From Myxococcales bacterium (lineage in GTDB: Bacteria; Myxococcota; Myxococcia; Myxococcales; Anaeromyxobacteraceae): DNA of 35,899 bases. Of this stretch, positions 1-35,899 are shown piece after piece. The stretch lies in assembly GCA_021782135.1 (NCBI GenBank), contig JAJXVM010000002.1, positions 1 through 35,899 of the forward strand, read 5' to 3'. The position numbers were made by a program, and so were the translations under genes. The notes beneath the pieces are model-generated. The model had not been told where the DNA came from, made no database searches, and worked only from the letters and a program-made list of their open reading frames with translations. Position 1 is the first letter of the stretch; each line of letters begins with the position of its first letter.

Positions 1-2158
1 CGGAGAGCAGGGCCAGCTTCGCCGAGGCGGCGCGCGCCAGCGAGGCCAGCTCCCGGCCGGAGAGCTGCGCGTCGACCGGCACCGCCACCGCGCCGGCGCG
101 CACGATCCCGAACCAGGCCGCGGCCCACTCCGGCCGGTTCTCGCAGGCGAGCAGCACCCGGTCGCCGCGCCCCACGCCGTTCGCGGCGAGGAAGCGGGCG
201 GTCCGCTCGGCGAAGGCGCGCAGCTCGGCGAAGGTGAAGCGCTCCTTCTCGGCGCCCGTCATGCGGAGCGCGATGCGGCGGGGCCAGGCCTCGGAGGCGG
301 CCTCGAGCAGCTCGACCAGGTCGCGGTGCTGCTTCACCGGGTGGACCGGCTTGCGCGACTCCTCCTCGAGGCCGGGGAAGACCCACTCCTCGAGCCCCTT
401 CATGTGCACGTCGAGCCAGTAGCCGCGCCAGTCGAGCCGCTCCGGATCCCAGGGGACGCGGGCGCGGTCGGCCTCGCCGAGCCGCTGGTGGACGGCCCGG
501 ATGGCGGCGCAGCGGAAGACGTACTTGTTCTCCCAGACGAACGGGAGGTACAGGTCCCAGAGCGCCTCGACGCGGGCCAGCTTCGACTCCAGCTCGTCGA
601 GCCCGCCGGCGACGCGCCCGGCCAGGGCGGAGAGCCGCGGCGCGCCCCAGCGCGGCGCCTCCTCTCGCACCAGCTCGCTCGCCTTCCTCGCCAGGCGCCG
701 CAGCGCGGGCGCGCTGAAGGCCTCGTAGTGGCGGCGGCTCGCCGGGTAGGGCTCGAAGCGGGAGAGCAGCTCGTTCCAGGCGCGGCTCCCCTCGGCGCGC
801 TCCCTGTAGAAGCGGCGCCGGTAGAGGCCGGTCAGGTCCACGCAGCGGTGCATCCAGAGCGGGTTCACGTCGCCGGTGGCGAGGTGGAAGACGCGGGGGG
901 GAGGCGGGAGGGCGGGAGCCGTCGCCGCGCCCGCGAGCAGGTCGGCGGAGACGGCGATGATCCCGGCCGCCACCAGGTCCACCGGCACGACGTCGAGGAT
1001 GAGCTTCTCCGCCGCCGGGAAGGTGCGGTGCCCCTCGAGGCCGAGGAAGGCGAGCGGCGCGCTGGTCGTGAAGCCCTCGTTCCAGCCCGGGAACGGGTAG
1101 CGCAGCGCGCTCTCCACGATCGACGGCCGCACGATGGCGGCGCGCACGCCCGCGGCCGCGATCCGCTGCTCGCCGAGCGACTTGGTGAAGGTGTAGGTGT
1201 TGGGCCAGCCCCAGCGGCGCGCGCGCTCCATGCCGAGGTCCACGAGCCGCTTCGAGATCCAGAGCCGCTTCTCGCGGCCCAGCGCGAGCCGGAGCGCCTT
1301 CTCGTCGCCGGCGTCGCGCCCCTCCTCGCGCAGCCGCTCCAGGGCCGCCTCGCGGAAGGTCGAGAGCCGCACGCGGTCCTCGGCCTCCTCCCGGACCAGC
1401 GCGATGCGCCGCTCGCAGTCGCGGAGCTCCGCCTCGAGCTCGAAGTCCCGCGCGTCGAGCGCCGGCTCCTTGGGGCGCGCCGCCACCCCCGCCTTGCGCG
1501 GGAAGAAGCCGGCGATGGGCTCGTCCTCGAAGATCACCCCGTCGCGGTTCCCGGCCACGTAGCAGGTGGAGACGTGCAGGAGCGCCGCCCCGGTGCCGCG
1601 GCAGAGCTCGGCGGCGTGCCCGGCTCCGTGGGCGTTCACCTTGAGCGCGAGGTCGAGCGACGGGTTGAAGTCCACCAGGCCGGCGCAGTGCACGACGAGG
1701 TCGAGCCCCTCGAGCCGGGCCCGATCGGTCGCGGAGAGGCCGAACCCGGGCGCGGTGACGTCGCCCGCGAGGGGCAGGCACTTCTCCCGCAGGAACCGGT
1801 CGAAGCCGGCGCCGTGCGCCTCGCGGACCGGATCGAACGGGCGGCTCCCGGCCACCTTCTCGAAGAAGCGCGTCTCGGCGCTGCCGCCGGTCCCGGGCCG
1901 GACGAGCACGAACACCCGCCCCACCTGCGGGTACCGGTGGAGCAGCATCGACAGCGTCACCTTGCCGACGAAGCCGGTGGCGCCGGTGAGCAGCAGCGAC
2001 CGGCCGCGCAGGGCGGCGGTGACGTCGAGGGGAGGGTGCAGACCGCCGGCTCCACTCACTTGCCTGCCGTGCCCTGGGAGACTCCCTCCCCGTTCGGACG
2101 GGGAGGGCTGGGGAGGGGCGGCCTCGCCGGGCCCATTCTTCTCTCTGATCCCGCTCAT
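1..2158 (-). CDS. Fatty-acyl reductase / AMP-ligase multidomain protein (3' end outside window)
   Basis: About 719 residues are visible; the ORF track misses the gene because it runs off the left edge. An N-terminal Rossmann domain of the NAD_binding_4 (fatty-acyl-CoA reductase) type begins with TGATGFVGK near residue 45 and continues with [10 protein letters not shown]-like and YTFTKSLGE (YxxxK) segments. A FAR_C-like helical region follows around residues 370-600. The start of an AMP-binding adenylation domain ([31 protein letters not shown]) reaches the window edge. Reductase-before-ligase is the reverse of carboxylic acid reductases and resembles, from memory, ElbD of Myxococcus xanthus ether-lipid synthesis. 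The ATG at 2158 overlaps the upstream stop as ATGA, indicating translational coupling. The first ~33 residues are encoded by a dispersed palindromic repeat, so GTG 2059 is an alternative start. The family is confident; the ElbD assignment is an inference. Confidence 0.85.
2084..2130 (+). repeat. GC-rich palindromic dispersed repeat, copy A
   Basis: Perfect 10-bp arms CCCTCCCCGT and ACGGGGAGGG flank a TCGG tetraloop, followed by a GGGGAGGGGCGGCCTCGCC tail. The tail recurs at 12443-12479 and 24247-24292. This copy lies in the 5' end of the acyl reductase gene and is translated there (as [11 protein letters not shown] on the minus strand). Confidence 0.75.
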
Positions 2159-3768
2159 CCCAGGTTCTGCGTCATGACGATGGGCGGGTGGTGGAGCATC
2201 GCGATCTCCGCGCCGCGGCCGTGGATGGAGCGGGCCATGTCGATGGCCTCGGAGAGCGTCGCGGCGCTCTCCCAGCCCATGAGCCGCGGCACGTGCTCGT
2301 TGTCGGCGCCGACGGCGATGATCCGGCCGAGGTGCTGGCGCCCGTTCTCGCCCCAGTACCACATGAAGAACGGGTGGGCGCCGTGGTAGGCGTGCCCGGT
2401 CCGGTACATGTGGACGTAGCTCGGGTTGCGGGCGAACTCCTCCTCGTACTTCGCCTGCAGCACGTCCGAGTCGCGAGTCTCGGGCAGGAGCCGGTGGAAG
2501 AACTCGATGTACGACGGGTGGTGCTCGGGGTCGAACTCGTCGGAGCAGGGGTGGGTGACGATGAGCGTCCCGCCCGGCTTCACCAGCGGCTTGCCGCGGT
2601 AGAAGTTGAAGAAGTACCCGCAGGCCATCACCTGCACGAGCAGCGGGTTCAGGATCGAGTTCACGCTGTAGGGCGAGACGAACGGGATCCCCATCACCGC
2701 CACGTCGGCCTGGAAGTCCACGTCCACCATGTACTGCGCGAAGCTCTTCTCGAGGATCTTCGCGTGGGTGGGCTCGGTCCGGCCGGCGTGGACGGCGATG
2801 ACGTCGTAGGCGGCCGGGACCGCCTGGAAGAGCTTGCGCTTCGCCGCCCGCGGGAGGTTCTTGAGCGTCGCCCGCAGCCCGGCGAGCTTGAGCCGGTCGA
2901 GGTCGGTGAAGTCCTCCTCGCGCTTCTGGAGGAACTCCATCGGCCCGTCGAACATCCGGTTGTTGATGGTGGTCTCGATGTGGAAGACGTCGAGGTGCTC
3001 GTCGATGACCCGCCCGATCCGGTCCACGCTCCGGTGCATCTCGGAGCGGGCCGGGTCCATGTACGAGTGGCACTTCTTGATGGTGCCGGGGGCGTGGTGC
3101 GCCTTCACCCCCTCGTAGCTGGTGAGCCCGGTGCCGACCGACTTGTGGCCGCCGTCCATGGGGACGAGGTTCAGGTTCACGTAGATGAGCAGGTCCGACT
3201 CGGCGGCGCGCCGGTTGAGGATCACCTTCTCGCCATGGCGCGTGGTGCCGAGGGTGACGAGCCCGTCCGGATCCTCGGCGTCGTGGTTGTAGTAGCGGTC
3301 CGGGTAGAACTCCTCGAAGATCCGGTCGCCCACCATGCGCCGCATCTCGGCCTCGGTCATGCGCCGGTGCAGGCAGACGGCGATGACGAGGTGGACGTCG
3401 TCCACGCCCGAGTCGGCGAGCAGCGGCAGGATCACCTCCAGCACCTGCTGGCGCACGTCGGGGGTGCGCATGGGCGGCAGCGGCAGCGAGATGTCGTCGA
3501 GCGCCACCGTGACCTTCATCCCCGGCCGGAGCCTGGCGTGGAGCGGATCGCTCTCCTCGGGGTGGTTGATGGCCCAGCGGATGGCCGCCTTGACGTTGGT
3601 GAGCCCCTCGATGGGCGGCCGCGGGTAGATCACCTTGGTGCCGACCGGCAGGTCCTCCAGCAGGAGGTCCTCGCCGGAGAAGAGCAGGCGGGGCGCGGAG
3701 CCGCTGTCGATGGTGACGATCGACTCGGTGGCCTCGTAGAGCCGGGCGAGCTTGCTCGGGTTGCGCAT
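2155..3768 (-). CDS. LarA-like (lactate racemase N-terminal domain, DUF2088) protein
   Basis: 537 aa. The ATG at 3768 ([10 protein letters not shown]) was chosen over the longer track ORF because the HAD gene upstream occupies that region and stops 5 bp earlier. The protein shares LarA-type signatures: LALDDIS-like strand near residue 90, LHRRMTEAE around H134, [16 protein letters not shown] around H162, and GGHKSV at 206-211. In the nickel-pincer lactate racemase these segments surround the cofactor. The protein is about 110 residues longer than classical LarA (~425 aa), and no LarB/C/E cofactor genes are nearby. It may therefore racemise or epimerise another 2-hydroxy acid, or have lost racemase activity. 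It lies in an operon with a HAD-IB phosphatase and an acyl reductase/AMP-ligase, which suggests a lipid or hydroxyacid role. The substrate is unknown. Confidence 0.8.
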
Positions 3769-3773
3769 GGGGG

Positions 3774-4451
3774 TCAGGCCCTGGTGGTCTCGAGGATGGG
3801 CCACTCGTAGGCGCGGGCCACGTTGCGCAGGCGGAGGTCGGGGTTCACCGCCGCCGGGTGGCCGACCACCGCCAGCATGGGGTAGTCGGAGAAGCTGTCG
3901 GAGTAGGCGTGGCTCCGGTCGAGGGCGATCCCCTCCCGGACGCAGTAGTCGCGGATCACCACCGCCTTGTGGGCGCCCTCGACGATGGGCGGTACCACCT
4001 TCCCGGTGGCGACGCCCTGGACGAAGTGCATCCGGTTGGCGATGAGGTCGTCGGCCCCGAGGTGCCGTGCCAGCTCCTCGACGGTGAAGTCGAGGGCGCC
4101 GGTCACGAAGACGATCCGGCACCCGGCGCGCCGGGCCTCGTCGAGCAGGTGCCGGGTCCCGGCGTGGATGGCGGGCCGGAGCACCTCGCGGAAGAGCTCG
4201 CGGGAGAGCTCGCGGAGCCGGTCCTCCGTCTGCCCCTCGTAGAACCGGTAGAAGACCTCGTTGAAGACCTTCCGGTTGGCCTTGTCGAGGACCCAGAGCG
4301 CGGGGAGGGAGAGGGCGGTCCGGGCGGTGCGCAGGGCCGTCCCGAAGATGGTGCCCTGGTTCATGGCGTAGAAGGCGAAGGCGTGGACGATGTTGGTCGA
4401 GACCAGCGTCCCGTCCACGTCGAAGAACGCCGCCTTGGGTGAATCCGCCAT
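3774..4451 (-). CDS. HAD-IB family phosphatase
   Basis: 225 aa. HAD motif I FFDVDGTL gives nucleophile D11 and acid D13. Motif II is the threonine in FVTGALDF near residue 120, and motif IV is [10 protein letters not shown] near 183. The helical cap between motifs I and II ([15 protein letters not shown]) matches the SerB-like IB subclass, which often acts on small phosphomonoesters or lysophospholipids. It is the first gene of the operon leading into the LarA-like and acyl reductase genes, with a 5-bp gap to the next start. A good promoter lies so close upstream that the mRNA would have almost no leader, and no Shine-Dalgarno is visible. In a lipid operon, dephosphorylation of a phospholipid intermediate is plausible but inferred. 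Confidence 0.88.
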
Positions 4452-4460
4452 GTTCCCGCT

Positions 4461-4489
4461 GTGTTACCGAGCAGGCGGGCCCTTGTAAA
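4461..4489 (-). promoter_or_regulatory. Sigma70-type promoter of the HAD/LarA/reductase operon
   Basis: On the minus strand, TTTACA (4489-4484) and TAACAC (4466-4461) are separated by exactly 17 bp. The -35 matches 5 of 6 consensus bases; the -10 matches 3 of 6. The predicted start point is within about 3 nt of the ATG at 4451, so the transcript would be leaderless or nearly so. Confidence 0.5.
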
Positions 4490-4524
4490 GGCGTAAGGTA
4501 GGGATGCGCGGACGCTGGGTGCGC

Positions 4525-7047
4525 TCAGGGGGGCGATCCGCGGGCGACGGACCCCTCGGCGACGGCGTCGGGAACGCACCATCGGATCAGCGCGACCTTG
4601 ACGGCGTCGTTGACGACGAGACACGAGACCATCGCATAGCCGCAGATCGAGAGCGTCTGCCACCAGGGCAATGGCAGGAGTCCCGGGAGGCCCACGAAGG
4701 TCAGGACGGTGCCCGCGAGCGCGCCCGCCAGGAGGGCCAGCATGAAGGACTTGCCGGGAATCGTGCTCCAGAACCAGCGCCGTTCTCTCACGGAGACGAT
4801 GGAGAAGACACAGAAGTAGAGCAGCGTCAGGAAGCTGAAGGAGCAGAGGGCATTGCTGTCCCTGGCGAGACCGAGACGCGACCAGCCGATCGACAGGGAG
4901 AAGAGCGTCTCCGCGACCATCGCCACGCCCAGCACCACCGACACCGTGATGTAGCCCCCGATGTTCCAGGTCTCCGGTTTCCTGGACGGCCGAACGTGGT
5001 CGGTCGCCAGGGCGATGGTCGCGAAGTCCATCACGAAGACGAGCAGCAGCATCGCGAAGGCGGACACGACGAACTTGCCGGTCACCACGAAGGCGATGGC
5101 CACGTAAGCAGCCTTCAGGATGGTCCGGCTGATCTTGTTGATGATCCACGTCAGGACGCGCTGGTAGACGGTCCGTCCCTGCTCGACCAGGGCCACGATG
5201 TTCGTCAGCCCTGGTTCGGTCAGGACGACGCTCGCTGCCCCCTTGGCGACGTCGGTCGCGGTGCTGACGGCGATGCCCACCTCGGCCTCGCGCAACGCCG
5301 GCGCATCGTTGACGCCATCTCCGGTCATGCCGGTGACGTGCCCGGCGGCCTGCAGGTGCTGCACCACGATGTACTTGTCCTCCGGGTAGACCTCGGCGAA
5401 CCCGTCGGCGCCCGCCAGCAGGTCCACGGCCTCGTTGCCAGCCCGAGCGCCCGCGGCCTTCAGGTCCGCCACGCGCCGGATGTTGGGCAGGCCGACTCCG
5501 CGCGCGGTTTCACTCGCCACCGCCAGCGCGTCGCCGGTGAGCATCTTCACCGGGATGCCGAGGTCGTGGAGCGTGGCGACGAGCTGCCTCGCGTCCGGTC
5601 GCGGCGGGTCGTACATCGTCACCAGCCCCATCAGGGAGGGGGCGCCCGTCTCGGGACCGCGCGCCACCGCCAGGGTCCGATAGCCCTTCCTGGCGGACTC
5701 GCCGACGCGCACCTCCAGCGCCTCGATCGCCGGGGGCTGGAGTCCGCAGGCCTGCGCGACGGCTCGGACGGCCCCCTTCATGACGCGCAGGCGCACCCCG
5801 TCCTGAACGACCACGGCCTCGGTCCGCCGGTTGGTGGCGTCGAAGGGCGAGAAGGACACCGGCGTGACCGCGGGCGCGCCTTCGAAGACGTGCCGTTCCT
5901 TCGCCGCGGCGAGGACTGCCAGGTCGATCGGATCCTGGTCGGCTTCCTGCGACGCCAGCGCGCCGGCGAACAGCACGTCGGCTTCCGTCGCGTGCTCCAG
6001 CGGGATCACGCTCGTGACGGCGAGCTGGTTCATCGTGATCGTGCCCGTCTTGTCCACGCAGAGCACGTTCATCGTCGCGGCATCCTCGGCGGCGTTCAGG
6101 CGCGTGACCAGCACGCCACGCCTCGCCAGCTCCTTGGACCCGATGGCCATGCTGACCGTGAACATGACCGGGAGCGCGACGGGGACCGCGCTCATCAACA
6201 GGACCAGCATCAGCGGAGCCATCTCGAGGAGGGGCGCGCCGCGGAGCAGCGACAGGACGACCACCACGCCCAGGAGCGCGCAGACGATGACGAAGAGCCA
6301 GCGGACGACCTTGGCGACCACCGCTTCGATGTGGAGCTTCGGCTGCGCGTGCTGCACCAGCTCGGTGGTGCGGCCAAAGTAGGTGTTCCGCCCGGTCGAG
6401 ATGACCACGCCGTTGCCCTCGCCCCGGCGGACGACGGAGCCCGACGAGAGCACGTCGCCGGGCGCCTTGTCGGCGTCCTTCGACTCGCCGGTGAGCGCCG
6501 ACTGGTCCACGGTCAGCGCTCCCGTGAGGAGCCTGACGTCCGCCGGGATGATGTCGCCCGGGCGCACGCGGACGATGTCGCCCGGGACGAGCTCCCGGGC
6601 GGGGACGACCTGCCAGCTCGCCTCGCGCCGGACGCGTGCGCTGACCTGCAACCGTCGCCGCAGCGTCTCGACGACGCCGGCGGCCCGGTGCTCCTGCAGG
6701 AACCCCACCACGGCGTTGACGACCAGCAGCGCGCCCACCACGGCGAGGTCCGAGTACTTCCGGAGGACGGCCGACAGGACCATGATCAGCTCGAGCATCC
6801 ACGCCGAGATCCCCCAGAACTTGCGGAGGAACGCGACGACCGGGTGCCCTGTCTCTTCGACCACCTCGTTGTAGCCGTGCTCCTTCCGCCGGACGGCCAC
6901 CTCCGCCTGCGTGAGGCCGGTCTCGGGGTCCACGTGGAGCGCCGCGAGCGGGTCGGAGACCTGCGCGGAGGCGACGTCGGGGGGCGTGCCGCCGGCCGGC
7001 TTCGAGGGCGCCGGGCCGGCGTCGCGTTTGTCCAGGGTCCTTCGCAT
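4525..7047 (-). CDS. Plasma-membrane proton-efflux-type P-ATPase (P3)
   Basis: 840 aa from ATG 7047. That start has a strong GAGGAGG Shine-Dalgarno 6 nt upstream, which would lie inside the coding region if the track start at 7074 were used. Domain order is an N-terminal cation-ATPase domain, first membrane hairpin (FWGISAWMLELIMVL), actuator domain with TGES, further helices with the PVALPVMF turn, phosphorylation site DKTGTIT, and the MLTGDA and TGDGVNDAPAL hinge motifs, then C-terminal helices. The isoleucine in DKTGTIT replaces the usual leucine of DKTGTLT. Overall it matches the fungal/plant-type H+-ATPase family that also occurs in bacteria. It would export protons across the inner membrane using ATP. 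It lies 218 bp downstream of the GH65 gene, same strand; co-transcription is possible but unproven. Confidence 0.9.
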   Translation of the reverse strand: MRRTLDKRDAGPAPSKPAGGTPPDVASAQVSDPLAALHVDPETGLTQAEVAVRRKEHGYNEVVEETGHPVVAFLRKFWGISAWMLELIMVLSAVLRKYSDLAVVGALLVVNAVVGFLQEHRAAGVVETLRRRLQVSARVRREASWQVVPARELVPGDIVRVRPGDIIPADVRLLTGALTVDQSALTGESKDADKAPGDVLSSGSVVRRGEGNGVVISTGRNTYFGRTTELVQHAQPKLHIEAVVAKVVRWLFVIVCALLGVVVVLSLLRGAPLLEMAPLMLVLLMSAVPVALPVMFTVSMAIGSKELARRGVLVTRLNAAEDAATMNVLCVDKTGTITMNQLAVTSVIPLEHATEADVLFAGALASQEADQDPIDLAVLAAAKERHVFEGAPAVTPVSFSPFDATNRRTEAVVVQDGVRLRVMKGAVRAVAQACGLQPPAIEALEVRVGESARKGYRTLAVARGPETGAPSLMGLVTMYDPPRPDARQLVATLHDLGIPVKMLTGDALAVASETARGVGLPNIRRVADLKAAGARAGNEAVDLLAGADGFAEVYPEDKYIVVQHLQAAGHVTGMTGDGVNDAPALREAEVGIAVSTATDVAKGAASVVLTEPGLTNIVALVEQGRTVYQRVLTWIINKISRTILKAAYVAIAFVVTGKFVVSAFAMLLLVFVMDFATIALATDHVRPSRKPETWNIGGYITVSVVLGVAMVAETLFSLSIGWSRLGLARDSNALCSFSFLTLLYFCVFSIVSVRERRWFWSTIPGKSFMLALLAGALAGTVLTFVGLPGLLPLPWWQTLSICGYAMVSCLVVNDAVKVALIRWCVPDAVAEGSVARGSPP

Positions 7048-7265
7048 CGTGAACCTCCTCGCCCGCCCGCTCACGCCGGCTGGCCCGCACGGGTCGCCGC
7101 CCCGCCTCGAATCCCGGAGTTCCGGCGGGTCGTCGCCGTGCTTCTCGATGTACCGCCCCGGTCGGCGAGTTCTCCCCGGGCAGGTGCTCGGGGTCGAATG
7201 GGCCGGCTCGGTGGAGCTCGTCGACGATCCCCGGGGTGACGCGACACGCGCGACGCTCGCCTTGC

Positions 7266-9626
7266 CTACTCCGACCCGGGTGAGCGGCGCCGCGGCGCGC
7301 GACCGGGGGGCTGCTCCGCGGGCGCTCGCGGCGGCGACGGTGGGATTTCGCGCTCGACCGGCTCGGAGCCGGAGATGGTCAAGGGCTCTCCGTGGTGCAG
7401 CAGGTGAAGCTCTCCAGCGCCCTGCGTCAGTCGATAGGTCGCCGTCCGCTCGGTCACGCTCACCCGAAGACAGAGCCCGCGGCGCAGGATGGAGAACGAA
7501 AGAGAGACGATTCCTTCGGGCAGTCTAGGAGCGAACGACAGGGTGCCGCCATCGTCGCGCATGCCGCCGAAGCCGTTCACCAGCGCGATCCAGGTGCCCG
7601 CGAGCGACGCGATGTGCAGCCCGTCGCGCGCGTTGTGCTCGAGGTCCTTCAGGTCCATGAGCGCGGCCTCGGCGGTGTAGTCGAGCGCGAGGCGGAGGTG
7701 ACCCACCTCGGCCGCCAGGACCGCCTGCGTGCACGCCGAGAGCGAGGAGTCGCGCACGGTGATGCGCTCGTAGTATTCGAAGTTGCGCGCCTTCTGCTCG
7801 GCCGTGAAGGCGTCGGGGCACAGCTGCATGGCGAGGACCAGATCCGGCTGCTTGATCACCTGCTTCCGGTAAAGGTCGAAGTACGGGAAGTGCAGCAGGA
7901 GCGGATATTGATCCGCTCGCGTCGCGGCGAAGTCCCAGAGCTCGTGATCCGTGAAGCCCTCGGCCTGCTGATGGACGCCGAGGCGCCGATCGAAGGGGAT
8001 GAACATCCGGTCCGCCGCCGCGCGCCAGCCGGCCATCTCCTCCGGCGTCACCGCGAGCTCACGTGCTCGATCCGGGTGGCGCTCGCAGGCGCTGGCGGCG
8101 GCCACGAGGTTTCGCCGAGCCATCAGGTTCGTATATGCGTTGTTGTCCGCGATCGCGCTGTACTCGTCGGGGCCAGTCACGCCGTCGATGCGAAAGCGGC
8201 CCTGCGGATCGTGGTGCCCCAGGGAGCGCCACAGCCGCGCGGTCTGCACCAGGATGTCGACTCCCACCTTGCGTTCGAAGCCCTCGTCCCCGGTCGCGTC
8301 CACGAAGCGGGTCACCGCGTTGGCGACGTCGGCGTTGACGTGAAACGCGGCCGTTCCGGCGGGCCAGTAGCCCGAGCACTCCTCGCCGTGGATGGTGCGC
8401 CACGGGAAGGCGGCGCCCTCGAGTCCGAGCTCGCGCGCACGGTTCATGGCGGCGGGGAGCGTCGAGTGGCGCCAGGACAAGGCGTCGGCGGCGGCCGCCG
8501 GCACCGTGTAGGTCAGCACGGGCAGGATGAAGGTCTCGGTGTCCCAGAAGGTGTGACCATCGTAGCCGGTGCCGGTGAGTCCCTTGGCGGAGATGGCACG
8601 GCGCTCGGCGCGCGCGCCCGCCTGGAGGACATGGAAGAGCGCGAAGCGGACCGCCTGCTGGAGCTCGGGATCGCCGCCGAGCTCGACGTCCGCGCGTGAC
8701 CAGAAATCGTCGAGGTAGCGACGTTGCTCCGCCAGCAACCCCTCCCACCCCGCCACGCGGGCGGCCTCCAGCGCCGCCGCGACCTGATCCCGCAGGGCTG
8801 GCACGCTGCGCTCGCTGGACCACCCGTACGCCACCAGCTTGAGCAGGCGCAGCCGCTGGCCAGGCTCGAGGTGGTCGGTGACCACGAAGCGAGCGAGGTC
8901 GGGCGTCGCCTCGGTGGACGTTCGCATCCGCGGCGTGCCGCTGGCGACGTGCTCCATCGCCGCCGCGACGAACAGGCCGCTGGCCTTCGTCCTGTGGACG
9001 AGGACCGCCTTGGCGTCGCGGGCGAAGTACTCCTCGCTCTCCAGCGCCGGCTCGACCGCGCTGGCCACGCGCGGGTCGCCGGTGCGGGACGGCAGGTGCT
9101 CGTTGGCGACCAGCTCCGATTGCACCACGACGTCGGCAGGCCCGTCGAGCGGCTCGACCTCGTAGACGATGCCGGCGATCGCGCGGTGCGTGAAGGAGAC
9201 CAGCCGCACCGACGTCACGCGCACCGTGCGCCGGGCGGGGGACCTCCATTCTGCCTTCCGGGTCAGCGTGCCGGCCCGCAGGTCGAGCACGCGCTCGTGG
9301 GCAAGGAGCTCGCCGTAGCGGACGTCGAACGCCTCGTCGTCGACGAGCAGGCGCATCGGCTTGCCGTTGGTCACGTTGAGGAGCGTCTGGCTCGACTCGG
9401 GCGATCCGTACTCCGCCTCGGCGTAGGGCACGGGACGCAGCTCGTAGAGGCCGTTGAGGTACGACCCCGGCAGGCCGTGCGGCTCCCCCTCGTCGAGGTT
9501 GCCCCGCAGCCCGATGTGTCCGTTCGACAAGGCGAAGAGCGACTCGCTCTGGGCCAGGACCTCGAGGTCGAGCTCGGTCTCGTGAAGCGCCCACGGGTCG
9601 GTGCGGAAAGAGGGGTGCTGGATCAT
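7266..9626 (-). CDS. GH65 family disaccharide phosphorylase
   Basis: 786 aa, the usual size for the family. The N-terminal beta-sandwich region carries LSNGHIGLRGNLDEG (residues 33-47). The (alpha/alpha)6 catalytic domain has the active-site segment GYDGHTFWDTETF (354-366) and TGPDEYSAIADNNAYTN with general-acid E488. A DSSLSACTQAV segment further on resembles the phosphate-binding loop of phosphorylases, arguing for phosphorolysis over hydrolysis. Likely reaction: alpha-linked glucobiose (maltose, kojibiose, nigerose or trehalose) plus phosphate to beta-glucose 1-phosphate and glucose; the substrate cannot be decided from sequence. The start ATG overlaps the stop of the beta-phosphoglucomutase gene by 4 bp (ATGA), and that enzyme would use the product. 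Cytosolic, with no signal peptide. Confidence 0.92.
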   Translation of the reverse strand: MIQHPSFRTDPWALHETELDLEVLAQSESLFALSNGHIGLRGNLDEGEPHGLPGSYLNGLYELRPVPYAEAEYGSPESSQTLLNVTNGKPMRLLVDDEAFDVRYGELLAHERVLDLRAGTLTRKAEWRSPARRTVRVTSVRLVSFTHRAIAGIVYEVEPLDGPADVVVQSELVANEHLPSRTGDPRVASAVEPALESEEYFARDAKAVLVHRTKASGLFVAAAMEHVASGTPRMRTSTEATPDLARFVVTDHLEPGQRLRLLKLVAYGWSSERSVPALRDQVAAALEAARVAGWEGLLAEQRRYLDDFWSRADVELGGDPELQQAVRFALFHVLQAGARAERRAISAKGLTGTGYDGHTFWDTETFILPVLTYTVPAAAADALSWRHSTLPAAMNRARELGLEGAAFPWRTIHGEECSGYWPAGTAAFHVNADVANAVTRFVDATGDEGFERKVGVDILVQTARLWRSLGHHDPQGRFRIDGVTGPDEYSAIADNNAYTNLMARRNLVAAASACERHPDRARELAVTPEEMAGWRAAADRMFIPFDRRLGVHQQAEGFTDHELWDFAATRADQYPLLLHFPYFDLYRKQVIKQPDLVLAMQLCPDAFTAEQKARNFEYYERITVRDSSLSACTQAVLAAEVGHLRLALDYTAEAALMDLKDLEHNARDGLHIASLAGTWIALVNGFGGMRDDGGTLSFAPRLPEGIVSLSFSILRRGLCLRVSVTERTATYRLTQGAGELHLLHHGEPLTISGSEPVEREIPPSPPRAPAEQPPGRAPRRRSPGSE

Positions 9627-10378
9627 GGTGCACCCAGGAGTGCCGAGAGGTCCGTCACCACCAGGTCGGCGCCGTGGAGCTTCAGCAGGTCGGCCTGGCC
9701 CGCGCGGTCGACTCCGACGACGAGCCCGAAGCGGCCCGCGCGCCCCGCCTCGACGCCGGCCAGCGCGTCCTCGAAGACGGCCGCCTCGCCGGCTGCGGTG
9801 GCGACGGCGCGGGCCGCCGCGAGATACGTGTCCGGGGCCGGCTTGCCCTGGAGGTGCTCCCCGGCCGCGACGTTGCCGTCGATGCGCGCCTCGAAGAGGT
9901 GGGTGATCCCGGCCGCCGCGAGCACCTCGGAGCAGTTGCGGCTCGAGGACACCACCGCGGTGCGCAGGCCCGCCTGCCGGACGGCCTGCAGGTAACGCAC
10001 CGAGCCGGGGTACACCTCGACCCCATGCTCGCGGATCAGCGGGAGCAGGAGCGCGTTCTTGCGGCTGCCGAGGCCGTGGATGGTCTCCGCCGTCGCGGGA
10101 TCGTCCTCGCTGCCCTCCGGGAGCTGGATGCCCCGGGACGCGAGGAACGAGCGGGTGCCTTCGGCGCGCGGCTTCCCGTCGACGTAGAGGTCGTAGTCGC
10201 GAACGACGTCGAACGCGACGAAGGGCTCCCCTGTCGAGGCGCTGCGCGCGCGCAGGTACGCGTCGAACATCCGCTGCCAGGCCTTCGCGTGGAGCTTGGC
10301 GGTCTTGGTCAGGACGCCGTCGAGATCGAACAGGCAGGCGCGCACGCCTCGCGGCAGCCCGAGCCTCGCCTCAGACAC
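9623..10378 (-). CDS. pgmB: Beta-phosphoglucomutase-family HAD protein
   Basis: 251 aa with GTG start at 10378. HAD motif I is LFDLDGVLTKTAKLH (nucleophile D18, acid/base D20), motif II is the serine run in VVSSSRNC, motif III the lysine in QGKPAPDTY, and motif IV FEDALAGVEAG. The helical cap with GSRKNALLL fits beta-phosphoglucomutase, which converts beta-glucose 1-phosphate to glucose 6-phosphate. It overlaps the upstream Cof-type phosphatase gene by 8 bp and the downstream GH65 gene by 4 bp. This is the standard gene pairing for phosphorolytic disaccharide use. A plain sugar phosphatase is the main alternative. Confidence 0.88.
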   Translation of the reverse strand: MSEARLGLPRGVRACLFDLDGVLTKTAKLHAKAWQRMFDAYLRARSASTGEPFVAFDVVRDYDLYVDGKPRAEGTRSFLASRGIQLPEGSEDDPATAETIHGLGSRKNALLLPLIREHGVEVYPGSVRYLQAVRQAGLRTAVVSSSRNCSEVLAAAGITHLFEARIDGNVAAGEHLQGKPAPDTYLAAARAVATAAGEAAVFEDALAGVEAGRAGRFGLVVGVDRAGQADLLKLHGADLVVTDLSALLGAP

Positions 10379-11210
10379 GGCGCGCGTCCGGCAGGGGAGC
10401 GGGAGTGCCGGTGCCCAGGACGAACCAGTCGACGGCGTTGGCGAAGCCCTCCTCCTCGTTCGAGGTGGTGACGTGACGTGCGCAACGCTGGACGTCGAGG
10501 CTCGCGTTGCCCATGGCGATGCTCAGCCCCGCGAGGCCGAACATGAGCACATCGGTCGGCATGTCCCCGATCGTGGCGACTCGGGCGAGCGGAACGTCGA
10601 GCATGCGGGAGAGGAGCCGCACCGCCACGGCCTTGTTCGCCTCTGGATGGGTGACGTCGAGGTAGAAGGGTTGCGAGCGCGCGACGGACGCGTGCGCCCC
10701 GACGGCGAGGCGCAGCTCGGCCTCGCAGCGCGCGACCAGCGCGTGGTCGTCGCCCACCCCGACGATCTTGATCGCCCCTTCCAGCACGTCTCCCAGGTCC
10801 TCGACGACGGTGGGCGCGAACCGCACCGTCTGCGCCTCGTGCGCGACGCGCGGGGCCTCGCGGCGCCGGACGAACCAGTCGGCGCCGCGGTAGACCCAGA
10901 CGTCGAGGCCAGCGCTCAGGAGCCGCGCCGTCACCTGCTGCCCGACGGCGATGGGCAAGGTGCGCTCCTCGAGGATGGTCGCGAGATCGGGCGACGTGAT
11001 CTGCCCGCCGTTGAACGCCGCGATGGGGGTCGAGAGCGCGAGGGGCTCGATCAGCATCGCCATGCCGCGCGCCGGTCGACCGCTGGTGATGGCGAACGCG
11101 ACGCCCGCCGCGCGGAGACGATCGACCGCGTCGCGGGCACGTGGCGTCAGCGCCTTGGCTTGCGTCACCAGGGTCCCGTCCACGTCGGCGATGAGCAGCT
11201 CGATCGGCAT
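10371..11210 (-). CDS. Cof-type HAD-IIB sugar phosphatase
   Basis: 279 aa from ATG 11210, which has a GGAGGAGAGG Shine-Dalgarno directly upstream. The track start at 11414 adds 68 residues of low-complexity leader and is rejected. Motif I is IADVDGTLVT (D9, D11), motif II the T-S of AITSGRPARG, motif III a lysine in EANKAVAV, and motif IV TIGDMPTDVLMF. The large C2B cap between motifs II and III is typical of Cof/YbiV and trehalose-phosphatase relatives. It is the first gene of an overlapping set with the beta-phosphoglucomutase and GH65 phosphorylase. Its likely job is to dephosphorylate a sugar phosphate connected with that pathway; the substrate is unknown. Confidence 0.85.
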   Translation of the reverse strand: MPIELLIADVDGTLVTQAKALTPRARDAVDRLRAAGVAFAITSGRPARGMAMLIEPLALSTPIAAFNGGQITSPDLATILEERTLPIAVGQQVTARLLSAGLDVWVYRGADWFVRRREAPRVAHEAQTVRFAPTVVEDLGDVLEGAIKIVGVGDDHALVARCEAELRLAVGAHASVARSQPFYLDVTHPEANKAVAVRLLSRMLDVPLARVATIGDMPTDVLMFGLAGLSIAMGNASLDVQRCARHVTTSNEEEGFANAVDWFVLGTGTPAPLPDARRV

Positions 11211-11420
11211 CCTCTCCTCCGAGGCGGTCTCGCGGGTGGTCTCCTCGGCGGCCTCGCTGGCGGAAGGCCCGCGACGGCACCGAGGAATTCCCCTCTCCCG
11301 AGACGTTGGAAATGCCTGGGCTCCGCGGCCCATCGATCCCTTCGGAGGTTCCCTCGGAGGGCGCCCGCTTCCACCTGGCAATGTAAGCAGGCCGTCGCCG
11401 GCTGCCACCGCCAAGGAGAT

Positions 11421-12395
11421 TCAGAGCCAGCCCTGCTCCCGGTACCAGGCGCAGGAGTCCCGGATCGAGTCCGCCAGGGACACCCGGGCCTCGAACCCGA
11501 GCAGGTCGCGGGCGCGGGAGGGGTCGCAGGTCCAGCCGGGGGCGAGGAGCTGGCGCGCCAGCTTCCGGTTCAGCGGCAGCCGCCGGCCGGTGAGCCGGGT
11601 GACGAGGTCGGCGGCGGCCGCCGCGGCCGAGAGCGCGGGGGCGGGGAGCTTCACCCGGCGCGGAGTCGCCCCGAGCGCCGCGGCCGCCGCGCGCTGCAGG
11701 CCGGCGAGGTCGGTCCGCTCGGCGGAGGCGAGGAAGAAGGCCTTGCCGGCCGCCTCGGGCCGCTCCGCCAGCGCGAGGAAGCCGCGGGCACAGTCGCGCA
11801 CGTCGATCCAGGAGAGCGGCCGCGCCGGCCCGGAGAGCTCGAGCAGGAACCCCTTCGCCACCAGCCGGAAGAAGGGCAGGTTCTCGCGGTCGCCGGGGCC
11901 GACGATGCGCGGCGGCCGCGCCACCGCCACCGGGAGCCGGCCGGCGAGGGAGAGGGCGAGCCGCTCCGCCTCGGCCTTCGACTCGCCGTACCACTCGGCG
12001 GGCTGGAGCGGCTCGTCCTCGCGCTTCCCCTCGCGCGAGGGGCCGGCCGCGGCGAGCGAGCCCGCGAGCACGAACCGCTCCGACGCGGCGCCCTCGGCGA
12101 GGCAGGCCTCGAGGGCGAGCCGGGTCCCCTCGGCGTTGACGCGCAGGAACTCCTGGCGCACCGCCGCGCGCCGCACGCCGGCGAGGTGGAACACCCACGG
12201 GCAGCCGCGCACCGCCCGCCGCAGGTCTTCCAGGCGCGTGGCGTCCCCCTCCACGAGCTCGACCGGCAGCCCGGCGAGCTCGCCCCGGTTCCCGCCCGGC
12301 CGGACCAGGGCGCGCACCTCGTGGCCGCGCGCCAGCAGGGCCCGCGCGAGGTGGTTGCCGAGGAAGCCCCCGGCGCCGGTGACGAGGGCGCGCAC
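11421..12395 (-). CDS. NAD(P)-dependent epimerase/dehydratase-type SDR
   Basis: 324 aa from GTG 12395 (VRALVTGAGGFLGNHLA). The dinucleotide-binding glycine motif begins at residue 6, so the 55-residue N-terminal extension in the track ORF is rejected; that extension covers a dispersed repeat. The extended SDR pattern includes D-A-T after beta3, HLAGVRRAA, and the catalytic YGESK (YxxxK). It resembles the 3-beta-hydroxysteroid dehydrogenase/dihydroflavonol reductase group (WIDVRDCARGFL). Likely an oxidoreductase or epimerase acting on a sugar, sterol-like or polyketide substrate; none can be named. The C-terminus CAWYREQGWL is typical of the family. Monocistronic, divergent from the lipoprotein gene. 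Confidence 0.82.
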   Translation of the reverse strand: MRALVTGAGGFLGNHLARALLARGHEVRALVRPGGNRGELAGLPVELVEGDATRLEDLRRAVRGCPWVFHLAGVRRAAVRQEFLRVNAEGTRLALEACLAEGAASERFVLAGSLAAAGPSREGKREDEPLQPAEWYGESKAEAERLALSLAGRLPVAVARPPRIVGPGDRENLPFFRLVAKGFLLELSGPARPLSWIDVRDCARGFLALAERPEAAGKAFFLASAERTDLAGLQRAAAAALGATPRRVKLPAPALSAAAAAADLVTRLTGRRLPLNRKLARQLLAPGWTCDPSRARDLLGFEARVSLADSIRDSCAWYREQGWL

Positions 12396-12442
12396 GGGGG
12401 AAGAACAAGCACGGGGCGCGAAATCGGTCAACGAGGAGCGTC

Positions 12443-12479
12443 GCGCCGGACGGGGAGGGCGGGGAGGGGCGACCTCGCC
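12443..12479 (+). repeat. GC-rich dispersed repeat, copy B (partial)
   Basis: CGGACGGGGAGGGC followed by GGGGAGGGGCGACCTCGCC is nearly identical to copy A over its right half, but the left palindrome arm is missing. It lies in the divergent intergenic region between the SDR and lipoprotein genes. Confidence 0.65.
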
Positions 12480-12564
12480 CGCCGCGCCGCCGCCGCCCCG
12501 GCTTGTTACACTCTCCTCCGTGACCGTCCTCGGCTCCCTCGGCCGGCTCCCCGGCGACATCGCG

Positions 12565-12969
12565 GTGGAGCGCGGGAACTTCCGCTGCTACTTCCCGCTC
12601 GCGACCGCGGTCCTGGCGCTCGCCGGCTGCGCCTCCCAGACGCCCGACATGGCGCGCACCGCGGCGGCCTGGAGCGGCGTGGCCGCCGCCAGCGCGGTGG
12701 CAGAGCGCGCCACGGGTGGCTGCGTGGCCCTGTGCATCTCCGGGATGGCCTGCAACGCGCGCACGGGGCTCTGTGAGCCCTCGCGGTGCACCGGTTGCGG
12801 CGACGGCCAGGTCTGCGTGCAGGACGAGTACGGCGCGCGCTGCACCAGCCTGCCGCTGGGCGTGACCGCGACCGGGACCGCCCCCGACCCGAGGAGGGGC
12901 GGCAGCATCGCGATCGGAGTGCCCGACCTCCCCACCCCCGCCCCGCACCACGCCTCCGACAAGCCTTGA
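12565..12969 (+). CDS. Cysteine-rich lipoprotein of unknown function
   Basis: 134 aa from GTG 12565; GTG 12520 in the same frame is an alternative that would add 15 residues with acidic charges. The signal peptide ends in the lipobox LALAGC, so C22 is lipidated after export. An Ala-rich stretch follows, then eight cysteines in about 45 residues (CVALC, GMACN, GLCEPSRC, CGDGQVC, ARC), which could form four disulfides in the periplasm or at the cell surface. This spacing resembles short Cys-rich modules frequent in myxobacterial surface proteins. The tail is Pro-rich. It runs in the same direction as the molybdopterin oxidoreductase, with a 57-bp gap. Confidence 0.7.
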   Translation: MERGNFRCYFPLATAVLALAGCASQTPDMARTAAAWSGVAAASAVAERATGGCVALCISGMACNARTGLCEPSRCTGCGDGQVCVQDEYGARCTSLPLGVTATGTAPDPRRGGSIAIGVPDLPTPAPHHASDKP

Positions 12970-13026
12970 CGAGGGACCGGCCCTTGAACCCCCGCCCCTC
13001 CCACTTCGAAGGTCCGCTCGCCTAGG

Positions 13027-15063
13027 ATGGGGCCCATGCCCCTCGCCCGCTCCGCCTGCCCCTACGACTGCCCCGACTGCTGCGGCCTCCTCGTCGAGGT
13101 GGAGGGCGGCCGCGCCGTCTCGGTCCGCGGCGACCCGGAGCACCCGTACTCGCGGGGCACCCTCTGCCCGAAGATGAACGACTACCAGCGGTCGGTCCAC
13201 TCGCCGCTGCGGCTCACCACCCCGCTCGAGCGGGTCGGCCCCAAGGGCGCGGGCCAGTTCCGGCCCATCTCCTGGGAGGCGGCGGTGGCGCGCGTCGCCG
13301 GCCGCTTCCGCGAGATCGCCGCGCGGGACGGCGCGGAGGCGATCCTCCCGTACTCCTACGCCGGCACCATGGGGCTGGTGCAGCGGAACGCCGGCCACGC
13401 CTTCTTCCACCGGCTCGGCGCCTCCCGGCTCGACCGGACCATCTGCGCCGCCGGCAAGGAGGCCGGCTGGAAGGCGGTCCTCGGCTCCACGCTCGGCCTC
13501 GACCTCGACGAGGCGGTGAAGAGCGATCTGGTCGTCCTCTGGGGCATCAACGCGGTCGCCACCAACCTCCACTTCATCCAGCGCGTGAAGCAGGCCCGCG
13601 CCCGCGGGGCCAAGGTGTGGCTGGTCGACACCTACGAGACCCACACCGCCGGCGTCGCCGACGAGGTGGTGCTGGTCCGGCCCGGCTCCGACGGCGCGCT
13701 GGCGCTCGGGATGCTCCACGTCATCGACCGCGACGGGCTCACCGACCGGGCGTTCGTGGCCGAGCACGTGCAGGGGTACGAGGAGCTGCGGCGCGACGTG
13801 CTGCCCCGCTTCGCGCCGGCGCGGACGGCGGAGCTCACCGGCCTCTCGCCCGCGCGGATCGAGGATCTGGCGCGCCGCTACGCCCGCGCCCGCGCGCCCT
13901 TCATCCGGCTCGGCAACGGGCTCTCGCGCTACGGCAACGGCTCCATGAACGTGCGCTGCATCCTCGGGCTGCCGGCGCTCACCGGCGCCTTCGCGCGGGA
14001 GGGCGGCGGCTGCTTCGCCGGGACCTCCTCGGGCGACGCCTTCGACCTCTCGGTGGTGACGCGCCCCGATCTCGCGCCCTCTCCCGCGCCGCGGCTCGTC
14101 AACATGAACCGGCTCGGGGAGGCGCTCTCGCCGTCGTTCGGGCCGCCGGCGGTGAAGGCGCTCTACGTCTACCACTCGAACCCGGCGGCGGTGGCCCCGG
14201 ACCAGAACGCGGTGCTGGCGGGCCTCTCGCGCGAGGACCTCTTCACGGTGGTCCACGAGCGCTTCCTCACCGACACCGCGCGCTTCGCCGACCTCGTGCT
14301 CCCGGCCACCACCTCGCTCGAGCACCCCGACCTCTACCGGGCCTACGGCCACTACGCGGTGCAGCGGGTGCGCGCGGTGATCCCGCCGCTCGGCCAGGCG
14401 AAGCCGAACTGGGAGGTGTTCCAGCTCCTGGCGCGGGCCATGGGGTTCGAGGACGAGGTCTTCCGCAAGAGCGCCGACGAGCTCGTCGACGCGCTGCTGG
14501 CGGCCCCCTCTCCGATGCGCGAGGGGCTCGACCGGGCGGCGCTCGAGGAGGGCAGGGCGGTGACGCTGCGGCTGCCCGCCGACGCCAAGGGGCGCTTCCG
14601 CACGCCCTCCGGGAAGATGGAGCTGCTCAACCCCCGCGAGCCGCGGCCGCTCCTCGACCACCTCCCCACGCACGAGGACGGCGGCTCCCTCCCGCTCCGG
14701 CTGCAGACCGGCGTCAACCCCTACACGCTCAACTCCACCTTCATGGACCGCGAGGAGCTGCGCCGGAAGGCGGGCGGCATGCGGCTGCAGCTCTCGCCGC
14801 GCGACGCGGCGGCCCGGGGGCTGGCGGACGGCGATCCGGTGGTCGCCTGGAACGAGCGCGGCGAGGTCCGCTTCACCCTCCACGTGACCCCTCGCGTCCC
14901 GGACGGGGTGGCGGTGGCGGAGGGGGTGTTCTGGGTCGCCCACGCGCCGGGCGAGCGCACGGTCAACGCCTTGACCTCACAGCGCCTTTCCGACCGGGGC
15001 GGCGGCTCGACCTTCTACGACACGCGGGTGGACGTTCGCCGCGCGGCGCCTCCGTCCGCCTGA
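13027..15063 (+). CDS. Molybdopterin-dependent oxidoreductase, DMSO-reductase superfamily
   Basis: 678 aa from ATG 13027; ATG 13036 (MPLARSACPY) is equally possible. The N-terminal [4Fe-4S] site is CPYDCPDC plus the distal LCPK cysteine, as in formate dehydrogenase/BisC-type enzymes. Residue C140 in DRTICAAGKEAGW sits where the molybdenum ligand is expected. Middle segments (WGINAVATNLHF, GNGLSRYGNGSMN, YHSNPAAVAPDQN, DLVLPATTSLEHPD) and a C-terminal molydopterin-dinucleotide-binding domain (TPSGKMELL, LQTGVNPYTLNSTF) complete the family pattern. No Tat signal is seen, so it is probably cytoplasmic. No electron-transfer or membrane subunit gene adjoins it, so substrate and partner are unknown. 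Selenocysteine is not involved. Confidence 0.88.
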   Translation: MGPMPLARSACPYDCPDCCGLLVEVEGGRAVSVRGDPEHPYSRGTLCPKMNDYQRSVHSPLRLTTPLERVGPKGAGQFRPISWEAAVARVAGRFREIAARDGAEAILPYSYAGTMGLVQRNAGHAFFHRLGASRLDRTICAAGKEAGWKAVLGSTLGLDLDEAVKSDLVVLWGINAVATNLHFIQRVKQARARGAKVWLVDTYETHTAGVADEVVLVRPGSDGALALGMLHVIDRDGLTDRAFVAEHVQGYEELRRDVLPRFAPARTAELTGLSPARIEDLARRYARARAPFIRLGNGLSRYGNGSMNVRCILGLPALTGAFAREGGGCFAGTSSGDAFDLSVVTRPDLAPSPAPRLVNMNRLGEALSPSFGPPAVKALYVYHSNPAAVAPDQNAVLAGLSREDLFTVVHERFLTDTARFADLVLPATTSLEHPDLYRAYGHYAVQRVRAVIPPLGQAKPNWEVFQLLARAMGFEDEVFRKSADELVDALLAAPSPMREGLDRAALEEGRAVTLRLPADAKGRFRTPSGKMELLNPREPRPLLDHLPTHEDGGSLPLRLQTGVNPYTLNSTFMDREELRRKAGGMRLQLSPRDAAARGLADGDPVVAWNERGEVRFTLHVTPRVPDGVAVAEGVFWVAHAPGERTVNALTSQRLSDRGGGSTFYDTRVDVRRAAPPSA

Positions 15064-15099
15064 TCCGGCCCCGCCCGCACCGGCAGTGGGAAAGCCCCC

Positions 15100-15129
15100 C
15101 TGACAGGGGCGGGTGAGTCGGTGTATACA
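15100..15129 (+). promoter_or_regulatory. Sigma70-type promoter of acnB
   Basis: CTGACA (15100-15105) and TATACA (15124-15129) are 18 bp apart, giving a start point near 15136 and a ~30-nt leader containing AGGAGG. The -35 overlaps a small hairpin (GCCCC/GGGGC, 15094-15110) that may end the upstream gene. Confidence 0.5.
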
Positions 15130-15165
15130 GGCCCGCGCCCATTTCCACTCCAGGAGGAAATCCCC

Positions 15166-17715
15166 TTGATCGACGCGTACCGGAAGCACGAAGCCGAGCG
15201 CAATGCGCAGGGCATCCCCGCCAAGCCTCTCGATCCCGAGCAGACCCGCGAGCTCTGCCGACTTCTGGAGAGCCCGCCCAAGGGGGAGGAGGCCTTCCTG
15301 CTCGGCCTGCTCCGCGACCGCGTCTCCCCGGGCGTGGACCCCGCGGCCGAGGTGAAGGCCGCCTTCCTGGCCGAGATCGCCGCCGGCAAGAAGAAGTCGC
15401 CGGTGCTCTCCCGCGTCGAGGCGGTGAAGCTCCTCGGGACGATGCTCGGCGGCTACAACGTCCAGCCGCTGCTGGCCGCGCTGCAGGAGCCGGCGCTCGC
15501 CGAGGAGGCCGCGCAGGCGCTCGCCCACACCACCCAGGTCTACGACGCCTTCGACGACGTGGCGAAGCTCGCCAAGAGCAACGCCGCCGCGAAGAAGGTG
15601 CTCGAGAGCTGGGCCGCCGCCGAGTGGTTCACCCGCCGCGCCGGCGTGCCCGCCGCCGTGAAGGTGAAGGTCTTCAAGGTGGACGGCGAGATCAACACCG
15701 ACGACTTCTCGCCCGCCGGCGACGCCTCCACCCGCCCCGACATCCCGCTCCACGCCCTCGCCATGGGCAAGAGCAAGTTCCCGAACGGCCTCGCCACCAT
15801 CGCCCAGTTCCGCAAGGAGGGCTTCCAGGTCGCCTTCGTGGGCGACGTGGTCGGCACCGGCTCCTCGCGCAAGAGCGCCTGCAACAGCGTGCTCTGGCAC
15901 ATCGGCGACGACATCCCCCACGTGCCCAACAAGCGGCGCGGCGGCGTCATCATCGGCGGCGTCATCGCCCCCATCTTCTTCAACACCGCCCAGGACTCGG
16001 GCGCGCTCCCCATCCGCACCGACGTCACCAGGCTCAAGACCGGCGACGTGGTGGTGATCGACACCGCCAAGGGCGAGGTCCGCACCGAGGCGGGTGAGGT
16101 GCTCTCGAAGTTCGAGCTCGCCCCCAACACCCTGCGCGACGAGTTCAAGGCCGGCGGCCGCATCCCGCTCTTCATCGGCCGCGCCCTCACCGAGAAGGCC
16201 CGCGCCGCGCTCGGCCTCCCGGCGACCGACCTCTTCGTGAAGCCGGTCAACCCGGTGGCCAAGCCGGGCCAGGGCTACTCGCTGGCGCAGAAGATGGTCG
16301 GCCGCGCCTGCGGCGTCGCCGGCATCCTCCCCGGCACCGCCTGCGAGCCCAAGATGACCACCGTGGGCAGCCAGGACACCACCGGGCCCATGACCTCGGA
16401 CGAGCTGAAGGAGCTCGCCTGCCTCAAGTTCCAGGCGCCGCTCTTCATGCAGAGCTTCTGCCACACCGCCGCCTACCCCAAGGCCGCGGACGTGAAGATG
16501 CACAAGACGCTGCCGGACTTCGTGGTGGCCCGCGGCGGCGTGTCGCTCAAGCCGGGCGACGGCGTCATCCACAGCTGGCTCAACCGCCTCCTCCTCCCCG
16601 ACACCGTCGGGACCGGCGGCGACAGCCACACCCGCTTCCCCATCGGCATCAGCTTCCCGGCCGGCTCCGGCCTGGTGGCCTTCGCCGGCGCCGCCGGCTT
16701 CATGCCGCTCGACATGCCGGAGAGCGTGCTCGTCCGCTTCAAGGGCAAGCTGCAGCCCGGCATCACGCTGCGCGACGTGGTGAACGCCATCCCGCTCGAG
16801 GCCATCAAGCAGGGCCTCCTCACCGTCCCCAAGAAGAACAAGAAGAACGTCTTCAACGGGCGAATCCTCGAGATGGAGGGGCTCCCGGACCTCTCGGTGG
16901 AGCAGGCCTTCGAGCTCACCGACGCCGCCGCCGAGCGCAGCGCCGCCGCGGCCTGCATCGACCTCTCGGAGAAGAGCGTCGCCACCTACCTGCGCTCCAA
17001 CGTGGCGCTGATGAAGAAGATGATCGCCGACGGCTACCAGGACGCGAAGACCCTGGCGACCCGCATCGCGGCGGTCGAGGCCTGGCTCGCGAAGCCGCAG
17101 CTGCTCCGCGCCGACAAGAACGCCGAGTACGCCGCGGTGATCGAGATCGACCTCGCCAAGGTCGCCGAGCCCATCCTGGCCTGCCCGAACGATCCGGACG
17201 ACGTGAAGGTCCTCTCCGACGTGCAGAACACGCCCATCCACGACGTGTTCCTCGGCTCCTGCATGACCAACATCGGCCACTTCCGCGCGGCCGGTGAGAT
17301 CTGGAAGGGCCAGCCCTTCAACGGCGCGGTCCGCACCTGGATCTGCCCGCCCACCCGGATGGATCAGCAGCAGCTCAAGGACGAGGCCTTCTTCTCGGTG
17401 TTCAGCGCCGTCGGCGCCCGCATCGAGATCGCCGGCTGCTCGCTCTGCATGGGCAACCAGGCCCGCGTGCCGGACGGCGCCACGGTCTTCTCGACCAGCA
17501 CCCGCAACTTCGACGACCGCATGGGCAAGGGCGCGAAGGTGTTCCTCGGCTCCGCCGAGCTGGGCGCGCTGGCGGCCAACCTGGGCCGGCTCCCGACGGT
17601 GGCCGAGTACCTCGCCGCCTACCGCGAGAAGATCGAGCCGAAGAAGGACTCGGTCTACCGGTACCTGCAGTTCGACGAGCTGCCCGAGTACAAGGGCCTG
17701 CGCGTCGTCGCCTAG
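15166..17715 (+). CDS. acnB: Aconitate hydratase B (AcnB)
   Basis: 849 aa from a TTG start at 15166. The TTG is supported by a CAGGAGGAAA Shine-Dalgarno 9-10 nt upstream and by the first residues [12 protein letters not shown], which align with the known N-terminus of E. coli AcnB (LEEYRKHVAER). The track start at 15121 is rejected. Domain order is HEAT-like (1-160), the swivel domain ([22 protein letters not shown]), then the Fe-S catalytic core. Cluster ligands are C699 in GSCMTN and C758/C761 in CSLCMGNQ; the 59- and 3-residue spacings equal those recalled for E. coli C710/C769/C772. It interconverts citrate and isocitrate in the TCA cycle and can hydrate 2-methylaconitate in this subfamily. 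Own promoter upstream and a hairpin downstream suggest a monocistronic unit. Confidence 0.96.
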
Positions 17716-17723
17716 CGTCGGGA

Positions 17724-17756
17724 GGGGAGGGGCAGGCCGTCCGGCCGCCCCTCCCC
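17724..17756 (+). terminator. Hairpin terminator candidate after acnB
   Basis: Perfect 10-bp arms GGGGAGGGGC and GCCCCTCCCC, with an inner GGCC/GGCC pairing, begin 8 bp after the acnB stop. There is no T-tract, so intrinsic termination is uncertain. Confidence 0.45.
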
Positions 17757-17840
17757 GTCCCACGCCGTTGGGGAGCGGGGGCGCGCCGCCACCCCGCGAT
17801 TCGAGCTTGCGCAGGGCTCCCGCCGCGCCTACTTGGCTGC

Positions 17841-18521
17841 ATGCCCCGCGTGACCGACATCGAGATCGTCGAGGACCGCACCGCCCACAGCCGCTGCGAC
17901 GAGGGCTTCCTGCGGCTGAAGCGCTACCGCGCCCGCAACCGGCGCGCCGACGGCAGCCTGTCGTCCGAGTACCCCATCGACGTCATCGACCGGCCCAGCT
18001 TCGACGCGGTCGCGGTCTGCCTGTACGCTCGCGGCCCGGCCGGTTGGGAGGTGCTCACGCGCGCCGGCCTGCGCCCGGCCGCCCTCTTCCGCAGGGGCCG
18101 GCCGGTCTGCCTGCCCGAGCCCGAGTACCTGCTCGTCGAGGAGCTGGTGGCCGGCGTCGTCGAGCCGGGCGAGGTGGGGCTCGACGCGCTGCGCCGGCGG
18201 GCGGCCGACGAGGTGTGGGAGGAGGCCGGCCTGCGCGTCGCTCCCGCGGCGCTGGCGCCGCTCGGGGCCGGCTTCTTCATGCTCCCGGGGATCGCCTCGG
18301 AGAAGATCCACCTCCTCGCCGCCGAGGTCCCGCGGGGCGCCGGCCCGGCGGAGCGCGAGGCCGAGGGGGACGGCGACGGCTCCCCGCTCGAGGAGGGCGC
18401 GCGCCTCCGCTGGCGCCCGCTCCGGGAGGCCATCGCCGCCTGCGAGGCGGGCGAGATCGAGGACGCCAAGACCGAGATCGCGCTGCGGCGGCTGGCGGCG
18501 CGGCTCGAAGGGGCGCGTTGA
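17841..18521 (+). CDS. Nudix hydrolase (ADP-ribose pyrophosphatase-like)
   Basis: 226 aa. The Nudix box reads GVVEPGE...DEVWEEAGL near residues 115-141, keeping the metal-binding glutamates in the EVWEEAG helix. It has four extra residues between the first glutamate and the helix, and aspartate where the usual arginine stands. The N-terminal strand pairs (CDEGFLRLKRYRARNRR, YPIDVIDRPSFDAVAV) match ADP-ribose pyrophosphatase-type enzymes, which cleave nucleoside diphosphate sugars to nucleotides. An Ala/Glu/Gly-rich insertion lies near residues 172-188. No Shine-Dalgarno precedes the ATG. Its end overlaps the -35 region of the pdhA promoter. Confidence 0.85.
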   Translation: MPRVTDIEIVEDRTAHSRCDEGFLRLKRYRARNRRADGSLSSEYPIDVIDRPSFDAVAVCLYARGPAGWEVLTRAGLRPAALFRRGRPVCLPEPEYLLVEELVAGVVEPGEVGLDALRRRAADEVWEEAGLRVAPAALAPLGAGFFMLPGIASEKIHLLAAEVPRGAGPAEREAEGDGDGSPLEEGARLRWRPLREAIAACEAGEIEDAKTEIALRRLAARLEGAR

Positions 18522-18545
18522 CTTCCGGGCCGTCGGCCCTAAAAG
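18518..18545 (+). promoter_or_regulatory. Promoter of pdhA with palindromic spacer
   Basis: TTGACT (18518-18523) and TAAAAG (18540-18545) are 16 bp apart. The spacer holds the palindrome GGGCC-GTC-GGCCC (18527-18539), a possible operator or the Nudix gene's hairpin. The predicted start point falls at about the ATG (18553), implying a leaderless mRNA. Confidence 0.5.
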
Positions 18546-18552
18546 CATCCCC

Positions 18553-19590
18553 ATGCCCGCGAAAGCCTCGCCGCTCGCCGAGAAGGTCCCCGCGCCGGAC
18601 CGCGAGGAGGTCCTCGCCCTCTACCGGCGGATGCTCCTGCTGCGCCGGTTCGAGGAGGCCGCCGGGCGGGTCTACACCGAAGGCCGGATCGGGGGGTTCT
18701 GCCACCTCTACATCGGGCAGGAGGCGATCGCGGTGGGGGTGCACGCCGCGCTCGACCCGGCGCGGGATTTCCTCGTCAACGGCTACCGCGACCACGGCCA
18801 CGCGCTGGCGTGGGGCACCGAGCCCGAGCGGGTGATGGCCGAGCTGTACGGGCGCGCCAGCGGCGTCACCAAGGGGAAGGGCGGCTCGATGCACATGTTC
18901 GACGCCGCCCGCCACAACTACGGAGGGTACGGGATCGTGGGCGGCCAGGTCCCGCTCGCGGTGGGGCTCGCGTTCGCGCAGCGGTACCGGCAGGCGGACG
19001 GGGTGGTGGTCTGCCTCTTCGGCGAGGCGGCGGTGAACAACGGCTCGTTCCACGAGTCGCTCAACATGGCCGCGCTCTGGAAGCTCCCCTGCATCTTCCT
19101 CTGCGAGAACAACCGCTACGGCATGGGCACGGCCATCGAGCGCAGCTCGGCGGTGACCGAGGTCTGGCAGCGCGGCTCGGCGAGCGCCGTCCGCGGCGAG
19201 CTGGTGGACGGCATGGACGTGCTGGCGATGCGGGACGCGGTGGCCCGCGCCGCCGCCGAGTGCCGGCCCCGCGACGGCCGCCCGGTGCTGCTCGAGGCGC
19301 GCACCTATCGGTTCCGCGGGCACTCGATGGCCGACCCGGCCACCTATCGGACCCGGGAAGAGGTGGAGCAGCAGAAGAAGCGCGACCCGCTCAACGTGCT
19401 CGCCGAGCACGCCCGGGCGGCCGGTTTGGAGCTGCCGCGGGGCGATCTGGAGGCGCTCGAGGCCGAGGTGGCGAAGCGGGTGCAGGCGGCGCTCGAGGCC
19501 GCGGATCAGGCTCCGGATCCCGCGCCGGAGGCGATCTGGCAGGACGTGTACGCCTCGCCCGCCGACCCCGCCCTGCACCGCGAGATCTGA
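18553..19590 (+). CDS. pdhA: Pyruvate dehydrogenase E1 component, alpha subunit
   Basis: 345 aa, standard for alpha2beta2-type E1 enzymes. YRRMLLLRRFEEAAGRVYTEG starts the thiamine-diphosphate fold, followed by NGYRDHGHALAWG and the TPP motif FGEAAVNNGSFHESLNMAALW...CENN; here GEA stands where GDG is usual. The YRFRGHSMADPATYR segment corresponds to the active-site loop phosphorylated in mitochondria. With the beta subunit it decarboxylates pyruvate (or a related 2-oxo acid) and acetylates the E2 lipoyl group. The beta and E2 genes are 3.4 kb downstream, separated by a small exported protein gene and an antisense cytochrome gene. A branched-chain or acetoin dehydrogenase assignment is possible but less likely. 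Confidence 0.92.
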   Translation: MPAKASPLAEKVPAPDREEVLALYRRMLLLRRFEEAAGRVYTEGRIGGFCHLYIGQEAIAVGVHAALDPARDFLVNGYRDHGHALAWGTEPERVMAELYGRASGVTKGKGGSMHMFDAARHNYGGYGIVGGQVPLAVGLAFAQRYRQADGVVVCLFGEAAVNNGSFHESLNMAALWKLPCIFLCENNRYGMGTAIERSSAVTEVWQRGSASAVRGELVDGMDVLAMRDAVARAAAECRPRDGRPVLLEARTYRFRGHSMADPATYRTREEVEQQKKRDPLNVLAEHARAAGLELPRGDLEALEAEVAKRVQAALEAADQAPDPAPEAIWQDVYASPADPALHREI

Positions 19591-19622
19591 CGCCGGCGCG
19601 CCGGCCGTGGTAGGAGTCGGGC

Positions 19623-19985
19623 ATGCTCGCCTCCGCCCACCTGCTCGCGCTGGCGCTCGCCGCCGGCTCTCCGTACCCGCCCCCGCACGGCTTCACGCCC
19701 GACGAGAAGACGAAGTGCGACATGGGCAAGGTCCGCTCGGCCGACGCCCGCGCGCCCGAGCTGCGCGTGGACACGCCGGCGGGCGTGGTGACCTACCAGG
19801 TCGCCGACGTGCGGGTGATCGGCAAGGACGGAGCGCCGCTCTCCGGGCTGGACGCGCTCAAGCCCGGCGACGACGTGCGGGTCTACTACGTCGTCCGGGA
19901 CGGCGCGATCGCGCGCGAGGTGGACCTCGCCGACGCGCCGGCGCCCGGCATGGGCGCCCCCGCCGCCGCGGCCGCGAAGCCCTGA
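19623..19985 (+). CDS. Small exported protein of unknown function
   Basis: 120 aa with a TAGGAG Shine-Dalgarno upstream of ATG 19623. An N-terminal hydrophobic signal (MLASAHLLALALAAG) predicts export to the periplasm. The mature part has alternating beta-strand segments (ELRVDTPAGVVTYQVADVRVIG, LKPGDDVRVYYVVRDGAIAREVDL) resembling a small beta-barrel of the DUF5666/OB-like sort, and ends in an Ala/Pro tail. One cysteine is left after the signal. It follows pdhA by 32 bp on the same strand and may be read from it. Confidence 0.7.
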   Translation: MLASAHLLALALAAGSPYPPPHGFTPDEKTKCDMGKVRSADARAPELRVDTPAGVVTYQVADVRVIGKDGAPLSGLDALKPGDDVRVYYVVRDGAIAREVDLADAPAPGMGAPAAAAAKP

Positions 19986-20005
19986 GGCGCCGGGCGGCTT
20001 GCGGC

Positions 20006-20035
20006 GGGGGAGGGCCGGGGAGGGGCTCCTCCGGG
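20006..20035 (+). repeat. Degenerate GC-rich repeat, copy D
   Basis: GGGGGAGGG-CC-GGGGAGGGGC resembles the right half of the repeat at 2084-2130 but then diverges (TCCTCCGG instead of GACCTCGCC). It lies between convergent genes. Confidence 0.35.
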
Positions 20036-20052
20036 TGCGCGCGGAAGAGATT

Positions 20053-20082
20053 CGGCCCGGCCGGGAGATCCCGGCCGGGCCG
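20053..20082. terminator. Bidirectional hairpin between convergent genes
   Basis: A perfect 14-bp inverted repeat, CGGCCCGGCCGGGA and its complement with a 2-nt centre, lies between the small exported protein gene and the convergent cytochrome gene. It is the only strong hairpin in the gap, so it probably ends both transcripts. Confidence 0.6.
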
Positions 20083-20106
20083 ACGCGTTTCAGTCGCTCG
20101 CCGCCG

Positions 20107-22758
20107 TCACTCCCGCAGCCCGGTCGCGATCGGCGCGTGCACCGAGGAGACCGAGAACTGCGAGCTCTCCTGGTGACAGACCGTGCAGCTCTCGGTGGGC
20201 GGGACGACGTACGTGAACGGGCTCTCTGGCGGCGAGGCGAGCGCCGGCGGGATGGTGAACCCGCCGACCGTCATCGCCTGCACGTGCGCCGCCGAGTCGC
20301 TGTGGTCGTGGCAGGAGAGGCAGGCCGAGCCCATGGGACCGACCACCGCCGGGCCGGGGTTGGTGGTGTTGCTGCCCTGCGGTCCGTTCGCCACCACGTG
20401 GTAGGTGGTCCCGGCCGCGTTCCCCGGCACCGAGTCGAGCGCGTAGGCGGGCGGCTGGCCCGCCGCCGGCACGCCGTGGCACTTGGCGCACTGGGCGGTG
20501 GTCCCGGGGAAGCGCACGTCGCCGAACTGCGTGAGGTTGCCGCCGAACGCGTAGATGTAGAGCGGGCTGTTCACGTCCAGGTTCTCGCCGGTGTGGATCT
20601 GGTGGATCATCACCTTGAACGTGATGGCCCGGGCGGGCAGCCCGTCGAGGGTCTTGGTCGGGTCGCCGAGCAGGGTGGTCGCGGACTGCCGGCCGCCCAT
20701 GATCCGGGTGACGTCGAAGTTGTCCGGCGTGTGGCAGACGATGCAGTACTCCGCCGAGACCCGGTTGGCGCCGTGCACCGAGAGGTGCTCGTGGCAGACG
20801 TTGCAGTTGGTCGTCGCCACCGGGTTGCGCCGCGGCGTGCCGGTGTTCACGTCCCCGCCCGGCGCGAAGTAGTGGATGTCGTTCGCCTGGAACGGCTCCT
20901 CGTAATACGCGGTGCCGCCGGAGCTGGTGAGCGTGCCGGTGTGGTAGGGCGCCAGGCTGACGATGGCCTGCTCCTGCGAGGCGATCTTGGTGTTGCCGGC
21001 GCGCCCCTCGGCCCCCACCGCCCAGGTGCTGGTCGCGCCGGTCGGGATCACGGTCGTGAGCGGCGAGCCGCCTCCCGCGACCGGGACCACCGGGCAGCCG
21101 GCGGCGGCGCCGGGGTTGCTGGTCGCGAAGGGCTGGCTCGGGTCACCGCTGCGGGCCGCGAAGGTGAAGTGGAAGAAGCCGTCGCCCTGGCGGGTCGGCC
21201 GGGTGGCCAGGTTCAACTGCTGCGAGCAGGTGGTGGCGTAGCTGAAGTCGGCGCCGCTGCCGTCCGGGAACGGCCCCAGGCCGGAGATGGTGAAGGCGAT
21301 GCGCCCCACGCCGTTCAGGGTGACGTTGCCGGGGTTGAGGGTCGCCTCGCTGAGGTCCGCCACCTGCTGCCCGGTCTTGGCCCAGGTGACGTCGTAGACC
21401 ACCGTCGGGTTCGAGCCGGGCGCGGTGGTCTGCACGCTCTTGATGGTGACCATGAGCGGGTTGGCGGAGGGGTCGCTCCAGGTGTCGACGTGCTGCGAGG
21501 CGAAGCTCGACTGGTGGCAGGCGCTGCAGGTGGTGTCGGCCGTCTGCTGCCCGCCGTGGTGGGCCTGGTGGAACTTGGGCGTGGCGGTGGGGTCGCCGAA
21601 CCAGGTGGCGTCGTGGCAGCTCGCGCAGGTCCGCCGCGCGAAGGCCGACTGGTACTGGGCCGCGTCCTGGCCGCCGATGACCGTGCCGCTCGCGTCCTTC
21701 GCCTGCTGGTGGCACATGGTGCAGTTGCGCATGTAGCCGGAGTCCTGGGGGTAGACCGTGCCGGCGGTGGCGAACCGGGTCGGGGTCGCGGGCGGCGGCT
21801 GCAGCGTGGAGTAGGTGAGCGGGTCGGGGACCAGGCTGCCGTAGACGTTGTCGCCGTTCTGGTAGCCGATGACGTGGTACTCCCAGCCGATCGCGTCCGG
21901 ATCCTGGGTCGCGTTGGCGGCGGCGAGCGCCAGCTGCACCGTGGGCAGGTTGGCGCCGCGGTGCACGCGGTGGATGAGCGTGCTGAACGTGAGCGGGTTG
22001 AGCTGGCTCGGATCGTTGGTGTCGCTGGTGTCGGGATCCACGAGCTGCGTGGTGTGGCAGGTGACGCACAGCCGGACGTCCCGCCGGAACCCGCCGTGCA
22101 CCTGCAGGATGCCGTGGCAGGCGTTGCAGTTCTGGGTGGCGGTGAGGTCGCGGGTGGTGGGGGTGCCGCCGCCCGGGACGAAGTCGAACACCGCGTTGAC
22201 GATGTCGTTCTCCGCGGGGATGCCGGTGGTGCCGCCGGTGCCGGCGATGGGCCGGCTCGCCCAGACGCCGACGCGGTGGGTCGCGCTGGCGGTGTAGCCG
22301 CTCGGGAGCGCGAACTTGAAGGTGTACTGGAACTTCCCCCCGCCCTGGTCGGTGAGCGTCCCGGCGGTGCCCGACTCCGCGGTGGGCTGCTGGGTCGTGC
22401 CCTGGCGCCCGCCGGGCGCGGTGCCGGTCACGGCGTGCAGCATGTAGGCCTGGTAGGCGCCGAGCCCGCTCGCGGCGTCGGTGCCGAGCCAGGCGATGGT
22501 CCAGTTGAAGGAGACGTTGGTCGCGCTCGCCGGGCTCCCGGAGGCGTCGGCGAGGGTGAAGTCGACCTGGGGATGGCTGTCGGAGGTGATCCGAGCGCCG
22601 GTGATGTTGAGGTTCAGCCCCGCTCCGGTGGGAGAGGCGCTGCCCGTCTGCCCCTGCGGACCCGGCGTGCCCGCGGGGCCGCGGTCGCCTTTACAAGCCG
22701 TCAAGACGAGCGCGGCTGCCAACGCCATGCTGCCTGCGAACCGGACCAGTGGCTTCAC
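20107..22758 (-). CDS. Decaheme c-type cytochrome lipoprotein, OmcA/MtrC family
   Basis: 883 aa from a GTG start with GGAGG 7 nt upstream. The signal peptide ends in the lipobox LVLTAC (lipidated C22), followed by a collagen-like run of Gly-X-Y triplets (GDRGPAGTPGPQGQTG). Ten CXXCH heme sites occur in two groups of five: CNACH 211, CVTCH 231, CTMCH 346, CASCH 378, CSACH 411, then CNVCH, CIVCH, CAKCH, CLSCH and CTVCH in the C-terminal third. Beta-rich regions before each pentaheme block match the four-domain plan of MtrC/OmcA outer-surface cytochromes. It would pass electrons from the cell envelope to metals or other extracellular acceptors. No MtrA/MtrB-like conduit genes are adjacent. It lies antisense between pdhA and pdhB. 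Confidence 0.95.
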   Translation of the reverse strand: MKPLVRFAGSMALAAALVLTACKGDRGPAGTPGPQGQTGSASPTGAGLNLNITGARITSDSHPQVDFTLADASGSPASATNVSFNWTIAWLGTDAASGLGAYQAYMLHAVTGTAPGGRQGTTQQPTAESGTAGTLTDQGGGKFQYTFKFALPSGYTASATHRVGVWASRPIAGTGGTTGIPAENDIVNAVFDFVPGGGTPTTRDLTATQNCNACHGILQVHGGFRRDVRLCVTCHTTQLVDPDTSDTNDPSQLNPLTFSTLIHRVHRGANLPTVQLALAAANATQDPDAIGWEYHVIGYQNGDNVYGSLVPDPLTYSTLQPPPATPTRFATAGTVYPQDSGYMRNCTMCHQQAKDASGTVIGGQDAAQYQSAFARRTCASCHDATWFGDPTATPKFHQAHHGGQQTADTTCSACHQSSFASQHVDTWSDPSANPLMVTIKSVQTTAPGSNPTVVYDVTWAKTGQQVADLSEATLNPGNVTLNGVGRIAFTISGLGPFPDGSGADFSYATTCSQQLNLATRPTRQGDGFFHFTFAARSGDPSQPFATSNPGAAAGCPVVPVAGGGSPLTTVIPTGATSTWAVGAEGRAGNTKIASQEQAIVSLAPYHTGTLTSSGGTAYYEEPFQANDIHYFAPGGDVNTGTPRRNPVATTNCNVCHEHLSVHGANRVSAEYCIVCHTPDNFDVTRIMGGRQSATTLLGDPTKTLDGLPARAITFKVMIHQIHTGENLDVNSPLYIYAFGGNLTQFGDVRFPGTTAQCAKCHGVPAAGQPPAYALDSVPGNAAGTTYHVVANGPQGSNTTNPGPAVVGPMGSACLSCHDHSDSAAHVQAMTVGGFTIPPALASPPESPFTYVVPPTESCTVCHQESSQFSVSSVHAPIATGLRE

Positions 22759-22961
22759 GATCGTACCTCCAATGGAAGTGGATCGGCGCGCGGCGTGGAC
22801 CTCGCTCGATCGGGCGACAATTTGGCCACGTCAGACCGGTTGAGTTCAAACTTCCTGATGGGGGAGGTGGGCGAGCGGGCGAGCGAGCGGGCGCAAACGG
22901 GTGCAGCGCCGCTGCGGCCTTTTCCTTGCGCCGGGGTGCTCCCTCCGTCAAAAGGCAGCGC

Positions 22962-23945
22962 ATGCCGATCGTCTCCTACCGCGAGGCGCTGAACCAGGCG
23001 ATGCGCGAGGAGATGGCGCGCGACGAGCGCGTGTTCCTGCTGGGGGAAGAGGTGGGCCAGTACAACGGGGCCTACAAGGTCTCGCAGGGCCTGCTCAAGG
23101 AGTTCGGACCGTGGCGGGTCGTGGACACGCCCATCGCGGAGCTGGGCTTCTGCGGACTGGGCGTGGGGGCGGCCATGGGCGGGCTGCGCCCCATCGTGGA
23201 GGTGATGACCTGGAACTTCGCCCTGCTCGCCTACGACCAGATCGTGAACAACGCGGCCAAGCTCCGCTCCATGTCGGGCGGCCAGCTCCACTGCCCGGTC
23301 GTGTTCCGGGGCCCGCAGGGGGCGGCCCACCAGCTCGCCTCGCAGCACTCGCAGGTCTTCGAGAGCACGTACGCCTTCGTCCCGGGGCTGAAGGTGTGCG
23401 TCCCCGCCACCCCGCGGGACGCCAAGGGGCTCCTCAAGACCGCCATCCGGGACGAGGACCCGGTGGTCTTCATGGAGTCCGAGGTGCTCTACGGCACGAA
23501 GGGCGAGGTGGAGGACGGGGAGCTGCTCATCCCCTTCGGGCAGGCAGAGGTGGCGCGCGACGGCGGCGACGTGACCATCGTCGCCTGGCAGAAGATGCGC
23601 TTCGTCGCGCTGAAGGCGGCCGAGCTGCTCGAGCGCGAGGGCGTGCAGGCGTGCGTCATCGACCCGCGGACGCTGCGCCCCTTCGACCTCGAGGCGGTGC
23701 TCGCCTCGGTCGCCCGGACCCACCGCTGCGTGGTGGTCGAGGAGGGCTGGCCCTGGATGGGGTCGGGAGCGCAGATCGCCGACTCGATCCAGCGCCACGG
23801 CTTCGACGACCTCGACGCTCCCATCCTGCGGGTCACCGGGCGGGACGTCCCCATGCCCTACGCGAAGCCGCTCGAGCACGAGGTGCTCCCCACGCCGGAG
23901 CGCGTGGTCGAGGCCTGCCGCCGAGTGCTGTACCGGAGCCCCTGA
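22962..23945 (+). CDS. pdhB: Pyruvate dehydrogenase E1 component, beta subunit
   Basis: 327 aa from ATG 22962 (MPIVSYREALNQAMREEM), preceded by AAAAGG at a suitable distance. The track start at 22749 is upstream, noncoding in character, and rejected. Family segments are LLGEEVGQYNGAYKVSQGL (TPP-binding glutamate), DTPIAELGFCGLGVGAAM, EVMTWNFALLAYDQIVNNAAK, and the C-terminal transketolase domain (RTLRPFDLEAVLASV, VVVEEGWPWMGSGAQIAD). It pairs with PdhA to form E1. Its stop codon overlaps the E2 start by one base (TGATG), so the two are translationally coupled. The 203-bp upstream gap is shared with the divergent cytochrome gene and holds an 8-bp tandem repeat, GGGCGAGC, but no clear promoter. 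Confidence 0.93.
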   Translation: MPIVSYREALNQAMREEMARDERVFLLGEEVGQYNGAYKVSQGLLKEFGPWRVVDTPIAELGFCGLGVGAAMGGLRPIVEVMTWNFALLAYDQIVNNAAKLRSMSGGQLHCPVVFRGPQGAAHQLASQHSQVFESTYAFVPGLKVCVPATPRDAKGLLKTAIRDEDPVVFMESEVLYGTKGEVEDGELLIPFGQAEVARDGGDVTIVAWQKMRFVALKAAELLEREGVQACVIDPRTLRPFDLEAVLASVARTHRCVVVEEGWPWMGSGAQIADSIQRHGFDDLDAPILRVTGRDVPMPYAKPLEHEVLPTPERVVEACRRVLYRSP

Positions 23946-25246
23946 TGGCCAAGCCGATCAACATGCCGAAGCTCTCGGACGAGATGACCGAGGGCAAGAT
24001 CGCCGAGTGGCTCAAGAAGCCCGGCGACGAGGTGAAGCCGGGCGAGGTGGTGGCCCAGGTCGAGACCGAGAAGGCCACCCTCGACGTCGAGGCCTTCGAG
24101 GGCGGCGTGCTGCTCGCGGTCGTGGTGCAGGCCGGCGAGACGGCGCCGGTCGGGAAGCCCATCGCCTGGATCGGCAAGGCCGGGGAGAAGGTGCCCGGGG
24201 AGAGCGCGGCCGCGCCGGAGGCCCGCCCGTCCGCGCCGCCGCCCGCCCCCTCCCCGCCGCGCCGGGAGGGGCAGGGAGGGGCGACCTCGCGGCAGGCGGT
24301 CTCCGAGCCCCGGAGCGCCGCTCCCGCCGCCGAGCGGCCCGCGACCGGCACCTTCACCGGGCGCGTCCCGGTCTCCCCCGCCGCGCGCAAGGCGGCGCGC
24401 GATCGGGGCCTCGACCTCTCGGGCTTGAAGGGCTCCGGCCCGGGCGGTCGCGTGGTGCTCGCCGATCTGGAGCAGGCCCCCCGCGCCGCGGCGCCCGCCC
24501 CCGCCGCCGCCGCGGCTTCGGCGAAGCGCCGCCCCCTGCCGCCGAAGCGCCCGCTCCACGACGAGTCGATCCCGCTCTCGCCGATGCGCAAGGCGATCGC
24601 CCGCAACCTCGGCGTCGCCAAGCCGGGCTCGCCGCACTACTACCTCGAGATCTCCGCCGACGTGCGGCGGCTCGTCTCGCTGCGCGAGCAGCTCGAGGAG
24701 CTGGGGGACGGGCCGGTCTCCTTGAACGACCTCGTCCTCAAGGCCGCCGCCGAGGCGCTGACGCGCCACCCCGAGGTGAACGCCGCCTGGGGCGGCGACG
24801 CCATCCTGCGCCGCGGCGCGGTGCACATGGGGATGGCGGTGGCGGTGGAGGATGGGCTCGTCACCCCGGTGGTCCGCGACGCCGACCGCAAGTCGGTGCT
24901 CGAGATCGCCCGCCTCACCCGCGACCTGGCGAAGCGCGCCCGGGAGCGGCGGCTCAAGCCGGACGAGTACCAGGGCGCCACCTTCACCGTCTCGAACCTG
25001 GGCATGTTCGGGATCGACGCCTTCTACGCCATCATCAATCCGCCGGAGGCGGCCATCCTGTCGGTGGGCACGGTGCGCAAGGTCCCCTGGGTGGACGAGG
25101 CGAGCGGCGAGATCGTGGCCGTCGAGCGCTGCCGGTTCGGCCTCTCCGGCGACCACCGGGTGATCGACGGCGCGGTGGGGGCGCGCTTCCTGCAAACCTT
25201 CCAGGCGGTGGTGGAGGCGCCCCTCCGGCTCGTGGCCGCGACCTGA
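23945..25246 (+). CDS. pdhC: Dihydrolipoamide acetyltransferase (E2 of pyruvate dehydrogenase)
   Basis: 433 aa from ATG 23945. One N-terminal lipoyl domain (PKLSDEMTEGKIAEWLKK; lipoylated K43 in VETEKATLD) is followed by an Ala/Pro linker, the E1/E3-binding domain (VPVSPAARKAARDRGLDLSG to GRVVLADLE, about 140-176), a second Ala-rich linker, and the catalytic domain with the SGDHRVIDGA active site (H404). It transfers the acetyl group from lipoyl to CoA, making acetyl-CoA. The first linker holds an in-frame copy of the GC-rich dispersed repeat (SPPRREGQGGATS). No E3 gene is found in the window. Coupled to pdhB by a 1-base overlap. Confidence 0.93.
   Translation: MAKPINMPKLSDEMTEGKIAEWLKKPGDEVKPGEVVAQVETEKATLDVEAFEGGVLLAVVVQAGETAPVGKPIAWIGKAGEKVPGESAAAPEARPSAPPPAPSPPRREGQGGATSRQAVSEPRSAAPAAERPATGTFTGRVPVSPAARKAARDRGLDLSGLKGSGPGGRVVLADLEQAPRAAAPAPAAAAASAKRRPLPPKRPLHDESIPLSPMRKAIARNLGVAKPGSPHYYLEISADVRRLVSLREQLEELGDGPVSLNDLVLKAAAEALTRHPEVNAAWGGDAILRRGAVHMGMAVAVEDGLVTPVVRDADRKSVLEIARLTRDLAKRARERRLKPDEYQGATFTVSNLGMFGIDAFYAIINPPEAAILSVGTVRKVPWVDEASGEIVAVERCRFGLSGDHRVIDGAVGARFLQTFQAVVEAPLRLVAAT
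24247..24292 (+). repeat. GC-rich palindromic repeat, copy C, inside E2
   Basis: Arms CCCCTCCC and GGGAGGGG (8 bp) are followed by GGGAGGGGCGACCTCGC, matching the tail of copies A and B. It lies in frame within the flexible linker of the E2 gene. Confidence 0.7.
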
Positions 25247-25281
25247 CCGTTGGGCTAGGGTAGGCCGCGGGAGGGCGCACG

Positions 25282-26703
25282 ATGGCAGCGAGGCCCGCGA
25301 GGACGCCGAAGGCGAAGGCGCGCATCGAGAAGGACACCCTGGGGGCCGTGGAGGTGCCCGCCACGGCGCTCTACGGGGCGCAGACCGCGCGCGCCGTCCA
25401 GAACTTCCCCATCTCCGGCCTCACCGCCCACCCGGCGTTCCTGGACGCCACGGTGCGCGTGAAGCTCGCCGCCGCGCGCGTGAACGCCCGGCTCGGCCTG
25501 CTGCCGCGCGACAAGGCCCGGGCCATCGAGGCGGCCGCGCGGGAGGTGCTCGCCGGGAGGTGGCGCGAGGACTTCGTGGTGGACGTCTACCAGGCCGGCG
25601 CCGGCACCTCCCACAACATGAACGTGAACGAGGTGCTGGCGAACCGCGCCTGCGAGCTCCTCGGCGGCCGGCGGGGCGACAGGGCGCTGGTCGATCCCAA
25701 CGACCACGTCAACATGGCGCAGTCCACCAACGACGTGGTCCCGACCGCCATCCGCCTCGCCGCGCTCGAGCTCGCGCCGGCGGTGCTCGAGGCGGTGGGC
25801 GAGCTCGCCGCCACCTTCGAGGCCAAGGCGCGCGCCTGGGACGGCCTCGTGAAGGCGGGGCGGACCCACCTGATGGACGCGACCCCCGTCCGGCTCGGGC
25901 AGGAGGTCTCCGGCTGGGCGGCGGCGCTGCGCCATGCCGGGCGCCGCGTCTCCGAGGCCTTGCCGGAGCTGGCGGTGCTCGGCATCGGCGGCACCGCCGT
26001 GGGGACCGGCCTGAACGCGCAACCGCGCTACCGAGCGCTCGTGTGCAAGGAGCTCGACCGGCTCACCGGGATCCCGTTCGTGCCGGCCGCCAACCTCTTC
26101 TACGCCATGCAGTCGCTCGCGCCCTTCGCGTCGCTCTCCGCCGCGCTGCGCACGCTGGCGCTCGAGCTGCTGCGCATCGGCGGCGACGTGCGCCTGCTCG
26201 GGAGCGGGCCCAACACCGGCCTGGGCGAGCTGAGGCTCCCGCCGGTGCAGCCCGGCTCCTCCATCATGCCGGGCAAGGTGAACCCGTCGATGGCGGAGAT
26301 GCTGGCGATGGTCTCCTACCAGGTGATCGGGCTCGACGCCGCCGTCGCCGCCGCCACCAGCGGCGGCCAGCTCGAGCTCAACGTGATGATGCCCCTGGTG
26401 GCCCACGACCTGTGCCACGCCCTCACCATCCTCGCCAACGCGGTGCGCGCGTTCGACCGCCGCTGCGCGCGCGGGCTCGAGGCCGATCGCGAGCGGCTCG
26501 CCTTCTACGCGGAGCGGACGGTCAGCCTGGCGACGGCCCTGGCGCCGCGGCTCGGCTACGCCGCCGCCGCCGAGATCGTGAAGGAGTCGGTGCGCACCGG
26601 CCGCTCCATCGTGCAGCTGGCGGTGGAGCGGGGCGGGCTCACCCCCGCCGAGGCGCGCCGGCTCCTCGACGCGGCGCGGCTCACCGAGCCGGGCCGGCGG
26701 TGA
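25282..26703 (+). CDS. Class II fumarase / aspartase superfamily lyase
   Basis: 473 aa, start supported by GGGAGG upstream. The signature loop GSSIMPGKVNPSM, the AGAGTSHNMNVNEVLANRA segment, PNDHVNMAQSTNDVVPTAIRL and GGTAVGTGLNAQPRY are diagnostic of the superfamily. GRTHLMDATPVRLGQEVSGW and the GTGLNAQPRY loop are closer to fumarase C. AGAGTS and the C-terminal SGRSIVQL-type region (TGRSIVQLAVERGGLTPAEA) are closer to aspartate ammonia-lyase. The active-site residue set therefore does not decide between fumarate hydration and aspartate deamination. Both make or use fumarate, which fits the neighbouring TCA-cycle genes. 36 bp downstream of E2, so possibly co-transcribed. Confidence 0.85.
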   Translation: MAARPARTPKAKARIEKDTLGAVEVPATALYGAQTARAVQNFPISGLTAHPAFLDATVRVKLAAARVNARLGLLPRDKARAIEAAAREVLAGRWREDFVVDVYQAGAGTSHNMNVNEVLANRACELLGGRRGDRALVDPNDHVNMAQSTNDVVPTAIRLAALELAPAVLEAVGELAATFEAKARAWDGLVKAGRTHLMDATPVRLGQEVSGWAAALRHAGRRVSEALPELAVLGIGGTAVGTGLNAQPRYRALVCKELDRLTGIPFVPAANLFYAMQSLAPFASLSAALRTLALELLRIGGDVRLLGSGPNTGLGELRLPPVQPGSSIMPGKVNPSMAEMLAMVSYQVIGLDAAVAAATSGGQLELNVMMPLVAHDLCHALTILANAVRAFDRRCARGLEADRERLAFYAERTVSLATALAPRLGYAAAAEIVKESVRTGRSIVQLAVERGGLTPAEARRLLDAARLTEPGRR

Positions 26704-26746
26704 TCCGGGGTGGTGCGGGAGCGCGGCGAAGCGCCCCCCTTCGGCT

Positions 26747-28507
26747 ATGATGCGCGCCGTGCTCCGCCTCCGCCCGCTGCTGGCCGCGTCCCTGCTCGCG
26801 GCGGCTCTCGCCCGCCCCGCCCTGGGCGCGGCGCGCGCCGTGCCACCCTCCCACCCCGCGGGCCGGAGCGTGGGCCAGGTGACGGGGACGCTCCACCACA
26901 AGGGGTGCCAGTCGGTGGCGGCCGGCGCCACCGTGGCGGTCATCGGGCGAGACGCCTCCGTCACCGCCGACGCGCTAGGCCGCTTCTCCATCGCCTTGCC
27001 GCCGGGCCGCTACTCGCTCCTCATCGGCGGGCCGAATTTGGTCCCGGATCAGCGCGTGGACGACGTGGACGTGGCGGCCGGCAAGACCAGGGACCTCGGG
27101 CTGGTGGGCGTCTGGCCCGAGGAGCGGCCCCAGTCCTGCGGATCGCCGGAGGGGCAGGCGCCCGCGGAGGAGCCGGTGGTCGCGGTGGCCCCCGAGGCGC
27201 CCTCGCTCGACCTGCCCGGCGGCGAGGTGGGGCGCGCCCCGGCCGCCTCCGAGCACCTCTGGGTGCGCGGCGGTCCGGGCGGCGGCCCCGGGCAGTTCGG
27301 GATGCAGGGAAACCCCGCCCGCCAGGACGAGGACGCCCTCGGGCCGTCGAGCTTCGCCGTGGGGAGCGCCGGCTCGCTCCAGGTCCTCGACGCCCTCAAC
27401 GGCAGGGTGGAGCGGTTCGACCCGCGCGGCCGGCCGGCCGGGAGCTTCCCGCTGCGCAGCCAGGGCACCGAGCACGTGGTGGAGTCCGACCTCGCCGTCT
27501 CCGAGGACGGCCACGTCTACGTCTTCCACGGCGGCGAGCCGCCCACCCTGGCCCAGTACGATCCCGCCGGCAGGCTGCTCGTCTCCGGCGCGCTCCACTC
27601 CTCGTTCCGCGGGGTGGACCAGCTCTTCTGCCCCAAGCAGCGGCCGCTGTTCCTCATGCAGAACGGGCAGGCGGTGAAGGTCGAGCTGGCGTGGGGCGGC
27701 ATGCACGCCGAGGGGCTGCTCCCGGGGCTGCCGGTGGGGAGCGACCTCTTCGTGCGGGCGGAGCGGGTGAGCCGCTGGCTCGCGGCGGTGAAGCTGTCGA
27801 GCGCCGACGGTCGGGTGCGGCGCAGCATCCAGCTCCACTCGCGCGTGCCGCTCACCGGCGTGCGGCTGGTGGGGGTGGATCGGCACGGCCTGCTGGTGGT
27901 GGCCGTGGACCGGGCCGACGGGGCCGACGAGAACGCGCCCGCCGCCGAGGTGCTCCTCCTCGCGCTCACGGCGCAGGGGCAGCTCTCCGGCGTCGGCGCG
28001 GTCCCGCCCGGCGACCGCCGCTTCGAGTTCCGCGAGTTCGTCGTCGCCCCGGACGGCACGGTGGTGCAGATGCAGTCCGACGCCGGCGAGGTGCGCTTCG
28101 TGCGCTGGATCCTGCCGCCGCCGCCGCAACAGTCGGTCGCCGGCGAGGGGCTGGTCCGGGGCCGGGTGCTCGACGGCGGCCGCCCGTCGAGCGGAGCGGT
28201 GGTCTCGGTCGGCCGGCCTCGCCGGTTCGTCCCGGTGCGGCCGGACGGCAGCTTCGAGATCCGGCTCCCGCCGGGACACTACCTGCTCTCGGTGCGCCGC
28301 CCGGGCGCGATCCCGTCCGGCTTCCTCGAGCCGCAGCCGCTGGAGCGGCGGGTCTCGATCTCGGCCGGCGCCACGGTGGACCTGGGGTCGCTGCCGCTGC
28401 CCCTGCCGCGCCGCATGCCGGAGCCGCTCGCTCCCCGCCCGCTCCCCGAGCCGCTCGACCCGTTGCCGCCGCCCGGCGCGGCGCCCGTCGAGCCGAGCGG
28501 GCTCTAG
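26747..28507 (+). CDS. Secreted protein with two regulatory-like beta-sandwich domains around a propeller-like core
   Basis: 586 aa. The signal peptide (RLRPLLAASLLAAALARPALGA) predicts export. Residues ~40-110 form a carboxypeptidase regulatory-like beta-sandwich (VTGTLHHKGC..., DALGRFSIALPPGRYSLLI). A central ~300-residue region with repeating strand pairs (LQVLDALNGRVERFDPRGR, HVYVFHGGEPPTLAQYDPAGR) looks like an NHL/beta-propeller. A second sandwich domain (VRGRVLDGGRPSSGAVVSVG, DGSFEIRLPPGHYLLSV) is followed by a Pro-rich tail (LPEPLDPLPPPG). No enzyme motif is recognised. ATG 26747 and 26750 are adjacent, and there is no clear Shine-Dalgarno. The function is unknown; binding or sensing at the cell envelope is only a guess. 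Confidence 0.75.
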   Translation: MMRAVLRLRPLLAASLLAAALARPALGAARAVPPSHPAGRSVGQVTGTLHHKGCQSVAAGATVAVIGRDASVTADALGRFSIALPPGRYSLLIGGPNLVPDQRVDDVDVAAGKTRDLGLVGVWPEERPQSCGSPEGQAPAEEPVVAVAPEAPSLDLPGGEVGRAPAASEHLWVRGGPGGGPGQFGMQGNPARQDEDALGPSSFAVGSAGSLQVLDALNGRVERFDPRGRPAGSFPLRSQGTEHVVESDLAVSEDGHVYVFHGGEPPTLAQYDPAGRLLVSGALHSSFRGVDQLFCPKQRPLFLMQNGQAVKVELAWGGMHAEGLLPGLPVGSDLFVRAERVSRWLAAVKLSSADGRVRRSIQLHSRVPLTGVRLVGVDRHGLLVVAVDRADGADENAPAAEVLLLALTAQGQLSGVGAVPPGDRRFEFREFVVAPDGTVVQMQSDAGEVRFVRWILPPPPQQSVAGEGLVRGRVLDGGRPSSGAVVSVGRPRRFVPVRPDGSFEIRLPPGHYLLSVRRPGAIPSGFLEPQPLERRVSISAGATVDLGSLPLPLPRRMPEPLAPRPLPEPLDPLPPPGAAPVEPSGL

Positions 28508-28518
28508 CCAGACCCTTC

Positions 28519-28534
28519 GCCGCCGCCCGGCGGC
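28519..28534 (+). terminator. Short hairpin after the secreted protein gene
   Basis: GCCGCC-GCCC-GGCGGC begins 12 bp after the stop. It has no T-tract and could simply reflect GC-rich sequence. Confidence 0.25.
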
Positions 28535-28556
28535 TCGAACCGAGAGGCAGGCACCC

Positions 28557-29102
28557 ATGGCAGCCAGGCTGGACTTCTTCTTCCTCCCCGAGGACGAGCG
28601 CGCGCTCTTCCGCGTGCTCGCGCGCCACGAGCTCACCCTCTACCCGGAGCTGGTGCCGCCCGGCTACGAGGCGCCGAAGGTGGACGAGCGGGCGATGGAG
28701 GGCTTCTCCGGAGCGGCCTGCTACCTCGCCGCCGAGCGCTTCGGGGACGTCATCGCCCACCCGCTCAAGCGCGGCCCGGGCAAGGGGATGCTCGAGATCG
28801 AGGAGGTCCCCTCGCCGGTGTTCCACTACGAGCGCTGCGTGCGCAACGAGGAGGGCGAGCTGGTGGGCGGGCGGATCTGGGCCGAGCTCGACATGACCCG
28901 CGACGCGAAGGAGAACCGGGCCAAGCCGCTCGGCCTGCGCCGCCTCCACGACGAGATCCACGCCTGGCTGCGGAAGACCTGCCGGCGGAGCGATCCCAAG
29001 GGCTTCTGGGTCGGTCCCAAGGCGGCCGCCGCCTGGAAGAGCGATGGGCTCGTGCTGCGCGAGCCCGGACACCGGGGCGGGACCTACGGCGTCTGGCGCT
29101 GA
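28557..29102 (+). CDS. Conserved-looking cytosolic protein of unknown function
   Basis: 181 aa, with no signal peptide or membrane segment. The sequence opens with DFFFLPEDERALFRVLARHEL and contains two cysteines (YERCVRN, KTCRRS), a long charged helix (RDAKENRAKPLGLRRLHDEIHAWLRK) and a Trp-rich end. I do not recognise the family; it may be a lineage-specific myxobacterial protein. It is the last chromosomal gene before the prophage junction. A perfect 18-bp palindrome CCGCCGCGC/GCGCGGCGG (29112-29129) follows its stop and may end its transcript. Confidence 0.75.
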   Translation: MAARLDFFFLPEDERALFRVLARHELTLYPELVPPGYEAPKVDERAMEGFSGAACYLAAERFGDVIAHPLKRGPGKGMLEIEEVPSPVFHYERCVRNEEGELVGGRIWAELDMTRDAKENRAKPLGLRRLHDEIHAWLRKTCRRSDPKGFWVGPKAAAAWKSDGLVLREPGHRGGTYGVWR

Positions 29103-29111
29103 CGCGCTCCC

Positions 29112-29129
29112 CCGCCGCGCGCGCGGCGG
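29112..29129 (+). terminator. GC palindrome after the 28557-29102 gene
   Basis: CCGCCGCGC followed directly by its complement; there is no loop or T-tract, so termination is only a possibility. Confidence 0.25.
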
Positions 29130-29170
29130 AAGAGCGGCGGGGCGGGGCGGGCCGCGGCCTCGCCGACCGC

Positions 29171-29209
29171 CAAGAAAAAAGCCCCGCCAAGTCTCACACT
29201 TGGCGGGGC
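29171..29209 (-). terminator. Strong intrinsic terminator, minus strand
   Basis: On the minus strand, a 12-bp stem GCCCCGCCAAGT/ACTTGGCGGGGC with a 5-nt loop is followed by TTTTTTCTTG. It ends a minus-strand transcript whose gene is no longer directly upstream, because prophage DNA now lies there. It is the original terminator of the tRNA-like gene cut by the prophage. Confidence 0.85.
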
Positions 29210-29216
29210 GCTCCGA

Positions 29217-29507
29217 GTGACCCCTACGGGATTTGAATCCGCCTTCGGATCACCCGGTAGAGGTCTCCACAACAACCCCGACGAGGCGGCACGCGGCTCC
29301 GCATGGCCGGCGGACGCGTCGCGAGGCGTCGCGAGCGCGCCGGACACGTCCGGGCTGCCTCAAGTCACGCCCGACCTCTTCATCGCCGCCGGCGCCATCG
29401 CGGCCGAGCGCGCGGCGCGCCAGCGGGCCGGCCGCGGTGAGGTTGAGGGCATCCTGCGGCGCGCCGCCGAGCAGGCCGGGCGGCTTCTCGCGGGCGGGGT
29501 GGCGTGA
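29217..29507 (+). CDS. Possible small phage protein beginning in the att site
   Basis: Up to 96 aa. The C-terminal half (PDLFIAAGAIAAERAARQRAG...AEQAGRLLAGGVA) looks like a genuine small helical protein, and its stop overlaps the next start by one base (TGATG). The only standard in-frame start is GTG 29217, inside the tRNA-like remnant and without a Shine-Dalgarno; CTG 29355 is a further option. It may be a gene that crosses attP and changes its 5' end on integration. No function is recognised. Confidence 0.35.
   Translation: MTPTGFESAFGSPGRGLHNNPDEAARGSAWPADASRGVASAPDTSGLPQVTPDLFIAAGAIAAERAARQRAGRGEVEGILRRAAEQAGRLLAGGVA
29218..29243 (-). other. tRNA-like 3' end remnant (prophage attachment site)
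   Basis: Read on the minus strand, a T-arm (loop TTCAAAT at 29237-29231) is followed by an acceptor-like AGGGGTC and discriminator A at 29218. Four of five T-stem pairs form. The usual G53-C61 is A-C here, suggesting that the edge of the shared att core is at this point. No 5' acceptor GACCCCT or anticodon arm follows to the right, so this is not a complete tRNA. CCA is not encoded. The tRNA identity cannot be determined. Confidence 0.6.
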
Positions 29508-30586
29508 TGGCCGGGCTCCCTTGGGTGAAGGTCGCGACCGACTTCATGGACGACCCGAAGGCCCTGGCGCTCGCCCACCGGCTGAGCGACCCGCGCGCGC
29601 CGCTGCACCTCCCAGCGATCTGGGGCCACTTCGCCCGGCACTACGCGGACGGGTCCATGCCCGACACCGAGGACGCGATTCGCGCGCTCGAGCGGGCGGC
29701 CCTGTGGGTCGGCCCGGCGGGCGCCCTCGTCGAGGGCCTCCTCGCCGTCGGGCTCCTCGAGCGGAAGCGGAAGAGGGTCGCGGTGCACGCCTGGGGCGAG
29801 TGGCAGGAAGGACACGCGCGCAAGCTGGAGCGCGACCGTGCACGCATGCGCGCGAAACGTGCGGAACATCAGGGGAACGGTCGCGCGACGGTCGAACGAG
29901 GGTCGCGCGACCGTCGCGGGACAGAGGAGATGGAGAGGAGAGAAGAAGAAGATACCCCCTCGCTTCGCTCGGGGGGCGACGCGGCTGCGCCGGCCGCCGC
30001 GCCGCCGGAGCAAGCTGCGACGGCGCCCTCCGAGTTCCAGACCGTGGTGCGCCACTGGTTCGCAGCCTGGGAGCGGGCAGGCCGCGGCAAGCACACCTCG
30101 CTCACCGGCGCCGACGGCTTGAACCTGAAGCGCCTGGTGCGCGAGCTCGGCGCTGGGGAGGTCATGGCGCGGATGGACCGGGCGCTCTCGGACCCGTGGT
30201 TCCTCGAGCGCGCGGACCTGGCGCTGTTCTTCAGGCAGCGGAACAGGTTCGCGTCCCCGGGCCGCGCCGCCGCGCCGGTGGCGGCCGACTGGGGTCGGAT
30301 GGCCGCTGCGATGCGGGGCCCGGAGCTCAGGGCGATCGGCGAGGAGCTGTTCCGGCGTTCCGCGACCTTTCCGCAGCTCGGGCGGGCGGTGGAGATCCTC
30401 GCCGACGTGCCCGGGACGATGGTTGGGGACGTGCTCGTGCTGGAGGCCAGGGACGAGTTCCAACGCCAGCGGTTGGCCGACAGCGTCGGCCAGTTGCTGC
30501 TTGAGATCGCCCCGGATGTGCTCGGTCGTGCGGTGAGCATCGACGTGGTGACGAGGCTGCACACGGCGGCGGGAGTGGCACGATGA
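29507..30586 (+). CDS. Phage replication protein, O/replisome-organiser-like
   Basis: 359 aa from ATG 29507. The N-terminal ~100 residues (WVKVATDFMDDPKALALAHRL, AIWGHFARHYADG, LLERKRKRVAVHAW) resemble the winged-helix domain of phage replisome organisers. A charged, low-complexity linker (~100-170) follows, then a helical region of the O/DnaT-like type (LKRLVRELGAGEVMARMDRALSDPWF). The C-terminus (VLVLEARDEFQRQRLADSVGQLLLEI) resembles a DnaA N-terminal helicase-loading domain; this is the least certain part. Three iteron-like repeats lie in the linker DNA, as in lambda O. Expected role: bind the phage origin and recruit the host helicase. The downstream gene overlaps by ATGA. Confidence 0.7.
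   Translation: MAGLPWVKVATDFMDDPKALALAHRLSDPRAPLHLPAIWGHFARHYADGSMPDTEDAIRALERAALWVGPAGALVEGLLAVGLLERKRKRVAVHAWGEWQEGHARKLERDRARMRAKRAEHQGNGRATVERGSRDRRGTEEMERREEEDTPSLRSGGDAAAPAAAPPEQAATAPSEFQTVVRHWFAAWERAGRGKHTSLTGADGLNLKRLVRELGAGEVMARMDRALSDPWFLERADLALFFRQRNRFASPGRAAAPVAADWGRMAAAMRGPELRAIGEELFRRSATFPQLGRAVEILADVPGTMVGDVLVLEARDEFQRQRLADSVGQLLLEIAPDVLGRAVSIDVVTRLHTAAGVAR
29830..29990 (+). other. Candidate prophage replication origin inside the replication gene
   Basis: Three copies of GCGCGACSGT start at 29830, 29883 and 29905; the last two are 22 bp (two helical turns) apart and each sits in a GGTCGCGCGAC context. They are followed by a ~35-nt purine-rich, lower-GC stretch (29921-29955) and a C5/G5 hairpin. 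The arrangement parallels lambda's origin within gene O. Confidence 0.45.
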
Positions 30587-30750
30587 CGGACCCAATCGAG
30601 GCCCTGAGGCACAGGCTCGAGGAGTTGCGTGCTCGGTTCGGCAGGCCACGCGCCGATGGCCAGGCGGCCGCGCCGCGCCCTCTGCCCCTGTCAACGAACG
30701 AGGAGCCGCCGCCCCGCCACTGGTCCGAGGTCGACGATGACGACGAGTAG
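30583..30750 (+). CDS. Small acidic-tailed phage protein
   Basis: 55 aa, below the ORF-track cutoff. ATG 30583 overlaps the stop of the replication gene (ATGA). The sequence is a predicted helix (PIEALRHRLEELRARFGRP), a Pro-rich middle and an acidic end (WSEVDDDDE). The overlap and codon pattern support it being real. Role unknown; possibly an accessory to the replication protein. Confidence 0.6.
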   Translation: MTDPIEALRHRLEELRARFGRPRADGQAAAPRPLPLSTNEEPPPRHWSEVDDDDE

Positions 30751-30838
30751 GGGCCCTACCCTTAGTTTCCCCTCGGGGGGGGGCGGAGGCACGGGTGTGC
30801 AAAGGCGCGATTCCGGTCTAGTTCTAAGGAAATCAAAG

Positions 30839-30863
30839 GGTTGCCATGGTTGCCAAGGTTGCC
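30839..30863 (+). repeat. Three tandem 9-bp repeats GGTTGCCAW
   Basis: GGTTGCC occurs three times at 9-bp steps (30839, 30848, 30857), separated by AT and AA, in the 141-bp gap before the small terminase gene. The same gap has a run of nine G (30775-30783). Candidate binding site for a phage regulator or for the small terminase. Confidence 0.6.
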
Positions 30864-30891
30864 AAGCAGCGAGCGAAGTTGTCCATCCGTG

Positions 30892-31449
30892 ATGACGGAG
30901 GCGCCCGTGAACCTGCGTGAAGTCGGGCGGCACCTGGGCGTCAGCCACACAGCGATCCAGAAGGCGATCAAGAGCGGTCGCCTGTCTCGGGCCGTCACCC
31001 GCGACGCCAAGGGAAAGGTCAGCATCGATCCGGTGATGGCGGCCGCGGAGTGGCAGAACACGGGTCGGCTACCGACCACCGGCAGCGCCCTGAAGGCCCA
31101 CACCGCCGCCGGCCTGGTGGGGGAGATGGCCCAGCGGCTCTCCGAGCTCATCGGCGCGCAGTTGCAGGTGCTCGGGCGACAGGTGACGGCCTCCCTTCCG
31201 TACCTGGTGGCGGGCGCGGTTGAAGCGATCCGCGGCAAGGGCCGAGAGCCGAGCAGGTCGGAGCTCGAGGCGGTGCTGCTGCAGCGGCCGGGAGCCGAGG
31301 CCGAGCGGTACCTGTGGATCTACGCGCTCCTCCTGGCCGCGATCGATGACGGGCTCTCGGCCGCCGATCGGATCGAGATGGCGCGGGGCGAGGGCCGGAG
31401 AGCGGTGCTCGGTGAAGCCGATGGGGTGGCCGATGGCGACGAAGGGTGA
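30892..31449 (+). CDS. Nu1-like small terminase / phage DNA-binding protein
   Basis: 185 aa from ATG 30892; GTG 30907 is possible. The track start at 30841 falls in the tandem repeats and is rejected. The N-terminal winged-helix motif VNLREVGRHLGVSHTAIQKAIKSGRL is the pattern of phage Nu1-type small terminases, which bind packaging sites. A long helical C-terminal part (LVGEMAQRLSELIGAQLQVLGRQVTASLPYLV) would mediate oligomerisation. No large terminase gene follows in the window, so the packaging role is inferred. The gene end overlaps the next start by 17 bp. Confidence 0.65.
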   Translation: MTEAPVNLREVGRHLGVSHTAIQKAIKSGRLSRAVTRDAKGKVSIDPVMAAAEWQNTGRLPTTGSALKAHTAAGLVGEMAQRLSELIGAQLQVLGRQVTASLPYLVAGAVEAIRGKGREPSRSELEAVLLQRPGAEAERYLWIYALLLAAIDDGLSAADRIEMARGEGRRAVLGEADGVADGDEG

Positions 31450-31747
31450 CGACGTGCTCGAGGTGAAGCTCTCGGCCGAGGTCCAGGCCCTGATCTGCGT
31501 GCTGGCGACGCACGCGCTCGCCGGGGCTCGAGAAGCCCTGCAGAGGCTCCGGGACGAGGGGCACACGGTGACGGAGGCGAACCTGAAGCGGGTGGTCTCG
31601 GCGCTGCGCGTCCGCGAGTTCTGCTCCTCCGCTCTGGTCCTGGGAACGGACCCCGAGGTCAGCAACGAACAGCTCATCGAGGCAGCGCGCGCCGCCGGCG
31701 CCCAGGCTGTTCGTGAGGCCGGCCCGTTCCTGCGGATGGTGAACTGA
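31433..31747 (+). CDS. Phage protein of unknown function
   Basis: 104 aa from ATG 31433 (MATKGDDVLEVKLSAEV); the track ORF start at 31220 is rejected because it overlaps the small terminase gene, and ATG 31421 is an alternative. Predicted largely helical (VQALICVLATHALAGAREALQRL, NLKRVVSALRVREFC). No recognised domain. The next gene starts 2 bp after its stop. Confidence 0.6.
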   Translation: MATKGDDVLEVKLSAEVQALICVLATHALAGAREALQRLRDEGHTVTEANLKRVVSALRVREFCSSALVLGTDPEVSNEQLIEAARAAGAQAVREAGPFLRMVN

Positions 31748-31749
31748 GG

Positions 31750-32094
31750 ATGGGCACCTTCGCCGACAACCTGGCGCGCCTCCGGGTGGCAGCCGCCACC
31801 GGGGTGGTCCCGGCCGACCTGGTCCGGTGGGTCATCGAGACCATCTCGAGTTCCGCGCCAAGCGCGGAGCTGAAGGAGGCCCGAAACATCATGCTCCGAG
31901 AGGCGGCCGCGCGCGTCAGCGGTACCCGGTGGGCGAAGGCCCGGAGGATCGAGCGCGAGATCCGAGAGGTGTCCCAGGCCAGCCCTCTTTCCGACCATCG
32001 AGAGGAAGATGGCGTCCGGGAGTTCGTCGCGAAGGCCCTCGAGCTCGCGCCGCCGCCCGAGAGCTTCCGGCAGCTCCGGCGCGTCCTGGGATAG
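31750..32094 (+). CDS. Phage protein of unknown function
   Basis: 114 aa. ATG 31750 follows GGTGAACTGAGG, which supplies a Shine-Dalgarno-like GAGG. Helical and charged (FADNLARLRVAAATGVV, WAKARRIEREIREVSQ), ending LRRVLG. No family recognised. It occupies the place just before the capsid gene where portal or head-completion genes would be expected, but is too short for a portal. Confidence 0.6.
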   Translation: MGTFADNLARLRVAAATGVVPADLVRWVIETISSSAPSAELKEARNIMLREAAARVSGTRWAKARRIEREIREVSQASPLSDHREEDGVREFVAKALELAPPPESFRQLRRVLG

Positions 32095-32104
32095 GGACAT
32101 CGAG

Positions 32105-32124
32105 GTAGGGACGCACGTCCCTAC
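32105..32124 (+). promoter_or_regulatory. Palindrome in the capsid-gene leader
   Basis: GTAGGGACG-CA-CGTCCCTAC is a perfect 9-bp inverted repeat 38 nt before the capsid ATG, followed at once by a second small palindrome GGAC-GT-GTCC (32126-32135). TAGGGAC also occurs at 32092. Could be an operator or an mRNA hairpin. Confidence 0.45.
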
Positions 32125-32161
32125 TGGACGTGTCCTCGTGTGCGCGTGTCAGGCTGCCAAC

Positions 32162-34039
32162 ATGCAGACCCGCGCCATTTCGATCGACCTCGGGGAGCGC
32201 GAGCGGAAGGAAGCCGCCGCGGCGCGCCGCTTCCCCGTCTCGGTGAGCTCGGAGACGCCCGTCGCGCGCCGCGACTGGCAGACCGGGAAGATGTTCGACG
32301 AGGTCCTGTCGCACGCGCCAGGTGCCGTCGACCTGAGCCGGGCTCCGCTGCCGGTGCTCGAGGGCCACGATCGAAGCACCACGAACATCGGGGTCGTGAC
32401 CGGCCTTCGCGCCGAGGGCGGCCGCCTGCGCGGTGAGCTGGTGCTGGGGGCGAGCCAGCGCGCTCAGGAGCTCGCCGCCGACATCGCCTCCGGCATCGTG
32501 ACCGGCCTCTCCGTCGGGTACCAGATCACCGAGGAGCAGCGCGACGAGAAGGCAAAGCGAGTCGTCGCCACCCGGTGGATGCCCTTCGAAGTCTCGATCG
32601 TCCCCATCCCCGCCGACGTGTCCGTCGGCATCAACAGGAGCCACGCCATGGAAGAGAACAACATCCCCTCCCCGAGCCCCGCCGGCCCGCCCGAGAGCGC
32701 CATCGAGGCCGCGACGCGCGCGGAGCGCCAGCGCGCGGCGGACATCCGCTCCATCGTCCGGCGCGCCCGGCTCCCCGACGGCATCGCGGACCAGCTCGTC
32801 AACGACGGCGCCACGCTCGACCAGGCGCGCGCGGCGGTCCTCGACAAGCTCGCGACGGCCTCTGAGTCCTTCCGGACGATGCAGCACGTGCCGCCGGACG
32901 CGGGGATCCACTTCGGCTCGGTCGAGGCCGGGAACGACTACGCGGAGGACTTCCGCGCCGCCGCCGTGGATTCGATCCTCCTGCGGTCGGGGATCCCCGT
33001 CGAGCAGCCGCACGCCGCGGCGCGCGACGTCAGCGCTTCCACCCACGAGCTGGCGCGGCTCTGCCTGAGCCGGGCGGGGCTCTCGGTTCGGTTCCAGCGG
33101 GGGCCGGAGCTGATCAAGCGCGCGCTGACCACGTCGGAGTTCCCCGGGCTGCTCGGCGACGCTCTGCACAAGACCATCCGCACCGGCTACGAGAACGAGC
33201 CGGCGAGCCATCGGAAGTGGGTCCGGGTGGCGCCGATCGAGGACTTCCGCCTGCAGCATCGGCCCATCATCGGTTCGGCCCCGGCTCTCGAGCCGGTGGA
33301 CGAGCACGCGGAGTTCACGTTCGGCAGCCTTTCCGACGACGAGACCAGCTACCGCGTCTCGAAGTACGGGAAAATCGTGGCGCTGAGCTGGGAAGCCCTG
33401 GTGAACGACAACCTGGGTGCCTTCCTGCGCGTGCAGCCCGGCCTCGGCCAGGCGGCGCGCCGGAAGGAGGCCGACACGGTTTACGCCATCTTCTCCGACA
33501 ACGCGGGCGCCGGGTCCGCCATGCAGGACGGCGTGAACCTGTTCGACGCCACCCACGGCAACGTGACCGCGGCCGGGGCGCTCAACGCTCAGCTCCTCAG
33601 CACGGCGCGCGCTCTGCTCCGAAAGCAGCAGGCGCTCGGCGGAGGATACCTGGCTCTCGTCCCGCGCTACTGGATCGTGCCCAGCGAGTTCGAGACCGAC
33701 GCCGAGATCATCATGGCGAACGCCAGCCGGCGCATGACCACGGAGAAGACGACTCCCGAGTGGATCGAGTCGGTGGAGCTGGTGGTCGAGCCGCGCCTCG
33801 CCTCGACTGCGTGCTTCCTCGCCGCCGACCCCGGCCAGATCGACACGGTGGAGCTGGGCATCCTCGAGACCGAGCCGCAGAACAACCCGAGCGCCGTGAT
33901 CGGCGCTGGCCCCGGCCCCTCGATCGAGCAGGATCTCGGGTTCGTGCGTGACGAGGTTCGGTGGAAGGTGCGGCACACCTTCGGCGCGAAGCCGCTCGAC
34001 TGGCGCGGCCTCGTGAAGATGCCGGTCAACAGCTACTAG
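32162..34039 (+). CDS. Prohead protease / major capsid protein fusion
   Basis: 625 aa from ATG 32162; the 51-residue extension in the track ORF crosses the upstream gene's end and is rejected. Residues 1-160 form an S78 prohead protease with catalytic H69 (LEGHD) and S117 (TGLSVGY); their 48-residue spacing equals that recalled for HK97 gp4 (H65, S113). A scaffold-like helical segment (~163-290) follows. The C-terminal ~330 residues are a Mu gpT-like/HK97-fold capsid (WVRVAPIEDFRLQHRPIIG, YGKIVALSWEALVNDNLGAF, YLALVPRYWIVPSEFETDA). Such fusions are known. An internal Shine-Dalgarno and ATG at 32648 could yield scaffold-capsid alone. Confidence 0.88.
   Translation: MQTRAISIDLGERERKEAAAARRFPVSVSSETPVARRDWQTGKMFDEVLSHAPGAVDLSRAPLPVLEGHDRSTTNIGVVTGLRAEGGRLRGELVLGASQRAQELAADIASGIVTGLSVGYQITEEQRDEKAKRVVATRWMPFEVSIVPIPADVSVGINRSHAMEENNIPSPSPAGPPESAIEAATRAERQRAADIRSIVRRARLPDGIADQLVNDGATLDQARAAVLDKLATASESFRTMQHVPPDAGIHFGSVEAGNDYAEDFRAAAVDSILLRSGIPVEQPHAAARDVSASTHELARLCLSRAGLSVRFQRGPELIKRALTTSEFPGLLGDALHKTIRTGYENEPASHRKWVRVAPIEDFRLQHRPIIGSAPALEPVDEHAEFTFGSLSDDETSYRVSKYGKIVALSWEALVNDNLGAFLRVQPGLGQAARRKEADTVYAIFSDNAGAGSAMQDGVNLFDATHGNVTAAGALNAQLLSTARALLRKQQALGGGYLALVPRYWIVPSEFETDAEIIMANASRRMTTEKTTPEWIESVELVVEPRLASTACFLAADPGQIDTVELGILETEPQNNPSAVIGAGPGPSIEQDLGFVRDEVRWKVRHTFGAKPLDWRGLVKMPVNSY
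32636..32650 (+). promoter_or_regulatory. Internal ribosome-binding site and ATG inside the protease-capsid gene
   Basis: AGGAG (32636-32640) lies 7 nt before an in-frame ATG (32648, residue 163), exactly at the protease/scaffold boundary. Initiation here gives a 463-aa scaffold-capsid protein. Confidence 0.5.
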
Positions 34040-34050
34040 CGCATCTCCTG

Positions 34051-34075
34051 CTCGGCGTGCCGTACGCACGCCGAG
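34051..34075 (+). terminator. Hairpin after the capsid gene
   Basis: Perfect 9-bp stem CTCGGCGTG/CACGCCGAG with a 7-nt loop, 11 bp after the capsid stop. No T-tract. May limit read-through from the capsid gene into the tape measure gene. Confidence 0.4.
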
Positions 34076-34113
34076 AGGGTGGTTGCACGCCGGCCGCGCG
34101 GCCCGACCGAGGA

Positions 34114-34145
34114 CCTACCGCTCTTCTCTCCTGTCGAGCGGTAGG
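34114..34145 (+). promoter_or_regulatory. Second inverted repeat before the tape measure gene
   Basis: 10-bp arms CCTACCGCTC/GAGCGGTAGG with a pyrimidine-rich 12-nt loop, 38 nt before the tape measure ATG. Operator, attenuator or terminator; cannot be told apart from sequence. Confidence 0.35.
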
Positions 34146-34183
34146 AGGCCGCAACTCTTCAGCGCTGTGCAAGGAGCGCCGCC

Positions 34184-35794
34184 ATGGGGACCACCACCGA
34201 CTACCCCCTCTCGATCACGATTCGTGCGATCGACAAGGCCACCGCGCCGCTGCGCGCGATGAACCAGCGGCTGCGCGAGAGCACCGCGCCGGTGCGCCAG
34301 CTGGGCGCGAGCCTGTCCTCGCTCTCCGGCGAGGTCGGGATCACGAAGCTCGCCAGCTCGTTCCAGGACGTCGCCGGCAGGGTGGCGGGGCTCGGGCTCA
34401 AGATGCTCGGGCTCGAGGCGATCAGCGTCGGCGCGCTCTACCACATCGTGCGCGGCTCGGTGGACGCAGGCGAGGAGCTGTTCCACGCTGCCAAACGGGC
34501 GGGGATGACGGTAGACGCCTACGCCCAGCTCCGGTTCGCTGCGGAGCAGGCCGGAGTGGAACAGGAGCAGTTCGCCTCGGCGATCGACCAGTTCAACAAG
34601 CGCCTCGGCGACGCCAAGGCGGGTGGCGGACCGCTCCTCGAGTTCCTGCAGAAGGTGAGCCCGGTGCTCGCCACCCAGGTGGCCAGCGCGAAGAGCTCAG
34701 AGGAGGCTCTCGGCCTCCTGACGAAAGCCTTCGAGAAGGTGAAGGACCCGGCGAAGCTCGCCGCGCTGTCGGCGGCCGCCTTCGGCAAGGGCAGCGTCGA
34801 GATGGGGCAGTTCCTCCACGAAGGGACCGAGGAGATCGAGAAGCAGTCGAGGCTCTACAGAATGTTCGCGGGGAGCAAGGAGGTCTCGACTCTCGCGGCC
34901 TCGGAGCTCGCGAAGGCTTTTGGACGTATGAACACCGCCGCGGGCGGCCTGCGAGGCGCCCTCGTGTCAGGTCTCTACCCGGGTGTGCTCGCCATCACGA
35001 ACGCGCTGACGATGTTCATGGCCGAGCACCGCGAGAGCCTGGCCGGTTGGGCGCGCAGCACGAGCACCGCCATCAGCAAGTGGGTGGCCGAAGGGGGCAT
35101 GGAGAAGCTGACCAAGGCGCTGGGGGAAATCTCGTCGGCCGCCGGGTGGGTCGTCGATAAGCTCGGCGGAGTCGGCAACGCCGCGCTGATCGCCGCAGGC
35201 GCGCTCGGCATCCAGCTCGCGGCGTCGGTGGGAGGCGCCACCAAGGAGCTCGTCCTCCTGGTCGTCCAGCTCGCGCGCACGGCCTACGGACTCGCGGCGC
35301 TGGCCTTCGGCCCGGTGGTAGCGGCGATCGGCGACTTCATCGTCGCGATCCGCGCCGGGTACGGGGTCATGGCGGCCTTCAACCTCATCCTGACCGCGAA
35401 CCCCATCGGCGCCATCATCACCGGAATCACCCTGCTCGCCGGCGCGGCGTACCTCATCTACAAGAACTGGGCGCCGATCAAGAAGTTCTTCGAGGACCTC
35501 TGGGACACCCTGAAGCAGGTCTTCTCGAGCCCGATCGCCTCCATCCAGAAGGCCTGGAACTGGGTGACGGGAGGGTCGAGCAGTAGCTCCGACTCGACGG
35601 GCGTGCAGGCGGCGCGCCCGACCATCGGCGCGAACGCGGCCGCCCCGCAGGCCGCCAGCGCGCGGCCGCCGGCTCAGCAGGCCCACGTCACCGTCGACTT
35701 CAACAACCTCCCGCCCGGTGCCCGCGTCAGCCAGGATCCGAGCGGAACCGCCGCCCTCGATCTGGGCCTCGGATACTCCATGGTGACGCCGTGA
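34184..35794 (+). CDS. Phage tail tape measure protein
   Basis: 536 aa from ATG 34184 with AAGGAG 8 nt upstream. The N-terminus (LSITIRAIDKATAPLRAMNQRL) is the usual tape-measure opening. Long helices follow, with hydrophobic segments near residues 335-400 and the motif ANPIGAIITGITLLAGAAYLIYKNW. The C-terminus (VTVDFNNLPPGARVS) resembles Mu-type tape measure proteins. It sets tail length and helps inject DNA. At 536 aa it would specify a short tail (roughly 80 nm by the usual 0.15 nm per residue rule). It directly follows the capsid gene, without the tail-tube and chaperone genes normally placed before it. Overlaps the next gene by GTGA. Confidence 0.85.
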   Translation: MGTTTDYPLSITIRAIDKATAPLRAMNQRLRESTAPVRQLGASLSSLSGEVGITKLASSFQDVAGRVAGLGLKMLGLEAISVGALYHIVRGSVDAGEELFHAAKRAGMTVDAYAQLRFAAEQAGVEQEQFASAIDQFNKRLGDAKAGGGPLLEFLQKVSPVLATQVASAKSSEEALGLLTKAFEKVKDPAKLAALSAAAFGKGSVEMGQFLHEGTEEIEKQSRLYRMFAGSKEVSTLAASELAKAFGRMNTAAGGLRGALVSGLYPGVLAITNALTMFMAEHRESLAGWARSTSTAISKWVAEGGMEKLTKALGEISSAAGWVVDKLGGVGNAALIAAGALGIQLAASVGGATKELVLLVVQLARTAYGLAALAFGPVVAAIGDFIVAIRAGYGVMAAFNLILTANPIGAIITGITLLAGAAYLIYKNWAPIKKFFEDLWDTLKQVFSSPIASIQKAWNWVTGGSSSSSDSTGVQAARPTIGANAAAPQAASARPPAQQAHVTVDFNNLPPGARVSQDPSGTAALDLGLGYSMVTP

Positions 35795-35899
35795 GCGGAC
35801 CTCAGCTCGGGTGGGTAGATGGCCTCGGTGAAGCTGTCCGAACGGCGCTCTCCGACTGGCTCTCGAAGAACGGGCCGAGTTCGGTGAAGGGGGAAGAGG
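35791..35899 (+). CDS. Start of a further phage gene (truncated by window)
   Basis: 36 codons visible from GTG 35791, overlapping the tape measure stop (GTGA): SGPQLGWVDGLGEAVRTALSDWL. In Mu-like phages the gene after the tape measure encodes a DNA circularisation/baseplate-hub protein, but the visible part is too short to identify. Confidence 0.55.
   Translation, partial: MSGPQLGWVDGLGEAVRTALSDWLSKNGPSSVKGEE

Follow-up and report, generated by a model that had tools for sequence, protein, structure and literature searches.

A putative replication origin of lambda-type arrangement inside the initiator gene of a Myxococcales prophage

Where does an integrated phage begin to copy its DNA, and can the place be read from its initiator gene? 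To our knowledge, origins are unmapped for nearly all phages. The question arises at the end of a 35.9-kb stretch of Myxococcales DNA, hereafter the window, which is one complete contig of a 3.38-Mb draft genome. Host genes occupy the window up to ~29.2 kb, and the prophage begins thereafter at an attachment-site core and carries a gene for a replication initiator. Judged from sequence, positions 29879-29952 are very probably the replication origin of the prophage, located inside its own initiator gene in a lambda-type arrangement with a non-lambda initiator. The features of the locus are listed below.

29216-29237, strand not assigned: attachment-site core of 22 nt, equal to the 3' end of a tRNA-Glu gene and forming the left end of the prophage
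29217-29507, plus strand: ORF upstream of the initiator, in the excised circle the 3' end of the integrase gene
29507-30586, plus strand: phage replication initiator gene, 359 aa, containing the putative origin (ORF and PHROG matches)
29555-29785, plus strand: predicted winged-helix DNA-binding domain, aa 17-93 (AlphaFold2, pLDDT ~90)
29830-29839, plus strand: word GCGCGACCGT, encoding a conserved ERDR motif and likely incidental
29858-29992, plus strand: stretch of aa 118-162 with codon identity between the window and its homologue L002
29879-29894, plus strand: iteron 1 GGTCGCGCGACGGTCG, palindromic core GTCGCGCGAC at 29880-29889 (repeat and palindrome analysis, synonymous freeze)
29888-30016, plus strand: predicted disordered linker, aa 128-170 (AlphaFold2, pLDDT < 50), equal to the origin footprint
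29901-29916, plus strand: iteron 2 GGTCGCGCGACCGTCG, palindromic core GGTCGCGCGACC at 29901-29912, 22 bp from iteron 1
29908-29922, minus strand: overlapping degenerate copy GTCCCGCGACGGTCG, one mismatch to the 15-mer, a possible weak third candidate site
29918-29952, plus strand: polypurine tract GGGACAGAGGAGATGGAGAGGAGAGAAGAAGAAGA, 35 nt, probable unwinding or helicase-loading element
30275-30574, plus strand: C-terminal domain, aa 257-356, resembling DnaA domain I (Foldseek)

The initiator was recognized by its matches to the PHROG annotation 'replication initiation protein' over aa 2-176 (phrog_3926, E=1e-14; phrog_9474, E=1.6e-14). Pfam and NCBIfam searches named nothing relevant, the Pfam phage-replication models gave no match at E<=1 for the window protein or at E<=10 for eight relatives, and a PDB search by sequence returned only noise. 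A search for relatives with the window protein alone found none in either collection. The homologues are L002 in G012, a complete genome of the same genus as the source of the window (66% identity), L003 from a different genus in the family (45%, N-terminal half only), six further Myxococcota matches and p49 of Myxococcus phage Mx9. AlphaFold2, run with a nine-sequence alignment, predicted a long helix at aa 96-123 and a helical part at aa 176-250 in addition to the winged helix and the linker; the predicted disorder falls where the earlier note had placed the repeats, between the winged helix and the C-terminal part. The best PDB matches of the C-terminal domain in Foldseek were DnaA domain I (4tps_D, probability 1.00; 2jmp, 0.97), with E values of just 0.06-0.16, and the viral fold matches included a 'replisome organizer' and a 'DnaA N-terminal domain containing protein'.

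The linker DNA had been described as holding three GCGCGACSGT iterons, two of them 22 bp apart. Exact matches to this word were found in the window on the plus strand at 29830, 29883 and 29905 and on the minus strand at 29877, and nowhere else in its 35.9 kb, so the words and the 22-bp step stand. The repeat unit proved, however, to be longer than a 10-mer, namely a 16-bp near-palindrome, GGTCGCGCGACSGTCG, that occurs twice at a centre-to-centre distance of 22 bp. The third copy at 29830 found no support: it is non-palindromic and lies within conserved K-(V/L)-E-R-D-R codons, and we rejected it as incidental, which falls short of disproof. The four words observed against 1.5 expected are weak evidence, being matched by 10 of 100 shuffles, and the bare repeat in the window gene is marginal against synonymous-codon shuffles (p=0.06), whereas the repeat in L002 exceeds all 300 of them. 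The 15-mer without mismatch has two copies, both at this locus, and none elsewhere in the draft genome. Because the whole-gene repeat test was significant in only some genes, we turned to the synonymous, palindrome and purine tests.

The second element is the purine tract, which starts ~11 bp after the centre of iteron 2 and agrees with the purine-rich, lower-GC stretch previously noted behind the iterons. Within it, 34 of 35 nucleotides are purines, and the GC content is 51% against 73% for the gene (A+T is only 49%); the 40-nt GC minimum of the initiator gene falls here. The tract is without a clear 5-bp period. Purine content exceeded that of synonymous shuffles in 8 of 8 genes, with p=0.01 for the window and p<=0.006 in seven relatives, the lowest values falling below 0.001. 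Arginine is written as AGR in 19 of 21 tract codons versus 30 of 311 elsewhere, a count biased by the choice of the tract for its purines, and the shuffle test is the fair one.

Comparisons between homologous genes demonstrate selection on the DNA of the linker. Across aa 118-162 of the window and L002, all 35 common degenerate residues are codon-identical (permutation p=5e-5), and this stretch contains about ten amino-acid or indel differences and zero synonymous ones. Since residues changed or were lost while the codons stayed identical, the DNA has been kept while the protein drifted. In the pair L012 and L013, the linker again holds the longest codon-identical run (aa 124-153, p=0.0065). 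Within the footprint of iterons plus tract, identical codons numbered 21 of 21 for the window and L002, and 20 of 20 and 24 of 26 in the two other gene pairs, the last of which (L010 and L048) is too close for significance alone; pooled over the three pairs, 65 of 67 codons were identical in the footprint compared with 531 of 733 outside it (p=3.5e-7). The expectation that the iterons be conserved in DNA beyond what the protein needs was thus confirmed.

In relatives, the same geometry is written in different words. The core GTCGCGCGAC occurs twice in the window and in L002, and CCCGCGCGGG twice in L010, with a 22-bp step in each. L014 carries GGACGTCC three times at spacings of 11 and 22 bp, L012 and L013 each have one perfect TCCCGCGCGGGA preceded at 22 bp by an imperfect partner, in Mx9 ACCCCGCGCGGGGT and AACCCCCCGGGGGGTT lie 23 bp apart, and the cyanophage Sc-Yong805-2 contains two GGACGTCC sites at a 22-bp step; L003 shows only an imperfect inverted repeat. 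The purine tract of relatives is 30-44 nt long and starts 10-11 bp after the second centre in the window, L002, L010 and L012 and 2 bp after it in L013; in L014 and Mx9 the start lies 20 and 49 bp, respectively, after the last palindrome. Mx9 p49 thus resembles the window in its homologous initiator and in its palindromes followed by a purine tract, and Mx8 p19, similar to L014 over the C-terminal part, has overlapping palindromes and then GGAGAT repeats. Unlike the window, the initiator genes of these two phages are followed directly by a DnaB-like helicase gene (Mx9) or precede a DnaC-like gene (Mx8), and their proteins seem to be without the DnaA-I-like end. We found no literature on the Mx9 and Mx8 origins within the library searched. 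In Sc-Yong805-2, a Synechococcus phage, the initiator-like gene (L052, 2489-3379) is annotated as a hypothetical protein and carries GCCTAA/GCCTAT tandem units.

The arrangement was also compared with lambda gene O, measured with the same scripts. The annotated lambda iterons, at aa 117-145, are spaced by 20, 24 and 23 bp, and the purine tract AAAAGAAAAAAGAAAAGA follows at aa 151-156; the corresponding positions in the window are aa 125-137 for the iterons and aa 138-149 for the tract. Both origins would thus consist of palindromic iterons inside the initiator gene, between its DNA-binding and C-terminal parts, with similar spacing and a one-strand purine tract downstream, and the lambda-like location and order claimed for this locus hold, as does the spacing. 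The lambda tract alone does not exceed synonymous shuffles (p=0.23). Each lambda iteron bound by O is a 19-bp imperfect inverted repeat (PMC7466680), and according to a passage of the same source citing Dodson 1986, the minimal unit competent for unwinding is two iterons plus the adjacent AT-rich region. Lambda iterons are bound by O dimers, and nearly every base on one strand of the AT-rich region is a purine (PMC5043065). In contrast to lambda, the window has two iterons rather than four, 16-bp GC-rich units, a less AT-rich tract and a DnaA-I-like C-terminal domain. By Pfam the initiator falls outside the lambda O family, and we noticed no P-like helicase-loader gene among the window ORFs after 30586. 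Sequence comparison therefore supports a site that would work like the lambda ori through an initiator outside the lambda O family. In SPP1, the oriL in gene 38 likewise places initiator repeats and an unwinding element within the initiator gene (PMC6316719); unlike the window, SPP1 carries another origin besides and encodes both a loader (gp39) and a helicase (gp40) of its own.

From this anatomy we infer how the site may work. Initiator dimers would bind the two palindromic iterons via the winged-helix domain, and since the iterons are two helical turns apart, both would be on one face of the DNA. The bound complex would strain the adjacent low-GC, one-strand-purine tract, which would open, and the DnaA-domain-I-shaped C-terminal domain may bring the host DnaB helicase to the opened strand. 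With hardly any constraint on its amino-acid sequence, the disordered linker can host such a DNA signal; it would serve as coding room for the signal, with the peptide as a by-product. Genes with a DnaA-I-like end (window, L002, L003, L012 and L013) separate from those with an adjacent helicase or loader gene (Mx8, Mx9 and L014). We considered whether the DnaA-I-like end substitutes for the adjacent gene, but L010 has neither, and the idea was set aside as a lead.

Beyond the Myxococcota, relatives in actinobacterial, Firmicute and cyanobacterial phages showed linker repeats followed by short tandem tracts of 5-7-bp units, such as (CCCGA)n, (CCCAA)n, (GTCCC)n, AGACCAGAGT units and GCCTAA units. 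A tract above the shuffle range was found in ~20 of 26 initiator genes and in 0 of 12 control genes. Following a prediction written before new genes were fetched, five of six new full-length actinophage initiators carried a tract (p<=0.035), and LOCV2 was the one in which it was absent; the six are not independent, Darolandstone being close to Raleigh and Ali17 to Leonard. Among the controls for the new genes, one of seven had a weak lag-6 signal (p=0.045). The actinophage proteins, annotated as 'replication initiation protein' or 'RepA-like', share with the window a related N-terminal domain and linker iterons plus a tract, for example (CCCGA)n, but have 5-bp tandem units instead of a plain purine tract. 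An origin in or next to repA has been suggested for other mycobacteriophages of the RepA type (PMC7157519).

In Sonali, Dori, Grizzly (L069) and E6 (L071), the initiator ORFs end after the winged helix, and iteron-like repeats were seen by eye just downstream, noncoding at least in Sonali (L080, 1591-1779) and Dori (L082, 1573-1848). The noncoding gap of these two contains 4-bp tandem units, ACAG/ACAT and ACGT. The origin has apparently moved out of the coding frame in the short-initiator phages, and the persistence of noncoding repeats after short ORFs argues that the DNA itself is what is kept. We tentatively propose, holding it somewhat short of probable, that initiators of this winged-helix PHROG type have their origin fixed just after the DNA-binding domain, with at least two lineage-specific iterons and then a strand-asymmetric tract of 5-7-bp tandem units, which is coding where it forms a disordered linker and noncoding where the protein is short. 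The tandem units would set the loading register for a single-strand-binding initiator or helicase, as phage equivalents of DnaA-trios or of the DnaD recognition element. Our literature searches, in a partial library, found no report of the window origin or of this wider tract rule. If the layout holds, the origin could be read from the sequence of hundreds of phages with this initiator type (more than 500 records match the first 129 aa of one actinophage relative), and swapping the winged helix together with its own iterons would make a simple test of initiator-origin specificity.

Other explanations of the linker DNA have to be weighed against an origin. It is extremely improbable that the repeats arise solely from constraint on the protein, a charged low-complexity linker written in GC-rich codons. 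The copy at 29830 with its ERDR motif fits such a reading, and the bare 10-mer count is not rare; for iterons 1 and 2 and the tract it is contradicted, as amino acids change in the footprint and synonymous positions do not, the purine tracts exceed synonymous shuffles and the linker is predicted to be disordered. The 5-bp tandem tracts of relatives, with their non-codon period, also argue against it. We give hardly more credence to the low divergence of the linker being the mark of a recent recombination tract or module boundary. Mosaic exchange does occur in this gene, where the DNA similarity between the window and G012 ends at 30273, but that breakpoint is ~280 bp distant, the low-divergence stretch contains some ten amino-acid or indel changes without a single synonymous one, and in L012 and L013 the longest codon-identical run falls, independently, in this linker as well.

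Very improbable, too, is that the palindromes are operators for repression of transcription across the gene, by the initiator or by some other phage regulator, with the origin elsewhere. Spacing by two helical turns is typical of operators, and a predicted HTH gene lies just downstream (30841-31449); against this, the sites are ~370 bp inside the gene and coupled to the purine tract at a fixed offset, in a layout that matches the lambda ori and is kept in unrelated phages while the word changes, and an initiator at the same sites could serve both jobs. An appreciable, though minor, chance remains with a former origin in an element that is now a decayed remnant and no longer replicates. Few structural genes lie between the initiator and the contig end, and G012 has at this site an element of just 15.7 kb with different genes, but the initiator ORF is intact, and iterons and tract have stayed synonymously unchanged after the two lineages parted. 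Neither the window prophage nor the G012 element showed a switch in cumulative GC skew, which was monotonic or featureless and uninformative as a test.

At the corresponding site of G012, the 22-nt attachment core bounds the element on either side, with the far copy inside an intact tRNA-Glu gene. In G012 the integrase frame crosses the core, and the in-frame join over attP gives a 534-aa phage form versus 450 aa in the lysogen; in the excised circle the frame continues into the pre-initiator ORF and ends with TGATG at the initiator start, the same overlap as between the stop of the window ORF 29217-29507 and its initiator. Since the frame crosses the core, integration splits the initiator from the upstream integrase gene, and the two are adjacent only in the excised circle, from which expression of the initiator may depend on excision. 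The attachment site thus lies within the integrase gene in both prophages (window 29216-29507; G012 C1 107891-108182 and 122201-123553, L041 and L042), an arrangement like that of Mx8, for which attP within int is already known (PMC6070905).

The window prophage (29217-35899) continues after the initiator with a possible small terminase or HTH gene, a capsid-protease fusion (32009-34039) and a tape measure gene (34184-35794). We noticed neither a large terminase nor a portal gene up to the end of the contig, and the element, possibly incomplete, may be satellite-like, decayed or incompletely assembled. The G012 element (C1 107.9-123.6 kb, L041 and L042) encodes the initiator, the integrase, an excisionase-like gene, a 628-aa endolysin-like protein and a 1763-aa protein (phrog_9880); no capsid gene was noticed in its 15.7 kb, and it is possibly a satellite or remnant. 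The similarity between the two prophages ends at initiator aa 256 (G012 C1 108966), just upstream of the DnaA-I-like domain, and the genes downstream differ; on these alignments the C-terminal domain looks like an exchangeable module. In Myxococcaceae, the genes L021, L022, L030, L032, L033 and L036 have a C-terminal block in common with L013 and different N-terminal parts, and strong linker repeats occur in several of these modular relatives, with GTGACGTCAC at a 21-bp step in L030 and GCGTGAC in L022 and L032.
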